A stretch of DNA of 64,000 bases from Gelidibacter japonicus (GTDB lineage: Bacteria > Bacteroidota > Bacteroidia > Flavobacteriales > Flavobacteriaceae), in assembly GCF_010725055.1 (NCBI RefSeq), contig NZ_BJKB01000007.1, forward strand, positions 1 to 64,000. The letters run 5' to 3'. Numbering within the stretch: the stretch's first letter is position 1; each line of letters begins with the position of its first letter. The translations under genes were made by a program, and so were the position numbers. Of the stretch, positions 1 to 64,000 are shown piece by piece. The notes under the pieces are model-generated. The model saw only the letters and a program-made list of their open reading frames with translations. It had not been told where the DNA came from and ran no database searches.

Positions 1-42
1 ATAACATATCCAAGTGTTTGTTAATCAGTAAAAAAGATACGA

Positions 43-80
43 AAAAAGGAGTGAAAACACTACGGTTTACACTCCTTTTT
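43..80 (-). terminator. Bidirectional rho-independent terminator downstream of odhB
   Basis: An A-run and the arm AAGGAGTG pair with CACTCCTT and a T-run. The stem continues past one A/A mismatch with AAAC/GTTT around a 6-nt loop. Both flanks carry A or T runs, so it can stop transcription from either side. It lies about 90 bases past the odhB stop. Confidence 0.75.
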
Positions 81-168
81 ATCTCTTTTTACCCCAATAT
101 TTTTAAGGGGACTTTTTCAGTGGCCTCTTTTCAGACAGCCTCTTTTTTTATTTTACTGGGATTGCAAT

Positions 169-1437
169 TTACAGCTCCAACGCTCTCTTCACATCATTAT
201 CCATTAACAGCTCAATCGGGTTTTCCAAAGCCTCTTTGATCGCCACCAAGAAACCTACACTTTCCTTACCATCAATAATTCTGTGGTCATAAGATACCGC
301 CAGGAACATGATTGGTCTAATTTCAACGTGTCCGTCAATAGCTACAGGACGTTCCACAATATTGTGCATTCCCAAGATTGCACTTTGCGGCGGATTGATG
401 ATTGGAGTGGATAGCATGCTTCCAAAGACACCACCATTAGAAATTGTAAAGGTACCTCCGGTCATCTCATCTACCGTAATCTGTCCATCACGTGCTCTGA
501 TTGCCAATCGTTTTACTTCATTTTCGACACCTCTAAAGGATAGGTTTTCAGCATTTCTAATGACCGGAACCATCAAACCTCGAGGTCCTGAAACGGCAAT
601 ACTGATATCACAAAAATCATAGCTCACCATTTCTTGACCATCAATCATGGAGTTGACTGCAGGATATTCCTTTAAAGCTCTGACCGCAGCAAGTGTAAAG
701 AAACTCATAAAGCCTAAACCTACACCATGCTTGTTTTTAAAGGTTTCTTTATATTCTTCGCGTATTTTGAAAATCGCAGTCATATCCACCTCATTAAAGG
801 TAGTCAACATTGCTGTTTCATTCTTTGCAGTGACCAAACGCTCGGCTACCTTACGTCGCAACATCGACAATCTTGAACGTGAAACGCCGCGTTTTCCTCC
901 AGTTGGCGTACCCATTGACGGTACTGCTTTTATCGCATCGTCCTTGGTGATACGGCCATCTTTCCCCGTTCCACTGACATCAGAAGCCGACATGTTTTTT
1001 TCGGCCAATACTTTTTTGGCTGCAGGACTTGCTACTCCAGAAGCATATGTTTTCTGTTCAGGGCTTGGTGCTTTTTCGGAAACCTCCTTACTCGGTGTTT
1101 CCTTTTGTTCTTTGGAAAGTTCTTTTTCAACATTTTTGTCACCAGAACCTTCATCACCTTTGCTCACAGGCTTAGCATCAGAATCACCTGTAGGCTTTTC
1201 GGCGGATGTGTCAATCAGACATACCACAGCGCCCACGGCAACTGCATCTCCTTCTTCTGCCTTCAAGGTAATAGTCCCACTGGCTTCTGCCGGAAGTTCC
1301 AATGTGGCCTTATCACTATCAACTTCAGCAATGGCTTGGTCTTTTTCTACATAGTCACCATCCGCAACTAACCATGCTGCAATTTCTACTTCTGTAATGG
1401 ATTCTCCTGGTGAAGGAACTTTCATTTCTAAAATCAT
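169..1437 (-). CDS. odhB: 2-oxoglutarate dehydrogenase E2 (dihydrolipoyl succinyltransferase)
   Basis: Core E2 subunit of the 2-oxoglutarate dehydrogenase complex of the TCA cycle; it transfers the succinyl group from E1-bound thiamine via a swinging lipoyl arm to coenzyme A. The 422-residue protein shows the expected order: N-terminal lipoyl domain with the lipoylated Lys43 in DSDKA, a flexible Ala/Pro/Glu/Lys-rich linker (about 77-130), a peripheral subunit-binding domain (about 135-170, containing [12 protein letters not shown]) and the catalytic acyltransferase domain with the active-site HRIIDG (His385, Asp389). Length is normal for the family. The E1 gene lies upstream on the same strand, but an ORF6N gene sits in between, only 5 bases from the odhB start, so odhB is probably translated from a shared mRNA. 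Function is secure; the start [13 protein letters not shown] fits flavobacterial orthologues as I remember them. Confidence 0.97.
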
Positions 1438-1442
1438 AGTTC

Positions 1443-1952
1443 TTATTGTTTTTTGTAACCTATTGGTTTGCGTTGTTTTTGTTCTGTTTCTATTTTGTCT
1501 TTTTGTAATAAAAAATTTAATGCATCTGCAACATCATTAAATTGTTTATTGAATTTATTTTCAAGCTGACTCAATTTCTCACTCAACTCCTTATGCGATA
1601 ACGCATATTGTCTCATAAGAACAAAAGCTCTTATTATTGAAATATTGATTTCAATAGCTATCTTACTTCTTAATACACTCGAAAGCATTGCGACTCCTTG
1701 CTCCGTAAAAGCGAAAGGCTTTGCTCCACCAAGTTGTTGTTTTGATGGTATCACATTTTGTGATACCATGGTCACTATCTCCATTTCAGTAAGTTCAAAC
1801 ATAAAGTCCTTAGGAAATCTCTCAAGATTTCTCCGAACGGCCTGCTTCAAAACACGAGTTTCAATCTGGTACATTTCCGCCAAATCAAAATCCAACATCA
1901 CATTTTGATGTCTGATTTCATAAATCCTATTTTCGATTTCTTGTGGTTTCAA
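1443..1952 (-). CDS. ORF6N domain protein (phage antirepressor-like DNA-binding domain)
   Basis: Recognised as an ORF6N-domain protein. Residues about 8-95 carry the typical run [19 protein letters not shown], the segment [14 protein letters not shown] and the closing [11 protein letters not shown]. The C-terminal third (about 115-155) is a Glu/Lys/Gln-rich predicted coiled coil. ORF6N domains are known from phage and mobile-element regulators and are thought to bind DNA; the cellular role of chromosomal copies is not established. Here the gene lies in the same direction between odhA (57 bases upstream) and odhB (5 bases downstream), so it is probably co-transcribed with TCA-cycle genes. No phage genes are nearby. 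The reading frame is intact at 169 residues. Confidence 0.85.
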
Positions 1953-2009
1953 AGTACTTAATTCAAACCAAAAAACATCTCAATTTGTAATTCCAAAAAG
2001 ATGACTTCT

Positions 2010-4799
2010 TTATCGCTGGTTGTTCTTTGTTTTGTCAAACACATAATCAATCACTTCTTTATGACGACGTAAAGAACGTGTTGCGCTTCCGGCGGCCGGT
2101 GCGCCATAAGCGCGTCGCGAAGCTATTCTAAACGACTTGGACTCTTCAAAATGCATCATCATAAAGCCATAGGCTCCCATATTGCGAGGTTCCTCTTGGG
2201 CCCAGACAATATCATCGGCATTTTTATATTTTTTTATGATGTCTCTCAACTGTTTTGCAGGCAAAGGAAATAATTGCTCTATTCTGACCAATGCGACATC
2301 CTCTCTTTTTTGTTCTTCTCGTACTTCCAAAAGATCATAATAAAACTTCCCAGTCATAAAAACCAAAGTTTTAACTTTATCCACCTTAGCTTTATCATCG
2401 TCAATGACCATTTGGAAACTTCCATTTGCAAATTCATCTACGGTGGACACCACTAGAGGGTGCCTTAGTAAACTTTTTGGTGTAAAGATGATGAGTGGTT
2501 TTCTAAAATTGGTCTTCATCTGTCTTCTCAACAAATGGTACATGTTTGCAGGTGTGGTACAATCGGCTACAAACATATTATCACTAGCACAAAGCTGTAA
2601 AAAACGCTCCATACGACCTGAGGAATGTTCAGCGCCTTGGCCTTCATAACCATGTGGCAACAACATGACCAACCCGTTTTGCAGCTTCCATTTATCTTCT
2701 GCCGCAGAAATATATTGATCTATCATTATTTGAGCCCCGTTTCCAAAATCACCAAATTGTGCCTCCCAAATGGTCAATGTATTAGGACTTGCCATAGCAT
2801 ATCCATAGTCAAAACCTACTACGCCATATTCAGACAACAATGAATTATAAATATAAAACTGACCTTGCCCATCACTGATATGGTTTAAAAGGACAATTTC
2901 TTCTTCACTGTCTTCTACTTTTATAACAGCATGACGGTGGGAGAATGTTCCCCGTTCAACGTCCTGACCCGAAATGCGTACATCATGACCTTCTTGCAAC
3001 AGTGTGCCATAAGCCAAATGCTCAGCCATTGCCCAATCCAGTTTATCCTCATCAAACATGGTTTTTCTGGATTGAACAAGTCGTTCTATTTTACGTATGA
3101 ATTTTTTATCTTTTGGCAATGTCGAAATCACTTCGGCAATCTCAGCTAATTTTTCCTTGGAGAAAGTAGTATCTACCTCTTGCATCATCATATTGACATC
3201 AGCATATTCATAGCCATTCCATTCATCTTGCATAAATGGGGTAATGACGGTTTTTTCCTGCTTACGGGAATCCTCTAGTTCCTCTTCCAATGATGCTTTA
3301 TATACTTCCTCAAGATTTTTGACATAATCCTTGTCAACAATACCTTCTTTTATAAGAATATCTGCATAGATTTCTCTCGGATTTTTATGTTTGGCAATGG
3401 CTCGATACAGTTTTGGTTGAGTAAAACGCGGCTCGTCACCTTCGTTGTGTCCATATTTTCGATAGCCCAAAAGATCAATGAACACATCGCGCTTAAAAGT
3501 CATTCTAAAATCCAATGCAAACAACATGGCATGCACTACGGCTTCAACATCATCCGCATTAACGTGCAATACCGGAGATAAAGTGACTTTACCAACATCA
3601 GTACAATAAGTACTTGAACGGGCGTCAAGGTAATTAGTAGTAAACCCTATCTGATTGTTGATTACAATATGTATGGTACCACTGGTCTTATATCCGTCCA
3701 AATTGACCATCTGAATCACTTCATAAACCAAACCTTGTCCGGCAATGGCAGCATCACCATGGACAATAATTGGCAACACCTGCGATGGGTCATCAGCATA
3801 TTTATCATCTTGCTTGGCTCTTGCAATACCTTCTACCACCGCGCCCACCGTCTCTAAGTGGGAAGGGTTTGGTGCAATGTTCAAGTTTATTTTCTTTCCA
3901 CCTGTAGATTCTCTATCGCTAGTCCATCCTAAGTGATACTTTACGTCACCATCAAAAACTTCCTGTTCATAATCCTTTCCATCGAACTCACTAAAAATAT
4001 CTTTTGCTGATTTTCCGAAAATGTTGATGAGTGTACTTAATCGACCTCTATGGGCCATTCCCATGACAAATTCCTTCACACCAATTTCAGCGGCACTTTC
4101 AATGAGCGCATCAAGAGCTGGAATCAAAGATTCTCCTCCTTCCAATGAAAAACGCTTTTGACCCACATATTTGGTATGCAAAAAGCTTTCAAAGGTAACC
4201 GCTTCATTCAGTTTGCTGAGAATATGTTTTTTCTGATCTGTAGAGAACTTAGGCTGATTGTCGTTGATGTTCAACTTGCTCTGAATCCATTCAATTTCTT
4301 TCGGATTTCTGATATACATATACTCCAGACCGATGGAAGAGCAGTAAATTTTCTCTAAGTGATCCACAATACTTTCTAAAGTCTGTGGGCCAATTCCTAA
4401 TATATCACCTGCAGAAAAAACAGTTTGAAGATCTTCTTTTAGAAGTCCGAAGTTTTCAAGAGCCAAAGTGGGCTCATATTTTCTACGCTCCCTGACAGGA
4501 TTGGTTTTTGTGAACAAATGACCTCTGTTTCTATATCCATCAATCAATCTTATGACGTTGAATTCCTTATGCAGATGATCAGGAATTTCGGGTGAAATAC
4601 AGACAGCACCATCATCATAGGTAACCTCACTGTTTTCTGAACCAAAGTCAAATCCTTGAAAAAAGGCTCTCCAACTTGGCTCAACCGAATCAGGATTTCG
4701 TAAATATTGATCGTATAATTCAGCAAAATAAGCTGAGTGAGCGGCATTTAAAAAGGAATATTTATCCATCATTTCTGTAAGACGTTCAAATGTTTTCAA
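2010..4799 (-). CDS. odhA: 2-oxoglutarate dehydrogenase E1 component
   Basis: Thiamine-diphosphate-dependent E1 that decarboxylates 2-oxoglutarate and hands the succinyl group to E2. At 929 residues it has the usual E1o length. Visible signatures are the N-terminal E2-binding segment (AYFAELYDQYL), GMAHRGRLSTLINI near residue 250, the thiamine-site stretch HGDAAIAGQGLVYEV near 345 and a C-terminal transketolase-like pyrimidine domain with LLPHGYEGQGAEHSS. The first ATG (4799) lies 8 bases after a good -7 box, which would give an almost leaderless mRNA; the alternative start MDKYSF, ten codons later, resembles more orthologues, so the first ten residues are uncertain. Followed by the ORF6N gene and odhB on the same strand. 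Confidence 0.96.
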   Translation of the reverse strand: MKTFERLTEMMDKYSFLNAAHSAYFAELYDQYLRNPDSVEPSWRAFFQGFDFGSENSEVTYDDGAVCISPEIPDHLHKEFNVIRLIDGYRNRGHLFTKTNPVRERRKYEPTLALENFGLLKEDLQTVFSAGDILGIGPQTLESIVDHLEKIYCSSIGLEYMYIRNPKEIEWIQSKLNINDNQPKFSTDQKKHILSKLNEAVTFESFLHTKYVGQKRFSLEGGESLIPALDALIESAAEIGVKEFVMGMAHRGRLSTLINIFGKSAKDIFSEFDGKDYEQEVFDGDVKYHLGWTSDRESTGGKKINLNIAPNPSHLETVGAVVEGIARAKQDDKYADDPSQVLPIIVHGDAAIAGQGLVYEVIQMVNLDGYKTSGTIHIVINNQIGFTTNYLDARSSTYCTDVGKVTLSPVLHVNADDVEAVVHAMLFALDFRMTFKRDVFIDLLGYRKYGHNEGDEPRFTQPKLYRAIAKHKNPREIYADILIKEGIVDKDYVKNLEEVYKASLEEELEDSRKQEKTVITPFMQDEWNGYEYADVNMMMQEVDTTFSKEKLAEIAEVISTLPKDKKFIRKIERLVQSRKTMFDEDKLDWAMAEHLAYGTLLQEGHDVRISGQDVERGTFSHRHAVIKVEDSEEEIVLLNHISDGQGQFYIYNSLLSEYGVVGFDYGYAMASPNTLTIWEAQFGDFGNGAQIMIDQYISAAEDKWKLQNGLVMLLPHGYEGQGAEHSSGRMERFLQLCASDNMFVADCTTPANMYHLLRRQMKTNFRKPLIIFTPKSLLRHPLVVSTVDEFANGSFQMVIDDDKAKVDKVKTLVFMTGKFYYDLLEVREEQKREDVALVRIEQLFPLPAKQLRDIIKKYKNADDIVWAQEEPRNMGAYGFMMMHFEESKSFRIASRRAYGAPAAGSATRSLRRHKEVIDYVFDKTKNNQR

Positions 4800-4807
4800 A
4801 TTTTATT

Positions 4808-4815
4808 CAAAAATA
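4808..4815 (-). promoter_or_regulatory. -7 promoter box of odhA
   Basis: Minus-strand TATTTTTG, a full match to the Bacteroidota TAnnTTTG element, ending 8 bases before the odhA ATG. Confidence 0.6.
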
Positions 4816-4892
4816 CAACTTTTAACAAAATAAGAATTGCTTTTAGTATATTTATATGATATAACTGTATCAATAAACAAAATACCAAATTT

Positions 4893-5426
4893 ATGCGATT
4901 CCCACTAAATAAAACCCTGTTATCTTGTCTTATTATCATTCTATTATCTTCAAGTTGCTTGGCACAATTAAGAACAACGCAATCCTCTTCTGATTTCTGG
5001 AGCCATGTTCGCTTTGGAGGTGGGATTGGATTGAGTTTTGGAGATGGTTTTTTCAGTGGAACCTTGGCCCCAAGCGCAATTTATGAATTTAATGAGCAGT
5101 TTGCCTTTGGGGTTGGACTAAATGGCACGTATAATAAACGGAAAGACTTATACAAATCGACTGTTTTTGGAGGAAGTCTGATTGGCTTGTTCAATCCCAT
5201 ACCGGAAATTCAGCTATCGGCCGAATTTGAAGAACTCAATGTCAGTCGAAATTGGGATGATAGGTATGCACGCCCCAATGAAAATTATTGGTATCCCGCT
5301 TTATTTTTAGGCCTTGGCTATAGATCTCATAACGTGTCGGTTGGAATAAGATACGACGTGTTATATGATGAGGGAAAGAGCATATATGGCGATGCCTGGG
5401 TACCCTTTGTGAGGGTGTATTTTTAG
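4893..5426 (+). CDS. Predicted outer-membrane beta-barrel protein
   Basis: A 177-residue exported protein of unknown specific function. Residues 1-24 form a signal peptide (hydrophobic LLSCLIIILLSSSCLA, then Q). The rest alternates Gly/aromatic-rich segments (FGGGIGLSFGDGFFSGTLAP, FLGLGYRSHNVSVGIRYDV) and ends in an aromatic residue (VRVYF), as is usual for small beta-barrels assembled in the outer membrane. Such proteins beside odhA have been labelled alpha-ketoglutarate decarboxylase in flavobacterial genomes, a name the sequence does not support. It diverges from odhA; a weak -7-like TATATTTA lies at 4847-4854. Confidence is good for location in the envelope, low for role. Confidence 0.7.
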   Translation: MRFPLNKTLLSCLIIILLSSSCLAQLRTTQSSSDFWSHVRFGGGIGLSFGDGFFSGTLAPSAIYEFNEQFAFGVGLNGTYNKRKDLYKSTVFGGSLIGLFNPIPEIQLSAEFEELNVSRNWDDRYARPNENYWYPALFLGLGYRSHNVSVGIRYDVLYDEGKSIYGDAWVPFVRVYF

Positions 5427-5495
5427 AAGGACTAACCTATTTACCAGTCCATAAAAGATGTACTCGAAAAACAAGAACCTTGAGTTTCGGTCAAC

Positions 5496-5849
5496 TTAGG
5501 AGCTGAACCTATTTCTATAAAACACTTTTTGCCATTCGCGTTTAAGGATTAAAAAAGTGACATTTTCTGCCAACTGGATAGTATCATTTCCATCCAATTG
5601 CTTTATTTTTTCTTCAGAAACATCTACTATATATAGCAAATTGAGATAATCCATGAATTTATGTTGAATGAGGCGATAAACTTCTTCATGCAATAGGAGC
5701 TTTAAACTTGTTGGCAAAACCTCAGAGTCAAATTCTAAATCTACATTAGCCAAGGCCAAATCTTTATTGAGTTGATCCACAAGTTTTGCATAAAGTTCCC
5801 ATTTATGAGCTTGATCCATCACATCATCAAAGGTTTTCAAATTTTCCAT
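5496..5849 (-). CDS. Conserved small protein of unknown function
   Basis: A 117-residue soluble protein, acidic and probably mostly alpha-helical (long Leu/Glu/Lys stretches such as SLKLLLHEEVYRLIQHKF), with no signal peptide or membrane segment. I do not recognise a named family. It begins 6 bases after the end of the polyprenyl synthase gene on the same strand and is therefore almost certainly its operon partner. The frame is clean and codon use matches the neighbours. Whether it is connected to isoprenoid synthesis is only suggested by this position. Confidence 0.7.
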   Translation of the reverse strand: MENLKTFDDVMDQAHKWELYAKLVDQLNKDLALANVDLEFDSEVLPTSLKLLLHEEVYRLIQHKFMDYLNLLYIVDVSEEKIKQLDGNDTIQLAENVTFLILKREWQKVFYRNRFSS

Positions 5850-5855
5850 AACCTC

Positions 5856-6830
5856 TTAAACCCTTCTGTTCATCAAATCATCCCCAAATAATTTCAGAGC
5901 TTGCTTTTTACTTTCAGGAATAGAAAGTTCGTCGAGCACCGCAAAAGCCTTTTTAGTATACTTTTCGATTTCCTTGCGCGTGGCATCTGCCGAACCACTC
6001 GTTTGAAAAATTTGCTTTACGGTTTCGATTTTATCAGAAGGATCAGTCGGATTGATGCCAAATAAATGTTGAAGTTCCAATTTATCCTCATCATTAGAAA
6101 ACTCTAAGGCTTTAATGAATAAATAGGTTTTTTTGTTTTCGATAATATCGCCACCCACCTGCTTCCCAAAAGTTTCGGGATCTCCAAACGCATCCAAATA
6201 ATCATCTTGGAGTTGGAAGGCAACCCCCAATAAACGTCCAAATTCATAAATATAATCTTGGTCTTCTTTTGATGCCGAGGCCACAATGGCACCCATTTTC
6301 ATTGCAGCACCAACCAAAACTGCTGTTTTGAATTCAATCATTTTCAGATATTCCTCAACAGTCACATCCTCTCTTGTTTCAAAATCCATGTCATATTGCT
6401 GTCCTTCACAAACTTCCAAAGCCGTTTTGCTGAACAATTTTGCCAAATCCTGAAAAGTAGTGGCATCGTAGCGCTCAAAAAGCTGATAGGCCAAAATCAG
6501 CATGGCATCTCCCGACAGAATTCCGGTATTGACATCCCATTTTTCATGAACTGTCGGTTGGCCTCGGCGCAAGGGCGCTGCATCCATAATATCATCATGG
6601 ATCAACGAAAAATTATGAAATATTTCAACACTTAAGGCAGCGTCGAGTGCATTTTGATAATCATCATTAAACGCTTCGGCGGTCATTAATGTTAGAATGG
6701 GCCGCAGACGCTTACCTCCTAATCCTAAGATATAAAGAATAGGATCATATAAAGAAGCAGGCTCTTTTGATCGGATATTTTCTTCTAAATAGGAAATAAA
6801 GGCCGTGTGGTAGAAAGAAATTTTTTGCAT
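5856..6830 (-). CDS. Polyprenyl (isoprenyl) diphosphate synthase
   Basis: Trans-prenyltransferase that condenses isopentenyl diphosphate with an allylic diphosphate to make the precursor of quinones, carotenoids or undecaprenyl carriers. In the 324-residue form starting MQKISFYHT both aspartate-rich motifs are complete: DDIMD at 79-83 (followed by RRGQP) and DDYLD at 209-213 (followed by GDPETFGKQVGGDI). GGKRLRP at 38-44 is the diphosphate-binding stretch. An aromatic residue five positions before the first motif (Phe74) hints at a short-chain product (C15 or C20), but the product cannot be fixed by eye. A start 12 codons further upstream is possible but would overlap the -7 promoter box at 6835-6842, so the internal ATG is preferred. 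Confidence 0.93.
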   Translation of the reverse strand: MQKISFYHTAFISYLEENIRSKEPASLYDPILYILGLGGKRLRPILTLMTAEAFNDDYQNALDAALSVEIFHNFSLIHDDIMDAAPLRRGQPTVHEKWDVNTGILSGDAMLILAYQLFERYDATTFQDLAKLFSKTALEVCEGQQYDMDFETREDVTVEEYLKMIEFKTAVLVGAAMKMGAIVASASKEDQDYIYEFGRLLGVAFQLQDDYLDAFGDPETFGKQVGGDIIENKKTYLFIKALEFSNDEDKLELQHLFGINPTDPSDKIETVKQIFQTSGSADATRKEIEKYTKKAFAVLDELSIPESKKQALKLFGDDLMNRRV

Positions 6831-6834
6831 AGAA

Positions 6835-6842
6835 CAAAAATA
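6835..6842 (-). promoter_or_regulatory. -7 promoter box of the polyprenyl synthase gene
   Basis: Minus-strand TATTTTTG with only four bases (TTCT) before the ATG at 6830, so the transcript should be leaderless or nearly so. Confidence 0.6.
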
Positions 6843-6901
6843 AGGCAAATCCCGGCAGGAAAACAAGCCTAAAAATCAATATTAAATTTTTATTAAACTT
6901 T

Positions 6902-6929
6902 GGAAACTTTTACTGTTTTTAAAGTTTCC
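6902..6929 (+). promoter_or_regulatory. Inverted repeat, probable TetR operator
   Basis: Perfect 9-bp arms GGAAACTTT and AAAGTTTCC separated by 10 bases. It ends 5 bases before the -7 box of the tetR-efflux operon, covering the position expected for the -33 element. Size and place fit an autoregulatory TetR operator. Confidence 0.7.
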
Positions 6930-6934
6930 TGTCG

Positions 6935-6942
6935 TATTTTTG
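6935..6942 (+). promoter_or_regulatory. -7 promoter box of the tetR-efflux operon
   Basis: TATTTTTG, full TAnnTTTG match, nine bases before the tetR ATG at 6952. A TTG that could be taken as a start codon lies inside it. Confidence 0.65.
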
Positions 6943-6951
6943 CAACCGCTT

Positions 6952-7554
6952 ATGAGAGAAAAAATTGTACATAGGGCTACGGAACTGTTTTTGTCACTTG
7001 GTGTCAAGAGTGTGACTATGGACGATATTGCCAATGAATTGGGCATTTCCAAGAAAACCATCTATGTGCATTTCGAAAACAAAACGCAATTGGTAGAGGC
7101 TTCAACCTTAGAAGTCTTTGAGATCATTTCACAAGGCATTGACGCCATTTGCCAATTGCAAAAAGATCCTATTGAGGAAATTTACGATATAAAAAAACTT
7201 GTGATGGAGCATTTAAAGGATGAAAAATCCTCTCCGTACCACCAATTACAAAAATATTACCCTAAAATTTTTAGTTCTTTAAGGTCTAAGCAATACCGAT
7301 TGATGGAAGATTGCGTTGCAGACAATTTGAAACGTGGCATCACACTCGGACTTTATCGGGATAATTTAGAAATCGATATAATTTCAAAACTGTATTTCAC
7401 TTCTATCAGGTCATTAAAAGACAAGCAATTGTTTCCGCTCAAACACTTTTCAATGTCTTCTTTAATGAACCATTATCTGGAATATCACGTCAGAGGTATT
7501 TGCACTCCAAAAGGCCTGGAAGTACTCACAAAAATCATCAATAATCAAAACTAA
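6952..7554 (+). CDS. TetR/AcrR family transcriptional repressor
   Basis: A 200-residue TetR-type regulator. The N-terminal helix-turn-helix reads TMDDIANELGISKKTIYVHF followed by ENKTQLVEA, the family hallmark; the remaining about 140 residues form the helical ligand-binding domain, with no close sequence signature to name the inducer. It is the first gene of an operon with TolC, adaptor and RND pump genes (4 bases to the TolC start), so it most likely represses that pump and is relieved by a substrate of it. A perfect inverted repeat at 6902-6929 in its own promoter supports autoregulation. The ATG at 6952 is preferred over an upstream TTG because the TTG is part of the -7 box. Confidence 0.92.
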   Translation: MREKIVHRATELFLSLGVKSVTMDDIANELGISKKTIYVHFENKTQLVEASTLEVFEIISQGIDAICQLQKDPIEEIYDIKKLVMEHLKDEKSSPYHQLQKYYPKIFSSLRSKQYRLMEDCVADNLKRGITLGLYRDNLEIDIISKLYFTSIRSLKDKQLFPLKHFSMSSLMNHYLEYHVRGICTPKGLEVLTKIINNQN

Positions 7555-7558
7555 CCTA

Positions 7559-8902
7559 ATGAGAAACACATTCTATTTTCTTTTGTTGATTCTTTCCCCG
7601 TTACTCACATTCTCACAGGAGCCACCAACAACGTTCAGCTTGCAAGAAGCCATAGATTTTGCACTTAAAAATAACCGGAGAGCCATCAATTCCCAACGCG
7701 ACATTGAGGCCGCAAAGGCCCAAAAATGGGAAACCACGGCAAGTGGACTGCCCCAATTAAACGCTGCAGTTGATTATCAAAACTTTTTAAAACAGCAAGT
7801 TCAAGTGATTCCGGCAGAGTTTTTTGGTGGGACCCCAGGAGAATTTGCCGAAGTTATTTTTGGGACCAAACAAAACATGAATGCTACAGCTACCTTAAGT
7901 CAACAAATTTTTGACGGCTCTTATTTGGTAGGATTACAATCTGCTAAAGTATTTCTGGAAATTTCGCAGAACGCAAATACCAAAACGGAATTGGAAGTCA
8001 GAAAAGCCGTAATCAATGCTTATGGCAATGTATTGCTAGCAGAAGAAACCATTCAAATTTTAGAACGCAATTTAAAAGTACTTGAAAAGAACCTCAACGA
8101 AACCACCAAGATATTTGAAAATGGATTGGGAGAGGAGGAAAATGTCGAGCAGCTACAAATTACCCTATCTGGTGTTGAAAGTAGTTTGAAAAATACGCGT
8201 AGAATGAAAACATTGGCCTATCAAATGCTTAATATGACGCTTGGTTTGGACATTCATTGGCCAACTAGTTTAAGCGATAATTTGGAGCGATTAACTCAAG
8301 AACACATTTCTTTAAGCCTGATGGAGGCCGAAGTCAATGTTCAAAACACAATTGATTATCAAATTGCAGAAAACGATAAAGTGTCCAAGGAGCTTTTAGT
8401 GAAGTTAGAAAAGAGCAAGGCTTTACCAACGCTCACTAGTTTTATCAATGGTGGCTATTCAGCATATACCGATGATTTCAGCTTTGCAAACAAAGATCAA
8501 AAATGGTTTGGTTCTTCACTTTTTGGGGTCAGTCTTAATATTCCCATTTTCAGTTCCGGAATGCGAAGTGCATCAACCCAACGGGCACAGATAAACCTGG
8601 AAAAAGCAAAAACAGAACTCCTTGAAAAAGAACAGAATATTCAATTTGAGATTGCCGCTGCAAAAAGCGATTATCAATTCGCCATAGAAGATTATGACAA
8701 TAAAAAACAAAATTTAAAGCTTGCCGAACGTATTGAAGCAAAAAATCAAACCAAATTTTTTGAAGGCATTTCCTCAAGTTTTGATTTACGCCAGGCCCAA
8801 ACGCAATTATACACAGCACAACAGGAACTATTACAAGCCATGTTGGATGTTATCAATGCGAAGGCTGAGTTGGAGACTGCTTTGAATGTGTTAACCAATT
8901 AA
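7559..8902 (+). CDS. TolC-family outer membrane efflux protein
   Basis: Outer-membrane channel of a tripartite efflux pump. It has 447 residues with a signal peptide ([19 protein letters not shown], cleaved near residue 20) and then two outer-membrane-efflux repeats dominated by long alpha-helical coiled segments (for example residues about 140-225 and 340-440), interrupted by beta-strand stretches such as NGGYSAYTDDFSF. It follows tetR by 4 bases and is followed, after a 551-base interval containing a decayed gene, by the adaptor and the inner-membrane RND pump, so the set forms a complete envelope-spanning exporter. Substrate cannot be read from the sequence. Confidence 0.93.
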   Translation: MRNTFYFLLLILSPLLTFSQEPPTTFSLQEAIDFALKNNRRAINSQRDIEAAKAQKWETTASGLPQLNAAVDYQNFLKQQVQVIPAEFFGGTPGEFAEVIFGTKQNMNATATLSQQIFDGSYLVGLQSAKVFLEISQNANTKTELEVRKAVINAYGNVLLAEETIQILERNLKVLEKNLNETTKIFENGLGEEENVEQLQITLSGVESSLKNTRRMKTLAYQMLNMTLGLDIHWPTSLSDNLERLTQEHISLSLMEAEVNVQNTIDYQIAENDKVSKELLVKLEKSKALPTLTSFINGGYSAYTDDFSFANKDQKWFGSSLFGVSLNIPIFSSGMRSASTQRAQINLEKAKTELLEKEQNIQFEIAAAKSDYQFAIEDYDNKKQNLKLAERIEAKNQTKFFEGISSSFDLRQAQTQLYTAQQELLQAMLDVINAKAELETALNVLTN

Positions 8903-9035
8903 CCGCAAAGAACGCAAAGCAAAACGCAGAGAACGCAATGATTGCGCCCTGTACGAAGAATCTCTGTGAACCCTACGTTAAAAAAATCGCAAAAGAACAA
9001 GACATAAATATGAAGTTCAAATTAGATAACAAATC
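8903..9035. repeat. Degenerate CGCAAAG/AACGCA repeat tract before the GxxExxY remnant
   Basis: Starts right after the TolC stop. It contains CGCAAAGAACGCAAAG, then AACGCAGAGAACGC, and a partly complementary downstream stretch TCTCTGTGAACCCTACGTT. Tracts of this kind commonly precede GxxExxY genes in Bacteroidota, by my recollection; the association here fits that. Confidence 0.45.
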
Positions 9036-9412
9036 ATGACATAAAACGGGATTTCCCAAATCATCTTTCATTGCGCCTTGAAAGTGCACAGGCATTAGGT
9101 CCTGGACTTCTTGAGAGTGCTTATGAAGCGTGTATGTTCTATGAACTAAAAAAATTGGGAATCTTAGTTGAAAGACAGAAACCATTACCCTTAATATATG
9201 AAGAAGTAAAATTAGATGTTGGATATAGAGTGGATTTGATTATTGAAAATAAAATTATAATAGAAATTAAATCTGTTGAGGCGTTAAACGATATCCATAT
9301 AGCACAAGAACTGACCTATTTAAAATTATCAGATTGCAAATTAGGCATGCTTCTAAATTCTAATGTTACTCTGATCAAAAGCGGAATAAAACGAATCACA
9401 AATAACTTATAA
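9036..9412 (+). pseudogene. GxxExxY family protein, broken by a stop codon and a frameshift
   Basis: The 3' part (from about 9090) encodes the recognisable core ALGPGLLESAYEACMFYELKK, then VDLIIENKIIIEIKSVEAL and a normal C-terminus. The GxxExxY name comes from the GLLESAY motif, and the fold is predicted to be PD-(D/E)XK nuclease-like. The missing N-terminus is present in the +1-shifted frame: ATG at 9036, TAA at codon 3 (9042-9044), then NGISQIIFHCALKVHR up to about 9092, where one base must be restored to join the core frame. So there are two lesions, a nonsense change and a 1-nt deletion. A TTG-initiated 113-residue fragment could still be translated but would lack the first helix. The remnant separates the TolC and adaptor genes of one operon. 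Confidence 0.8.
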
Positions 9413-9453
9413 AACAAACATTACAACACCTTAATCCATTAAATCAATCAAAA

Positions 9454-10641
9454 ATGAAATACATACTCACCATCTTAACATTAAGTATTCTCCTGACCTC
9501 CTGCGGTGATGGCAAAAAAAACACGGTTGAAAAAGCATTGGAAAGCAATGATCTTGAAACCATCCGAAAAAAGAGAGCGGAACTTGTAGACCAGCAGCAA
9601 GTGCTCCACGATAAGATCATGTTGTTGGATGAAAAAATCTCGGTTTTGGACACCACCAAAAACGTTCCCCTCGTTACCGCATTTAAAGCCACTCCGGAAG
9701 AATTCAATCACGTATTGGAACTACAAGGGAATGTTACCACCAAGGATTTAATGGTCATAACACCAGAGTATAACGGTATCCTTACCAACGTTTATGTGAA
9801 AGAAGGCCAATGGGTGAGCAAAGGTCAAACTCTAGCTAAGATTGACGATGGCGGATTGAGTCAGCAATTAGCGCAACAGCAGATCCAAAAGGATTTGGCG
9901 CAAACCACTTTCGAACGTCAAAAACGATTGTGGGATCAAAAAATTGGAAGTGAAATCCAATTTCTGCAAGCAAAATCCAATTATGAAGGACAGGTTGAAG
10001 CGGTGAACCAAATCCAGCAACAAATATCAAAAACTATTGTAAAAGCGCCATTTTCAGGGAAAATTGATGCTATTATTACAGAACAAGGCAGCGTTGTTGT
10101 GGCAGGGCAAACACAATTAATGCAGATAGTAAATTTGGATAATATGTATATTGAAACTGAGGTTCCAGAACGTCACCTCAACACCATTACCGTAGGGAAA
10201 AATGTAGAGGTCATCTTCCCTATTCTCGGAAAAACCATCAATACCAAAGTGCGTCAAATCAGCAATGTTATCAATCCTTCCAATAGAACATTTAAAGCAG
10301 AAATTGCTATTCCTAATAAGGAAAGGGATATTAAGCCCAATTTGACCGCGCGATTAAAGATTAACGATTACACGAATAAAGAGGCAATTTTAATTCCACA
10401 AAGCATTATTTCTGAAAATGCCGAAGGTGAACAATATGTATATGTGGTGAAGGACAAAAATGATAGAAATCAAGGCACGGCTACCAGAGTAATTATCAAA
10501 ACTGGACGCACGCAAGGTGATCTGATCGAGGTCTTGGAAGGAATAGAAAATAGTGCGGAACTGATCCAGGAAGGCGCAAGAAGTGTCAAAGACGGACAAA
10601 CCGTAGAAATACTAATATTAGATAACCAACAAAATGACTAA
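9454..10641 (+). CDS. RND efflux periplasmic adaptor (HlyD/AcrA family lipoprotein)
   Basis: Membrane-fusion protein that links the inner-membrane RND pump with TolC. The 395-residue protein starts with a lipoprotein signal (lipobox LLTSC, Cys at about residue 17), then a coiled-coil segment (about 25-65), a biotinyl-lipoyl-like half (GILTNVYVKEGQWVSKGQTL), the alpha-hairpin (about 130-190), the second lipoyl half (KTIVKAPFSGKIDAI) and beta-barrel/membrane-proximal domains. Its 3' end overlaps the pump gene by 8 bases, which implies translational coupling. Confidence 0.94.
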   Translation: MKYILTILTLSILLTSCGDGKKNTVEKALESNDLETIRKKRAELVDQQQVLHDKIMLLDEKISVLDTTKNVPLVTAFKATPEEFNHVLELQGNVTTKDLMVITPEYNGILTNVYVKEGQWVSKGQTLAKIDDGGLSQQLAQQQIQKDLAQTTFERQKRLWDQKIGSEIQFLQAKSNYEGQVEAVNQIQQQISKTIVKAPFSGKIDAIITEQGSVVVAGQTQLMQIVNLDNMYIETEVPERHLNTITVGKNVEVIFPILGKTINTKVRQISNVINPSNRTFKAEIAIPNKERDIKPNLTARLKINDYTNKEAILIPQSIISENAEGEQYVYVVKDKNDRNQGTATRVIIKTGRTQGDLIEVLEGIENSAELIQEGARSVKDGQTVEILILDNQQND

Positions 10642-13600
10642 AAAAAGAAAACAGGTGGAAAAGGAGTTTGGCTTGTCTTCATGGGCAATTACCAATAAAA
10701 CGACCATGTATGTGCTGATTGCCGTGATTTTCTATTTAGGCGTTTCCGCATTTTTCAGTATGCCTCGGGAAAGTTTTCCGGAAGTCAACATCACTAAAGT
10801 TTTTGTAAGTTCCATTTTCCCTGGAAACACGGCAGAAGATATTGAAAAACTCATCACCGATCCGCTTGAGGACAAGCTGAAAACCTTAAGTAATGTGGTA
10901 GAGATCACCTCTACATCCCAAGAAGATTTTTCTATGGTGGTTGTGGAATTTGATGAAAACATTACCGTAGAACAAGCTAAACAAAAGGTAAAGGATGAAA
11001 TAGACAGTGAAACTGCCAGTGAGGATTGGCCGACATTTAACGATGCCAAAGTTGTACCTGATGTTTTTGAAATGAGCCTTTCTGAAGAAATGCCCATTCT
11101 TAATATTAATATTTCGGGAGACTATACAGTTGAGAAACTCAAGGAATTTGCAGAATACCTCCAGGATGAAATTGAGGATATTCAGGAAATTAAAAAAGCG
11201 GACATTCGTGGTGCACAGGAAAAGGAGATAGAAGTGGCCGTGGATATCTATAAAATGATGGCGTCCCAGGTTACTTTTAATGATATTATAGGAGCTATAA
11301 AAAATGGAAATGTCACGATGTCTGCAGGAAATTTAATAGCCAGCGGACAAAGACGTACCATTCGTGTTTTGGGTGAAATTAACACGCCCAAAGAATTGGA
11401 GAACTTTGTGGTCAAGTCAGAGGACAGGAATGCCATATATCTTAAAGATGTAGCTACCGTAACGTTTAAAGAAGAAGATAAAACCACCTTTGCACGCGAA
11501 TTTGGGGATCCAGTGGTTATGTTGGACGTAAAGAAGCGTGCCGGAAAGAACATGGTGGATGCGGTAGAGCAGGTTAAAGTTATAATTGATAAAGCCAAGG
11601 CTGAAGTCTTCCCACCAGACCTGAAGATTTCTATTGCCAATGACCAGTCTTCAGTAACCATAGGTCAGGTTGATGACTTGGTCAACAATATTATTTTTGG
11701 GGTCATCTTGGTCGTGACGGTTCTGATGTTCTTCTTAGGATTTAAGAATGCCGTTTTTGTTGGATTCGCAATTCCGATGTCCATGTTCATGTCCTTAATG
11801 ATCCTGAATATGCTGGGCCATAGTTTGAACACTATGGTGCTTTTTGGATTGATCATGGGTTTGGGAATGTTGGTTGACAACGGGATTGTAGTGGTTGAAA
11901 ACGTCTATCGATTGATGGATGAAGAAGGCATGAGCCGTGTAGAAGCTGCCAAAAAAGGTATTGGAGAGATTGCATTTCCGATCATTATTTCTACGGCTAC
12001 AACCGTTGCGGCATTTATCCCGTTAGGATTATGGCCAGGAATTATGGGCGAATTCATGATGATTCTACCCATTACTTTATCTATAGTTCTTGGGTCCTCA
12101 TTGTTTGTTGCCATATTTTTCAACTCCGTTTTGGTATCTCAATATATGAGTATTGAGGATAAAAACATGCCTTTAAAGCGCATTATCATCATTACTAGTG
12201 TAATGGCCATTATAGGACTGATTGTATTTTTTGTAGCCGGTGAATATCGCGCGCTTGGTTCATTAATGATATTTACGGCTATCATGCTATGGGTATATCG
12301 TTTCTTCCTAAGAAAATGGGCCAATAGCTTTCAAAATAGTACGTTAGTTAAACTAGAAAATTGGTATGAACGTCAACTTCGTAGAGCGCTTTCCGGAAAG
12401 ATGCCCTACATTTTAAGCCTTGGGACATTTGCCCTGTTGATTCTGGCATTCATAGGGTTTGGTGCATCTTTAGGTGCCAAGCGCACAAAAGTAGAGTTTT
12501 TCCCAGATAATAAACCAAATCAAATTATAGTATATATTGAATACCCTCAAGGTACTGCCATTGAAAAGACCAACGCCATTACAAAACAAATTGAAAAACG
12601 CGTTTATAATGTCATAAATGATGATCAATATCGTGACGGAGATTATAACTTCTTGGTAGAAAGTGCCGTTTCTCAGGTTGGCGAAGGCGCTGGAGATCCA
12701 CAAGCAGATATGGGGTCGGCCGCTGAAATGCCGCACAAAGCTAAAATCACAGCCTCCATGCGTGAATTTAAATACCGAAGAGGCGCTGACAGTGAGCTGC
12801 TTCGTCAAAAAGTCCAGGAAGCTTTGGTAGGCATCTATCCTGGCGTGTTGATATCGGTTGAAAAGGACGCCAATGGTCCACCGGTAGGCGCACCAATCAA
12901 TATAGAAATCCAAGGTGAAGATTATAACGAATTGATTGCCGTTGCAGAAAACATGCGTGAATTTATAAATACCAAAAATATTGCGGGTATTGATGAACTC
13001 AAAATTGATGTCAACAAGGACAAGCCGAGCATGCGTGTCATTATTGATCGCGAAAAAGCAGGTGAACTTGGCGTAAGTGCGGCTCAGATAGGCCAGCAAT
13101 TACGAAACTCCATATTTGGGGCAAAAGCAGGCATTTATAAGGAAGGAGGAGACAACTATGATATATATGTGCGCTTTAATGAAGATATCCGTTACAACAC
13201 CAATGCACTGTTTAACCAAAATATCACATTTAGAGATAACAAAGGTCAGATAAAAGACATTCCATTATCCACTCTCATTAAATATGAAAACACTTCAGGT
13301 TTTAGTGCCATTAAACATAAAGGCACCAATCGGGTGGTGACGGTCTATTCTGCACTAACGCCAGGATACACCGATGCGGGGGCCATTGTGGCACAGATCC
13401 AAAACGAAATGAAAAGCTATGAGAACATGCCTGAAAGCATCAAAATTGATTATACGGGACAAATTGAAGAGCAAGAAAAACAAATGACATTTTTGGTGGG
13501 GGCCTTTTTAACTGGGCTCGGACTGATCTTCTTTATCCTTATTTTCCAATTCAATTCCATATCAAAACCTGCCATTATCATGTTGGCCATATTTTTGAGT

Positions 13601-14134
13601 TTTATAGGTGTATTTGGAGGTATCGTGATCACTGGAAGTGCTTTTGTGATTATGATGACCATGGTTGGAATTATTTCCTTGGCGGGGATTGTAGTAAATA
13701 ACGGTGTTGTTCTTTTAGATTATGCCGAATTGCTCATCGAACGTAAAAAATACCAACTCAATTTAGAAAAAAGCGACTATTTGGAAATTGATGATCTGTT
13801 TGAATGTATTATTAAGGCTGGTAAAGCCCGTTTGCGTCCGGTTTTATTAACAGCGATCACAACTATTTTAGGATTGGTGCCTTTGGCTATCGGTCTAAAC
13901 ATTAATTTCTTTTCGTTGTTTAGAGAATTCGATGCCGATATCTATATGGGTGGAGACAACGTTGTATTTTGGGGGCCCTTGGCTTGGACCGTAATTTATG
14001 GATTGCTGATTGCAACATTCTTGACCCTAATTGTCGTACCAATTTTATTCTTTTTGGTGACCAAGTTTAAAATATGGTTGCGTTTTAAAATAAGATCGAT
14101 CAATGAAGATTTGGACCAAGAAATGGCGGAATAA
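10634..14134 (+). CDS. RND-family inner membrane efflux transporter
   Basis: Proton-driven pump subunit of 1166 residues. It shows the two-fold RND architecture: TM1 near residues 20-40, a large periplasmic loop, TM2-6 (VLMFFLGFKNAVFVGFAIP, LFGLIMGLGMLVDNGIVVVE with the conserved paired acidic/Asn region), a second periplasmic loop and a C-terminal TM8-12 block. It is about 100 residues longer than AcrB; the extra length includes an additional hydrophobic pair (about residues 515-565, IIIITSVMAIIGLIVFFVAG and ALGSLMIFTAIMLWVYRFF) between the two halves. The gene overlaps the adaptor by 8 bases and is followed by a hairpin at 14160-14191. Substrate unknown; hydrophobic drugs, bile-like compounds or lipids are possible. 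Confidence 0.95.
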   Translation: MTKKRKQVEKEFGLSSWAITNKTTMYVLIAVIFYLGVSAFFSMPRESFPEVNITKVFVSSIFPGNTAEDIEKLITDPLEDKLKTLSNVVEITSTSQEDFSMVVVEFDENITVEQAKQKVKDEIDSETASEDWPTFNDAKVVPDVFEMSLSEEMPILNINISGDYTVEKLKEFAEYLQDEIEDIQEIKKADIRGAQEKEIEVAVDIYKMMASQVTFNDIIGAIKNGNVTMSAGNLIASGQRRTIRVLGEINTPKELENFVVKSEDRNAIYLKDVATVTFKEEDKTTFAREFGDPVVMLDVKKRAGKNMVDAVEQVKVIIDKAKAEVFPPDLKISIANDQSSVTIGQVDDLVNNIIFGVILVVTVLMFFLGFKNAVFVGFAIPMSMFMSLMILNMLGHSLNTMVLFGLIMGLGMLVDNGIVVVENVYRLMDEEGMSRVEAAKKGIGEIAFPIIISTATTVAAFIPLGLWPGIMGEFMMILPITLSIVLGSSLFVAIFFNSVLVSQYMSIEDKNMPLKRIIIITSVMAIIGLIVFFVAGEYRALGSLMIFTAIMLWVYRFFLRKWANSFQNSTLVKLENWYERQLRRALSGKMPYILSLGTFALLILAFIGFGASLGAKRTKVEFFPDNKPNQIIVYIEYPQGTAIEKTNAITKQIEKRVYNVINDDQYRDGDYNFLVESAVSQVGEGAGDPQADMGSAAEMPHKAKITASMREFKYRRGADSELLRQKVQEALVGIYPGVLISVEKDANGPPVGAPINIEIQGEDYNELIAVAENMREFINTKNIAGIDELKIDVNKDKPSMRVIIDREKAGELGVSAAQIGQQLRNSIFGAKAGIYKEGGDNYDIYVRFNEDIRYNTNALFNQNITFRDNKGQIKDIPLSTLIKYENTSGFSAIKHKGTNRVVTVYSALTPGYTDAGAIVAQIQNEMKSYENMPESIKIDYTGQIEEQEKQMTFLVGAFLTGLGLIFFILIFQFNSISKPAIIMLAIFLSFIGVFGGIVITGSAFVIMMTMVGIISLAGIVVNNGVVLLDYAELLIERKKYQLNLEKSDYLEIDDLFECIIKAGKARLRPVLLTAITTILGLVPLAIGLNINFFSLFREFDADIYMGGDNVVFWGPLAWTVIYGLLIATFLTLIVVPILFFLVTKFKIWLRFKIRSINEDLDQEMAE

Positions 14135-14159
14135 TCGCCCTTAAAAAAAACAATATTTA

Positions 14160-14191
14160 AAAGACCAACCGACCTAGTTCAGTTGGTCTTT
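14160..14191 (+). terminator. Terminator of the efflux operon
   Basis: Ten-base-pair stem AAAGACCAAC/GTTGGTCTTT with a 12-nt loop, 25 bases past the RND stop codon; the following T-run is short. Confidence 0.6.
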
Positions 14192-14295
14192 ATTATGTCA
14201 CAGCCCAAGACTTCATCAAAATACGGTGATGCCAATCAAATCTTCAAGTTATCATGACCGCGTTTTAATACATCAGTTGTCATATAAAATAACAA

Positions 14296-14326
14296 CACCC
14301 TAAAGGAATGTTATCCGTTTAGGGTG
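14296..14326 (-). terminator. Terminator of the phosphate transporter gene
   Basis: Stem CACCCTAAA/TTTAGGGTG (9 bp) located 27 bases beyond the stop of the convergent phosphate transporter gene, followed on the minus strand by a T-rich stretch. Confidence 0.6.
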
Positions 14327-14352
14327 CTTTGTTTTAACAGTGAAGTTCTCTC

Positions 14353-16671
14353 CTATTTCTTATGCTTTTCAGGAAATGGAATAGGTTTTACAGAACTATC
14401 ATGTGCATGGTAATACTCTTCCAAAAGATTCATGGTTGCTGTTAACAAGTCTTTTGTCTCCAACAAAATACTGAAGTATAAGGTCGTGTTTTTTGGGCTT
14501 GATTCTTCTGTACGGGTACGTTCTACCTGTTTTTGGATCTTATCTGTAACCAGAGATACAATTTCCTTTTTTCTTCCGAGAATAATCCCAATTTCCTCAA
14601 ACGAATGCGATTCAAAGGCATTTCTTGTGTTATTGAACAAGCGCTCAAATCGTTCATCCACTTCCTTGAGCTCTTTGATCTGACTGAACTTTAATTTTTT
14701 ATGGTTGTTGTGGATGTGTTTATGGCTCACTTTTGAAATGTACTCCAAAGACTGGGTCATATCCTGTAAGAAGCCCAAAATATTGATATAAAAATTACTG
14801 GCACCCACACTTGAATCGTCCAGGTTTTTAATAAAATAGAAAATATTATCACGCAGTTCTTCTACCTCCTCCGATAGTTTTCTTACCTGCTTTTTGTTTT
14901 TCTTCAATAAGGAAAGATCCTGCAAAGCGAGTCCGTTGATAGCATTCGTATAAATTCTATTTCCGCGTTTCACAACATTGGCAATATTCTTGGCACTTTC
15001 GTGGATAACTCCTTGTACTGAGCTGCTTTCGGTTTTATTCAAACGATCTTCAGCCTTAGTTTCCTTCAATTTTTCGCTATGGGCAATAGAACTCTTAATG
15101 AGCAGTCCAAAAGCCACCAACAATAATATAGGGAACATGATCTTGATGTTCAAATTTAGTAAGTAAGCCACTAAAGCCGCTGAAACGAAGGCACTGATTG
15201 CGGTAAAGAACCAGCCACCAATGACATTGATGACTCCCGCCACTCTATAAACAGCACTTTCTGCACCCCAAGCCCTATCCGCCAAAGAGGATCCCATAGC
15301 CACCATGAAGGTCACGTAGGTTGTGGACAAAGGCAGTTTCCAAGAGGTGGCGATGGCAATCAACACAGCAGCAACCATGAGGTTTACGGCAGCCCTTACC
15401 AAATCAAACGAGGGCAATTCGTGTACTTTATCCCTTGCCAATTTAATGACAGGAGGTTCAAATTGCTTGTCAATCTTAGCTTCCCAAGACTTTGGGAGTA
15501 TATATGAGGACATTTGAGACAATCCTATGGCCACTCTAACAAAAATTCTTGACAAAAAGTTGGGCTGAAACCTCTCTTTAGTCTCTCCTTGACTTGAGAG
15601 ATCAATTGACGTCTTTACCACGTTTTTAGCTTTTGAAGAAAACCAAAGCGTCACTACCATGACCACACCTGCCAAGAGCAGCAATAATGTAGGTGTTGAA
15701 GCCGCCTCACCCAAACTTGCCATGGAAAATTCTGAAGCAGAGAGGCCCATGGTATTCACTGCCGGATCCATAAAATCAGAATAGGCCTGGAATGCACCAA
15801 TGGTAGGGCCGATAAAGTTGACCAAATCATTCCCTGCAAAGGCTAAGGCCAATGCAAATGTACCGACCAAAATGACCAATTTATAAATGTTGGTCTTCAA
15901 AAATTCTATCACAGCATAGGACAGCAATATCCAAAATAAGAGACTAATGGCAACAATATATAATACTTGTTGCTCTAAAAACTCCTTTATGGTTACATTG
16001 CCAATGAGTTCATAGCTTATGTTGGCAAAGTTAGTTCCGCCTATACCTTTGATAAAGATGAAATAGGTTATCGAAGTCAATGCGATACCTCCAAACAGAG
16101 CACCAACCCAATTGGCTTTCTTTTCAAAATCGTAAGAAAGCAATAGTCTGGCTACCCACTGTACAAAAGCACCAATAGAAAAAGCCACAACAACTGAAAG
16201 CAATATCCCAAAGATAATTTCAGATACTTTATCTGTATTGATATAGTCGAAAACAGCCATATATCCACCACCATCATGACTGATTTTAATCAAAGTCATT
16301 GCAACCGCTGCTCCAAGCAACTCGAAGACAATGGAAACCGTGGTAGAAGTTGGCAGTCCAATAGAGTTAAAAAAATCTAACAGTAAAATATCAGTGAGCA
16401 TGACCGCCATAAAAATAATCATGATTTCACTGAACATAAATTGATCAGGATGAAAAATCCCACTCCGGGCGATTTCCATCATACCACTTGAAAATATAGC
16501 GCCAATCCCAATTCCAAGACTCGCAACAATCATGAGTGTCCTAAAGGAAACAGCTTTTGAACCCATTGCGGAGTTTAAAAAGTTAACGGCATCATTGCTG
16601 ACACCGACTACCAAATCAGCAACCGCTAAAATGGCTAAGGCAATGATCATGTATAAATAAATGTTGTCCAT
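14353..16671 (-). CDS. Inorganic phosphate transporter, PiT family, with C-terminal PhoU-like domain
   Basis: A 772-residue ion-coupled phosphate symporter. Two PiT signature regions are visible: near the N-terminus VGVSNDAVNFLNSAMGSKAV with GLPTSTTVSIVFELLGAAVA, and again near residue 455-500 with WKLPLSTTYVTFMVAMGSSL. About a dozen hydrophobic segments cover residues 1-545. The last roughly 210 residues are soluble, charged and helical (LRKLSEEVEELRDNIFYF), resembling a PhoU/DUF47-like cytosolic domain that could gate or regulate transport. A porin gene of the OprP/OprO type lies 69 bases upstream on the same strand; two exact TAACATT repeats 11 bp apart sit in that gap, pointing to phosphate control. 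Confidence 0.93.
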   Translation of the reverse strand: MDNIYLYMIIALAILAVADLVVGVSNDAVNFLNSAMGSKAVSFRTLMIVASLGIGIGAIFSSGMMEIARSGIFHPDQFMFSEIMIIFMAVMLTDILLLDFFNSIGLPTSTTVSIVFELLGAAVAMTLIKISHDGGGYMAVFDYINTDKVSEIIFGILLSVVVAFSIGAFVQWVARLLLSYDFEKKANWVGALFGGIALTSITYFIFIKGIGGTNFANISYELIGNVTIKEFLEQQVLYIVAISLLFWILLSYAVIEFLKTNIYKLVILVGTFALALAFAGNDLVNFIGPTIGAFQAYSDFMDPAVNTMGLSASEFSMASLGEAASTPTLLLLLAGVVMVVTLWFSSKAKNVVKTSIDLSSQGETKERFQPNFLSRIFVRVAIGLSQMSSYILPKSWEAKIDKQFEPPVIKLARDKVHELPSFDLVRAAVNLMVAAVLIAIATSWKLPLSTTYVTFMVAMGSSLADRAWGAESAVYRVAGVINVIGGWFFTAISAFVSAALVAYLLNLNIKIMFPILLLVAFGLLIKSSIAHSEKLKETKAEDRLNKTESSSVQGVIHESAKNIANVVKRGNRIYTNAINGLALQDLSLLKKNKKQVRKLSEEVEELRDNIFYFIKNLDDSSVGASNFYINILGFLQDMTQSLEYISKVSHKHIHNNHKKLKFSQIKELKEVDERFERLFNNTRNAFESHSFEEIGIILGRKKEIVSLVTDKIQKQVERTRTEESSPKNTTLYFSILLETKDLLTATMNLLEEYYHAHDSSVKPIPFPEKHKK

Positions 16672-16718
16672 AATTTAGTTTAAAATAGTTTGCAAATATC
16701 CCTACAGTTTTTGAAGGG

Positions 16719-16736
16719 AATGTTACCGCAATGTTA
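16719..16736 (-). promoter_or_regulatory. Pho-box-like direct repeat upstream of the phosphate transporter
   Basis: Two exact TAACATT heptamers on the minus strand start 11 bases apart (16736-16730 and 16725-16719), 22 bases before a TTTG (16696-16693) that could be the -7 box (GATATTTG). The same motif occurs before the porin gene. Confidence 0.5.
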
Positions 16737-16740
16737 TTTC

Positions 16741-17940
16741 TTAAAAGTGAACGGCAAATTGCAACCGCCACAGTAATTCGTCATTTGATAGGTTCATTGC
16801 TAAGTAACTCACATCAGATTGGACTTTTAATTTATGATCTAGGATATATTTTGAAACCCCTATAGTATACTGGTTTTGGAGGTCTTTTAACGTGATGCTT
16901 TTATCAAAATCAATATTTGTAAATCTTCCAGATACTTCCCAATTGTTTTTAAGGATATAACCCGCCTGAAAATTCAAACCACTTCCTATTTTAACGATAT
17001 CACCGGTAAGAGAACCATCTGAATTCTTTGCCAATGGATCATCAGCAGTTCTATCAGCATATTCAGCCATCAATGAGAAGCCTCGATATTTAAACATGGC
17101 ATCAATAAATAATGTTGAGATATTTGTTTCATAAAAACCGGTATCGGTAATCATATAAGAACCGCGATTACTTTGGGTCTTTACCGCATTGTGATTGAAA
17201 TCATAAGAGGCCCCTATGGCAAATTTAGGAGCGTGCTCTCTATAGATATCACCTCCCACATAATCTCCTTTCTTTATAAAATCGCCAAAAGGAAGAAGCT
17301 CCAATCGCGATGTGTATTGAAATCCGCCAATGTTCCATGAGGTAATATTACGTCCTTCGCCTTGCGAAATGGCAAATGCCTCTTTAATAATGAATTCATC
17401 TGAAAGTTGAAAATGGTGTCTAAATTGAATTCCGAGATCCCGTTCTAAGCCATAATTAGTGTTCAAAAGGGATCGATCAACCAACTGAAGACTTCCTGAA
17501 GAAATGAGGTCGTCCCTATTTCCAGGAAGTTTTGTTTGTCCGAACCATAATTCGAAGTTTTCATAAAAATTCCATTTTATAACCGCATCCAGAATGTAGC
17601 GCGGTGCATTGGAGGTATATTTTGAAGCCCCAGATATATCTCTATTAGAAAGACCTATGGCTATTTTATAAGTTAATTTGGGAGAATAAACAAAACCATC
17701 AAACTTAAGGCGCGCCCTTCTGATCAAGAAATTGGTCTCCGCATCCGAAAAACTCGAATCTTCGTCCCATTGGGCAAATGTCTGAAATTGTAGTTGCATA
17801 CCAACTTTCATGGACCAGGTACTATCCTTTCCCTTGAGATTAAGAATACCATCGCCAAACTTGGGAGCCTTGATCTCCTGGGCATGGACCATTGAAAACG
17901 CAATAAAAAACAAAACCAAAAGTGTAGGTCGAAATGTCAT
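16741..17940 (-). CDS. Phosphate-selective porin O/P family outer membrane protein
   Basis: A 399-residue outer-membrane beta-barrel of the OprP/OprO type. It has a signal peptide (MTFRPTLLVLFFIAFSMVHA, then Q), the early conserved WSMKVGMQLQFQTFAQWDED and FLIRRARLKFDGFVY, the middle ELWFGQTKLPGNRDDLIS with SLLNTNYGLERDLGIQFRH, and a terminal aromatic (FAVHF). Members let phosphate or polyphosphate across the outer membrane, although many homologues are less specific. Its position upstream of and co-directional with the PiT transporter makes a phosphate role likely: the pair covers outer and inner membrane. The upstream region holds three 11-bp repeats and a perfect 28-bp palindrome. Confidence 0.9.
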   Translation of the reverse strand: MTFRPTLLVLFFIAFSMVHAQEIKAPKFGDGILNLKGKDSTWSMKVGMQLQFQTFAQWDEDSSFSDAETNFLIRRARLKFDGFVYSPKLTYKIAIGLSNRDISGASKYTSNAPRYILDAVIKWNFYENFELWFGQTKLPGNRDDLISSGSLQLVDRSLLNTNYGLERDLGIQFRHHFQLSDEFIIKEAFAISQGEGRNITSWNIGGFQYTSRLELLPFGDFIKKGDYVGGDIYREHAPKFAIGASYDFNHNAVKTQSNRGSYMITDTGFYETNISTLFIDAMFKYRGFSLMAEYADRTADDPLAKNSDGSLTGDIVKIGSGLNFQAGYILKNNWEVSGRFTNIDFDKSITLKDLQNQYTIGVSKYILDHKLKVQSDVSYLAMNLSNDELLWRLQFAVHF

Positions 17941-17944
17941 TTCT

Positions 17945-17972
17945 ATCAGTTCTTTGCTAGCAAAGAACTGAT
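17945..17972 (-). promoter_or_regulatory. Perfect 28-bp palindrome at the porin start
   Basis: ATCAGTTCTTTGCT joined directly to its exact reverse complement, ending 4 bases before the porin ATG. It may be an operator or, in RNA, a hairpin with loop CTAG next to the start codon. The arm contains TTCTTTG, a possible degenerate -7 box. Confidence 0.75.
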
Positions 17973-17973
17973 T

Positions 17974-18006
17974 TCAATGTTAACTTAATGTTTCGTAATC
18001 GTTAAG
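17974..18006 (-). promoter_or_regulatory. Pho-box-like triple 11-bp direct repeat upstream of the porin
   Basis: Read on the minus strand from 18006: CTTAACGATTA, CGAAACATTAA, GTTAACATTGA, three consecutive 11-mers sharing an AAC core. The last unit carries the TAACATT heptamer that is repeated upstream of the phosphate transporter. E. coli Pho boxes are also tandem 11-bp direct repeats. Confidence 0.55.
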
Positions 18007-18104
18007 TTTTTAAAAACACGTTTGATAAAACCTCTTATCAAAATGAACACCAAAAAAAGTAGAGCGTAAGAGATGTTAGGCATAGTATTTAAATCCAGCT
18101 TATT

Positions 18105-18737
18105 CTACTGGCCATTAAACGTGTTCATGGTAATATTTACCCCAGCAGTCCCAAAGGATTTTATGAGTTCAAAGGATTTGTCCAAGCGTTCTGGCAATTT
18201 CGCTTCTTCTTCTGGCGACCATTCGCCCAACACATAATCCACCTGTCTGCCTTTACTGAAAGCATCACTAATACCAAACCTAAAGCGGTTATAATTGGTG
18301 GTTTGCAATTTGTCTTGAGTATCCTTTAATCCGTTGTGTCCGCCGTCACTTCCCTTGGTCTTCAGTCGAATGGTGCCGAAAGGCAAGTTCAAATCATCGG
18401 TGATTACCAATAAGTTTTCGAGCGGTATGTTTTCTTTGTTCATCCAATAAACGATGGCTTTGCCACTCAAATTCATATAAGTACTGGGTTTTAATAAAAT
18501 AAACTGTCGTCCTTTAAACTTATAAACGGCAATATCTCCCAATTTTTGGGTCTCAAAATTCAGACCTTCCTTTTTCGCCAAATGATCTAAGATCCTAAAA
18601 CCAATATTATGGCGCGTATTGGCATACTCACTACCAATATTACCTAAACCTACAATGAGATATTTTTTCATAGCAATTTCTTCAACTGGGGTTACGCTTT
18701 TTGAAGATTTAAAAAATTTGTGTAAAAAACTGAACAT
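18105..18737 (-). CDS. pth: Peptidyl-tRNA hydrolase
   Basis: Releases peptides from peptidyl-tRNAs that drop off ribosomes, recycling tRNA. The core matches bacterial Pth throughout: KYLIVGLGNIGSEYANTRHNIGF (the catalytic His is in TRHNIGF), the central KPSTYMNLSG and DDLNLPFG, then KGSDGGHNGLKD and RFRFGIS. The longest frame (210 residues) has about 22 extra N-terminal residues (MFSFLHKFFKSSKSVTPVEE) before a second ATG at 18671; flavobacterial orthologues often carry such an extension, so the longer form is kept with moderate certainty about its start. A 399-base intergenic region separates it from rplY upstream. Confidence 0.95.
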   Translation of the reverse strand: MFSFLHKFFKSSKSVTPVEEIAMKKYLIVGLGNIGSEYANTRHNIGFRILDHLAKKEGLNFETQKLGDIAVYKFKGRQFILLKPSTYMNLSGKAIVYWMNKENIPLENLLVITDDLNLPFGTIRLKTKGSDGGHNGLKDTQDKLQTTNYNRFRFGISDAFSKGRQVDYVLGEWSPEEEAKLPERLDKSFELIKSFGTAGVNITMNTFNGQ

Positions 18738-19136
18738 GTAAGCTTTTTAAAACATGTTTATCAAAGTGAAAAATAACCTTTTTTGATAAAAATTTAGAAA
18801 ACAATCATCAAAAATCAAAAAATTAAAGGCATTTGGACCTACAATTAAACATCAATCCCATGAGCGGTTATGAAAAGTATGTACGGAAATCCCGCTAATC
18901 AAGCAGCATTCTAAAGAATGGAACCATGTTTAAGAACAGCTATCAAAACTCAATGCGCCTTCGGCTTTTTAAAACTTAAATAATAGCATAGAACCTAGAG
19001 ATCCCGCCGAAAGGGCGGGATTAGTTCAACCAACATATTCCAATGCGCCTTCGGCTTTTGGAATATGGGTTTCACTAAAAAAAAGCATCCTGAATAAACA
19101 GAATGCTTTTAAATTTATCGCAAAATAAGATGTACC
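18738..19136. other. Intergenic region between rplY and pth with structured repeats
   Basis: No gene is seen. The region holds a 19-nt direct repeat (CAATGCGCCTTCGGCTTTT) at 18951-18969 and 19041-19059, exactly 90 bases apart, each with a possible UUCG-type mini-hairpin. It also holds the hairpin ATCCCGCC/GGCGGGAT near 19001-19020, a long stem CATATTCCAA/TTGGAATATG enclosing the second repeat copy (19034-19067), and the rplY terminator. A structured RNA cannot be excluded. Confidence 0.5.
19078..19110 (-). terminator. Terminator of rplY
   Basis: Stem AAAAGCAT-C-CTG pairing with CAG-A-ATGCTTTT (one mismatch), followed on the minus strand by a run of T, about 27 bases past the rplY stop. Confidence 0.75.
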
Positions 19137-19790
19137 TTACTCTTGACCTTCTGCTGGTGTTTCAGCGCCTTCAGCAGCTGCCTCAGCTCCTTCTGCACCT
19201 TCTTCAAGCTCTTCTTCAAGCTCTTCTTCAAACTCAGCAATACTTGCTCTAGAACGTCTAACTTGACATACCACAGTATTGTCTGGGTGTAAGAATTTGT
19301 AATTAGGGTTTTCCAATTCGGTAATGTATAGTTTACTTCCAATTTTTAAAGGTGTAATATCAACCTCTATAAAATCAGGTAGATTTGCTGGGATAGCTTT
19401 AATTCTAAGTTTACGTTGATTTCTCTGTAATACCCCACCATTTAACACACCTTTTGAAGTTCCAATAACATGCACAGGAATTTCCATCATGATTTCTTTG
19501 TCTTCATATAACTTATAAAAGTCGATGTGCAGTATTCTGTCAGATACTGGATGAAATTGGATGTCTTGCATAATAGCGTTAAAAGACGTTCCGTTTTCTA
19601 AGGCAATCACAACTGTATGCGCATTAGGCGTATAAACCAGTTTAGAGAAAGCCAATTCAGGTGCTGAGAAATGCACTGGTTTGTCTCCTCCGTATAATAC
19701 GCAAGGAACCTGACCAGCATTACGTAAGGCTCTTGTTGACTTCTTGCCCACGCTTTCTCTTTTAGATCCGTTGATTGTAATTGATTTCAT
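19137..19790 (-). CDS. rplY: Ribosomal protein bL25, long CTC/TL5 form
   Basis: 5S-rRNA-binding ribosomal protein. The 217 residues contain the N-terminal L25 domain ([34 protein letters not shown]) and the additional beta domain of the CTC/TL5 type ([35 protein letters not shown]). They end in a low-complexity acidic Glu/Ala tail (about 185-217) typical of Bacteroidota orthologues. The coding DNA of the tail is itself repetitive (CTTCTTCAAGCTCTTC-like units at 19200-19230). Transcribed after prs on the same strand, with 161 bases between them, so probably from its own promoter. The leader just upstream has three near-identical TGTTTATTTA units (19793-19822). Confidence 0.95.
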
Positions 19791-19951
19791 AATTGTTTAT
19801 TTATTGTTTATTTATTGTTATTTAATGGTATTATGGAAACTTTTTTGAAATAAAACGAAGTGTTTTGCTCCAAGCCGTTTTCATTTAAAATTTATTTATT
19901 ATTAATTATTACTCTTAGTTAATTGCTCGTTGTAAGTTGAGCCGTCGAAAT

Positions 19952-20893
19952 CTACATTAAAAATTTAGAACTTATAGATTTGTTATAATGGACGTTATGC
20001 ATCACACCAGCAAACAAATCGGCACAACTGAGCACTCTAATCTTGTCACTTTTTTGTCTTAAAGGAATGGAATCAGTAACGATCAACTCTTCCAATTTGG
20101 AATTTTCCAAACGCTCATAAGCATTTCCAGATAAAATAGGATGTGTACAAATAGCTCTTACGCTCAATGCTCCACGCTCCATCATCAAATCGGCAGCTTT
20201 GGTCAGCGTCCCTGCGGTATCGACCATATCATCTACCAATACCACATTTTTACCTTTAACATCGCCAATCAGTTCCATATGCGAAATGACATTGGCCTTT
20301 TCACGTTGTTTGTAACAGATGACCACATCACTTTCCATTGTTTTAGAATAGGCATAGGCTCGTTTTGAACCACCCATATCAGGTGAAGCAATGGTCAAAT
20401 TCTCAAGATTCAAACTTCTCAAATAAGGTAAAAACACCGTAGATGCATATAAATGATCTACTGGTTTTTCAAAAAAACCTTGAATTTGATCAGCGTGCAA
20501 ATCCATAGTGATGATTCGGGTTGCTCCTGCTGCTTCCAGCATTTTTGCCACAAGTTTTGCGGCAATTGGTACTCTCGGCTTATCCTTTCTATCCTGTCTT
20601 GCCCAACCAAAGTAAGGTAGAACAGCTGTGATATGTCTTGCTGATGCGCGCTTTGCGGCGTCAATCATCAATAACATTTCCATTAAATTTTTAGGGCCCG
20701 GATGCGTAGATCCAATGATAAAAATTCGCGTTCCTCTTATCGATTCTTCATAAGACGGCTGAAACTCCCCATCACTATAGGTAGACGTAATGACCTTACC
20801 TAAAGGCGCACCAAAAGTGGCTGCAATTTTCTCAGCAAGTTCTGTGCTCTGTGAACACGCAAAAATCTTGGCTTCCGTAACAAAATTAGGCAT
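19952..20893 (-). CDS. prs: Ribose-phosphate pyrophosphokinase (PRPP synthase)
   Basis: Makes phosphoribosyl pyrophosphate from ribose 5-phosphate and ATP, feeding purine, pyrimidine, His, Trp and NAD synthesis. The 313-residue protein has the expected motifs: the divalent-metal/PRPP-binding signature ITMDLHADQIQGFF near residue 128-142, the ATP-site YFGWARQDRKDKPR near 95-108, and the PRPP loop VVLVDDMVDTAGTL near 216-230. The length is standard for class I enzymes. A -7 box is at 20945-20952, so it starts its own transcript, followed by rplY. Confidence 0.97.
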   Translation of the reverse strand: MPNFVTEAKIFACSQSTELAEKIAATFGAPLGKVITSTYSDGEFQPSYEESIRGTRIFIIGSTHPGPKNLMEMLLMIDAAKRASARHITAVLPYFGWARQDRKDKPRVPIAAKLVAKMLEAAGATRIITMDLHADQIQGFFEKPVDHLYASTVFLPYLRSLNLENLTIASPDMGGSKRAYAYSKTMESDVVICYKQREKANVISHMELIGDVKGKNVVLVDDMVDTAGTLTKAADLMMERGALSVRAICTHPILSGNAYERLENSKLEELIVTDSIPLRQKSDKIRVLSCADLFAGVMHNVHYNKSISSKFLM

Positions 20894-20944
20894 TGTAATA
20901 GAGTGTTTTATAACGAGTTAATCCCCGTTTTCTTTAACAGGCTG

Positions 20945-20952
20945 CAAATTTA
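20945..20952 (-). promoter_or_regulatory. -7 promoter box of prs
   Basis: Minus-strand TAAATTTG (TAnnTTTG), about 50 bases before the prs ATG. Confidence 0.5.
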
Positions 20953-21018
20953 AGAATTTAATTGGACAGAAAAAGTATAAAAGAAAGATATTTTAGTTGT
21001 TTGTAGAAAAATATTTTA

Positions 21019-21026
21019 TAATTTTG
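21019..21026 (+). promoter_or_regulatory. -7 promoter box of tRNA-Leu
   Basis: TAATTTTG (TAnnTTTG), with a TTG at 20997-20999 leaving a 19-base spacer; the mature tRNA begins 22 bases downstream. Confidence 0.6.
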
Positions 21027-21048
21027 CAGTCCAATTTAGTACTTCTTT

Positions 21049-21128
21049 GCTCAAGTGGCGGAATTGGTAGACGCGCTGGATTCAAAATCCAGTTCTTCGG
21101 AGTGCGGGTTCGATTCCCGCCTTGAGTA
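21049..21128 (+). tRNA. tRNA-Leu, anticodon CAA
   Basis: The full cloverleaf can be drawn. Acceptor stem GCTCAAG pairs with CTTGAGT (first pair G-U), and the D-loop contains GGTAGACGCG. The anticodon stem CTGGA/TCCAG closes the 7-nt loop TTCAAAA, giving anticodon CAA. There is a class II variable arm, and T-arm GCGGG-TTCGATT-CCCGC. CCA is not encoded. Confidence 0.96.
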
Positions 21129-21132
21129 CTGC

Positions 21133-21166
21133 AAAGGCTTCAACAGAAATGTTGGAGCCTTTTTTT
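21133..21166 (+). terminator. Terminator of tRNA-Leu
   Basis: Twelve-base-pair stem AAAGGCTTCAAC/GTTGGAGCCTTT (one G-T pair), 6-nt loop, then a T-run. Confidence 0.85.
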
Positions 21167-21283
21167 ATTTCTCATTTTATCAAAATCTGATAACGCCGTA
21201 AATTTCAACACCTTAGTCTAAAACATCATCAATTTTTCTTAATTTGCACCTTCAATCGTCATATTCAATCAAAAACAATCCTC

Positions 21284-21733
21284 ATGAAAAAACTCCTCAC
21301 CTTAGCCTTATGTCTTTCTTTATCCAATATTGCGCTGTCCCAGGATTTGGATATCGTACTTTTGGAAAATCTAACAACTAAATCTTTCGCTTCCTCAGAT
21401 AAGTATATGATCGACTATTACGGATTTGAAAAGATCAGAAACAATAAAGACAATCTGCAAAACACTTACGGCAGAACTTACAAGCACGATTTGGACAACA
21501 CGATTGTCATTACAGTGATGTCATCAAACGATACGTCCAATGAATTAGACGTATCTCTTGCAAAAAATTATAAGGTTCAAGAAATTAAAGACAAACTGGT
21601 TTCACAAGGTTATACCTACACCGGACTTGAGAATTTCGAGTTTTCCGAATTTAAAAAAGATAAATCCGTCTTTTTAGTTTCTGAAATCCCAAACGAAGAT
21701 GGCAAAACTCAAGTAAAAGTGATTTCCGAATAA
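21284..21733 (+). CDS. Small secreted protein of unknown function
   Basis: A 149-residue exported protein with a clear signal peptide (MKKLLTLALCLSLSNIALS, then QDLDIV). The mature part is a charged alpha/beta protein (YKVQEIKDKLVSQGYTYTGLENFEFSEF, VFLVSEIPNEDGKTQVKVISE) without cysteines or membrane segments; no family recognised. It stands alone between the tRNA and the symporter gene, separated by 301 bases from the latter. The intact frame, signal peptide and matching codon use support it as real. Confidence 0.75.
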   Translation: MKKLLTLALCLSLSNIALSQDLDIVLLENLTTKSFASSDKYMIDYYGFEKIRNNKDNLQNTYGRTYKHDLDNTIVITVMSSNDTSNELDVSLAKNYKVQEIKDKLVSQGYTYTGLENFEFSEFKKDKSVFLVSEIPNEDGKTQVKVISE

Positions 21734-22034
21734 TTATATTTTTTAAAAATAAAATGTAATATAGGTCTCTATAATTAATGGCTTGCTACAGGTCTGATAG
21801 CTAAAATTACTTTGTCAAATGACTTCCTTTTTGTCTCTCAGATTTTCTTGAGAGGTCTTTTAAGTATTTGTGATAAGACAGCTTTTATTTCATTCACAAA
21901 AAAATCGCTTAAACTACTTTTATCGAATCGTTGGTTTACTAAATTTCAAAAAAACACCTCGAATATCTTGGGAGGACTTCTGCTTATCACTAAATTGTGT
22001 TTTTCACGATACAAACTGAAAAACCTTACTGATT
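21734..22034. other. Intergenic region upstream of the symporter gene
   Basis: A/T-rich, with no gene and no clear promoter. An open frame running through it in another phase lacks any coding character and overlaps the symporter signal peptide. Confidence 0.5.
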
Positions 22035-24137
22035 TTGAAGATAAAACACAGGCTCTTTGCCCTTTTGACGCTCTTACTGATTAACGTTACAAATGCCATA
22101 GCTCAAGTTCAACCTGACGGCAAAATGACCGTACAATTAGAACTTATCAACCCTTCTTCCGAAATTAATAATGGTGTGGCGAAAGTAGCGGTAGAAGGTG
22201 GGCTTCCACCCTATCGATACAAATGGAGTAATATAAATACGGCCTTAGATTCTTCAGAATCTTATGGATTAATTGAAGGTATGGAACATGCGGTGACCAT
22301 TACCGATGCCAATGGGAACACGGTTACAAAGCACTTCACCATTCCTGCAAAATCAATTACCGAGATTTTCAATAGTAGCGTACAACCAGCAGTAGATGTG
22401 CTGGGTGCCGTCCTGTTTTGGGATGCTTTTGCCTCCCTAGGAATATATGATCCGGTAGTTTATACTTCACATACCAACATTCAGCTTCCGCTACAGGATC
22501 CATCCAGCGAAGGAGAATACCATTTGAAAAAATGGCTGGTTACCGATGGGAGCCAAGTAAAAAAAGGCGAGAAAATTGCCTTGTTGGTCAACCATCAAAA
22601 CGTAGAATTGTCGGTCTATGCTCCAGATGCTGGCATTTTAGAACATGTCATTGAAGAAGATACTGTGATTTCAAGAAAACCTAAACCTGGTTCCTACAGG
22701 ATCCCACTTTTGGCCACAATCAACTTTCAAACCCCACAACTCCTTTTACATCCCAACGGCGATATAAAAACCAGTACGATTCCTTTCATTGTCGTCTGGC
22801 TTATTTTGGGCAGCATATTCTTTACGTTACGCTTAAAGTTTGTGAATATTCGTGGTTTTAGACATTCCTTGAATTTGGCAAGAGGAAAGTATGACGATCC
22901 GGATGCTCCTGGCACGATTACGCATTTTCAAGCCATGGCCACCGCAGTATCAGCTACGGTGGGATTGGGAAATATTGCTGGAGTTGCCGTGGCCATTTCC
23001 CTTGGAGGTGCGGGAGCAACGTTCTGGATGTTTCTCGCCGGTTTTTTTGGCATGTCCTTAAAGTTTGCCGAATGTACCTTGGGTGTCAAGTATCGGTTTA
23101 TTGATGACGAAGGCCGCATATTTGGCGGCCCCATGAACTATTTGCGCTACGGTCTTGAAAAGAAAAACCTTAAGCGTTTAGGGAAATTCTTAGCGATCCT
23201 ATTTGCCGTACTTGGGGTAGGCGCCTCATTTGGCGGTGGCAATATGTTGCAGTCAAATCAAGCTTTTAAAATCGTATCAGAGCAGATTCCCGTTTTACAA
23301 GGTCAAGGGTTTTGGTTCGGAATTCTATTTGCAATTTTGGTTGGTGCCGTGATTATTGGCGGCATTAAAAGTATTGCCAATGTAACCGCAAAAGTAGTTC
23401 CTGTGATGGCCATCTTTTACGTGGTGGGCTGTTTGGTGGTGATTGGCTATAATATCGAATTTCTTGGAGGTGCGTTTGTAGCCATTTTCGATGGCGCTTT
23501 TTCTGCCCAAGCCATGAAAGGCGGATTTATCGGGGTGCTCATCATCGGTTTACAACGTGCTGCATTTTCAAGTGAAGCGGGAGTAGGTTCGGCGGCAATT
23601 GCCCACAGTGCCTCCAAGACCAACCACCCTGTTGCCGATGGCTTTACTTCTTTGATTGAACCACTTATTGACACCATGCTAGTCTGTACCATGACTGCCC
23701 TCGTATTGATTTTTACCGGCAAACATGAAATCAATAGCGGCATGGGCGGTGTAGAACTTACTGCCGATGCCTTCGGAACGGTTGTTTCTTGGTTTCCAGC
23801 CGTACTGGCGGTGGCCGTGGTTTTATTTGCCTTTTCCACCATGGTGTCCTGGTCGTATTACGGCATGCGTTCTTGGAGCTACCTCTTCGGAAGAAGCAAG
23901 AAATTGGAATTGGTATATAAAATCATGTATCTCGTTTTCGTCGTTTTGGGAGCTTCCGTTAGTTTAGGAGCCGTTCTTAGTTTCGCCGATATGATGATCC
24001 TTGCCATGTCATTCCCGAATATCATAGGATTATACATTATGGCTCCCGAAATAAATGCCGATATGAAAATTTATTGGCAAAAATTAAAAGACGGAAAACT
24101 TTATATCAACCCGAAATTCATCAAAGCAAAAGAGTGA
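22035..24137 (+). CDS. Alanine/glycine:cation symporter (AGCS family) with extra periplasmic N-terminal domains
   Basis: A 700-residue protein whose C-terminal 450 residues are a sodium:alanine/glycine symporter. The AGCS signature is visible in ATAVSATVGLGNIAGVAVAI near residue 300, with GPMNYLRYGLE and FSSEAGVGSAAIAHSAS further on. The N-terminal 240 residues are not part of standard AGCS carriers. They comprise a signal peptide (RLFALLTLLLINVTNAIA), a SprB/Ig-like repeat (PSSEINNGVAKVAVEGGLPPYRY to ITDANGNTVTKHF) and a lipoyl/HlyD-like barrel (LKKWLVTDGSQVKKGEKIALLV to VYAPDAGILEHV). A TM segment at about 250-270 then leads into the carrier. The likely start is TTG at 22035, because it begins a perfect signal peptide and no ATG lies upstream in frame. 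Amino-acid uptake is inferred; the role of the added domains is unknown. Confidence 0.88.
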   Translation: MKIKHRLFALLTLLLINVTNAIAQVQPDGKMTVQLELINPSSEINNGVAKVAVEGGLPPYRYKWSNINTALDSSESYGLIEGMEHAVTITDANGNTVTKHFTIPAKSITEIFNSSVQPAVDVLGAVLFWDAFASLGIYDPVVYTSHTNIQLPLQDPSSEGEYHLKKWLVTDGSQVKKGEKIALLVNHQNVELSVYAPDAGILEHVIEEDTVISRKPKPGSYRIPLLATINFQTPQLLLHPNGDIKTSTIPFIVVWLILGSIFFTLRLKFVNIRGFRHSLNLARGKYDDPDAPGTITHFQAMATAVSATVGLGNIAGVAVAISLGGAGATFWMFLAGFFGMSLKFAECTLGVKYRFIDDEGRIFGGPMNYLRYGLEKKNLKRLGKFLAILFAVLGVGASFGGGNMLQSNQAFKIVSEQIPVLQGQGFWFGILFAILVGAVIIGGIKSIANVTAKVVPVMAIFYVVGCLVVIGYNIEFLGGAFVAIFDGAFSAQAMKGGFIGVLIIGLQRAAFSSEAGVGSAAIAHSASKTNHPVADGFTSLIEPLIDTMLVCTMTALVLIFTGKHEINSGMGGVELTADAFGTVVSWFPAVLAVAVVLFAFSTMVSWSYYGMRSWSYLFGRSKKLELVYKIMYLVFVVLGASVSLGAVLSFADMMILAMSFPNIIGLYIMAPEINADMKIYWQKLKDGKLYINPKFIKAKE

Positions 24138-24185
24138 TTATAAAATTTTGTAAATTATGACCTTTTTAAACAACACTTAGTGCTT

Positions 24186-25115
24186 ATGAAAAGAATAACC
24201 CTGTGTAGTCTGTTTTTCCTTTTTTCGTGCAATCTCATGCTAATGGCCCAACAGACCGATAAAACATTGGAAAAAGGACTTCAAGACCTTGCAAAAGATT
24301 TTGAAGGTGATGTGGGTATTTACGTCTATAATCTTAAAACCAATCAAGAAGCCGGAGTCAATGCCGATACCATTTTTCCAACGGCCAGTGTTGTGAAGGT
24401 CCCTATTTTGATTGAAGTATTCAAACAGATCAAAGCGGGCAAATTACATCTTAAGGACACCTTGGTTTATGATGCGAAAAGAAAATATGGTGGTTCTGGT
24501 TTAATGCAGTTTTATAAGGACAGTACCGTTACGGACCTTCGCACCTTGGCCTCATTGATGATCACCATGAGCGATAACACGACTTCACTTTGGTGTCAGG
24601 AACTTGTGGGTGGCGGTGAAGCCATCAACGAAACGATGGCAGATCTAGGCTTGGCTCATACTAGGGTCAACAGCCGTACGGAAGGCAGAACCAAAGATTG
24701 GGAAGCATATGGATGGGGACAGACCACACCGCGAGAAATGGCCTCATTACTGATAAAAATGAGAAACAGGACTTTGGTCGATGCTGCATCGAGCGATGAA
24801 ATGTACCGCATTATGTCGAATTCTTTCTACACGGATTATTCGCTTTCGCAAATTCCACCTTATGTACAAACCGCTGCCAAACAGGGCATGGTGAATAAGT
24901 CACGATCGGAAGTGGTCATGGTCAATGCGCCAAGTGGTGATTATGTATTCTATATCGCCACTAAAAACAACACCGATGAATCCTGGGGCTTCGACAATAA
25001 AGCCTGGCAACTGCAAAGACTTATTTCGGCCTATCTATGGCGTTATTTTGAACCAGAATCCGACTGGAAGCCTGCGACGGGATTTGCAGATTTGGTGACA
25101 GGGTTAAGATATTAA
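24186..25115 (+). CDS. Class A beta-lactamase-type serine hydrolase
   Basis: A 309-residue exported serine hydrolase of the penicillin-binding/class A beta-lactamase fold. From ATG 24186 it shows a signal peptide (1-20), the catalytic S68-V-V-K71 tetrad in FPTASVVKVP, SDN at 129-131 and KQG at 232-234 in place of KTG/KSG. In the omega-loop position the sequence R164-T-E166 is present, but the Asn normally four residues after the Glu is Lys170. So the acylation machinery is intact, whereas the deacylating water site is atypical. It could be a weak beta-lactamase, a carboxypeptidase-like enzyme or another serine hydrolase. It follows the symporter by 48 bases on the same strand. The GTG two codons earlier is less likely. 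Confidence 0.85.
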   Translation: MKRITLCSLFFLFSCNLMLMAQQTDKTLEKGLQDLAKDFEGDVGIYVYNLKTNQEAGVNADTIFPTASVVKVPILIEVFKQIKAGKLHLKDTLVYDAKRKYGGSGLMQFYKDSTVTDLRTLASLMITMSDNTTSLWCQELVGGGEAINETMADLGLAHTRVNSRTEGRTKDWEAYGWGQTTPREMASLLIKMRNRTLVDAASSDEMYRIMSNSFYTDYSLSQIPPYVQTAAKQGMVNKSRSEVVMVNAPSGDYVFYIATKNNTDESWGFDNKAWQLQRLISAYLWRYFEPESDWKPATGFADLVTGLRY

Positions 25116-26126
25116 TGCTTTAAGTCGTTCAACCGCCTGCTCTGCCGTAATATCCCTTTGTGGGGAACCAAACATCTCATACCCTACCATGAATTTCTTT
25201 ACCGTGGCGCTTCTAAGCAATGGCGGATAAAAACTCATATGCCAATGCCAATGTTCATTAGACGCGCCGTTGGTTGGCGCTTGATGGATCCCACTCGAAT
25301 AAGGAAATGAGGTCTGAAACAGCTTATCATAAGCTTTGGTGATTTTCGAAATGGCTTCGGCAAAAGCCAAACTTTCATCATCTGAAAGTTCTGAAATATC
25401 CTTGTAATTCTTTTTAGGTGCAATCATGGTTTCAAAAGGCCAAACGGCCCAAAATGGCGTGAGTACCACAAAATCATCGTTTTGATAAATAATACGCTCA
25501 TTTGCTTTCAACTCTTGTTTTAGATAATCTCCCAAGAGACTGCTTTTATTCTTGCTGTAATAGGCCTGCTGATGCTGATCTTTCTTCTCAACCTCATTAG
25601 GCAACGTTGATTGACTCCATATTTGCCCATGTGGATGGGGGTTACTGCAACCCATGACGGCGCCTTTATTTTCAAATATCTGCACATAATTGATGAGCTC
25701 ACTGGACCCTAACAAAAGGTATTCTTTTTGCCATGCTTTAACCACTTTGTTGATGTCCTCCACGGCCATATCTGCCAAACTCTTTGAGTGGTCAGGACTA
25801 AAACAAACGACTTTGCAAATGCCTTGCTCACTTTCTGCTATAAATAACCCTTCATTTACGGAAAATGCAGGTGACGTAGTCTGTAATGCAGCAAAATCAT
25901 TGGTGAAAATAAAGACATCCTTATAATCAGGATTCTGCTCTCCATTAATTCTGGTGTTGCCCGCACATAAATAACAACTTGGATCGTGCGCAGGGCGTTC
26001 CTCATCGGAAACAGCTTCGTTCTGTCCCTGCCATGGCCGTTTTGCTCGATGAGGCGACACCAATACCCATTCGCCAGTAAGGATATTGTAGCGTTTATGT
26101 GAATAGTCTTGTAAATTCTTGTCCAT
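25104..26126 (-). CDS. galT: Galactose-1-phosphate uridylyltransferase
   Basis: Second enzyme of the Leloir pathway: exchanges UDP between UDP-glucose and galactose 1-phosphate. The 340-residue protein shows the nucleophile motif HPHGQIW near residue 162-168, the N-terminal RYNILTGEWVLVSPHRAKRPWQG, the zinc-site pair in CYLCAGNTRINGE, and the C-terminal HWHWHMSFYPPLLRS. It is the last gene of galM-galK-galT; its 3' end overlaps the convergent beta-lactamase-like gene by 12 bases. The 167-base gap after galK contains a heptamer repeat. Confidence 0.97.
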   Translation of the reverse strand: MDKNLQDYSHKRYNILTGEWVLVSPHRAKRPWQGQNEAVSDEERPAHDPSCYLCAGNTRINGEQNPDYKDVFIFTNDFAALQTTSPAFSVNEGLFIAESEQGICKVVCFSPDHSKSLADMAVEDINKVVKAWQKEYLLLGSSELINYVQIFENKGAVMGCSNPHPHGQIWSQSTLPNEVEKKDQHQQAYYSKNKSSLLGDYLKQELKANERIIYQNDDFVVLTPFWAVWPFETMIAPKKNYKDISELSDDESLAFAEAISKITKAYDKLFQTSFPYSSGIHQAPTNGASNEHWHWHMSFYPPLLRSATVKKFMVGYEMFGSPQRDITAEQAVERLKALIS

Positions 26127-26257
26127 GATATTTTCTGTTATTTAATTTTCCCTTTTCAATCGCAGGTCTCCGCTTCAAATAGTAATGCATTTAAAAAATT
26201 AAAAGATCATTCAACTTTCTTAAGGCTGAAAACACCTGTTTTTCTATCAATTGATGA

Positions 26258-26292
26258 GTCTTGGTTCTTTGCTCTTTATTCTTTATTCTTTA
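26258..26292. repeat. Heptamer repeat array between galK and galT
   Basis: Five 7-base units related to TTCTTTA: GTCTTGG, TTCTTTG, CTCTTTA, TTCTTTA, TTCTTTA, ending at the galK stop codon. Related arrays occur at 42741-42789 and 46782-46830. Confidence 0.7.
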
Positions 26293-26293
26293 G

Positions 26294-27442
26294 TCAATTT
26301 ACCAAATGTGTGCCCTGAGAAAGTTTCACTTCATAAATAGAGCAGGCTCTTCCAAATTCATCTTTAAAATTTTTGGAGACTTCCTTTTTGAACGCCTCCA
26401 TGCCACTTTTTCTCACCAAGTTTATGGTACAACCGCCAAAGCCTCCACCCATCATCCGAGCACCAATAACATCAGAACTCCCCTGTGCTTGGGTCACCAA
26501 AAAATCGAGCTCAGTACAGCTCACTAGGTATTGAACGCTCAGCCCATCATGTGATTGAAAGAGTAAACTCCCCAAAGTACCCAAGTCATCTTTTTCAATG
26601 GCTGCCGCAAACTTCTTTACACGATTGTTTTCTTCAATGACGTACAAGGCCTTTTGATAATCTTCTTCAGAAATATCATGTTTTATTTTCTCTAAATCGG
26701 ATGTAGATGCATCTCTTAAAGCGACAACTCCAAGCAATTCGGAAACTTTTTCACAAACTTCACGACGGTCGTTATAGGCGGTCTCTGCCAAATCATGTTT
26801 GACATTGGTGTTTATGAGCATTAGATCGTAGTCTTTAAAATCGATTTTATAGGGTTTGGAAGTCACCGTTCTACAATCCAAAAGCAGTGCACTGTCTTTA
26901 ATGCCAAACATACTGGCATATTGATCCATAATACCACATTTTACGCCAGCATAATTGTGTTCGGCTTTTTGGGACACCAAAATCATTTCTTCTTTGGTCA
27001 GACCGAGATTGAAGAGCTCATTGATCCCAAATACAAAACTATTTTCCAAAGCTGCCGATGAGGACATGCCTGCACCACCGGGAATATTTCCGGAAAAGAC
27101 GCCATTAAAGTTGCCTATTTCTTTCCCAAGCACTTGTAATTCTGCAACAACGCCCAAAATATAGTTTCGCCAATCGCCATTTTTCAAAGGTTTGATATGA
27201 TCCAAGGCAAACTCATAAAGCTCTCCCTTATTCAAGGCAAAAACTTTACTGATGTCTTCTTCACTTTTTTGAATGGCCAATGCAATCCCTTTATCAATTG
27301 CGGCCGGGAATACAAACCCCTCGTTATAATCGGTGTGTTCTCCTATGAGATTGATTCTCCCTGGAGAAAACACGATTAAAGGATCTGTTTTAAACTGTTT
27401 TTTAAAAGAGTTTTCAACCTCTTTGACCAAATTTGCAATCAT
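26294..27442 (-). CDS. galK: Galactokinase
   Basis: GHMP-family kinase that phosphorylates alpha-D-galactose at C1. The 382 residues include the galactokinase signature GRINLIGEHTDYNEGFVFP near residue 28-46, the ATP-binding GGAGMSSSAALE near 122-133 and the C-terminal GARMMGGGFGGCTINLV near 332-348. It starts 10 bases after galM and precedes galT, so the three genes form one operon. The substrate-binding Asp and His residues of EHTDY are intact. Confidence 0.97.
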   Translation of the reverse strand: MIANLVKEVENSFKKQFKTDPLIVFSPGRINLIGEHTDYNEGFVFPAAIDKGIALAIQKSEEDISKVFALNKGELYEFALDHIKPLKNGDWRNYILGVVAELQVLGKEIGNFNGVFSGNIPGGAGMSSSAALENSFVFGINELFNLGLTKEEMILVSQKAEHNYAGVKCGIMDQYASMFGIKDSALLLDCRTVTSKPYKIDFKDYDLMLINTNVKHDLAETAYNDRREVCEKVSELLGVVALRDASTSDLEKIKHDISEEDYQKALYVIEENNRVKKFAAAIEKDDLGTLGSLLFQSHDGLSVQYLVSCTELDFLVTQAQGSSDVIGARMMGGGFGGCTINLVRKSGMEAFKKEVSKNFKDEFGRACSIYEVKLSQGTHLVN

Positions 27443-27452
27443 TGTATCGTTT

Positions 27453-28343
27453 TTAGTTGGTATGAATTTTTAAAGTCCAGGTAATATCGAAGGTTTCCTT
27501 AGACTTTAAAAATTTTAATCCTATGTTGTTATTAAAGCTATTAGAAACACCCGTCGTTGGTTCAATAGCAATCATATGTTCTTTTGGCGGCGTATACACC
27601 TGCAAAAAACTGTTGGCTTGGGACGAGGACAGAATTAACTTGTAATTTGGTGTTTCAAACCCCACATCGGTCCCTTTCAACTGCCAACAATCGTCCAAGT
27701 TTTTATTTTTTAAAACTACTGAATCAATAGGGGATATGGGTTCTAAATCGAGACCGATATTACGATGGCCAATATTCAATTTATGTTCACTTTCAAATTT
27801 AAGAATACTATTATTAAGATTTTCGCTTAAAAAATAGGGATGCCATCCTATGGTGAATGGAAAGGTGGTATCCGATGTGTTTACAACCGAAACATCTATA
27901 TCCAGGCCAGTTTGGGTAAACGTATATTTTAATCGAATAAGAAAAGGAAACGGAAAGCCATCTTCTACCTCCTGATAATCATATTCCATTATAAGTTCCG
28001 CGCCCTGTTTATCAGCCGATTGGTGGGTCACTAAAAAAGTTTTTTTATATACCAATCCATGTAGCGCATTATTCTCTTCTTTATGATTTGGATCCAATTG
28101 AAATTGTTGATCATTAAAAAGATACTGACCATCCTTTATTCGATTCGCAAACGGGAACAATATCGCAGAAGCATAGGTAGTGTCGTAAGTTAACGGCGCC
28201 AAATCAACAATGAGCGGCACGTTATCCAAGGTCAATTCTTGCAAACTGCCACCGTCATTGAGACATACTTTAGCATATACGCCCTGGGAAGCGCTTTTTA
28301 TTTCAACGATATTGGTCTGATCGTTTTGTGTAATAATGTACAT
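27453..28343 (-). CDS. galM: Aldose 1-epimerase (galactose mutarotase)
   Basis: Interconverts the alpha and beta anomers of galactose to supply galactokinase. The 296-residue protein fits the GalM-like superfamily: NDGGSLQELTLDNVPLIVD near the start, SAILFPFANRIKDGQY near residue 58-74, NALHGLVYKK near 92-101 with the catalytic-region His, GWHPYFL near 168 with the second His, and late IAIEPTTGVSNSFNNN. There is no signal peptide, so it is cytoplasmic. It is the first gene of galM-galK-galT; the sugar symporter gene diverges from it. Confidence 0.92.
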   Translation of the reverse strand: MYIITQNDQTNIVEIKSASQGVYAKVCLNDGGSLQELTLDNVPLIVDLAPLTYDTTYASAILFPFANRIKDGQYLFNDQQFQLDPNHKEENNALHGLVYKKTFLVTHQSADKQGAELIMEYDYQEVEDGFPFPFLIRLKYTFTQTGLDIDVSVVNTSDTTFPFTIGWHPYFLSENLNNSILKFESEHKLNIGHRNIGLDLEPISPIDSVVLKNKNLDDCWQLKGTDVGFETPNYKLILSSSQANSFLQVYTPPKEHMIAIEPTTGVSNSFNNNIGLKFLKSKETFDITWTLKIHTN

Positions 28344-28588
28344 AATATAGAATTCTTAAACACTAAATTTTTAGAGGCCGAATCTTTTTAGTTCATTGCC
28401 CTTGATGAAAATTAAATGTAATTATGTCACGACGTTAACTATCGGTTTACGGTTTTGCGTTTTTTCTAAGGTTTTATAGCCCTCATTGGGAACCGCAGTA
28501 TTACAAATATATAGAAAAGCCTTGCTAAAACATTTTTTTTGTTTTTAAGAAATTAAAATGTAAGCCATAGTCAAACAGAATATTTACA

Positions 28589-28596
28589 TATATTTG
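28589..28596 (+). promoter_or_regulatory. -7 promoter box of the sugar symporter gene
   Basis: TATATTTG (TAnnTTTG) 36 bases before the ATG; no convincing -33 element, so an activator is possible. The 289-base interval to galM shows no obvious regulator site. Confidence 0.5.
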
Positions 28597-28632
28597 AGAT
28601 ATAAAAACTAAACTAACTCAATCAAACTATTT

Positions 28633-30261
28633 ATGGCATCAGGTTTTCATTCGTGGGATTATGCAGTTTTCATTGCCTACGGAGCACTTATTTTAGGCGT
28701 AGGTTTATGGGTCTCCAGAGATAAAAAAGGACACCAAAAAAATGCAGAGGATTATTTTTTAGCAAGTAAATCTTTGCCTTGGTGGGCCATTGGGGCATCG
28801 TTGATTGCTGCCAATATTTCGGCAGAGCAATTTATCGGGATGTCTGGTTCAGGTTTTGCCCTGGGTATTGCTATTGCATCCTATGAATGGATGGCTGCCT
28901 TAACACTTCTAATTGTTGGAAAGTACTTTTTACCCATTTTTATTGAAAAAGGACTCTATACCATTCCAGAGTTTGTTGAAAAACGTTTCTCAACAAATCT
29001 GAAGACCATATTGGCTGTTTTTTGGATTGGTCTTTACGTTTTTGTAAATCTCGCTTCGGTACTTTATCTCGGTGGTTTAGCCATAGAAACGATCATGGGT
29101 GTAGATATGATCTATGCCATTATCGGGTTAGCTCTATTTGCCGCGGCCTATTCTCTTTATGGGGGATTATCTGCTGTAGCATGGACAGATGTCATACAAG
29201 TTGTTTTCTTAGTTTTAGGAGGTCTAGTAACTACATATTTAGCATTGAACACGGTGTCCGGAGGTGAAGGTGCAATGGCTGGTTTCTCAGCCATTTGGGA
29301 GGCTGCACCGGAGAAATTCCACATGATACTGGATGAGGCCAACGATAACTTTAACAATCTCCCAGGTATCTGGGTATTGGTAGGAGGATTATGGGTTGCC
29401 AATTTGTATTATTGGGGATTCAATCAGTATATTATTCAAAGAACTTTAGCTGCCAAATCTTTAAAAGAAGCTCAAAAAGGAATTTTATTGGCAGCGTTCC
29501 TAAAGCTCCTTATTCCATTGATTGTTGTGGTACCTGGTATCGCCGCTTTTGTTATGATTAATGACCCTTCTATTATGGCCAATTTGGGCGAAGCAGGCAT
29601 GTTGAACGTACCCACTACAGACCAAGCCGACAAAGCTTATCCTTGGTTATTACAGTTTTTACCCGTAGGGCTAAAAGGTATTGCTTTTGCTGCTTTAGCG
29701 GCGGCGATAGTATCCTCACTAGCGTCAATGATAAACTCGACGTCAACCATTTTTACCATGGATATTTACAAACAATATATCAATAAAACCGCATCCGATA
29801 AAACCACGGTAAGCGCTGGCCGTATTTCGGGTGCTGTAGCTTTAATCATAGCTGTTATCGTGGCTCCACTTTTAGGAGGCATCGATCAAGCCTTTCAGTT
29901 TATCCAAGAATATACAGGTATTGTGAGTCCGGGGATTTTAGCGGTATTTTTATTAGGTTTATTCTGGAAGAAAACCACCAATAACGCTGCAATTTGGGGC
30001 GCCATTCTATCGATTCCAATTGCCCTAATCCTTAAATTCGCACCAATTGATGCCCTGGAGCCATGGATGCATCAAATGGGAATAACAGCACTTCTTACCA
30101 TGATCATTATCGTGGTGTTAAGCTACCTTCAGACTAAAGGTGCTGACGATCCAAAAGGTATAGAGATCACAAAAGACCTATTTAAAACCACACCTTTGTT
30201 CAATGTTGGAGCCATGGTGGTTTGTTTAATTACTGCCGTTTTATATGCCTTGTTCTGGTAA
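28633..30261 (+). CDS. Sodium/sugar symporter (SSS/SGLT family), probable galactose carrier
   Basis: A 542-residue sodium:solute symporter with about 14 membrane segments. SGLT-type features are visible: LAGAS-like region SKSLPWWAIGASLIAANISAEQFIGMSGSGFA near residue 45-80, YGGLSAVAWTDVIQVVFLVLGG near 175-197, VANLYYWGFNQYIIQRTLAA near 255-275 and AALAAAIVSSLASMINSTSTIFTMD near 355-380. The closest characterised relatives by pattern are bacterial galactose carriers such as vSGLT. The gene is divergent from galM-galK-galT, so galactose uptake is the natural reading. Ends before a strong terminator. Confidence 0.93.
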   Translation: MASGFHSWDYAVFIAYGALILGVGLWVSRDKKGHQKNAEDYFLASKSLPWWAIGASLIAANISAEQFIGMSGSGFALGIAIASYEWMAALTLLIVGKYFLPIFIEKGLYTIPEFVEKRFSTNLKTILAVFWIGLYVFVNLASVLYLGGLAIETIMGVDMIYAIIGLALFAAAYSLYGGLSAVAWTDVIQVVFLVLGGLVTTYLALNTVSGGEGAMAGFSAIWEAAPEKFHMILDEANDNFNNLPGIWVLVGGLWVANLYYWGFNQYIIQRTLAAKSLKEAQKGILLAAFLKLLIPLIVVVPGIAAFVMINDPSIMANLGEAGMLNVPTTDQADKAYPWLLQFLPVGLKGIAFAALAAAIVSSLASMINSTSTIFTMDIYKQYINKTASDKTTVSAGRISGAVALIIAVIVAPLLGGIDQAFQFIQEYTGIVSPGILAVFLLGLFWKKTTNNAAIWGAILSIPIALILKFAPIDALEPWMHQMGITALLTMIIIVVLSYLQTKGADDPKGIEITKDLFKTTPLFNVGAMVVCLITAVLYALFW

Positions 30262-30583
30262 TCAAGGACAAAAATTTATGGTTTTAAAAATAAAAGCCCT
30301 TTGTCCTGAGAAGACAAAGGGCTTTGTTTTTTAACAAAAATGTCGATTGCAGTGAAGATGTCTAGGTTCAAAATCTGAAGTGCACATCTGAACAAGTCTA
30401 CTCCTGAAAATTGTTTTAGATAAATTTATACAGTCGTCTAAATCATTTTTTTGATGATCGGAGGATTGGGTTTTCACTTGGTCTAACTTATCATGAAAGA
30501 AACCGACTCAAAACTAATTGAAACAGCTTCATATATATTTAACTCCGGGGCATTTGTCCAAGTACTAAACCACATTCAACTCT
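30262..30583. other. Convergent intergenic region
   Basis: Apart from the symporter terminator at 30293-30332, nothing recognisable is seen up to the metalloprotease stop codon. Confidence 0.5.
30293..30332 (+). terminator. Terminator of the sugar symporter gene
   Basis: Perfect 13-bp stem AAAGCCCTTTGTC/GACAAAGGGCTTT with a 7-nt loop, followed by GTTTTTT. Confidence 0.9.
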
Positions 30584-32779
30584 TTATTCCTTAATAAATT
30601 TACCCACCAATTCTGCAGTATCTGTTTCTACCTTAACAAAATAGAAACCCTTGGGAAGCCCTGACACCTCAATGGAGTTTTTATCGGTTTTTGCAATATT
30701 TATCACTTTTTTACCTGTAATATCATAAACTTTATATCCCTTGATTTGGCCATTGTTTTCTAAGTGAAAGGTTAAAACATCCTTGGTCGGATTCGGATAC
30801 ATCCTAAATTTAGGGCTTGTAAACTCACTAACACTTAACGTATTTTCCACCATCACGCCATAATCATCCGCACGTTGTGCCAACCCATCGCCACACACCA
30901 AAGGCGCTTTAGTATATTCTGATATGACCCGCATCCTCAATAAGGTATTTAGGACAGCCGTGGCAGGCGGAGTTATACTGACTGAAGGTGAGCCGATTGA
31001 ATTAACCCCAATATCATGAGTTAAAACACGCTCATTGATTCCATGACTGTTTGAAGTTTCAAATATGCCGTTATTGTCCCAATCTATCCATACTTCTGTA
31101 TGTTGTGCACCACTATCTCTTGACCTATAGGTGACTACTAAATCATACGAAGATCCGAGATGAATTGTGGTGTTATCAGAACAGGTAAAATCTTGCATGG
31201 CCGTTTTTGGAATAAAAGTGTAGGTTTCTTTGTTGATGGTATTAAATGACACATTGGTAACCCCGAGACCATAATCCTGATCATTATTAAAACTGCTGAT
31301 AACACACGCCGACACCATTCCTGCACTAACAGTCATACTTTCCGCTTTGGTTAAACTAGATGCTCCATGTGCATTTGTAATGGAAAGCGTTACATCATAA
31401 ATGCCAGCGTTATTAAATATTATAGTAGGGTTTTGATCCGTTGAAGTATAAGGTTCATCCACGTTGTTATCAAAAGTCCAAAGAAATGATACATCGTCGT
31501 AACTAGTATCTGTATAACTATTGGGCGAACAGGTAGACTGATCGTAAAAACTTACCTCTTCTCCCAAACATGCAAGGTTCACTTGAGATGTGAACTGAAC
31601 TTCCGCTTGCGAAGGTGGCGTTAATGCAGAGCTCGTTAGGTAAGAAGCTCTAATGTCATTCAGTGCAGAATTCACTACCGCTCTCTGTCCTCCAGTAAAT
31701 TCACTCCGGCAACTTGTATAATTCATATAATTACTCATGTGATCTTGATGTGTCCCTGTATTTCTTCTGAAGCCTGTATCCGGATTTGTTATTTGATCAA
31801 ATGACGCGTCACATTCATTAGAATCATTATTATCACAATAAATAGGGGGGTCTATTGAGCTTATTCTCATATGGCTTGGCGTATCAAAAATACCATCGTC
31901 ACCACATTGATCACCCTTTCCATCTCCTGTAGAGTCGTCCCCATTAAAAGTATGGGGTAAGTTAAAAGCATGTCCTAACTCATGAGCAAAGGTATTGGAA
32001 AATTCATCTAAATACGAGCAGCTTAAAACTACCGTACCATCATAAGGTCTACCATGCGCAGACGCAAAATATGCATATCCTGCGGTATATGATTCTGAAC
32101 CTGCATTATAACAATTCTTGTTATCAATTTCATCTACGATCCAAACATTATAATATTTATTTGGGTCCCAAATGCTGTATTCCTTAAGAGAATTTACACC
32201 GCCTCCAGCCGTATAATCTTCAATGCCATCTGAGTTATTTATATTAACGCCGTTGTTGACATACTCAGTCACACTACTCATATCTACCCTCAAAATACCA
32301 TCGGTGCAATGTCCGTCTTCATCTTGAACAGCTAAAACAAATTCAATTTTCATATCTACGCCCATCCCATCACCAAGTGAACCCTCTGTTTTTCTCCAAA
32401 AATTATTCAGATACCTTATACCTCTTTTTACATCGGCATCAGAAATATTAGTACCAATCCCAACAGGTTCGCCTTTATGCATAACGTGAACTACAATTGG
32501 AATTTGTAAAACACCGTTGGCCTGTACGCCTCTTTGCATACTCACCTTTTGCATAGATTCTAATGTGCGCCGATGACCGGCTCTGTACTGAGCATCTTCT
32601 TTCATTTTTTGATCATGAATGAAATCTGTGCCACAAAGCTCTTTATTAATGGTGATACTTTTAGTTTCAACTGTTCCTTTCTGGAAATTACTGATCGGTA
32701 TTAGTTTTTGCCCATGACTATGAAGGTTAAAAAAAAGAATGGCGAAGAGGGTTGCGAAAAAATCATAGTGCTTCTTCAT
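30584..32779 (-). CDS. Secreted M43-family zinc metalloprotease with PKD, GEVED and type IX sorting domains
   Basis: A 731-residue secreted protease. Order: signal peptide (MKKHYDFFATLFAILFFNLHSHG), pro-region, then the metzincin catalytic domain with HELGHAFNLPH near residue 264-274 (zinc-binding His-Glu-His-His). The surrounding Cys and QCGDDGIFDTP region and the SNYMNYTSCRSEFTGGQ Met-turn are pappalysin/M43-like. A PKD-like domain (about 395-480, VSFLWTFDNNVDEPYTST), a GEVED domain (about 545-645, EVWIDWDNNGIFETSNSHG) and a C-terminal Por secretion tail (about 660-731, FRMYPNPTKDVLTF to GFYFVKVET) follow. It should leave the cell through the type IX system and degrade extracellular protein. 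Confidence 0.93.
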   Translation of the reverse strand: MKKHYDFFATLFAILFFNLHSHGQKLIPISNFQKGTVETKSITINKELCGTDFIHDQKMKEDAQYRAGHRRTLESMQKVSMQRGVQANGVLQIPIVVHVMHKGEPVGIGTNISDADVKRGIRYLNNFWRKTEGSLGDGMGVDMKIEFVLAVQDEDGHCTDGILRVDMSSVTEYVNNGVNINNSDGIEDYTAGGGVNSLKEYSIWDPNKYYNVWIVDEIDNKNCYNAGSESYTAGYAYFASAHGRPYDGTVVLSCSYLDEFSNTFAHELGHAFNLPHTFNGDDSTGDGKGDQCGDDGIFDTPSHMRISSIDPPIYCDNNDSNECDASFDQITNPDTGFRRNTGTHQDHMSNYMNYTSCRSEFTGGQRAVVNSALNDIRASYLTSSALTPPSQAEVQFTSQVNLACLGEEVSFYDQSTCSPNSYTDTSYDDVSFLWTFDNNVDEPYTSTDQNPTIIFNNAGIYDVTLSITNAHGASSLTKAESMTVSAGMVSACVISSFNNDQDYGLGVTNVSFNTINKETYTFIPKTAMQDFTCSDNTTIHLGSSYDLVVTYRSRDSGAQHTEVWIDWDNNGIFETSNSHGINERVLTHDIGVNSIGSPSVSITPPATAVLNTLLRMRVISEYTKAPLVCGDGLAQRADDYGVMVENTLSVSEFTSPKFRMYPNPTKDVLTFHLENNGQIKGYKVYDITGKKVINIAKTDKNSIEVSGLPKGFYFVKVETDTAELVGKFIKE

Positions 32780-33180
32780 AACTGAGGGTGGATTAAAATT
32801 AATAAGAACGACCCTACCAAAATAATTATAAAAAAAACCAAAAACAAGTGTTTTTTTAAAATAAATTAAAATAACATGCTCATTTAGTGATAGTTATAAG
32901 TAGTAGGACGATTGCTAAATATAAATACAGAAGAAATTTATCGCACTTTCACTAATGGATACGTATGACGAAACGGCATCAACTTTGGTCAATTCAACCC
33001 TAGTCGATTTTTCACATCCAAAATATCTGCCACAAACTTTGCATTCAAAAAGATCCATTCTTTACAAACAACATGGAATCCTCAACCTTCGGTTCCATAT
33101 AGATTTCTTTAATAGCTTATTCGTAACACAGAACCCATTAAAATGGGTCAATAAGGTCTAATTTTATTTGAGCGTGATTG
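32780..33180. other. Intergenic region, nothing supported
   Basis: About 400 A/T-rich bases between two co-directional minus-strand genes. A 68-codon open frame at 32955-33161 (+) has no conserved look and is not accepted. No terminator or TAnnTTTG box stands out. Confidence 0.5.
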
Positions 33181-35145
33181 CTACTTCGGTTCCAAAATCA
33201 GAGTGATCTTATTGAAATCGGCGGCGCTATTTATGATCTTTCTATAATCTTCATAAACCTCCGTGCTAATATGATTGATTCTATAATGCTCATCCGCCGT
33301 GATTATAAGTGTATTTCCATTAAGTTCATAACATGATTTGAAACTCAATAATTCCTTTCCATTTTCAGAATACACATTATCGATATTAATGTCCTCCAAA
33401 TTTGCCACGGCATATCCTTCTGGGATAGTAATGGTCAGCGTTCTATAGTAACTCCGTTGGTACTCGTTCTCTATTGGCAACACACGCTTCTTTTCTTGAT
33501 ACATTTCCATTTGCTGGCCAATCAAATCGCCCACCTTAAATAAATATTTTTTTCCTGCTTTTTCCACAAAGGCGTTAGAGTTAAAATCTAGAACAAATTG
33601 TAAAGGTTTTATACCAAATAATTTTGGACTGCCATTATTGACCTTTTTTTCAGTAATGTGCACATCCTTATCAATGTTTTTCGCAAACCCTTCAATGAGC
33701 TCCACCTTATCTTCAGGTTTGATCAAATCCATAAACGGATGAATATACATGGCATAATACCCCGTCATTGATTTATCCATTTTTATGGTAACATTGCTGA
33801 CGTCTTCATCGTCAAAGGAGACATCAATCAACATTTTATCGGTTGTAATATCAGCTGTCACAGGATGGATATAGTCTATCTTTCCAATAGCCGATTTGAA
33901 GTCTCCAATGACAACCTCCTTAATGAACAGCCCATAAGTATCGGTTAAATTTGGTGGTGGGAATCCGTATCGGGAATCCATTTCAGATGGAGACATGTAT
34001 TTTTTGGTTTTCGGAAAATAAAACAGCACATCGGTCAAAAAAATATTGGCCTCAAAATCCTTATCAAATCTCATATAGTCCCGTCCACAAGTGTAAATAA
34101 AGTCAAACTTAATTTTCAAGTGATTAAAAATTGAAGCATACAACTTTACAATTCCTCTTTCATTGGCCACTTTATCTTTGAGCACATCCAATAGGGAGGA
34201 CAATTGGTCAGTGCTCCCCTCAGTGATGAAAAAGTTGGTTTTAATATAAGATTCAATGGTTCTTATTTTCTCATCGATAGCCTCATCTTCCTTAAACTCA
34301 ATTTCCTTCAATAAATTTTTCAAGACTGACAATTCCTTTTTTGGAAGTTCCCCGACGTAATACTCGTAGCTGTTTTGGGATACATTTGCGTACGAACTAA
34401 TATCCTTAGCCCTACTTGCTGTATTCTCATTCAAGGCATATATCAGAAATTGTCTGTCCGCATCATAAGCAGCAAGATCTTCTCTTTCCAACAATTCCAC
34501 CTCCGGAATTTGCAGCGACCAACGGTTCTTATTCTCAATAATAGTGTCTCTTACCATCTCCTGCAATCCATTATAGCTTTTGAATTTGAACAAAAGATTT
34601 GAGGGCGCATAAAGATCAAATTCCAGATTGTTTTTCGAGAAATTGGACTGGAAATCAATGCGTTTTCCTTTGTAAACAGGACTGCGTTTTACCACATACA
34701 AATACTCTATAAAACTACCCTTTTCAATTCCTTCAAAAGCAAAATACTTATATGTTTTGTTGGTTTCATTGTTTGTAGCGGTTAAGATTTTAGAATCGTC
34801 CAGATTAATTATTTGACCAGAAGCAGTTATCACCCGTGCCTTGTTCAATTCCAATTGGGCATCGGAAGCGTAGGGCAAATACACCTTATTAAATTCTTCA
34901 ATAGTATCATCAGAATTAAGATAATACACTTTATGCTCTAAAAAATATTCTGTTAAAATACCATCATCGTCAAAATAAAATTCCGTTACGATTTTTTCCT
35001 TCAAAGAAGCCATGTGTTCATTGGCAAAAGATCCGTTGGAATATTCTGGATTGGTATCCCAATCATACGATTTGTAAAACGGCTGTGCCAAAGTGGTAAG
35101 CATTCCGGCGATATAAAGAAGGCAAAAACATGCGAATGGTCTCAT
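33181..35145 (-). CDS. DUF3857 protein with degenerate transglutaminase-like domain
   Basis: A 654-residue exported protein: signal peptide (MRPFACFCLLYIAGMLTTLA, then Q), an N-terminal DUF3857 beta-rich domain (about 60-230, including TKTYKYFAFEGIEKGSFIEYLYVV), a transglutaminase-like middle (about 290-400) and a C-terminal DUF2569/DUF3858-like beta domain. In the middle domain the catalytic Cys-His-Asp are not recognisable: where the neighbour has KYGDCKD this one has VANERGIVK, and the His position reads FEANIFLTD. It therefore looks like an inactive paralogue of the adjacent upstream protein, 3 bases away. Role unknown, probably periplasmic or outer-membrane associated. Last gene of the three-gene operon. 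Confidence 0.85.
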   Translation of the reverse strand: MRPFACFCLLYIAGMLTTLAQPFYKSYDWDTNPEYSNGSFANEHMASLKEKIVTEFYFDDDGILTEYFLEHKVYYLNSDDTIEEFNKVYLPYASDAQLELNKARVITASGQIINLDDSKILTATNNETNKTYKYFAFEGIEKGSFIEYLYVVKRSPVYKGKRIDFQSNFSKNNLEFDLYAPSNLLFKFKSYNGLQEMVRDTIIENKNRWSLQIPEVELLEREDLAAYDADRQFLIYALNENTASRAKDISSYANVSQNSYEYYVGELPKKELSVLKNLLKEIEFKEDEAIDEKIRTIESYIKTNFFITEGSTDQLSSLLDVLKDKVANERGIVKLYASIFNHLKIKFDFIYTCGRDYMRFDKDFEANIFLTDVLFYFPKTKKYMSPSEMDSRYGFPPPNLTDTYGLFIKEVVIGDFKSAIGKIDYIHPVTADITTDKMLIDVSFDDEDVSNVTIKMDKSMTGYYAMYIHPFMDLIKPEDKVELIEGFAKNIDKDVHITEKKVNNGSPKLFGIKPLQFVLDFNSNAFVEKAGKKYLFKVGDLIGQQMEMYQEKKRVLPIENEYQRSYYRTLTITIPEGYAVANLEDINIDNVYSENGKELLSFKSCYELNGNTLIITADEHYRINHISTEVYEDYRKIINSAADFNKITLILEPK

Positions 35146-35148
35146 ATA

Positions 35149-37092
35149 CTATTGTTTTTTTAGGACAACAATTTCTTTAAAGTTTTTCTCCACTGTTTTA
35201 ATGGCCTGATTAACTTCCTTTTGTTGTTTAGAATTAAGATTTAAAAATTTCATCTCCAATTGATGTTTGTAGATAATGGTGTTTTCTGATGGCTCATAAC
35301 TTATTTGACAGTCAAAATAATCGTTTTGCAATGAAAAATTGTCTGGCATATAATCTATGGCATAACCTTCAGGAATTGCTAAAATTGTTTCAAAATCATA
35401 GTAGCTTTTATATTTGACCTCACTATCATTTTGTCTGTTATCTTCGGTTTTAAAATTGGAAATGTTCTGATTGAGATTAAGATTGATATAGATTTCATCA
35501 TTTAATTTCTTGGCATAATCACCAACTTTAAACGTATAATCTATAATCAAGTTTTTATCATAATCGTACTTATTGGTCTCTTTCACCTCATCAATCAGAA
35601 ACTTATTATTAGCCTTTTGCAATTTCCGAGTGTAATATTCCTTGGTCTTTATGGGGGTGTTTTCGGCTTCAAGTTGATTAAAAAAATCGATTTTATAATA
35701 CCCTGAAACCTCGGTTTTAGTTGTTCCAATAAGTGCATTCCCATCCAATTGCAGCGATGTTTGCTCTCTAAAAGTATTCGTTTTTGGTGCCATCACCGGA
35801 ACCACTTTAATTTCAAAATCAGTTTCGTTTTTAGCGATTAATGCTTCCTTGCCTTGAATAAAAGAAGACGGCATTTCTAAAGGTAAATAGCGTCCGGTGG
35901 CGTCGAGAAAATAGGTTTTACCATTAATATCTATTGATAAAATCATGTGGTTATCTACATAAGGTGTTGGCAATTCACTATAAGTATAAGGAATGGTTCT
36001 GGTACCTATCCAAGTCAATTGCCCATCCAGTCCAGCAATCTTGAGCATTTCATACAACAGACTGGAATTGTCCTTGCAATCGCCATATTTCTTTTTGAAC
36101 ACATCGTTGGCTTCTCTTGGGATAAACCCTCCGAGAGCATATTCAAAAGCAATGTACTTGATGTTTTTTTGGGTCCAGTAATAAATGGCTTTGACTTTAT
36201 CCACATCTGTTTTTTGGCCTTTGATAAGATCATCCACCAATACAATTAAATCAGGATCTGAAGGTGCTTGATTAATGTCCTTGACCATAGAATAATACCA
36301 TTGGTAGAGATCGGACACATCATTGAGGACATTGGTGGTTCTTCCTTGTGAGCTATAGGAAGTTATAATAGGTGCGATATGTGGTAACAAACGACCATAG
36401 CTCGGAATATTGGATTCATGTTTGAACTTATCAATATTCTTAAGCTCCCAGGTATAAATGATGTCACCTCTCTTTTCTTTTTGGGAAAACATGACATCGT
36501 AATTTGACGTATTGAATTCCTGAAATTTAAATTGAATGTTTTTATCTGCAATTAGCGTCACTTTTTTATGCTGGATTGGGAAAAAGTCAGCAAAGTAGAT
36601 TGGTCTCAGAAAGCGCGGGTTCTTGACAATCTCCGTATATGCCAATTTTGTTTTTCCCGCAATGGATAAATTGGGATATATGAAATTCACAGATTTAATA
36701 TCATCGTGAAAAGCATCGCCCATTTCGTCCTTTTCCACAAAATTATTGACCTTATAAGCCGTGTATTTTCCGTTTTTAAACTCGTAGGAAGTGGCCTCCA
36801 CCGACTGTAGTTCAAAAAAAGAAGAAAAGTTTAATGCCCTTTTCGAACCATAGGTTGCCATTTCATCCAGAAATAAGTCTTCTTCCACAAAAGATTGCCG
36901 AATTTCAATCTCATCATTCTTCAATTGTACAGAAATTAAAACTTCATCCAACAATCTCACCTTATTGGATTCTGGATATTTAGCTTTGTTGAGTTCAAAT
37001 TCAGGCGAATATTGGGCTTTTATTTCTGAAGGAATGAGTAATAACAAACAAAGAATTACATATAAAATTGTAGGTTCAGCTTTTTGAATCAT
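35149..37092 (-). CDS. DUF3857 protein with intact transglutaminase-like domain
   Basis: About 647 residues from ATG 37092, beginning with the signal peptide MIQKAEPTILYVILCLLLLIPSEIKA. DUF3857 covers about 40-230. The transglutaminase-like core (about 265-400) has KYGDCKDNSSLLYEML with the nucleophilic Cys near 338, DNHMILS with the His near 380 and FLDATG with the Asp near 394, a complete triad. A C-terminal DUF3858-like domain follows. Such proteins are common in Bacteroidota; peptide cleavage or cross-linking in the envelope is possible but unproven. An upstream in-frame ATG would overlap the MORN gene by 98 bases; the chosen start overlaps by 17 and gives a proper signal peptide. Middle gene of the operon. 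Confidence 0.88.
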   Translation of the reverse strand: MIQKAEPTILYVILCLLLLIPSEIKAQYSPEFELNKAKYPESNKVRLLDEVLISVQLKNDEIEIRQSFVEEDLFLDEMATYGSKRALNFSSFFELQSVEATSYEFKNGKYTAYKVNNFVEKDEMGDAFHDDIKSVNFIYPNLSIAGKTKLAYTEIVKNPRFLRPIYFADFFPIQHKKVTLIADKNIQFKFQEFNTSNYDVMFSQKEKRGDIIYTWELKNIDKFKHESNIPSYGRLLPHIAPIITSYSSQGRTTNVLNDVSDLYQWYYSMVKDINQAPSDPDLIVLVDDLIKGQKTDVDKVKAIYYWTQKNIKYIAFEYALGGFIPREANDVFKKKYGDCKDNSSLLYEMLKIAGLDGQLTWIGTRTIPYTYSELPTPYVDNHMILSIDINGKTYFLDATGRYLPLEMPSSFIQGKEALIAKNETDFEIKVVPVMAPKTNTFREQTSLQLDGNALIGTTKTEVSGYYKIDFFNQLEAENTPIKTKEYYTRKLQKANNKFLIDEVKETNKYDYDKNLIIDYTFKVGDYAKKLNDEIYINLNLNQNISNFKTEDNRQNDSEVKYKSYYDFETILAIPEGYAIDYMPDNFSLQNDYFDCQISYEPSENTIIYKHQLEMKFLNLNSKQQKEVNQAIKTVEKNFKEIVVLKKQ

Positions 37093-40000
37093 AGATAAGA
37101 CCATTGGCATAGTATTCAGTTTTGGTGAGCTTTCCTGTTTCGCTATAATATTTCGCTTCGCCATGTTTTTCATTATTAAGATAATTGACGGATTGCTTTA
37201 ATTTACCGTTTTCATAAAACTGTTCGGAGATTCCGTTTCGCAAGCCGTAAAGCGTGTTTTCTCTGGATTTTATTGCTCCGTCCTCATAGTAATCAATATC
37301 CAAACCGTTGTATTCCCCATGGTCATAAATACTGTGGTGCTCCAATTGTCCGTTATAATAGTAAGCCTTATAATCGCCATGAACCTCTCCATTAATAAAA
37401 GTCATGGTTCTGGAAGGTTTTCCGTTATCATAAAATGCCTCCAATTGGGCTGTTTCATTTTTGATAGGAATCATCTCCTTTTCAGTGCCGTCGGCATTGA
37501 GATACGTATATCCGATAAGTACATCATTTTTATAGAATCTAACTATTTGCAAATTCCCGGAAGGACTGAACAGTTCCTTTCTACCTTCAACCATGTTGTT
37601 GACATATTCCGTAGATGTAAACAGTTTTCCGTTTTCATGATAAGACAACCATGTTCCCGCTTTGGAGCCATTTTCATAAAAATAATCATCTTCCAATTGC
37701 CCTGATTGATAGTAGCGTTTGGATGCGCCGTTTCTGCTTCCGTTCAAATACACTTCGGAAACCCTAAGCTTACCATCATCATAATACCAGTTCCATTCGC
37801 CATGTTGATTCCCGTTATTATAATTCCCAGAAACTACTACCGCTCCATAAAAATCATAGAACTTATATGGTCCATGCTGAACACCGTTGACATAAGGAAT
37901 TTCTGATTGGATATTGCCATTTTGATAATGGGTTACGAGTTTGTGGGTTTTTTCAGCATCTTTAAACTTGAAAGATTCATATTGCTCATTATGAGTATTG
38001 AAATACGATTCTTCAATTGGCCGACCAAAGTTATAGACGGTATGACTTTCTATAGTTCCATCTACTTTAAAATTTTTCTGTAGGCCATGTAAATCGCCCT
38101 TATGGTAAAAACGAGTCGCCTCCAAAGTGCCATCTATATAATAAAAATGCCATTCGCCATGTTCTAAGCCATCCTTATACCAACCCTGATTTTGCAATTG
38201 TCCGTTAAGATAAAAATATTGGTAATAGGTACTTCCGTTTTCGATATTATAATCTGAAATGGACATGGTCTTTCCAGATTTATGATAAGTAGTATGGACA
38301 CCTATTGGTTCATTGTTTTGAAATTCGCCATCGCTACTAAGTATTCCATTCTGTCCGTAAAACTTCCAATGGCCTGTTTTGCCGCCACTGACGTCATATT
38401 TACCTTCTGATGATTTATTCCCATTTGCATAATACCCTTCATAGAAAAACTCTCCTTCTTTTTTACTGCCTTCAGAAAAGGTTTTCCCAGATTTGTCATA
38501 AAATTTATAACTGATGATATCACCTTTTTTATATTGAAAATCTGAAAGTAGTACACCATCTACATCGTAAGTTTTATAACCGCCTTCAAAATCTCCTTCA
38601 TTATATGTGTATTCTGCATTTAAGGTGCCATCATAGAAATATGATTTCCATGGACCATTAAAATATCCCTTATCAGCTTGTCCAATATCTTTTATCTTAC
38701 CATTAGAATGATAGGTGATATATGCACCCTGGAGGTCACCTTCACTATAATCGGCGTCGAGAGACTTATTTCCATTCCAATAATATTGAATTTCCTTTCC
38801 GTGGCGTTTATCATTTTTAAAATTAACCACAGAAAAAATCTTTCCATCAGCATAGTACTCAATAAGATCGCCAGAGATCTCACCTTCTTTGTAATTTGTA
38901 TCATATTCCAATAAGTCTTCACCAACGTCAAAGTAGGCTAAATACCTACCATCCAGCTTCCCATTAGAATAGAATTTTTTCTGTTTTAATCCACCGGTTT
39001 CTAAATAATATTTGTATTCTCCTTCGAATTCATCGTCCAATAATGTCGTCAGGACATACGGGCTCCCATCATCATAAAACAACCTGTTCTCCCCGTTTAA
39101 TTTTCCGTCTTTATAGGTTGCAATTTCTTTGATTGCTCCGTTTTCATGAAACCAAGTCCAGGTGTTTTGACGCTCACCTTTCTCATTAAAAAATCCAGTG
39201 CTCGACAATCTACCATTGGCATCGTAAAATGTCCAATCCCCAACATATACATCACCATTTCGAGGTCCTTCAGCCAATAAATTCCCTTCGGAATAATGAT
39301 GCGCCATGTTTTCCCTGACATTTTCACTCAAAATCTCAAACCATTTTTCACTATAGCTTTTTATAAAACCTAATACCTTGTCTTCATTTTTTTCTATGAT
39401 TTTTTTGTAAGCTTCATTTTTTACGGCATAATTGACCGTATAGGTAAAATCCTCAAAATAATTATTTGCATAGATCCAATTGTAAAATGGCACATAGTAT
39501 TTATCCCAAAAACCGTTATCGCCTTCAAAGGATTGCAATTGCTGCAACAGCACATGATTTTGCTTTACTAAAGGAATGGGGATTTGTGTTTCGATTGGAT
39601 AATTGGCGTTCAATGCAATTCTGTTGTTCAAAATAAGATCAATATCCTCAAAAGCGTCATCATCGGGAGAAACCACTAAATTAGGTACAGATTCACTCTC
39701 ATTTTTATCTGCGACAACATCATTGACATATTTTAATAAAGCGAACGCTCGTTCGGTATCAGGTTCGATCATTAAGGCCATATTATAGCACATTAAGGCC
39801 TGGGACATAAGCTGTTGACGATAGCATACATTTCCCAATCGCACGTGGGCATTTCTGTGCAGCGGATTATACAGTATTGTATTTTGATAGGCCTCAATAG
39901 CCGCTGGAAAATTGTTTAAATTTTCTAAAGCGATAGCCTTATTGAACCACAATTTGGCATTCCTGGGATACAATTTTAAGGCTGTTTCATAAACCTTCAG

Positions 40001-40351
40001 TGCTTCTTCGTAATTCTCGCTGTTAGAATAACTCACTCCTTTATTAATTAAAAGGAATAATTTGGAACCGCCTTCACAGTTCATCTCTAAACCTTCATTT
40101 GTAGTCGCCAATGCTTTATCATATTTTTCCTGAAGGATGTAGTAATAAGATTTGGTAGTCAATATCGAGCAATAGGTAGAATCGTTTTTATGGATGCGAT
40201 ACAGTTGTTTCAGCACCTCATCATAATCTTCCTTTTCAGCACTTTCAGAAACAGAAGTGAGAATTGATTCATAATCAACAAAAGGGAGTTTCTTTTGGCC
40301 ATGCGACATTAGGCCGCACAGAGCCAGTAACATCATGCAAACGTGTTTCAT
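37076..40351 (-). CDS. Large TPR plus MORN-repeat (YwqK-like) exported protein
   Basis: A 1091-residue protein with a signal peptide (MKHVCMMLLALCGLMSHG, then Q). Residues about 25-215 are tetratricopeptide repeats (for example YEEALKVYETALKLYPRNAKLWFNKAIALEN). From about 355 to the C-terminus there are roughly thirty MORN-2-type repeats of about 23 residues, pattern Y-x-N-G-x-L-x-G-x-x-x-x-Y-x-x-G-x-L (LHGLQKNFKVDGTIES, QHGEWNWYYDDGKLRV). In databases this repeat is often labelled YwqK antitoxin, which is misleading. It is the first gene of an operon with two DUF3857 proteins and probably acts as an envelope scaffold. Function not known. Confidence 0.85.
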   Translation of the reverse strand: MKHVCMMLLALCGLMSHGQKKLPFVDYESILTSVSESAEKEDYDEVLKQLYRIHKNDSTYCSILTTKSYYYILQEKYDKALATTNEGLEMNCEGGSKLFLLINKGVSYSNSENYEEALKVYETALKLYPRNAKLWFNKAIALENLNNFPAAIEAYQNTILYNPLHRNAHVRLGNVCYRQQLMSQALMCYNMALMIEPDTERAFALLKYVNDVVADKNESESVPNLVVSPDDDAFEDIDLILNNRIALNANYPIETQIPIPLVKQNHVLLQQLQSFEGDNGFWDKYYVPFYNWIYANNYFEDFTYTVNYAVKNEAYKKIIEKNEDKVLGFIKSYSEKWFEILSENVRENMAHHYSEGNLLAEGPRNGDVYVGDWTFYDANGRLSSTGFFNEKGERQNTWTWFHENGAIKEIATYKDGKLNGENRLFYDDGSPYVLTTLLDDEFEGEYKYYLETGGLKQKKFYSNGKLDGRYLAYFDVGEDLLEYDTNYKEGEISGDLIEYYADGKIFSVVNFKNDKRHGKEIQYYWNGNKSLDADYSEGDLQGAYITYHSNGKIKDIGQADKGYFNGPWKSYFYDGTLNAEYTYNEGDFEGGYKTYDVDGVLLSDFQYKKGDIISYKFYDKSGKTFSEGSKKEGEFFYEGYYANGNKSSEGKYDVSGGKTGHWKFYGQNGILSSDGEFQNNEPIGVHTTYHKSGKTMSISDYNIENGSTYYQYFYLNGQLQNQGWYKDGLEHGEWHFYYIDGTLEATRFYHKGDLHGLQKNFKVDGTIESHTVYNFGRPIEESYFNTHNEQYESFKFKDAEKTHKLVTHYQNGNIQSEIPYVNGVQHGPYKFYDFYGAVVVSGNYNNGNQHGEWNWYYDDGKLRVSEVYLNGSRNGASKRYYQSGQLEDDYFYENGSKAGTWLSYHENGKLFTSTEYVNNMVEGRKELFSPSGNLQIVRFYKNDVLIGYTYLNADGTEKEMIPIKNETAQLEAFYDNGKPSRTMTFINGEVHGDYKAYYYNGQLEHHSIYDHGEYNGLDIDYYEDGAIKSRENTLYGLRNGISEQFYENGKLKQSVNYLNNEKHGEAKYYSETGKLTKTEYYANGLIYDSKS

Positions 40352-40537
40352 AGGAGCAGGGGTTCAATTTGAATACTAATATAGGATAGTTAAGAAAACA
40401 TTCATAGTAAAAAGCTAAAAGTTGGGTCCTTATACCAGAATATTCCTAAGAACACTAATAAACTCGAAGGGTATAAAGTCTGTTTTGATGAACTAAAACA
40501 ATATCTTCTTAACCTTACTACATCATATATGTTGAAG

Positions 40538-41917
40538 TCATTCAAAATGCAAAGCCTGAACACCCGAAGGCTGCAACAACAATTTTCTCAAAATCCCTTG
40601 AACTTCAGTAGTTTCTTTCTGCGGGATTAAGAAGGTCTCCAAATCCTCAGTATTTGTAATTTGTTCTGATTTCTCAACAAAACCATAACCAAGATAGAGG
40701 CCGTTCTTGATGAGCACAAAAGCTTCTTCTTCTAGATGGCGACCTTTTTCTCTTAAAACCAAATTCTGATTGGAATTGGCCATATAATCAATTGCCAACT
40801 TCACACGTTCATTATAGATTCCAACCGATTCTTCATCTCTACAGACGCCTTTGCAAGTGGTCAGCTTGTAATGCGAGCAGGTCCAGACATTTTCCTGTAA
40901 ATGGCAATATTTGGGACATAGTTCAAATTGCTCGCATACGTGCTCTAAATAAAGTCGGCAATCGCGAATACTGTGAAAAACTTGCAACGGATGGGGAGTT
41001 GACTTCAGCGTATTGAATGCCAAGTGCTGAACGCCCTGCCGATCTTCATAACTAAACACGGCATACGGTTTTGGTACGCGCTTGGCCGCTTGGTTATATA
41101 TGGGAAAATGATGCTTGATGGCGGCATCTTCCATCAGTCGGGCTACGAGATCGCTTCCCGAAAGTTCAAAATCAATATGGGCCGTTTCCCGGCAAAGATT
41201 AAGTTCCTTTTCTTTTTTATCGTAGAAATGCCCTAAGACCCGTTTCTTAAGATTGATGGCCTTGCCTACATAAATGATTTTTCCTTTTTTGTTTTTGAAA
41301 TAATAAATTCCCGGACCATTCGGGATACCTTCAAAAATAGCACTTGGCAAATGTGAAGGCAGCGTCGCTTCTTTAGACCCTTTTTTAAGGAAATCGGAAA
41401 AAACAGTATCCGAATGACCATGGGCCAATAACTTCTCAAACAACGTCACGGTTGCTTCGGCGTCGCCTCGTGCGCGATGTCTATCCACTAAAGTAATTTC
41501 TAAGGAATTGCACAATTTCCCCAAACTATACGATCGAAATCCTGGGAATAAGGTTCGGGATAAGCGCACCGTACATAACTTCCGCCGTCTGAAATCGCCA
41601 CCAATCGCTTTGAATTCATTACGAATGACGTTATAGTCAAAATTGACATTATGGGCCACAAAAATGCTGTCTTCAGTAATGGAAAGAATAGCTTCCGAAA
41701 TCTCCGCAAAGGTTGGGGCATCAGCAACCAGCGCATTGTCAATACCCGTCAATGCCGTAATATAATCTGGAATTAACGCCTCGGGATTGACCAGTGACGT
41801 GAACTCTTCAAGAACCTTTTCCCCATCATGTTTAAAAATGGAAATTTCAGTAATCTTGTTGCCCCGCCCAGTGGTTTCCACATCAATAATGGTATAGGTT
41901 GTTTTGGGTTTTGCCAT
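40538..41917 (-). CDS. DnaQ-type 3'-5' exonuclease fused to a GIY-YIG (UvrC/Cho-like) endonuclease
   Basis: A 459-residue two-nuclease fusion starting MAKPKTTYTIIDVETTG. Residues 1-165 are an epsilon/DEDDh exonuclease with ExoI DVETTG, ExoII HNVNFDY and ExoIII HRARGDAEA, all acidic residues present. Residues about 195-275 form a GIY-YIG domain (GPGIYYFKNKKGKIIYVGKA, LKKRV, and the late Glu in LMEDAA). Beyond it lies C-x7-C-x3-C (CSHYKLTTCKGVC) with further Cys just before, which resembles the UvrC iron-sulfur motif. Related fusions are known in actinobacteria and Bacteroidota and are presumed DNA-repair enzymes. The start codon overlaps the stop of the LexA-like gene by one base (TAATG), so the two are translationally coupled. 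An ATG 41 codons upstream lies inside that gene and is rejected. Confidence 0.9.
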   Translation of the reverse strand: MAKPKTTYTIIDVETTGRGNKITEISIFKHDGEKVLEEFTSLVNPEALIPDYITALTGIDNALVADAPTFAEISEAILSITEDSIFVAHNVNFDYNVIRNEFKAIGGDFRRRKLCTVRLSRTLFPGFRSYSLGKLCNSLEITLVDRHRARGDAEATVTLFEKLLAHGHSDTVFSDFLKKGSKEATLPSHLPSAIFEGIPNGPGIYYFKNKKGKIIYVGKAINLKKRVLGHFYDKKEKELNLCRETAHIDFELSGSDLVARLMEDAAIKHHFPIYNQAAKRVPKPYAVFSYEDRQGVQHLAFNTLKSTPHPLQVFHSIRDCRLYLEHVCEQFELCPKYCHLQENVWTCSHYKLTTCKGVCRDEESVGIYNERVKLAIDYMANSNQNLVLREKGRHLEEEAFVLIKNGLYLGYGFVEKSEQITNTEDLETFLIPQKETTEVQGILRKLLLQPSGVQALHFE

Positions 41918-42687
41918 TATGCCATTTTTTGAACTGCCTCCAATTCCACCTTCAATTCTTGGAACATCGCCATAATACTGCTCATTTTCAGTTCTTTTTC
42001 GTCGTATTCCTGAGTGTTGATACAGCAGGTAAATTCCCAAAGCTCCAATACATTTTCAATAGGAACTTCATAAGGCTGATACACTTTATTGTCGCTGCTC
42101 AGCAACAAAACGTTCTTATCCTCTATCAAATTATAGACACGTTTATAAACCAAGCCATCATCCTTGGTCAATACAACATAGGTACGTCCGTTTTTCACAT
42201 CCCGGATATCTTCCACAAATTTTGCGACCACAAAAGAACCGTCCTTTACGGGCAACATGGAATCGCCTTTGATAGGAAAAGCGCGATGGGTTCCGGTGGG
42301 CAGAAAGGGCAATTTGATTTTTTGTAACTGCTCAATATATTCCGGATCATCATATCCAGACAAATACCCTGCCGAAGCTTTTGCCGGAACAATCTCAATG
42401 AGGTCTTCATTGTCTTCATTGACCGTAATTGGAAAGAGGACCCGCTTACTGCCAATGTCAATAAAGGACGTGTCTTTGGCTTTTCGCAAATCATTTCTGA
42501 CTAAAATGTCAATGGGGATTTTAAAATAATTGGACAAATCGATCAATCGATCAATTGGCGGCTCCGAACGTCCTTCTTCATAAGACCCAACGATGGATCG
42601 TGACCAACCCAATTCATCGGCAAAACGCTCTTGCGAAAGTTCCTTTAAAGAACGTAGGTGTTTGATATTTGCTTGGATATGTTTCAT
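41917..42687 (-). CDS. LexA-like repressor: XRE helix-turn-helix plus S24 peptidase
   Basis: A 256-residue regulator. Residues about 5-62 form an XRE/Cro helix-turn-helix (LSQERFADELGWSRSIVGSYEEG). The C-terminal half is an S24/LexA-type self-cleaving domain: a possible cleavage dipeptide Ala-Gly in KASAGYLSGYDD, the nucleophile Ser in PIKGDSMLPV, and the general base Lys in LVYKRVYNL. Phage CI-like repressors with this layout are inactivated by RecA filaments after DNA damage; that is inferred here. The gene is divergent from dnaE2 and precedes the nuclease fusion. Its promoter at 42804-42811 is bracketed by an inverted repeat. The ATG at 42687 is chosen; upstream codons belong to repeat DNA. 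Confidence 0.9.
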   Translation of the reverse strand: MKHIQANIKHLRSLKELSQERFADELGWSRSIVGSYEEGRSEPPIDRLIDLSNYFKIPIDILVRNDLRKAKDTSFIDIGSKRVLFPITVNEDNEDLIEIVPAKASAGYLSGYDDPEYIEQLQKIKLPFLPTGTHRAFPIKGDSMLPVKDGSFVVAKFVEDIRDVKNGRTYVVLTKDDGLVYKRVYNLIEDKNVLLLSSDNKVYQPYEVPIENVLELWEFTCCINTQEYDEKELKMSSIMAMFQELKVELEAVQKMA

Positions 42688-42719
42688 TTTCTTATTTCTT
42701 GTTTCCCGCCTCCGCTTTG

Positions 42720-42735
42720 CTACGGACGGGCAGGC
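42720..42735. repeat. REP-like short repeat, copy 1
   Basis: CTACGGACGGGCAGGC, identical to copies at 48101-48116 and 48131-48146. Here the preceding CCCGCCTCCG can fold onto CGGACGGG with a two-base bulge. Confidence 0.75.
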
Positions 42736-42740
42736 TTGTT

Positions 42741-42789
42741 TCCTGAATCCTAAATCTTGAATCCTGAATCCTGAATCCTGAATCCTGAA
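42741..42789. repeat. Seven tandem heptamers in the leader of the LexA-like gene
   Basis: Seven consecutive 7-base units: TCCTGAA, TCCTAAA, TCTTGAA and four exact TCCTGAA (49 bp). It lies between the predicted transcription start (about 42797) and the ATG (42687), so it would be in the 5' untranslated RNA. Confidence 0.9.
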
Positions 42790-42797
42790 TTCACAAC

Positions 42798-42816
42798 TTG
42801 CTACAAATATAAGCAA
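42798..42816 (-). promoter_or_regulatory. Promoter and probable operator of the LexA-like gene
   Basis: Minus-strand -7 box TATATTTG at 42811-42804, enclosed by the inverted repeat TTGCT-N9-AGCAA. Repressor bound here would block its own promoter. Confidence 0.5.
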
Positions 42817-42836
42817 TCAATACTACATATAATAGC

Positions 42837-42844
42837 TAACTTTG
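42837..42844 (+). promoter_or_regulatory. -7 promoter box of dnaE2
   Basis: TAACTTTG (TAnnTTTG), 24 bases before the ATG; no clear -33 element. Confidence 0.5.
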
Positions 42845-42868
42845 AAAAATATCAATAAATAAGAAAAA

Positions 42869-45800
42869 ATGTATCTCAACTGCCACACTTACTACAGCCT
42901 TCGCTACGGCACTATTAAGCCCGAGCAGTTGCTTGCGATTGCTTCAGAAAATGGCTTGCAGACCTTGGCTTTGACGGATATCAACAGCACCTCCGCCTGC
43001 TTGGATTTCGTAAGATTATCCTCAAAATACAAGATCAAACCTGTTTTGGGTATCGATTTCAGGAATGGTGTCCAACAGCAATTTATCCTCATTGCCAAAA
43101 ACAATCATGGGTTTAAGAACATCAACGATTACCTATCAGAATTCTTACATAACCCTGAATTGGAAATCCCGGAAATTGCTCCCGAATTGGAAGACGTCTT
43201 TGTGATTTATCCCTACATCCATAAAAAAACATACCAACTCAAAGAGAACGAATTCCTGGGCATCAAACCAAAGGATTTGAACCATCTCAAATTCTCCAAA
43301 TGGAATGTCTTAAGGAACAAATTGGTCGTGTTAAAGACCGTGTCATTTCAGAGTAAAAAGGATTTTAATACCCATCGTTTATTACGCGCCATTGACAATA
43401 ACACCTTGTTGAGCAAACTTACCAAAAGTGAGCAGGGAGAGGAGACGGACAGAATGTTGCCCTATCAGGAATTGTGCGATACTTATAATGAATTTCCAGA
43501 GCTTTTAAAAAACACAGCGTCCATTCTCAAAAAGTGTCAGATCGATTTTGACTTTTCACATGAAAACCCCAATAACCAGCGATGCTACACCAACAATGAG
43601 GCATTGGATTTTAGACTGCTTAAAAAACTCACCTACGACGGCATCCATTACCGGTATAAAAATCCTGGAGAGCGCATTTTCAAACGTATCGAAAAAGAAC
43701 TGTCCATCATTGAACAGAAAGGATTCGTATCCTATTTTTTGATCAATTGGAAGATTCTGAAATACGCACGCAGTAAAAATTATTTCTACGTTGGTCGGGG
43801 CAGTGGCGCCAATAGCATTGTGGCTTATTTGCTTCGGATAACGGATGTAGATCCGGTGGAACTCGATCTCTATTTTGAGCGTTTTATCAATGTTTTCAGA
43901 CAGAATCCACCCGATTTTGACCTTGATTTCTCGTGGAAAGACCGCGATGATATTACCGACTTTATTTTCAACCGATTTAAAAACACCGCTTTGATTGCCG
44001 TGTACAATACTTTCAAGTTTAAAGCCTCCGTACGGGAATTGGGGAAAGTGTTTGGTTTGCCAAAATCGGAAATGGACAAGCTCACCAGAGGAAAATACCA
44101 TATTAACCAATTGGACAACCTGTCTCAACTCGTCATTAAATACAGTACGCATATTCAAGGTTTTCCGAATTATTTGGGTATTCATGCCGGTGGTATTATC
44201 ATTTCAGAAAAACCCATTCATTACTATGGCGCTACTTTTATGCCGCCAAAAGGCTATGCCACCACTCAATTTGATATGGTCGTGGCAGAAGATATCGGTT
44301 TGTACAAATTTGATATTTTAAGCCAACGTGGCCTCGGGAAAATTAAGGAAGCTACAGAGATTGTCGCCTATAACCATCCCGAAAAGCCGCCTATCGACAT
44401 CCATGATATTCAACGGTTCAAACAAGATGCACGTATCAAATACTTGCTTAAAAACGCCAAAGCCATCGGCTGTTTCTATGTAGAATCTCCAGCCATGCGC
44501 ATGCTGATGCGGAAATTACAAGTGGACAGTTATTTGGGCTTGGTAGCGGCAAGTTCCGTAATCCGCCCCGGCGTTGCCAAAAGTGGCATGATGCGCGAAT
44601 ATATTCTGCGGTATCGTGATCCAGCGCGCCGAAAGGATGCGCCCAAAGTCTTACTCGATCTCATGCCAGAAACCTTTGGCGTGATGGTGTATCAAGAAGA
44701 CGTTATAAAAGTAGCACACTATTTTGGCGGCCTCACACTTGGAGAAGCCGATATGCTACGTCGTGGCATGTCAGGAAAATTTCGATCGCGTGATGAGTTC
44801 ATGAAAGTGAAACAACAATTTTTTGACAACTGTAAAAAGACCGGAAAACCTGATGGTTTAGTGATAGATATTTGGCGACAGATTGAAAGTTTTGCTGGGT
44901 ATGCGTTTGCAAAGGGCCATTCAGCGTCCTATGCCGTGGAAAGCTACCAAAGCTTATTTTTAAAAGCCTATTTTCCATTGGAGTATATGGTGGCAACCAT
45001 CAATAATTTTGGCGGATTTTACAGCACAGAACTCTATGTCCATGAAGCCCGAATGGATGGTGGCCTCATAGAAGCACCCTGCATAAATACGAGTTTTACA
45101 CAAACTGTCATTCATGGCAAAACCATTTACCTCGGATTTATGTTCCTGCAGTCCTTGGAGTCAAAGACCATCCAGCGCATCGTGAAAGAACGTCATGCCC
45201 AAGGCGATTTTTTAAGTTTGGACGACTTCATTGAACGGGTCCCGATTTCCATAGAACAGATTTCGATCTTGATAAAAATAAATGCCTTCCGATTTACCGG
45301 AAACAATAAACGCGAACTGCTCTGGGAAGCCCATTTAAAGATCAGCAAGCATGCCTTACAAGAGCAGGTTGTCACATTATTTAAGACTGAACGAATCCAG
45401 TATAAAACGCCAGAATTGCCAAGTACAGCCTTGGAAAATGCTTTTGACGAAATTGAATTGTTGGGTTTTCCACTTTGTAACCCGTTTCATCTCTTGGAAA
45501 AACGTTCGGCAAACCCATTGCGAGCAACAGATTTGCAAGCCCTGGAAGGAAAGATGATCACCATTGAAGGCTATCTCATCACCCTCAAAAACACCAAGAC
45601 GACCAGCGGCAAAATCATGCATTTTGGAAACTTTTTGGATCGTGATGGCGATTTTGTAGACACCGTCCATTTTCCGCCGGTGGCAGCCAAATTCCCTTTT
45701 AGGGGCAAAGGTATTTATAAGATTACAGGTAAAGTGGTAATTGAATTTGATTGTGTCACCATTGAAGTGAGTAGCATGGAACACTTGGCAGTGATTGAAG

Positions 45801-45928
45801 ACCCGAGGTATAAAATCCCATCCCCTAAATCCCCTTCCCGAGAGGAAGAGGACTTTCAGGGCGGAATGATGCCGAGAGTGAGATTAAAACCTAAAAGATC
45901 ACCTATTCAAATATCCGCTTCCCGATAG
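42869..45928 (+). CDS. Second DNA polymerase III alpha-type subunit (DnaE2/ImuC-like)
   Basis: A 1019-residue C-family polymerase, shorter than a main replicative DnaE. The catalytic aspartates are present in PDFDLDF near residue 348-354 and in KFDILSQRGLGKI near 480. Thumb and fingers motifs follow (GVMVYQEDVIKVAHYFGGLT, KGHSASYAVESYQSLFLKAY), then a helix-hairpin-helix region and an OB fold near 890-980. The N-terminal PHP domain has lost metal ligands: LNCHTYYSL instead of HxHSxYS, and ALTDINS instead of TDHG, so no PHP exonuclease is expected. Divergent from a LexA-like repressor and followed by dinB, it probably takes part in damage-inducible translesion synthesis. The extreme C-terminus includes a repeat element. 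Confidence 0.9.
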   Translation: MYLNCHTYYSLRYGTIKPEQLLAIASENGLQTLALTDINSTSACLDFVRLSSKYKIKPVLGIDFRNGVQQQFILIAKNNHGFKNINDYLSEFLHNPELEIPEIAPELEDVFVIYPYIHKKTYQLKENEFLGIKPKDLNHLKFSKWNVLRNKLVVLKTVSFQSKKDFNTHRLLRAIDNNTLLSKLTKSEQGEETDRMLPYQELCDTYNEFPELLKNTASILKKCQIDFDFSHENPNNQRCYTNNEALDFRLLKKLTYDGIHYRYKNPGERIFKRIEKELSIIEQKGFVSYFLINWKILKYARSKNYFYVGRGSGANSIVAYLLRITDVDPVELDLYFERFINVFRQNPPDFDLDFSWKDRDDITDFIFNRFKNTALIAVYNTFKFKASVRELGKVFGLPKSEMDKLTRGKYHINQLDNLSQLVIKYSTHIQGFPNYLGIHAGGIIISEKPIHYYGATFMPPKGYATTQFDMVVAEDIGLYKFDILSQRGLGKIKEATEIVAYNHPEKPPIDIHDIQRFKQDARIKYLLKNAKAIGCFYVESPAMRMLMRKLQVDSYLGLVAASSVIRPGVAKSGMMREYILRYRDPARRKDAPKVLLDLMPETFGVMVYQEDVIKVAHYFGGLTLGEADMLRRGMSGKFRSRDEFMKVKQQFFDNCKKTGKPDGLVIDIWRQIESFAGYAFAKGHSASYAVESYQSLFLKAYFPLEYMVATINNFGGFYSTELYVHEARMDGGLIEAPCINTSFTQTVIHGKTIYLGFMFLQSLESKTIQRIVKERHAQGDFLSLDDFIERVPISIEQISILIKINAFRFTGNNKRELLWEAHLKISKHALQEQVVTLFKTERIQYKTPELPSTALENAFDEIELLGFPLCNPFHLLEKRSANPLRATDLQALEGKMITIEGYLITLKNTKTTSGKIMHFGNFLDRDGDFVDTVHFPPVAAKFPFRGKGIYKITGKVVIEFDCVTIEVSSMEHLAVIEDPRYKIPSPKSPSREEEDFQGGMMPRVRLKPKRSPIQISASR
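45816..45855. repeat. Hairpin repeat element inside the 3' end of dnaE2
   Basis: CCCATCCCCTAAATCCCC followed by a stem TCCCCTTCC/GGAAGAGGA (one mismatch, 5-nt loop). The element is read in frame as IPSPKSPSREEEDF. Similar C-rich strings are frequent interspersed repeats in flavobacteria, from memory. Confidence 0.55.
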
Positions 45929-46015
45929 GTAGACAACCATTAAGAATACGTATAAATATATTAAATAATACACGTGCATTTATTTTTTTATTATCTTTAT
46001 AAAAAACAACAAGTT

Positions 46016-46267
46016 ATGAGTACGAAATTGACATTGACAATCGAAAAGGAAGTCATAGAAAAGGCAAAAAAATATGCAAAAGAGAAAAATCGTAGCCTAT
46101 CCGATATTATTGAAAATTATCTCAAAATATTAACCATGGAAGAACGTCAACAAAGCGAGAAAACTCTTCATCCAATTGTAAAATCCCTAAAAGGCTCTTT
46201 TAAAACATCTAAAAAAATAGATTACAAGAAAGAATTAACGAAACGATTAGAAGAAAAATATTTATAG
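46016..46267 (+). CDS. Antitoxin of a PIN-type toxin-antitoxin pair (DUF6364-like)
   Basis: An 83-residue protein starting MSTKLTLTIEKEVIEKAKKYA. The short N-terminal beta strand, followed by KEKNRSLSDIIENYL, is the ribbon-helix-helix pattern of small antitoxin repressors; the charged C-terminal tail would wrap the toxin. It ends two bases before the PIN-domain toxin gene, the standard antitoxin-first order. The ATG at 46016 is preferred over an upstream frame extension, because a -7-like TATCTTTA lies just upstream. The DNA is clearly more A/T-rich than the flanking polymerase genes, suggesting separate origin. Confidence 0.8.
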   Translation: MSTKLTLTIEKEVIEKAKKYAKEKNRSLSDIIENYLKILTMEERQQSEKTLHPIVKSLKGSFKTSKKIDYKKELTKRLEEKYL

Positions 46268-46268
46268 A

Positions 46269-46694
46269 ATGGATCATGTACTTATAGACACCGATGTCAT
46301 ATTGGATTTTTTCTTTGATCGAGAACCCTATTCCAAATATGCCGCAAAAGTTTTGAACTTATGTGAAGAACAAAAAATAAAAGGATTTATAACTCCTGTA
46401 GCAATTTCAAATATTTATTATTTATTGAGAAAAATTGGAAAGCATGACATTATTATTGAAAGATTAAAACAGCTTCTAACCATTATCGACATTGCTGATA
46501 TGGATAAAACCGTCGTCTTAAATGCGTTAAATTCTCAATTCAAGGATTTTGAAGATGCTTTACAAAATTTCTCTGCTATAGGAAAAGGAAAAATTAAAGT
46601 CATTTTAACAAGGAATATAAAAGATTTTAAAAAAAGCACATTAGCCATAATGACCCCTGAAATGTATTTGAAAGGCAACTCTAACACCAAATAA
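46269..46694 (+). CDS. PIN-domain toxin (VapC-like ribonuclease)
   Basis: A 141-residue PIN-fold protein. The first catalytic Asp is in VLIDTDVILDFFF; the conserved Glu/Asp pair is in the segment DFEDALQNFSA near residue 98, and ITRNIKDF-like ILTRNIKDFKKS closes the active site. VapC-type toxins cleave tRNA or rRNA and are neutralised by the upstream partner gene. The pair sits between dnaE2 and dinB, interrupting what is otherwise a mutagenesis gene block. The frame is intact and all acidic residues appear present. Confidence 0.85.
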   Translation: MDHVLIDTDVILDFFFDREPYSKYAAKVLNLCEEQKIKGFITPVAISNIYYLLRKIGKHDIIIERLKQLLTIIDIADMDKTVVLNALNSQFKDFEDALQNFSAIGKGKIKVILTRNIKDFKKSTLAIMTPEMYLKGNSNTK

Positions 46695-46781
46695 AATATC
46701 TAAAAAACGTTATTCATTAATGAGTCGAAAGCAAATCTTGATTTCCTTTCGTAAAAGCACCCTTCTTAGAAACAGTCTCGA

Positions 46782-46830
46782 TTCTTTGTTCTTTGTTCTT
46801 TGTTCTTGATTCTTGATTCTTAATTCTTTT
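46782..46830. repeat. Seven tandem heptamers upstream of dinB
   Basis: Seven 7-base units: three TTCTTTG, two TTCTTGA, TTCTTAA and TTCTTTT (49 bp), ending 7 bases before the dinB ATG. Unit number and length equal those of the array at 42741-42789. Confidence 0.9.
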
Positions 46831-46837
46831 AAAAAAA

Positions 46838-48055
46838 ATGCTCCACAAACGCTCCATAGTCCACATGGATTTAGATACCTTTTTCGTGTCCTGCGAACGC
46901 CTGCTCGACAGTCGCCTGATTGGGAAACCGGTCCTGATTGGCGGCACGAGCGATAGAGGCGTTGTGGCCTCCTGTAGTTATGAGGCACGGAAATTTGGCA
47001 TCCATTCCGCAATGCCCATGCGCATGGCCAAACAATTATGTCCAGAAGCCATTATTCTTCGTGGCGATGCTGGCACTTACACCAAGTTTTCCCAAAATGT
47101 AACAGACGTCATCAAAGACAGCGTCCCGCTTTATGAAAAAACATCGGTTGATGAATTTTATATCGATTTGACGGGGATGGACAAATTTTTCGGTTGCCAC
47201 AAATTGGCTTCCGAATTGCGTCAACGTATCATCAAAGAAACCGGATTGCCTATTTCGTTTGGATTGTCGCTCAACAAAACGGTCTCCAAAATCGCCACCG
47301 GCGAAGCCAAACCCAATAATGAAATCCGTATTCCCTCAGGCGAAGAAAAACCATTTTTGGCACCGTTGTCCGTTAAGAAAATCCCGATGGTTGGCGATGT
47401 CACCTATAAATCTTTATGCGATTTGGGCATCAAACAAATCAGGACCGTTCAGGAAATGCCCATGGAACTCATGTACAAAGTGCTTGGAAAAAACGGCTTG
47501 AGCATTTGGAACAAAGCCAACGGTATCGACAATTCGCCAGTGGTTCAATACCAAGAGCGCAAATCCATTTCTACGGAACGCACCTTCAATAAAGACACCA
47601 CCGATGTGACCAGATTGAAAGGAATTATTATTGCCATGGCCGAAAACCTGGCCTATCAATTACGTCGTGGCAATAAGTTGACCGCCTGCGTGACCTTTAA
47701 AATCCGTTATTCTGATTTTCAGACCTACACACAACAGCAACGCATTCCGTACAGTGCCATGGACCATAATATCATTCCAGTCGTTCTCGATCTATTCGAA
47801 AAACTTTATAACCGACGCCTTTTGGTGCGTTTGATTGGGGTCAAATTCAGCCATTTGGTAGAAGGTGGACATCAGGTCAATTTGTTTGACGACGACACCA
47901 AGTACCTCAACTTAAACACGGCCATTGACAAAATGCGCGAACGTTATGGCGACAGAGCGGTGATCAGCGCTGCCGGAATGGAAGCACGAACCATTGGCCG
48001 ATGGAACCCGTTTAATGGCGAACCGCCTCCGCTGTTGCCGCATCGGAAGTCATAA
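46838..48055 (+). CDS. dinB: Y-family DNA polymerase IV (error-prone translesion polymerase)
   Basis: A 405-residue Y-family polymerase. The catalytic residues are complete: Asp11 in HMDLDTFF and Asp105-Glu106 in KTSVDEFYIDLTG, unlike the inactive ImuB type. GVVASCSYEARKFGIHSAMP is the finger motif; a helix-hairpin-helix (about 175-205, KKIPMVGDVTYKSL) and a little-finger domain follow to about 350. The C-terminus (NPFNGEPPPLLPHRKS) shows no clear beta-clamp pentapeptide. Together with the LexA-like repressor and DnaE2 it suggests a damage-inducible mutagenesis set. The ATG is immediately preceded by a heptamer array. Confidence 0.94.
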   Translation: MLHKRSIVHMDLDTFFVSCERLLDSRLIGKPVLIGGTSDRGVVASCSYEARKFGIHSAMPMRMAKQLCPEAIILRGDAGTYTKFSQNVTDVIKDSVPLYEKTSVDEFYIDLTGMDKFFGCHKLASELRQRIIKETGLPISFGLSLNKTVSKIATGEAKPNNEIRIPSGEEKPFLAPLSVKKIPMVGDVTYKSLCDLGIKQIRTVQEMPMELMYKVLGKNGLSIWNKANGIDNSPVVQYQERKSISTERTFNKDTTDVTRLKGIIIAMAENLAYQLRRGNKLTACVTFKIRYSDFQTYTQQQRIPYSAMDHNIIPVVLDLFEKLYNRRLLVRLIGVKFSHLVEGGHQVNLFDDDTKYLNLNTAIDKMRERYGDRAVISAAGMEARTIGRWNPFNGEPPPLLPHRKS

Positions 48056-48100
48056 TTAAGTTTCAGGTTCAAAGTTTCGTATTTTCCGCTTTCGCACTAG

Positions 48101-48146
48101 CTACGGACGGGCAGGCCCGCCTGTGCTTCACTACGGACGGGCAGGC
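48101..48146. repeat. REP-like short repeat, copies 2 and 3
   Basis: Two exact CTACGGACGGGCAGGC units 30 bases apart, each extended by CCCG so that CGGGCAGGCCCG forms a palindromic end. Confidence 0.75.
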
Positions 48147-48438
48147 CCGTTTTGTGTTTCCTGACTTCAATTTCAACTTAACTTTGAGAAATCCTGGGCC
48201 ATCACTTCATCAATCCCAAGGAGCGCTAAATTTTTTTGCGAAGTTCACGAAGTCGCATGAACATCATTAGGGTTTCCATCATGATATTCCTTACAATAAA
48301 GTTCGCGCACTTTACGTTTAATCATAGCATTCAATACAAATTAAAGTCTCAGGGTTTTATCGTGAAGAATAAAAAGTAATCTGGACACATAAAACGCTGA
48401 TTTTAGGATTTTCAGGCCGGTTGTTTTTTATAATATAT

Positions 48439-48469
48439 TTTGCAGCTTAACCCATTCCTTGTACCTTTG
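48439..48469 (+). promoter_or_regulatory. Promoter of the HupE/UreJ-like gene
   Basis: -33 TTTG at 48439-48442, 19-base spacer, -7 box TACCTTTG at 48462-48469; the ATG is 22 bases further. Confidence 0.65.
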
Positions 48470-48491
48470 ATGCTACCCAAATAACAACCTT

Positions 48492-49082
48492 ATGCTCGAC
48501 AATTTTTGGTTTAACGTAAAGTACGGCATGAACCATGTTTTGGACATCAACGCATACGACCATGTCCTATTTTTACTAGTCCTTACCGTGCCTTATATGT
48601 TCAAAGATTGGAAACGCATCATCTTGTTGGTGACCATGTTCACATTAGGCCATACTGTTAGTTTAGTGTTGGCCGTTTATGGTATTGTCAGTGTTGATGC
48701 CAGTTTGATTGAGTTCCTGATTCCTATAACAATTTTGGTCGTGGCGCTCTACAATGTTTTTACTGCAGGCAAAAAAGCGACGAGCGAAAAGATTGGAATT
48801 CTGTTTTTATCAACTTTATTTTTCGGGTTGATCCACGGACTTGGTTTTGCAGGCGAATTTAAAATGTTTGTCGGCCGTGCAGAAAATAAACTGATGCCCT
48901 TGGTAGAATTTGCATTGGGTATTGAATTGGCTCAGATCATCATTGTTTTTGTGGTCCTGTTTTTAGGTTTCTTATGCCAAACCATCTTCAGGTTTTCAAG
49001 ACGCGATTGGATTGTGGTATTATCGGCTGTTGTTGTGGGCTTGGTCATCCCAATGCTGATCAACAATGAGTTGTTTTCATAA
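48492..49082 (+). CDS. HupE/UreJ family membrane protein
   Basis: A 196-residue integral membrane protein with about six hydrophobic segments. Features shared with HupE/UreJ_2 proteins are the early GMNHVLDINAYDHVLFLLVL, LVTMFTLGHTVSLVLA near residue 52-68 and FFGLIHGLGFAGEFKM near 115-130, with conserved His in the membrane. Some relatives carry nickel or cobalt for hydrogenase and urease, but no such enzyme genes are visible here and the substrate is unknown. It has a well-formed promoter and stands as a single gene. Confidence 0.85.
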   Translation: MLDNFWFNVKYGMNHVLDINAYDHVLFLLVLTVPYMFKDWKRIILLVTMFTLGHTVSLVLAVYGIVSVDASLIEFLIPITILVVALYNVFTAGKKATSEKIGILFLSTLFFGLIHGLGFAGEFKMFVGRAENKLMPLVEFALGIELAQIIIVFVVLFLGFLCQTIFRFSRRDWIVVLSAVVVGLVIPMLINNELFS

Positions 49083-49153
49083 GAGACGTAAGGTTTGTCG
49101 AAACTTTAACTCTAAATTGTAAAAATTAAAATACATAGCTTCTATTTTCGTTG

Positions 49154-49161
49154 TAGGTTTG
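49154..49161 (+). promoter_or_regulatory. -7 promoter box of the dCMP deaminase-protease operon
   Basis: TAGGTTTG (TAnnTTTG), 35 bases before the ATG. Confidence 0.5.
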
Positions 49162-49196
49162 CATGAGAACTAGCGACCAAATAATTAAATTAATTA

Positions 49197-49631
49197 ATGT
49201 CAAATAAAAAACAGTTACGCTACGACAAAGCATATTTAAGAATCGCAAAAGAATGGGGCAAATTATCCCATTGCAAGCGCAAGCAGGTTGGTGCACTCAT
49301 AGTAAAGGACAGGATGATCATCTCCGATGGCTATAACGGCACACCCACTGGTTTTGAGAACACTTGTGAAGATGATGAAGGTTACACAAAATGGTACGTT
49401 CTCCATGCCGAAGCCAATGCCATTTTAAAAGTAGCGGCCTCAACACAGTCTTGTAAAGGTGCGACTTTATATATTACATTATCACCTTGTAAAGAATGCA
49501 GCAAATTGATCCATCAAGCTGGCATTATTCGTGTTGTATATCACCAAGGTTACAAAGATGATTCCGGGCTTGCGTTTTTGGCCAAGGCCGGAATAGAATT
49601 AAAACTTATTGAAGAATTAACTACAGAATGA
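49197..49631 (+). CDS. dCMP/cytidine deaminase family protein (ComEB-like)
   Basis: A 144-residue zinc-dependent deaminase. The zinc and proton-shuttle motif HAEANAIL (near residue 81-88) and TLSPCKECSKLI (near 97-108) are intact, and SDGYNGTPTGFENTCEDDEG near 44-63 is typical of deoxycytidylate deaminases, which make dUMP for thymidylate synthesis. The stop overlaps the start of the S41 protease gene by four bases (ATGA), so both are translated from one mRNA; the combination is frequent in flavobacteria as I recall it. Confidence 0.92.
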   Translation: MSNKKQLRYDKAYLRIAKEWGKLSHCKRKQVGALIVKDRMIISDGYNGTPTGFENTCEDDEGYTKWYVLHAEANAILKVAASTQSCKGATLYITLSPCKECSKLIHQAGIIRVVYHQGYKDDSGLAFLAKAGIELKLIEELTTE

Positions 49632-51220
49632 CGTCTAGGAAAAAATACATTCCATTGATTATTGGTGTTGCCATTGCAGCCGGTGTCTTTATTGGTGGAA
49701 AATTAAATTTCACAGATACTTCAGATCGCCTGTTCACTTCAAACAGCAAAAAAGACAAGCTCAATCGGCTTATTGATTATATTGATTTTGAATATGTAGA
49801 CAATGTAAACACCGATAGCATTGTGGATGTGACCGTCAATGGTATTTTAGACAAACTCGATCCGCATTCCGTGTACATTCCTAAAAACGAAATGCAACGC
49901 GTCAGTGAAAACATGAAAGGCGATTTTGTGGGGATCGGTGTTAGTTTTTATACCTACAAAGACACCATAGCAGTCATCAGACCGCTTTCTGGAGGACCAA
50001 GTGAAAAAGCAGGAATTAAAAGTGGTGACCGAATTATTATGGCCGATGGTGACTCCATTTTTGGACATCAATGGAGCAATGAAGACATTATAAAGAAATT
50101 AAAAGGCGATAAAAACTCTAAAATAAATCTAAAAGTTTACCGAAAAGGACATCAAGGACTACTGGATTTTACAGTAAAACGCACCAGTATCCCGATCAAA
50201 AGTGTAGATGCATCTTATATGATCACAAAAGACTTGGGATATATCAAAATCAATCGATTTGCCGAGTCCACATATAAAGAATTCAAACAAGCTCTGGATG
50301 ATCTGCAAGATGAAGGCGCTACCAAGTTAGTTCTGGACTTGAGAGATAATCCAGGTGGCTTTTTAGGAATTGCCGAACAAATTGTGGACGAGTTTTTGGA
50401 AGATGGTAAATTGATCCTTTTCACAAAAAACAAATCTGGCCGGATTGAAAAAAGTTACGCCACACGTAAAGGCGATTTCGAAGAAGGTGAAGTGTTTGTT
50501 TTGATCAACGAAAACTCAGCTTCGGCCAGTGAAATTGTTGCTGGTGCCCTACAAGACAACGATAAAGGTACTATCATAGGACGCAGAAGCTATGGCAAAG
50601 GCCTTGTACAACGTGAAATGGCATTGGGTGATGGAAGCGCCGTACGCTTGACAGTATCGAGATATTACACCCCAACCGGACGCTCCATACAACGCCCTTA
50701 TGACAACGGACACAATCAAGAATACTACAACGATTATTACAAGCGTAGAAGTAGTGGCGAACTCAATGATGAAACCAACATACAAGTGGCGGATTCCTTA
50801 AAGTTCACCACCCCAAAAGGAAAAGTAGTTTATGGTGGTGGGGGCATTATTCCTGATGTTTTTGTGCCTTTAGATTCAAGCATCCAAAACGAAACCCTAA
50901 ATTACATCAGGCAAAGCGGCCTTATCAGTTATTTTGTTTTTGAAGAACTTGACAAAGACCGTGAGAGCTATGAGGGGGTAAGCCAACAGGATTTCATTAC
51001 TAATTTTGAGGTCAGTGATGATATTGTGATCAGATTCCAAGAATATTTGAATGAAAAACACAGAGCAAACGTGACTTTTGTGGCATACAATAAAGAAATG
51101 AAGCAGCTAATCAAAGCAGCCTTGGCCGATCAATTATATGGCTCAAATGCTTCTGAGGAAATTTTAAATGCTACCGATGATATGATTGAAGAAGTGATGA
51201 GATTGATCGAGAACAGGTAG
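49628..51220 (+). CDS. C-terminal processing protease, S41 family
   Basis: A 530-residue periplasmic serine protease anchored or exported by the N-terminal hydrophobic segment (IPLIIGVAIAAGVFIGG). A PDZ domain spans about 85-170 (GDFVGIGVSFYTYKDTIAVI, GPSEKAGIKSGDRII). The protease domain has DLRDNPGGFLGIAEQIVDEF, the nucleophile Ser in NENSASASEIVAGAL near residue 296 and the catalytic Lys in GRRSYGKGLVQ near 322. A C-terminal helical region (about 400-530) is usual in Bacteroidota CtpA proteins. It degrades or trims envelope proteins from their C-termini. Coupled to the upstream deaminase gene by a 4-base overlap. Confidence 0.95.
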   Translation: MTSRKKYIPLIIGVAIAAGVFIGGKLNFTDTSDRLFTSNSKKDKLNRLIDYIDFEYVDNVNTDSIVDVTVNGILDKLDPHSVYIPKNEMQRVSENMKGDFVGIGVSFYTYKDTIAVIRPLSGGPSEKAGIKSGDRIIMADGDSIFGHQWSNEDIIKKLKGDKNSKINLKVYRKGHQGLLDFTVKRTSIPIKSVDASYMITKDLGYIKINRFAESTYKEFKQALDDLQDEGATKLVLDLRDNPGGFLGIAEQIVDEFLEDGKLILFTKNKSGRIEKSYATRKGDFEEGEVFVLINENSASASEIVAGALQDNDKGTIIGRRSYGKGLVQREMALGDGSAVRLTVSRYYTPTGRSIQRPYDNGHNQEYYNDYYKRRSSGELNDETNIQVADSLKFTTPKGKVVYGGGGIIPDVFVPLDSSIQNETLNYIRQSGLISYFVFEELDKDRESYEGVSQQDFITNFEVSDDIVIRFQEYLNEKHRANVTFVAYNKEMKQLIKAALADQLYGSNASEEILNATDDMIEEVMRLIENR

Positions 51221-51308
51221 AAGCGTTATTCTTTATTTTATATTATTATTGGTTTTTAAAGATATCGCTCTTAATCACCATTGAAAGCCAGCATCTCTTT
51301 GACTTAGA

Positions 51309-51643
51309 CTATATCTCCTCCAATAGGGATTTCCCGCTGGATTTGTCGCCAGAGGTCCATTGCCAATTTTCATGAAGTCTTATTTTTCCATTGATCTGGA
51401 ATTTTGGTTTTGAATGACAACATCCAGTCATTATTTCTCCGATGATATTGACTTGGTGATAATACATTCAATATAACCCTTTTCATTCACCAATCCGATT
51501 ATAGGCCCTTTTAATATTTGCCATCATTTATATTCGGATGTCAGAATAATACCGGTCTGTTTATACTCAAATATAGTTACCTCTGAAGTTTCTGTATTTT
51601 CGGAATTATGAACGGGTTGAAATCTTTTGTTGTTATAGTTCAT
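51309..51643 (-). pseudogene. Small protein of the flavobacterial 'N-acetylglutamate synthase' annotation group, broken
   Basis: From ATG 51643 the minus strand reads MNYNNKRFQPVHNSENTETS, then EVTIFEYKQTGIILTSEYK, then a TGA at codon 40 (51526-51524). In the same frame it continues WQILKGPIIGLVNEKGYIE, where one base is missing. In the next frame it goes on MYYHQVNIIGEIMTGCCHSK, then INGKIRLHENWQWTSGDKSS and GKSLLEEI before TAG at 51311-51309. Restoring one base gives about 111 residues, the length of a small flavobacterial protein that databases label n-acetylglutamate synthase (name doubtful). So there is one nonsense and one frameshift lesion. Confidence 0.75.
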
Positions 51644-51767
51644 TTAACTATAGTAATAATGGCGATAATCCAATGCGCATAGGCATCAACCCCATGAAAT
51701 AATTCCAAAATATCAAACGACCATATCATAATCAGTGCTGATCAGTTCAATCACTGTCCTCTGCGTT

Positions 51768-52376
51768 CTATCCTTGGGTTTTATCATGCACATGGGCATC
51801 CTGGCCGTCGTTCCACAACGTTAAGATATCCGTTGCCACTTGAGCACCGCTTCCGGAAGCAATCGCAAACTGGCTTCTCCAGCCTGCCAAGGTTCCCGCA
51901 ACATATAAACCATCATCCACCAAATGGTCTTCGTTTTTCAACCAGATGCGCTCCTTAGCTGCAGGCGCTCTTGGATGAGGTTCAACGTAAGGCCCCAAAC
52001 CTTCAATCGTCATCAAATTGGTATAGCCCACAGCAACGATCACTGTTTTGGAAGTGTAAGTGTTTTTATTTGTTGTCACTTTAAATCCGTCCACAATTCT
52101 CAGGATGGCCTTGACCTTTTCATTTTTAATTTGATCAACATGGGGATACAATTCAGTGAGTTGATCACTGCCTTGTTTCAGGATATCAGCACCCAAAGTA
52201 CCAGAAGTGAAACCCAAAACATTATTAAACAACGCGGTTTGCAAATGGGAAGTTCGCTGGTGCGCAATCAAGCCAATCCGCCTGTCCTTAGCAAAGGCTT
52301 TGGATTTTGCCGAACCGAGGATCAAGGCACAAGACATTCCAGCAGCTCCAGCTCCAATAATCAACACGTCATACAT
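51768..52376 (-). CDS. Small FAD/NAD(P)-binding oxidoreductase (thioredoxin reductase-like fold)
   Basis: A 202-residue flavoprotein fragment-like oxidoreductase starting MYDVLIIGAGAAGMSCALIL, a clear FAD-binding Rossmann motif. The C-terminal half has VIVAVGYTNL and DGLYVAGTLAGWRSQFAIASGSGAQVATDIL, the second FAD-contact motif of thioredoxin-reductase-like enzymes. It lacks the NAD(P)H domain and the CxxC redox pair, so it is about two thirds of a true thioredoxin reductase and cannot act as one alone. The frame can be extended upstream by 49 codons, but those codons belong to the small membrane-protein gene; the start at 52376 overlaps that gene by 8 bases. Function unknown. Confidence 0.85.
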   Translation of the reverse strand: MYDVLIIGAGAAGMSCALILGSAKSKAFAKDRRIGLIAHQRTSHLQTALFNNVLGFTSGTLGADILKQGSDQLTELYPHVDQIKNEKVKAILRIVDGFKVTTNKNTYTSKTVIVAVGYTNLMTIEGLGPYVEPHPRAPAAKERIWLKNEDHLVDDGLYVAGTLAGWRSQFAIASGSGAQVATDILTLWNDGQDAHVHDKTQG

Positions 52377-52578
52377 CCTGATTTTGTTTTGAAAGTTTCT
52401 CAATGCGGATCGAAATTCGAAGGATCTGCAATAAAACAATAGCACAAAGAGACAGGATGATAGTAACCACTGCAACAAAACTCTCTCCTTGCAATAAATT
52501 GCTGAAATTGAGCTCTCCAGCATTGAAGCTAATGAGTCCCAATGCGACGATAGTTAAAATTATAGTGACGATTTTCAT
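52369..52578 (-). CDS. Small two-helix membrane protein
   Basis: A 69-residue protein starting MKIVTIILTIVALGLISFNAG. Two hydrophobic helices (about 3-20 and 33-53) are followed by a short charged tail (RISIRIEKLSKQNQD). It lies 17 bases after marC-like and overlaps the FAD protein by 8 bases, so the three genes probably form an operon. Similar small proteins occur at this place in other flavobacteria, from memory. No function can be assigned. Confidence 0.65.
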   Translation of the reverse strand: MKIVTIILTIVALGLISFNAGELNFSNLLQGESFVAVVTIILSLCAIVLLQILRISIRIEKLSKQNQDV

Positions 52579-52595
52579 ATTAAATATGGATTTAA

Positions 52596-53183
52596 TTAAG
52601 ATAACATAAACAATGTCTTGATATTATGGGCAAATAACTTTACAGCAATAGCCAACAAAATAACACCAAATATCTTTCGGATGACATTAATTCCGCTCGG
52701 TCCAAGAAAACGTTCTATCCTGGCTGAAGTTTTTAAAACGATAAAGATAACAACAACATTTAACAAAACCGCTACAATGATATTTTCTACCGAATACTCT
52801 GCCCGCAAGGACAATAACGTGGTCAAGCTTCCCGGTCCAGCAATCAATGGAAATGCCAAAGGAAAGACGGTTGCGGTCATATTGCCACTATCCTCAGTTT
52901 TATAAAGTGTAATTCCGAGAGTCATTTCTAAGGCAATAAAAAACAGAATAAAAGCGCCTGCCACCGCAAAAGAATTGATGTCAATACCAATTAAAGACAA
53001 AATATTCTGACCTAAAAACAAGAAGGTAATAAGGATCAATCCAGCAATGATAGACGCCTTTCCACTTTCAATATGTCCAAATTTTTTGCGCAAATCAATT
53101 ACAATGGGGATGTTGCCAACAATATCAATAACCGCAAAAAGAATCATAAAGGCGGTAAAAATTTCTTTGAAATTAAGTCGCAT
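52596..53183 (-). CDS. MarC-family integral membrane protein
   Basis: A 195-residue membrane protein with six hydrophobic segments matching the MarC/UPF0056 family: FMILFAVIDIVGNIPIVIDL at the N-terminus, FAVAGAFILFFIALEMTLGI near residue 70-90, and the conserved PLAFPLIAGPGSLTTLLSLRAEY near 105-128. Despite the name, MarC is not an antibiotic-resistance transporter in E. coli; the family function is unknown. First gene of a probable operon with the small membrane protein and the FAD protein. A -7 box lies 23 bases upstream. Confidence 0.92.
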   Translation of the reverse strand: MRLNFKEIFTAFMILFAVIDIVGNIPIVIDLRKKFGHIESGKASIIAGLILITFLFLGQNILSLIGIDINSFAVAGAFILFFIALEMTLGITLYKTEDSGNMTATVFPLAFPLIAGPGSLTTLLSLRAEYSVENIIVAVLLNVVVIFIVLKTSARIERFLGPSGINVIRKIFGVILLAIAVKLFAHNIKTLFMLS

Positions 53184-53206
53184 TCGATTTAGCTTTAAAC
53201 TTTTTG

Positions 53207-53214
53207 CAAAAGTA
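53207..53214 (-). promoter_or_regulatory. -7 promoter box of the marC-like operon
   Basis: Minus-strand TACTTTTG (TAnnTTTG), 23 bases before the start codon. Confidence 0.55.
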
Positions 53215-53259
53215 GATTATTAATACTAATTTATAAGGTCAATAACTATAAATTTTAGC

Positions 53260-53267
53260 TATTTTTG
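53260..53267 (+). promoter_or_regulatory. -7 promoter box of the DUF3109 gene
   Basis: TATTTTTG (TAnnTTTG), 47 bases before the ATG at 53315. Confidence 0.5.
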
Positions 53268-53314
53268 CAACCTGATTTTTTATATAAATTAGCTCATCTT
53301 TAAGCCCATAGATT

Positions 53315-53902
53315 ATGTTTCAATTAGGAAAAACCATCGTTTCAGAAGATCTTCTTGAGAAGGACTTTGTATGCAATTTAGCCGCGTGCAAAGGAGCCTG
53401 CTGTATCGATGGAGATGCCGGCGCTCCTTTAGAGTTGCAAGAAACAAAAATCATGCAGGATATATATCCCAAGATCAAACCGTTTTTGCGTCAAGAGGGC
53501 ATTGATGCTATTGAGGCTCAAGGTACGTTTATCACCACCGAAGAGGGCGAATTTGAAACTCCTTTAATTGATGGGGCAGACTGTGCCTATGTCATTTTTG
53601 ACAAAAAAGGAACTGCGCTCTGTGCCTTCGAAGAAGCCTACAATCAGGGTGAGACAGATTGGAAAAAGCCCGTATCTTGTCATTTGTACCCGGTGCGCGT
53701 CAAAGAGTATTCTGAATTTTCTGCTCTAAATTATCATAAATGGGAAATCTGCGATGCTGCTTGCACTTTAGGCAAAGAGCTTCAGGTGCCTGTTTATAAG
53801 TTTGTTAAGCAAGCGCTGATCAGAAAATTTGGAGAAGATTGGTATATGGAACTGGAAAAAGTGGCAGAGAATCAAAAATCTCAAGGCAAGCGAACCACCT
53901 AA
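53315..53902 (+). CDS. DUF3109 family cysteine-rich protein
   Basis: A 195-residue cytoplasmic protein. A Cys cluster near the start (FVCNLAACKGACCIDGDAGAP) and further Cys in ADCAYVIF, TALCAFEEAYN, KPVSCHLYPVR and EICDAACTLG recall the YkgJ/Fe-S or zinc-binding CxxCxxxCC group; DUF3109 is the named family. Metal binding is likely, while the biochemical role is not known. It is transcribed away from the marC-like operon and stands alone; the LytTR-type repeat at 53980-54012 lies just downstream of its stop. Confidence 0.85.
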   Translation: MFQLGKTIVSEDLLEKDFVCNLAACKGACCIDGDAGAPLELQETKIMQDIYPKIKPFLRQEGIDAIEAQGTFITTEEGEFETPLIDGADCAYVIFDKKGTALCAFEEAYNQGETDWKKPVSCHLYPVRVKEYSEFSALNYHKWEICDAACTLGKELQVPVYKFVKQALIRKFGEDWYMELEKVAENQKSQGKRTT

Positions 53903-53979
53903 ACATAGGAATTTATTTTTTTGAGGGGGCAAGAAGGATAAAATTCATTGGTGGGAATCAATCTCAACCCTCTTTTTGT

Positions 53980-54012
53980 TCCAACTATACATTATTCACT
54001 ACAGACCATACA
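53980..54012 (+). promoter_or_regulatory. Direct repeat upstream of the DUF4412-like gene, candidate LytTR site
   Basis: TCCAACTATACA at 53980-53991 and ACAGACCATACA at 54001-54012, 21 bases apart. The first unit and its spacer are almost identical to the pair at 58535-58567. They end 29 bases before a -7-like TAGCTTTA. Confidence 0.55.
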
Positions 54013-54041
54013 TTCTTTTAGCCTTAGTTCATTTGTTTTAA

Positions 54042-54049
54042 TAGCTTTA
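54042..54049 (+). promoter_or_regulatory. -7-like box of the DUF4412-like gene
   Basis: TAGCTTTA, one base from TAnnTTTG; no -33 at the right distance, as expected for an activator-dependent promoter. Confidence 0.4.
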
Positions 54050-54081
54050 AGTAACCTTAATTCAATTAATCCAATTTGCAA

Positions 54082-54783
54082 ATGAAAAGTTCAGTTGTTA
54101 GAGTTGCTTTATGCTTCCTGTTTTTGTTCTCTACAAGCATTGTTCTATCTCAAAAGGGCTCTAAAGAGCTTAAAGACCTATACAATTTTGATTATATCTA
54201 TAAACTTAAAATAACCAACAAAAATGATGAAATCCAAATGGATTATTATCTCAAAAAAGACGCGGGATATTTTGGTTTTGATATTTCAGAAATGACCAAA
54301 GGCCAGAAAGACATGAAGATGTTTACCGTTATTGACTACGATAACAGTACTACCGGAATGTTCATGGAAATGATGGGTAAAAAAATGGTTCAAAAATCGA
54401 AAATAAAGCTTAGCGATTTTGATTTAGATGAAAACGATCCCGATTTTACAATTACAAAAATAGGCTCTAAAACCATTTTGGGGTTTAACTGTCAAGGCTT
54501 TGTTATGGAAAACAAGGATAGTGAAGTCACGGTTTATCTTACTGATGAAGCCCCAGTGAGCTTTAATAAAGTATGGGATAACAGCAGATCCAAGATGCCA
54601 AAAGGCTTCAACCCAGCCTGGATGGAAACCTATGCAGAGAATGGACTCATGATGGAAATGCAGTTTATTGACAAAAAGAAAAAAAAGAATAACACGACCA
54701 TGTTATGCGTAGGCTTGGAAAAAACCGATTTTTCGCTCCAAGCCTCAGATTACGGTTCTATGTTAGGTGCTCTTGGAAAATAA
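54082..54783 (+). CDS. Secreted DUF4412-like protein
   Basis: A 233-residue exported protein: signal peptide MKSSVVRVALCFLFLFSTSIVLS then QKG. The mature part, YNFDYIYKLKITNKNDEIQMDYYLKKDAGYF, then FTVIDYDNSTTGMFME, SKTILGFNCQGFVMENKDSEVTVYL and WMETYAENGLMMEMQF, matches the pattern of DUF4412 proteins (beta-rich envelope proteins of unknown role). The ATG at 54082 gives a clean signal peptide; a TTG six bases earlier is not needed. Upstream lies the 21-base-spaced direct repeat shared with the two-component locus, so control by the nearby LytTR regulator is suggested. Ends before a strong terminator. Confidence 0.8.
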   Translation: MKSSVVRVALCFLFLFSTSIVLSQKGSKELKDLYNFDYIYKLKITNKNDEIQMDYYLKKDAGYFGFDISEMTKGQKDMKMFTVIDYDNSTTGMFMEMMGKKMVQKSKIKLSDFDLDENDPDFTITKIGSKTILGFNCQGFVMENKDSEVTVYLTDEAPVSFNKVWDNSRSKMPKGFNPAWMETYAENGLMMEMQFIDKKKKKNNTTMLCVGLEKTDFSLQASDYGSMLGALGK

Positions 54784-54817
54784 TTCCGGTATTTGATATT
54801 GAACCATTCCCTCAACC

Positions 54818-54851
54818 AAAAAGGCATTTCACGTATTGAAATGCCTTTTTT
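54818..54851 (+). terminator. Terminator of the DUF4412-like gene
   Basis: Stem AAAAGGCATTTC/GAAATGCCTTTT with loop region ACGTATT, then T-run. Confidence 0.85.
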
Positions 54852-54886
54852 ACGCAATTAAGATATAAAACAACCTTCATTGTAAT

Positions 54887-54894
54887 TATCTTTG
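54887..54894 (+). promoter_or_regulatory. -7 promoter box of the 54.9-kb secreted protein gene
   Basis: TATCTTTG (TAnnTTTG), 21 bases before the ATG at 54916; it contains a TTG that could be mistaken for a start codon. Confidence 0.55.
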
Positions 54895-54915
54895 AGATCA
54901 TTAGAAACCTATTTT

Positions 54916-55539
54916 ATGAAACCATTACTAAGCGTTCTCATTGCTATCTTCTCTATTTCTACTGCCTTTTCTGATCCAATTACGGCAACCATCATTTTTG
55001 AAAATTTCACTGAAAAAACCACCATCTCTGGCGTATTTTTTATTAAAGAAACCAATCAAAGACTAGAAATTAATTCATTAGAGAAATTCACGATTACACT
55101 TCCAAGGAAAGGAAAATACCAATTTGGTTTTTATTCTGAAGATGTCACTGCCTCAACCTATTACCCTGTTAGGATTACGGAACGAAAAAACACCGTGACC
55201 ATAAGACTGGAAAACAACACAGCTGATCCTGAAGCAGTCTCAATCAATAGAAGTCTTTCCATGAAAGACATTTCCAACTTTTCAATTGAACAAATTGAAG
55301 AAAGTATAAATAATGGCACCATCAATTTTATAGTCCACGGGCTGTTAGCTATAAATCCTGAAGCCATAAAAGTATTTAAAGAAGATTATGGAGTTGGTTT
55401 TATAAGTGAGAATTGTGTGGTTGATCCTATCGCATTTAAAACAGCAACAAACACCAACAAGAAAATCGAAGCGTATTTAACATTGAAATTTGGCGAGGAG
55501 TGGAAAAACAAACTGCCCGCACTACCTTTTGGACTATGA
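54916..55539 (+). CDS. Secreted protein of unknown function
   Basis: A 207-residue exported protein with signal peptide MKPLLSVLIAIFSISTAFS. The first half of the mature protein is beta-rich (TATIIFENFTEKTTISGVFFIKE, KYQFGFYSEDVTAS). The second half is more helical and has two Cys-free segments around ISEN CVVDPIAF with a single Cys. No family recognised. It lies between the DUF4412-like gene and the convergent two-component operon; a good -7 box and an intact frame support it. Confidence 0.75.
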   Translation: MKPLLSVLIAIFSISTAFSDPITATIIFENFTEKTTISGVFFIKETNQRLEINSLEKFTITLPRKGKYQFGFYSEDVTASTYYPVRITERKNTVTIRLENNTADPEAVSINRSLSMKDISNFSIEQIEESINNGTINFIVHGLLAINPEAIKVFKEDYGVGFISENCVVDPIAFKTATNTNKKIEAYLTLKFGEEWKNKLPALPFGL

Positions 55540-55670
55540 TTTACTCAAAATTATTCAGAAAATTATAAGGTTTACTCGGCAAGGCTTCCTTATTATTACA
55601 TCTATATTTCATCTGACTACCGTGCTCATGAAACAAAAAGACTATACCATAATAACTTCGCAACCACTAT

Positions 55671-57659
55671 TTATGCCGATTTCAGCTTATTGGCACGTGT
55701 TGGAATATGCACTACCACTTTAGTTCCCAACGGTCGTCCATGTGCATCATATAAATCTTCAATATCCATTTTATAATCTGTAGTAAATCGTTTGGAAAAA
55801 TTGGCTAATCGTGCCTTGGTTATGGCGATACCTACTGACCTGCTTTTGAGTACCCTACCGTCGTTGATTTTTTCTGAAGCTTTCCGACCAATGCCATTGT
55901 CAGTAATCGAAATATTAACGAAATCATCATTGACCTTATAAACTCTTAATTCAATTTGCTTGTTCGCCTTTTTAGAAGAAAGACCATGCCATAAGGCATT
56001 TTCAAGAAAAGGCTGTAAAATAAGTGACGGCACTTTAATCACCGAGATATTAATGCCTGGTTCAACATCTATCGAGAAATTAATCTCATTTGAAAATCGT
56101 ATATTTTCAATGTTCATGTATAGTTGCATGGTGTCCAACTCATCTTCCAAAGAAATCTCCTTTTCAGTAGAAGCAATCAATATTTTTCGAATAAATTTTG
56201 AGAATTTATTCAAATAATAGACTGCATTTTCCTTTTCGTTATTGATAATATAGAGCTTTATGGAGTTTAATGAATTAAAGATAAAATGTGGATTCATTTG
56301 GCTCCTCAACATGTCCTGCTCTAAAGTTAATATTTGTTTTTCATGACGTAATTGTCGGTTTCTATTAATGGCTATCATAATACCCGCAACAATGGTTAGC
56401 GTCAAAAGAGCTGCCCAAAATATCGTTTGATTCCGTTGTAATTTGGAGCGCACCAATTCGTTTTCATTGGCAAGTTGTATGATCTGATTGTTTTTGGCTT
56501 CATTTTCATACTGAATTATTATATCACTTACATATTGCATATTGCGCTCAGTGAATATGGTTTTTTCAAGTGTAACAGCCTCCTCATAATGGTATAACGA
56601 CTTCTTGTAATCATTCAATTTTTTATATAATTCCGACAAGTGCATATGGGCGTCAACCCTTGAGGTTTTTAGTCCGTAGGTTTCAGCAACCTCCAATCCC
56701 TTCTTGAGATTGATTTCTGACATTTCATACATTTGTAATTCTTGCTGTACCCAACCCAAATTAATATAGGCGTAGGAAATATAATACTGATCGCCCAAAT
56801 GGATCGCCTTTTTCAGACCTTCTTCAATGATAACTTTGGCATCATTATATTTCTTTTGTTTTATATATACCTGTCCAATACTATTATAACAAATGACCCG
56901 GCCAACTTCAGAGCCAATTTGTTCATTATAATTTAAGGACCGCTTATAGTTTTTAAGGGCAAGATCCAAAAGCCCTTTGGCCTCATCGGCATAGCCCAGA
57001 TTGTGGTAATTAATAGCCAAACCTAATCTATTTCCCAATTGATTTTCAATGACCAGAGATTTTTCAAACTGCTCAATTGCTAGGTCATATTGCTTTAGGG
57101 TCATATAGATATTCCCCATACTGTTTTGTGAAACTGCAATGCTGAGCATCAATTCATCCGATGGATCCTTAACAGATCGTGCAATGTCCAAGGCTTTTTT
57201 ATGATAATCCAAAGCGGGCTTTATAAAATCCATCCGTCGGTAAACCACACCAATCATATTCAAGCTAATAACCTCGAGTTGAATGTTGTTGGCAGCTTGG
57301 GCCAATTTCTCAGCCTTTTGGTGGGCTTTTAAAGCAGAATCATAAAATGATCTATTCCTATAGATTTCTCCCAGCTTATTCAATGCATAGCATTCTACTT
57401 CCAAGGCCTCGGCCTCTGATGCTATGTTCACCAAACGTTTCAAATTTAAACTGTCGTTTATAAACTCGGCAAATATGGAATGAATCTCGGTATAATCCTT
57501 GGGCCAAGTTTTCTCTACCTTTTGTAAGGCAGTTTCAAAATCGGCAGGGACTTTATCTTGAGCCTGAAGTGATAACATAGCGCTTAAGAGCACCAAACCT
57601 AATACGTATAGTTTTAAGTCTCGTACAAAGAATGTTATCAGTTTTAGGAGATGTTGCAT
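55671..57659 (-). CDS. TPR-containing sensor histidine kinase, LytS/YehU type
   Basis: A 662-residue sensor. An N-terminal signal/TM segment (LYVLGLVLLSAMLSLQA) is followed by about eight tetratricopeptide repeats (about 60-400, e.g. ALKAHQKAEKLAQAANNIQLEVISLNMIG), placed outside the membrane. Next come one TM helix (about 418-438, IFWAALLTLTIVAGIMIAI), a short coiled linker and the His_kinase domain, with the phospho-acceptor His near 457 in RSQMNPHFIFNSLNS. An HATPase follows (LILQPFLENALWHGLSSK, ITDNGIGRKAS). Its gene starts 4 bases after the LytTR response regulator, so the two form a pair. The TPR region suggests protein or peptide sensing, by inference. Confidence 0.93.
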   Translation of the reverse strand: MQHLLKLITFFVRDLKLYVLGLVLLSAMLSLQAQDKVPADFETALQKVEKTWPKDYTEIHSIFAEFINDSLNLKRLVNIASEAEALEVECYALNKLGEIYRNRSFYDSALKAHQKAEKLAQAANNIQLEVISLNMIGVVYRRMDFIKPALDYHKKALDIARSVKDPSDELMLSIAVSQNSMGNIYMTLKQYDLAIEQFEKSLVIENQLGNRLGLAINYHNLGYADEAKGLLDLALKNYKRSLNYNEQIGSEVGRVICYNSIGQVYIKQKKYNDAKVIIEEGLKKAIHLGDQYYISYAYINLGWVQQELQMYEMSEINLKKGLEVAETYGLKTSRVDAHMHLSELYKKLNDYKKSLYHYEEAVTLEKTIFTERNMQYVSDIIIQYENEAKNNQIIQLANENELVRSKLQRNQTIFWAALLTLTIVAGIMIAINRNRQLRHEKQILTLEQDMLRSQMNPHFIFNSLNSIKLYIINNEKENAVYYLNKFSKFIRKILIASTEKEISLEDELDTMQLYMNIENIRFSNEINFSIDVEPGINISVIKVPSLILQPFLENALWHGLSSKKANKQIELRVYKVNDDFVNISITDNGIGRKASEKINDGRVLKSRSVGIAITKARLANFSKRFTTDYKMDIEDLYDAHGRPLGTKVVVHIPTRANKLKSA

Positions 57660-57663
57660 AAAT

Positions 57664-58398
57664 TTATAACTTTTCTAAAAAGTCAGATTTTCGTTGTCTC
57701 GCCACGGGAATTTTAAAATTTGATACCATTACAACATAGCCTTCACTTTTTATAAATTCCTTTATTTTTTTAAGATTGATAACATACGAATTGTGAATTC
57801 TAAAGAATTGATTTTCCGGTAAAATATCGTTTACTTCCTTCAACTTCTTTGTAATGACTATTTTTTGAGCATTATACAAAACAATGGTGCTATAATTACC
57901 GTCAGATTCAACGTATTCAATTTCTTCAGCATCCAAAAAAATAAGCTTCCCATCAGTATTGATGGTGATTCGCTTTTGATCAAATCTTGCATTAAAATTG
58001 AGCAATACCTCCTCAATTTTATTTGAATTAGTCAACTTTGAGGTGTGCTTTTTAATTTTCTTGATGGTTTCCTGCAAGTCATCAGAGTCAATCGGTTTTA
58101 ATAAATAATCAATGGCTTCATTCTTTAACGCCTTTATTGCAAATTCATTATACGCCGTGGTAATGACCACCGCAAAATCCTTGTTGGTAAGCTTTCCCAG
58201 TAGTTGAAATCCATCCATTGTTGGCATTTCAATATCCAAAAACAAACAATCAAGAACATTGTTATCAATATAATCAATAGCCTCTTCAGGGCTAGTGAAT
58301 GTTTTGACAATGTCTATCTGATCACGAAAACTAGAAAGCTCCCAGGTCAAACTTTGTATCGCCTTCGGCTCATCATCGATTATTACTGCTTTTATCAT
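57664..58398 (-). CDS. LytTR-family response regulator
   Basis: A 244-residue regulator. The receiver domain (1-120) has the acidic pair Asp8-Asp9 and phospho-acceptor Asp55 in CLFLDIEMPTMDGF, then TTAYNEFAIKAL and the conserved Lys in DYLLKPID. The LytTR DNA-binding domain spans about 140-240 (IEYVESDGNYSTIVLY, FFRIHNSYVINLKKI). LytTR proteins bind pairs of direct repeats around two helical turns apart. Such a repeat is present 137-169 bases upstream of this gene, and another before the DUF4412-like gene. A leaderless promoter TATATTTA (58410-58403) lies 4 bases from the start. Operon with the kinase. Confidence 0.94.
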   Translation of the reverse strand: MIKAVIIDDEPKAIQSLTWELSSFRDQIDIVKTFTSPEEAIDYIDNNVLDCLFLDIEMPTMDGFQLLGKLTNKDFAVVITTAYNEFAIKALKNEAIDYLLKPIDSDDLQETIKKIKKHTSKLTNSNKIEEVLLNFNARFDQKRITINTDGKLIFLDAEEIEYVESDGNYSTIVLYNAQKIVITKKLKEVNDILPENQFFRIHNSYVINLKKIKEFIKSEGYVVMVSNFKIPVARQRKSDFLEKL

Positions 58399-58402
58399 AA
58401 TT

Positions 58403-58410
58403 TAAATATA
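58403..58410 (-). promoter_or_regulatory. -7-like box of the two-component operon
   Basis: Minus-strand TATATTTA, one base from the consensus, 4 bases before the ATG. Confidence 0.4.
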
Positions 58411-58534
58411 AGATTAATAAAACTTAATTTTTTATAAAAATGTATGCTTAGTAGTATTTAATGTGTAATGTGTCAATTTTATTACATTTTCCAAATTTAG
58501 GGACATTTATTTTAACCTAAATCATGCAAGAATT

Positions 58535-58567
58535 ACCAACTATACATTATTTACTACCAACTATACA
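58535..58567 (+). promoter_or_regulatory. Exact direct repeat, candidate LytTR binding site
   Basis: ACCAACTATACA at 58535-58546 and again at 58556-58567, start-to-start 21 bases. On the other strand each contains ATAGTTGGT, which fits 8 of 9 positions of the published LytTR consensus as I remember it. It ends 30 bases before a -7-like CATATTTG. Confidence 0.6.
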
Positions 58568-58605
58568 AATACACCTTATTGTAATCAAAAAATTTATCAT
58601 ATTTG

Positions 58606-58715
58606 GCTAAGGGATTTATTTATTACCCAATAACAATAAAGTGATCGTGGGGATTCACTTTAAGATTAAATGCTATTAATCAAATAAAAAGTCAGGGCTA
58701 GTCCCTGGCTTTTTT
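58606..58715 (+). ncRNA. Possible small regulatory RNA ending at a terminator
   Basis: Between a -7-like CATATTTG (58598-58605) and a rho-independent terminator lies about 105 nt without a gene. It can form an 8-bp hairpin TAAAGTGA/TCACTTTA (58637-58662) before the terminator stem. The upstream LytTR-type repeat suggests it is transcribed under control of the neighbouring regulator. There is no similarity to a known RNA that I can name. Confidence 0.35.
58686..58715 (+). terminator. Rho-independent terminator
   Basis: AAAAAGTCAGGG/TCCCTGGCTTTTT hairpin (one wobble or mismatch pair) with T-run; no protein gene precedes it on the + strand. Confidence 0.75.
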
Positions 58716-58786
58716 AATGAAATGCAGCACTATTAACCTGTTATTTTTATATCATTAATCTTAGTTAGTTTTAGTTAATTAATCAG

Positions 58787-58825
58787 AAAAGCATCTCTTT
58801 CATAGTTTTGAAAGCGATGCTTTTT
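58787..58825 (+). terminator. Second hairpin terminator upstream of the RDD remnant
   Basis: AAAAGCATC-T-CTTTCA pairs with TGAAAG-C-GATGCTTTT around a 6-nt loop, followed by TTAATTTT. Confidence 0.6.
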
Positions 58826-58828
58826 AAT

Positions 58829-58858
58829 TTTGAGCTGTGGCGGAAAGCACTATATTTG
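58829..58858 (+). promoter_or_regulatory. Promoter of the RDD-family remnant
   Basis: -33 TTTG (58829-58832), 18-base spacer, -7 TATATTTG (58851-58858). Confidence 0.6.
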
Positions 58859-58910
58859 AGAACACTAATCGGGGAATATGGATGTGAAACACATGCTATT
58901 TACCTAAGAA

Positions 58911-59381
58911 ATGCTCGCCAGCAGAACTAAGCGTTTCGTTAATAACCTTATCGATTTAACTCCGTTTTACATCATTAGTTACGGCCTCATCTATAGTCTC
59001 TTTTACTTAGGTGAATATTTGGACAATTATGAACTGAGTCAGCTTTTAATGAATTTATAGTACCTAGAGGAACTAATAATCGATTCTATCATAATTGTTT
59101 TTTATTACTTTATTTTCGAAAGCCTGTCTTTCCGATCCTTGGGAAAACACGCAACAAACACCATAGTTATAATGAATAACGGCCAAGCTCCAACTCCCAA
59201 GGATGTTTTAATTAGAAGCCTATGCAGGATAATCCCTTTTGATGGCCTGTCCTTTCTTGGAACAAACGGCAAAGGTTGGCATGATGTTTTATCAAAAACT
59301 TATGTAGTGGATATTGAGAAGTTTAAAACTGGACAAATTTTGGCAAATGAACTCGACCAAATAGGTCAGTCTACGGATTAA
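58911..59381 (+). pseudogene. RDD-family membrane protein interrupted by one in-frame stop
   Basis: One frame from ATG 58911 to TAA 59381 reads MLASRTKRFVNNLIDLTPFY, continuing through two hydrophobic segments, with a single TAG at codon 50 (59058-59060). Past the stop, FRSLGKHATNTIVIMNNGQ, then LIRSLCRIIPFDGLSFLG and KGWHDVLSKTYVV are diagnostic of RDD proteins. Restored length would be about 156 residues, normal for the family, with no frameshift. Its promoter is intact. So this is a recent nonsense mutation, a sequencing error or, less likely, readthrough. The downstream half alone lacks an ATG. Confidence 0.8.
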
Positions 59382-59435
59382 GTTATTTAATATAGAGGAT
59401 ATCGGCATAAGCTCAACAATTGTTTTCTCTTTTTA

Positions 59436-59465
59436 TTTGATACTCATATAACTTCATTAAATTTG
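59436..59465 (+). promoter_or_regulatory. Promoter of aspS
   Basis: -33 TTTG (59436-59439), 18-base spacer, -7 TAAATTTG (59458-59465), ATG 19 bases further. Confidence 0.65.
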
Positions 59466-59484
59466 CACTTCAATTTTTCATACT

Positions 59485-61242
59485 ATGTACAGAAGTCACA
59501 ACTGTGGTGAGTTAAGAGCATCACATATCGATAATGAGGTTACACTTTCAGGTTGGGTGCAGAAGGTGCGCGATAAAGGATTCATGCTTTGGGTAGATTT
59601 GCGTGATCGCTATGGTATTACGCAGCTGGTTTTTGACGATGAACGCAGCTCAAAAGCCTTGATGGAACAAGCTCAAAGTTTAGGCCGTGAATACGTTATT
59701 CAGGTCAAAGGAATGGTCATTGAGCGTGCTTCCAAGAATACAAATATTCCAACAGGCGACATCGAAATTTTAGTATCTGAATTGACCGTTCTAAATTCGG
59801 CAATTCTCCCTCCGTTCACCATTGAGGACCATACGGATGGTGGCGAAGAATTACGGATGAAATACCGCTATTTGGACATCAGACGAAATCCTGTAAAAAA
59901 CAGCTTGATCTTTAGGGCCAAAGTAGCGCAAGAAGTCCGCAACTACTTATCAAACGAAGGTTTTATTGAAGTTGAAACCCCTTATTTGATCAAGTCAACG
60001 CCAGAAGGTGCGCGCGATTTCGTGGTACCAAGCCGTATGAACCAAGGGCAGTTTTATGCCCTTCCCCAAAGCCCTCAAACCTTTAAACAGCTCCTAATGG
60101 TTGGCGGCATGGACAAATATTTCCAGATTGTGAAATGTTTCAGGGATGAAGACCTACGCGCGGACAGACAACCAGAGTTCACACAAATTGACTGTGAAAT
60201 GGCGTTTGTGGAGCAAGAAGACATTTTAATTGCTTTTGAAGGCTTAACCCGACATTTATTGAAAGAAGTCAATGGGGTGGAAATTGAAAAGTTCCCGCGA
60301 ATGACTTATGACGAAGCCATGCAAAAATACGGAAACGACAAACCGGACATCCGATTTGGGATGGAGTTTGGCGAATTGAATGCCGTCTCACAACATAAAG
60401 ATTTTGGTGTGTTCAACAGCGCTGAATTGGTGATTGGTATCGCCGTTCCAGGAGGAAACTCGTACACCCGTAAAGAAATTGACCAATTGATTGACTGGAT
60501 CAAGCGTCCGCAAATTGGTGCTTTAGGCATGATTTACGCACGTTATAATGACGATGGCTCCTTTAAATCGTCGGTTGACAAATTTTATGATCAAGAGGAT
60601 TTGGCAAAATGGGCCGAATTGACCGGCGCAAAACCTGGAGATCTTATTTGTGTGCTCTCAGGAGACACCCACAAAGTAAGACCTCAATTAAGCGCACTTC
60701 GTATGGAATTGGCAACCCGTTTGGGCTTGAGGAATCCTAAGGAATTCGCACCTTTATGGGTGGTCGATTTTCCATTATTGGAATGGGATGAAGACACACA
60801 ACGCTATCACGCCATGCACCATCCATTTACCGCTCCTAAACCAGGACAGTTGGAGCTGTTGGCTACCAACCCGGGGGCAGTAAAAGCCAATGCCTACGAT
60901 TTGGTTTTAAATGGGAACGAAATTGGTGGTGGATCTATCAGAATACACGACAAGAAAACCCAAGCCCTGATGTTTGATTATTTAGGGTTTACTCCTGAAG
61001 AAGCCAATGCGCAATTTGGATTCTTGATGGATGCCTTTCAATATGGTGCGCCACCACACGGTGGATTGGCCTTTGGCTTGGATAGATTGGTGGCCATTTT
61101 AGGTGGCCAGGAAACCATTCGTGATTTCATAGCATTTCCAAAAAATAATTCTGGTCGCGATATCATGATTGATGCTCCAGCACCAATTGATGAAAAACAA
61201 CTTGAAGAGTTGAGTTTGAAACTTAATATTCAATCAAAATAA
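59485..61242 (+). CDS. aspS: Aspartyl-tRNA synthetase
   Basis: Class II aminoacyl-tRNA synthetase charging tRNA-Asp. The 585-residue protein has the N-terminal OB anticodon-binding domain ([26 protein letters not shown]), motif 2 ([18 protein letters not shown] near residue 218-235), the bacterial insertion domain (about 290-415) and motif 3 ([16 protein letters not shown] near 528-543). The size and inserts are those of the bacterial type. A hairpin terminator follows the stop codon by 3 bases, so it is largely monocistronic. Confidence 0.98.
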
Positions 61243-61245
61243 TTT

Positions 61246-61271
61246 ATGTCCTGCATTACGCAGGACATTTT
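61246..61271 (+). terminator. Terminator of aspS
   Basis: Perfect 9-bp stem ATGTCCTGC/GCAGGACAT with loop ATTAC and a short T-run. The ATG at its start is therefore not taken as the start of the next gene. Confidence 0.7.
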
Positions 61272-61281
61272 GCATAAAATA

Positions 61282-63084
61282 ATGCCAAAGCATAAGACAT
61301 TAAAGCGTTTTTTAATTTTGAGATATAAATATATTTCACAAAAAAACTATGTCTATGTCCTATGTATTCTTGTTGGTCTTTTGGTAGGCTTGGCCTCTGT
61401 AGCATTAAAAAACATCACCTTTGCCATACAGTCATTATTGGAGCAGGGCATTGTTGTTTCAGAAAATCAATTATACTTTATTTTACCATTTATTGGACTG
61501 TTGTTCGTATATCTCTTCAGAAAATACTTTGTCAGATCCGAACTTGTACCCTCAGTGCCTTCATTTTTAAAGCGTGCCATTCCATCACTGCTATATTCTC
61601 TATTGCGGCAAAAAGGGCTACTGTCGTATAAATTGATCTATCACCCTCTAATTTTAGCGCCACTAACCGTTGGATTTGGTGGATCAGTCGGGTTATTGGG
61701 TCCAGCAATCACCTCCGGATCGGCATTGAGTTCCAATTTAAGCAGGCTGTTGCATGTGGACAGAAAAACAAGGACCTTGCTCATTGCTTGTGCTACTGCA
61801 GGCGCGATGGCATCAATGTTTAAGTCGCCCATAGCAGGAATTGTTTTTGCCATTGAAGTGTTTAGTCTCGATCTTACCTTTGTGTCACTATTGCCATTAT
61901 TAATCGCTTCAATTTGTTCAATTTTAACGTCATACTTTTTTTTGGGAGATGAAGTCCTGTTCAATTTTTCGGTATCAGATAATTTTTCGATCTCCGACAC
62001 GCCATTCTATATTCTTTTAGGGATTGGAACTGGGATTGCTTCGTTATATTTTACGAAGATCTATTTTGCGATCTATGCTTTTTTTGACCGCTTTAAAACG
62101 CGTTTTGTAAAGTTACTGGTTGGCGGTTTAGCCATTGGAATCATGCTTTATTTCATTCCACCGCTCTATGGGGAAGGCTTGAGTTTTACTCGCGATTTGT
62201 TCAGTGGAGATTATTTGAGCGCTTTGGGCTCCAATCCTTTCGATAAATATCTGGATAATGTCTGGGTGGTTGTCGTCCTTCTTCTCGGATTCTCGGTCTT
62301 CAAGGTTATTGCCATGACCACTACCTTTGCGGCAGGCGGCGTTGGAGGGGTAATTGTTCCAACCATGGTGATGGGAAGTGCCCTAGGAAATGTTATTGCC
62401 AAAATATTGAATAATTTAGGCTTAGGATTTCAAGTTTCCGAAGCCAATTTCACGTTGGTAGGCATGGCAGGATTGATTGCAGGAGTCATTCACGCACCAC
62501 TGACCGCCATATTTTTAATTGCCGAAATTACTGGAGGTTACGCACTATTCTTGCCTTTAATGATTACGGTGGCCATTTCGTATATGATCACCAAAAACTA
62601 TATGGAACATACCATTTACACGCGCGAACTAGCGGAGCGAGGTGATTTATTGACTCATGACAGAGATAAGAACGTATTGACCCTCATGAGGCTTGAAAGC
62701 GTAATTGAGAGAAATTTTATCATCCTGCACCCAAAAATGACCTTTGGTGAAATGCTCCACGAAGGGGTGTCCAAATCAACCCGAAATCTATTCCCGGTAA
62801 CAGATTCCGAAAATCAATTTTTAGGTATTATCTTATTGGACGATATCAGGGAATTGCTTTTTAACCAAAAATTATATGACACTACTTTTGTTAATGACTA
62901 TATTCATAATCCTCCAGATGTCATTATCTTTGAAGAAGACACCATGCAAACCGTCATGGACAAATTCCAACGTTCTGGCGCATGGAATCTTCCTGTCCTA
63001 AAGGACGGAAAATATTATGGGTTTGTATCAAAATCCAAACTATTGACTGCTTATAGACGTCAATTGATTAACTTTAATAAATAA
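61282..63084 (+). CDS. ClC-family chloride channel/transporter with CBS domains
   Basis: A 600-residue ClC protein. Ion-pathway motifs are visible: GGSVGLLGPAITSGSALSS near residue 135-155 (GxxGPxxxxG type), FKSPIAGIVFAIEV near 177-190 (GKxGPxxH/GxFxP equivalent region), and TFAAGGVGGVIVPTMVMG near 350-367. About ten or more membrane helices end near 455, followed by two CBS motifs (about 480-600, VIERNFIILHPKMTFGEML, ILLDDIRELLF, KDGKYYGFVSKSKL), which in other ClC proteins bind nucleotides. The start MPKHKTLKRF is chosen because the earlier ATG at 61246 lies in the aspS terminator hairpin. The stop overlaps the next start by one base. Confidence 0.93.
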   Translation: MPKHKTLKRFLILRYKYISQKNYVYVLCILVGLLVGLASVALKNITFAIQSLLEQGIVVSENQLYFILPFIGLLFVYLFRKYFVRSELVPSVPSFLKRAIPSLLYSLLRQKGLLSYKLIYHPLILAPLTVGFGGSVGLLGPAITSGSALSSNLSRLLHVDRKTRTLLIACATAGAMASMFKSPIAGIVFAIEVFSLDLTFVSLLPLLIASICSILTSYFFLGDEVLFNFSVSDNFSISDTPFYILLGIGTGIASLYFTKIYFAIYAFFDRFKTRFVKLLVGGLAIGIMLYFIPPLYGEGLSFTRDLFSGDYLSALGSNPFDKYLDNVWVVVVLLLGFSVFKVIAMTTTFAAGGVGGVIVPTMVMGSALGNVIAKILNNLGLGFQVSEANFTLVGMAGLIAGVIHAPLTAIFLIAEITGGYALFLPLMITVAISYMITKNYMEHTIYTRELAERGDLLTHDRDKNVLTLMRLESVIERNFIILHPKMTFGEMLHEGVSKSTRNLFPVTDSENQFLGIILLDDIRELLFNQKLYDTTFVNDYIHNPPDVIIFEEDTMQTVMDKFQRSGAWNLPVLKDGKYYGFVSKSKLLTAYRRQLINFNK

Positions 63085-63317
63085 TGAAATATCTAATAAT
63101 TGTTCTTACTGTAGCCGCTGTGGGCAGTATTGCCATAGGATTTATTTTCGAGACTGAATATTCCCAAAAATTTATTGGTTTCGGAACCATGGGATTATTT
63201 GTTCTGGTATTCCCTTTATTTGCCTATTACCGATGGAAAGATAAGGACTTTAGGGATTATATGCTTACCAAAGAAAATCTCGATAAGATGCGCGATAAGG
63301 AAAAACACAACTTTTAA
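63084..63317 (+). CDS. Small two-helix membrane protein
   Basis: A 77-residue protein starting MKYLIIVLTVAAVGSIAIGF with two hydrophobic helices (about 2-20 and 33-50) and a charged tail (YRWKDKDFRDYMLTKENLDKMRDKEKHN). It is translationally coupled to the ClC gene (TAATG overlap), so it may associate with that protein. Its 3' end overlaps the convergent tadA gene by four bases. No family name is known to me. Confidence 0.75.
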   Translation: MKYLIIVLTVAAVGSIAIGFIFETEYSQKFIGFGTMGLFVLVFPLFAYYRWKDKDFRDYMLTKENLDKMRDKEKHNF

Positions 63318-63763
63318 TTCAGATTTCGCTTTTCAATAAAAAATCGTTTTAATAATTGGGATGATTCTTCTGCTAAAACACCGCCAACCATGACCGTTTT
63401 GGGATGTAATTTGGTGTTCAGGACAGTACAGCCTCTTTCGTTATCCTTTGCTCCATAAACAATCCTACTTATTTGACTCCAATACAACGCACCGGCACAC
63501 ATTTGGCATGGTTCCAAAGTGACGTATAAGGTGCAATTTATTAAGTATTTTCCACCTAAAAAATTTGATGCTGCAGTAATGGCCTGCATTTCGGCATGAG
63601 CCGTAACATCTGTAAGAAGCTCGGTTAAGTTGTGTGCCCTGGCAATGATTCGGTTATCAATGACAATGAGTGCGCCCACGGGAATTTCACCCTTTTCAAA
63701 AGCATATTCTGCCTCCTGCAAGGCCTTTTTCATAAAATAAACGTCGTCAAAAGGGTTTTCCAC
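63314..63763 (-). CDS. tadA: tRNA-specific adenosine deaminase
   Basis: Deaminates A34 to inosine in tRNA-Arg(ACG). The 149-residue protein has the deaminase motifs HAEMQAI (near residue 56-62) and TLEPCQMCAGALYWSQ (near 84-99), the proline-rich GEIPVGALIV near 26-35, and YGAKDNERGC further on. Size and order fit TadA rather than cytosine or guanine deaminases, though guanine deaminase-like paralogues exist. Convergent with the small membrane protein gene (4-base overlap) and divergent from dxs. Confidence 0.93.
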   Translation of the reverse strand: MENPFDDVYFMKKALQEAEYAFEKGEIPVGALIVIDNRIIARAHNLTELLTDVTAHAEMQAITAASNFLGGKYLINCTLYVTLEPCQMCAGALYWSQISRIVYGAKDNERGCTVLNTKLHPKTVMVGGVLAEESSQLLKRFFIEKRNLN

Positions 63764-63809
63764 TAGATAATCTTCAAGGGTTAAAAATCAAAAATACAAT
63801 TTCAAATGC

Positions 63810-63817
63810 TACATTTG
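63810..63817 (+). promoter_or_regulatory. -7 promoter box of dxs
   Basis: TACATTTG (TAnnTTTG), only 7 bases before the ATG at 63825, implying a leaderless or very short-leader mRNA. Confidence 0.6.
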
Positions 63818-63824
63818 TACTCTG

Positions 63825-64000
63825 ATGAAAAAATTATTGGAACATATCAATTCGCCTTCCGATTTAAGAGCCTTAAATCAAGAGGATTTACCACAACTTG
63901 CCAAAGAATTACGCGAGTTTATTATTGATATTGTCGCCACTAAAGAAGGGCATTTAGGTGCCAGTCTTGGCGTTGTAGAACTGACGATTGCACTCCATTA
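63825..64000 (+). CDS. dxs: 1-deoxy-D-xylulose-5-phosphate synthase, 5' end only
   Basis: The window ends 58 codons into this gene. The visible residues, [20 protein letters not shown], then [20 protein letters not shown] and [17 protein letters not shown], match the N-terminus of DXS, including the conserved [18 protein letters not shown] stretch (here [14 protein letters not shown]) that lines the thiamine-diphosphate site. DXS catalyses the first step of the methylerythritol phosphate pathway to isopentenyl diphosphate, the substrate of the polyprenyl synthase at 5.9 kb. Truncated by the window edge, not by mutation. Confidence 0.93.

Follow-up and report, generated by a model that had tools for sequence, protein, structure and literature searches.

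What does the tandem direct repeat beside the LytTR/TPR-kinase operon of Gelidibacter japonicus control, and what would act on it? The question arose from a sequence-only reading of a 64,000-nucleotide stretch of contig NZ_BJKB01000007.1 (the window), which took the repeat to suggest a LytTR regulon. The features of the window that bear on it are as follows.

53980–54012, plus strand: degenerate repeat pair before the DUF4412 gene (sequence and degenerate pattern)
54042–54049, plus strand: −7 box of the DUF4412 gene, TAGCTTTA (sequence)
54082–54783, plus strand: DUF4412 protein, 233 aa, predicted regulon member (signal-like N terminus by eye)
55671–57659, minus strand: TPR sensor histidine kinase, 662 aa (Pfam TPR_12 and His_kinase)
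57664–58398, minus strand: LytTR response regulator, 244 aa (Pfam Response_reg and LytTR)
58403–58410, minus strand: −7 box of the lytTR operon, TATATTTA, immediately 5′ of the ATG (sequence)
58441–58473, minus strand: degenerate 21-bp pair facing the lytTR operon, predicted autoregulation site (pair search)
58535–58567, plus strand: LytTR-type direct repeat pair, two ACCAACTATACA at a 21-bp pitch, predicted to serve the divergent sRNA1 promoter
58598–58605, plus strand: −7 box of the sRNA1 promoter, CATATTTG, 30 bp after the pair

Results

The Strong Repeat Pair Faces Away from the lytTR Operon

Positions 58535–58567 read ACCAACTATACA-TTATTTACT-ACCAACTATACA, with both units exact and 21 bp from start to start, as had been reported. 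The near copy described at 53980–54012 (TCCAACTATACATTATTCACTACAGACCATACA) holds up as a degenerate one, differing from the strict double unit at four positions and recovered by a degenerate pattern, and the −7-like boxes placed 29–30 bases past each repeat are found at gaps of 29 bp for the DUF4412 gene and 30 bp for the strong pair. The statement that the strong pair lies upstream of the LytTR operon is correct as to position, but its orientation is away from the operon, toward a divergent transcript. As the operon's own site the 58535 repeat was ruled out: its orientation and −7 box face the plus strand, and the operon has a separate pair. The strong site thus stands in front of a divergent small RNA and the weaker pair at 58441–58473 faces lytTR, neither of which had been noticed earlier.

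With up to three mismatches allowed, 58535–58567 is the sole match of the strict double unit in the window, and none of 100 shuffles contained one. A genome scan had been proposed as a check, and the copy number that it returns is low: the degenerate pattern, at up to three mismatches, has three matches in the 4.67-Mb genome (control, one), namely 58535–58567, 53980–54012, and C1:484097–484129. The last of these, in a CHAT/TPR neighborhood, is present in the strain's own genome only, and we give it low weight since it is seen in one of the nine genus genomes.

The arrangement ACCAACTAT-12 bp-ACCAACTAT has the published form of a LytTR site, in which direct repeats of 9–11 nt are separated by 11–13 bp upstream of a promoter. 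Excerpts of the literature give mostly 9-mers with 12 bp between them (PMC6193735) and spacers of 11–13 (PMC4847170), and place the center of the AgrA pair at about −60 (PMC4227749); the center of the pair described here is 59 bp before the predicted sRNA1 start, near the AgrA position.

The Repeat Pair Is Conserved Beside lytTR

LytTR orthologues occur in all nine Gelidibacter genus genomes, and aligned upstream regions carry the pair beside lytTR in every one. In the alignment the pair is followed, at a constant distance and on the strand leaving lytTR, by a GATATTTG-like box and then by a strongly conserved stretch of ~106 nt ending in a terminator. In a survey of the family, 126 of 397 genomes had a LytTR orthologue at E 1e-75 or better; loci were already in hand for 23 of these, and upstream regions were retrieved for 80 among the other 103. 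At up to 7 mismatches of 24, the pair is present in 70 of the 80 vs. 2 of 80 for the reversed control, and ten alternative unit gaps (5–8 and 10–15 bp) give a pair in 2 to 14 of the 80. The conservation near orthologous lytTR genes that the sequence-only reading had named as a test is therefore found in the genus and in the family, and together with the low copy number and the published spacing it supports the proposed assignment to a putative LytTR regulon. A high-copy or chance repeat is ruled out by the shuffles, the three genome matches, and the 70/80 conservation in the family.

The promoter geometry is equally constant. Of the 79 site-bearing regions, 67 have a TAnnTTTG box (at most one mismatch) whose start is 29 or 30 bp past the pair, and each of the other offsets from 10 to 49 accounts for at most 7 regions. 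In genome G002 the sites have drifted jointly, and the LytTR domain there carries two unique changes, I216L and A233S; a single case of this kind proves nothing about coevolution of regulator and site.

The lytTR Operon Has a Predicted Site of Its Own

The regulator comprises a receiver domain (PF00072, E = 9e-23) and a LytTR domain (PF04397, E = 1.2e-19). A pair facing lytTR is found at up to 7 mismatches in 40 of 89 regions vs. 2 of 89 for the reversed control, and a −7 box lies 29 or 30 bp past it in 36 of these 40 (48 of 54 at up to 8 mismatches). The −7 box occupies −12 to −5 relative to the transcription start (excerpt of PMC9723704), and because the box at 58403–58410 is so near the ATG, the lytTR mRNA would be leaderless.

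The Predicted sRNA1 Is Conserved and Structured

The divergent transcript predicted from the strong site, sRNA1, has these parts.

58610–58715, plus strand: sRNA1, predicted 106-nt small RNA, with the start deduced from the −7 box
58638–58661, plus strand: hairpin 1, core GTGATCGTGGGGATTCAC; 7 of 9 pairs show a two-sided change at least once
58664–58681, plus strand: hairpin 2, loop AUGCUA; nearly invariant, with no pair changed on both sides
58672–58683, plus strand: element GCTATTAATCAA, which complements the sRNA2 linker exactly (complement search)
58686–58715, plus strand: intrinsic terminator; 11 of 12 pairs show a two-sided change at least once

The window sequence of sRNA1 folds better than 200 of 200 shuffles. 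In an alignment of 52 sequences, which was fitted to the structure of the model and is hence biased toward that structure, 93.3% of cells pair, and 147 cells are changed on both sides vs. a shuffle mean of 38.5. The weak first helix has a two-sided change in all three of its pairs and is 79.4% paired. Hairpin 2 has none in six pairs; it scarcely varies, so covariation does not probe its pairing. No Rfam match was obtained up to E = 5 across 53800–59500. A coding role for sRNA1 was considered and rejected, as its one short open frame, located within hairpin 2, differs between genomes and is not preserved (alignment by eye). We regard sRNA1 as a conserved structured intergenic RNA with a promoter and a terminator, and as a predicted transcript.

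At a threshold of E 0.01, 99 of 397 genomes match the sRNA1 model; most of the weaker matches are taken to be other terminators, and beyond the genus only 25 loci (L058–L082, E 2.4e-6 or better) were used. Nineteen of the 25 homologues adjoin lytTR, and all 19 are preceded by the pair (0–5 mismatches); the six that lie away from lytTR have it in no case (9–12 mismatches). Five of those six genomes had no LytTR orthologue in the family survey, four of the five being 80–89% complete (G069, G089, G090, and G239), so that the absence of lytTR from these four may stem from incomplete genomes. At four of the loci away from lytTR (L069, L071, L078, and L082), the end of the preceding reading frame resembles, by eye, that of the DUF3109 gene in the window. 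The exact core pattern of sRNA1 occurs at 31 loci in named genomes, which span Gelidibacter, Psychroserpens, Subsaxibacter, Meridianimaribacter, Ichthyenterobacterium, and Arcticiflavibacter, plus assemblies under other or broader names, and the pair accompanies it at up to 6 mismatches in 30 of the 31 (exception L092, 9 mismatches).

The Same Promoter Geometry Precedes Other Genes

A simple script rule sorts the 89 regions into four classes: 22 have an sRNA1-like RNA, 42 have a small ORF (a count that includes at least one wrong frame, at L136), 15 have something else, and 10 are without a site, with no pair within 7 mismatches. Because the regions divide in this way, site and geometry are preserved while the output varies, and sRNA1 is, as judged from these classes, one among several predicted outputs of the LytTR promoter. 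The small ORFs opposite lytTR have the form MKKC plus a single hydrophobic stretch. Three such proteins were compared with Pfam: two gave nothing up to E = 1, whereas for the third only three matches appeared, all below the curated cut-offs. In G049, the divergent gene encodes an N terminus that looks by eye like that of the OmpA-domain protein described below.

Two further genes are candidate members of the regulon. The DUF4412 gene lies beside a DUF3109 gene in five of the nine genus genomes and is preceded in all five by the pair (2, 4, 6, 7, and 7 mismatches of 24); it is absent from the 6-kb stretches examined in the other four. A second degenerate pattern, applied to the nine genomes, located an extra site before orthologous genes in five (G000, G002, G003, G005, and G006). 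The G000 protein behind this site has an OmpA domain, and the other four were recognized by their N termini; by eye, four of the five genes start with GCTATTAA.

A Candidate Partner RNA Lies Beside purE

When the genus was searched for sequences complementary to hairpin 2, another candidate RNA emerged, sRNA2, flanked by purE (Pfam AIRC) and a Peptidase_M3 gene. It consists of a TAnnTTTG-like promoter and two hairpins with the linker UUGAUUAAUAGC, and four copies that were checked had no Rfam match. The sRNA2 model matches all nine genus genomes; model matches without purE (e.g., L254, L260, and L281) were excluded from the sRNA2 counts. Thirty family genomes were chosen for carrying sRNA1 or a lytTR orthologue. 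In the stretch that follows purE, 22 of them have an exact linker 12-mer, 5 have it with one change, 1 has it with two changes, and 2 lack it, giving a linker with at most two changes beside purE in 28 of the 30. Per-position identity across 27 genomes is 0.89–1.0 for the 12-mer and 0.30–0.70 for 45 of the 54 flanking positions, the other nine being higher. In the genome of the window, 11 of 14 linker positions are predicted to be unpaired with a probability of at least 0.6.

sRNA1 displays GCUAUUAAUCAA, the exact 12-nt complement of this most conserved stretch of sRNA2. Cofolding of sRNA1 with the sRNA2 of the same genome yields a 14-bp intermolecular duplex, the energy of which is below that of 500 of 500 sRNA2 shuffles and 499 of 500 sRNA1 shuffles. 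A compensatory change is found in G035, where sRNA2 has UUGGUUAAUAGC and sRNA1 has GCUAUUAACCA; G261 and G164 have the same sRNA2 change, with G-U pairs kept. As a single event, the G035 change is suggestive of pairing between the two RNAs and not proof of it. Several genomes count against pairing: G155 has an altered sRNA2 linker and an intact sRNA1 element, the sRNA1 of G089 has an uncompensated mismatch, and G021, G031, G116, and G251 keep the sRNA2 linker beside a divergent RNA without GCTATTAATC. G342 has neither sRNA2 at purE nor the element in its divergent RNA, yet a single element is retained there at the 5′ end of another transcript.

Hairpin 1 is as conserved in the genus as hairpin 2. 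One search of the nine genomes with its 14-nt complement returned the nine sRNA1 genes and five one-mismatch matches (control, two), two of which (G000 and G005) share sequence context, and disclosed no consistent hairpin 1 targets.

The 12-mer Recurs at Predicted 5′ Ends

The 12-mer occurs 99 times in the nine genomes vs. once for the reversed control, a count in which the genes for sRNA1 and sRNA2 are included, as is one contig stretch present in duplicate. Fifty of the 99 matches, many of them mutually orthologous, were examined in context. In the GCTATTAATCAA orientation the 12-mer begins 4–6 nt after a −7 box in 17 of the 50 (expected, about 0.5 per offset), and in the opposite orientation no offset from the box is reached more than five times. 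Given a box at −12 to −5, this spacing puts GCTATTAATCAA at about the 5′ end of the transcript. The combination TAnnTTTG-N4-GCTATTAATC is present in 99 of 397 family genomes (control, 1). Among the transcripts that start in this way are, as judged by reading, terminator-ended short RNAs, those of small proteins with a signal-like N terminus, and the leader of a TPR protein. Terminators lie within 70 nt of the 12-mer in 11 of 50 contexts in the GCTATTAATCAA orientation and 14 of 50 in the opposite one (background, 93 of 1,000); since both exceed the background, orientation separates the two roles of the 12-mer poorly.

Discussion

The arrangement can be rationalized with a model in which the neighboring LytTR response regulator binds the repeat as an activator site. 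The strong site at 58535–58567 would drive the divergent sRNA1, the weak site at 58441–58473 would drive the lytTR/TPR-kinase operon and so provide autoregulation, and further sites would activate the DUF4412 protein and the OmpA-domain protein. sRNA1 would most likely act by base pairing: the loop of hairpin 2 together with its 3′ arm (AUGCUAUUAAUCAA) would bind the linker of sRNA2 (UUGAUUAAUAGCAU), which is mostly single-stranded. sRNA2 would itself be transcribed beside purE, from a promoter of the sigma-A type, and would otherwise pair with transcripts starting GCUAUUAAUC. Induced sRNA1 would then be a decoy for sRNA2, freeing those transcripts. The connection between LytTR and sRNA1, which draws on the site, its geometry, and its conservation, is very probably right. 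Whether sRNA1 is a LytTR-induced decoy of sRNA2 is evenly balanced. The sites, the promoter geometry, the conservation and covariation of the RNA, and the complementarity can be read from the sequence; binding and activation by LytTR, the duplex inside the cell, and the direction of any effect belong to the model. Taken as a whole, from site pair to autoregulation and decoy, the account is our best explanation and a reasonably probable one.

An ordinary role for sRNA1 would leave the site and the RNA as they are. sRNA1 might pair with mRNAs, with the GUGGGG loop of hairpin 1 as one possible contact, and a shared set of targets might account for the match to sRNA2. The sRNA2 match leaves the conservation of hairpin 1 unexplained, and G155 keeps the sRNA1 element where the sRNA2 linker is not intact; both would fit such a role. 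We nevertheless consider it rather unlikely, as the hairpin 1 complement search found little besides the sRNA1 genes (five one-mismatch matches vs. two for the control), whereas the complement of hairpin 2 lands on the conserved sRNA2 linker, with one compensatory change. The element could instead act as DNA, as a protein-bound operator or an initially transcribed sequence, so that its presence in both RNAs would be unrelated to pairing. Its start 4–6 nt after the −7 box in 17 of 50 contexts, about +1, is a possible position for a repressor, and terminators follow it in both orientations. An operator, however, needs neither the place that the element has in sRNA1 of the genus, ~60 nt inside the transcript and within a hairpin, nor the one that it has in sRNA2, reversed between two hairpins just 5′ of the terminator, and a DNA role strikes us as quite improbable.

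Least of all do we expect the repeat to be bound by some other regulator, a paralogous LytTR protein or a member of another family, with its proximity to lytTR incidental. The genome does encode two more proteins that are 36% identical to this regulator (E 1e-40 or better), but back-to-back pairs flank the lytTR gene across the family, the pair is missing from all six sRNA1 homologues that have no adjacent lytTR, and spacing and geometry fit LytTR sites as given in excerpts of PMC6193735.

In its layout the locus most closely resembles agr P2/P3-RNAIII of Staphylococcus aureus (excerpts of PMC4227749). Common to the two are a LytTR regulator, intergenic direct repeats upstream of both promoters, a pair center about 60 bp before the start, and an autoactivated operon on one side with a divergent regulatory RNA on the other, the last of which is deduced here from sequence alone. 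Unlike agr, the kinase is a TPR/His_kinase protein, the promoter is of the Bacteroidota kind (−7 box TAnnTTTG), and the RNA is unrelated to RNAIII, as the Rfam search over the locus indicates. No AgrB-sized gene is found in the operon, where the minus strand of 55671–58398 holds the regulator and the kinase only among ORFs of at least 80 aa. By analogy the locus would work like agr P2/P3-RNAIII, but we do not class it as an agr system because the operon has no AgrB-sized gene and the RNA is unrelated.

RgaR is a regulator of the LytTR type, and HdrR and BrsR are not known to have a receiver domain. In clostridia, VirR with VR-RNA, VirT, and VirU and RgaR with SpoZ are cases of direct-repeat sites that activate small RNAs, as is proposed here, and the critical G residues of the spoZ site are 21 bp apart, at −51 and −72 (excerpts of PMC10602386). 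The present locus differs in phylum, its RNA is not known to be related to the clostridial ones, and those excerpts mention no divergent position of the RNA next to the regulator gene. HdrR and BrsR use ACC-type 9-mer direct repeats with 12 bp between them and autoregulation, as predicted here; unlike at this locus, the regulator is paired with an inhibitory membrane protein, and the excerpted text mentions no small RNA (PMC6193735). Within the Bacteroidota, Rfp18 of Flavobacterium psychrophilum is a genus-conserved flavobacterial small RNA with stem-loops, like sRNA1 and sRNA2 as far as its description goes, and the excerpts of that paper contain no mention of LytTR (PMC9723704). GibS/FopS of Bacteroides is an sRNA family with a conserved seed against mRNAs of outer-membrane proteins; the 35-nt FopS consensus lacks GCUAUUAAUC, and the word sponge is absent from the excerpted text (PMC11697453). 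Among the literature matches listed, drawn from open-access journal articles, none reported sRNA1, sRNA2, or this site.

A broader picture may be drawn tentatively, though we think it somewhat more doubtful than the decoy itself: a family-wide RNA address code in the Flavobacteriaceae, in which GCUAUUAAUC 5′ ends would be read by a steady purE-side RNA through its near-invariant UUGAUUAAUAGC linker, the LytTR system would switch the code through a decoy with the same address, and the LytTR promoter of sister lineages would make a tiny membrane protein instead.

LytTR-driven regulatory RNAs are known from the Firmicutes (agr, VirR, and RgaR), and the same layout is predicted here in the Bacteroidota, where the RNA is unrelated and a second RNA is its candidate partner. 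Neither RNA family has a match in Rfam, the transcription factor site is open to testing, and the predicted pairing is exact over 12 nt, so that regulator and RNA duplex alike may be tested in one cultivable strain.

Small proteins and additional LytTR-type sites

On the divergent side of lytTR, tiny proteins beginning MKKC, each with one hydrophobic stretch, lie under the same predicted LytTR-type site, a direct repeat of 21 bp pitch (L129–L189); by a script rule, they occur in 42 of the 89 lytTR-upstream regions compared across the family and genus. At other loci, similar small proteins begin with the GCUAUUAAUC element. Two genus genomes, G002 and G003, have sites of three consecutive repeats with a pitch of 20–21 bp (L046 and L052), which precede small proteins whose N-termini are lipoprotein-like.

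A good match to the LytTR-type pair is also visible on contig C1 of the window's own genome, G000, at 484097–484129 (L002, L004), preceding two proteins, one of 208 aa and the other a TPR/CHAT protein of 963 aa. This site is present in G000 only (one of nine genus genomes).

Elements associated with sRNA1 and sRNA2

Downstream of sRNA1, the predicted RNA divergent from lytTR, another conserved transcript end is found at window positions 58756–58835, consisting of TTAGTTAGTTTTAGTTAATTAAT followed by a hairpin and a T run. In several family genomes, a AGTTAGTTTAGTTAATTATTRGGGAAAAA element with a terminator, resembling this transcript end, recurs 3′ of the LytTR-type site.

The candidate sRNA2 and the adjacent purE fall within a stretch of G000 that is 100% identical across 4305 bases between C18:60000–64500 (L240) and C20:32000–36500 (L241), reflecting either an assembly duplicate or a genuine recent duplication.

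Transcripts starting 5′-GCUAUUAAUC in several family genomes (L371–L394) resemble ~65-nt RNAs with the terminator ACCUUG...CAAGGUUUUU, and possibly constitute a third RNA family. At L314, L316, L347, and L361, GCTATTAATCAA lies immediately 3′ of a −7-like box in the mRNA leader of a TPR-repeat protein, the Pfam run for the repeats having covered L314 only among these four loci. Because this leader bears GCTATTAATCAA after such a box, the arrangement hints at a connection of sRNA2 with another TPR sensor.
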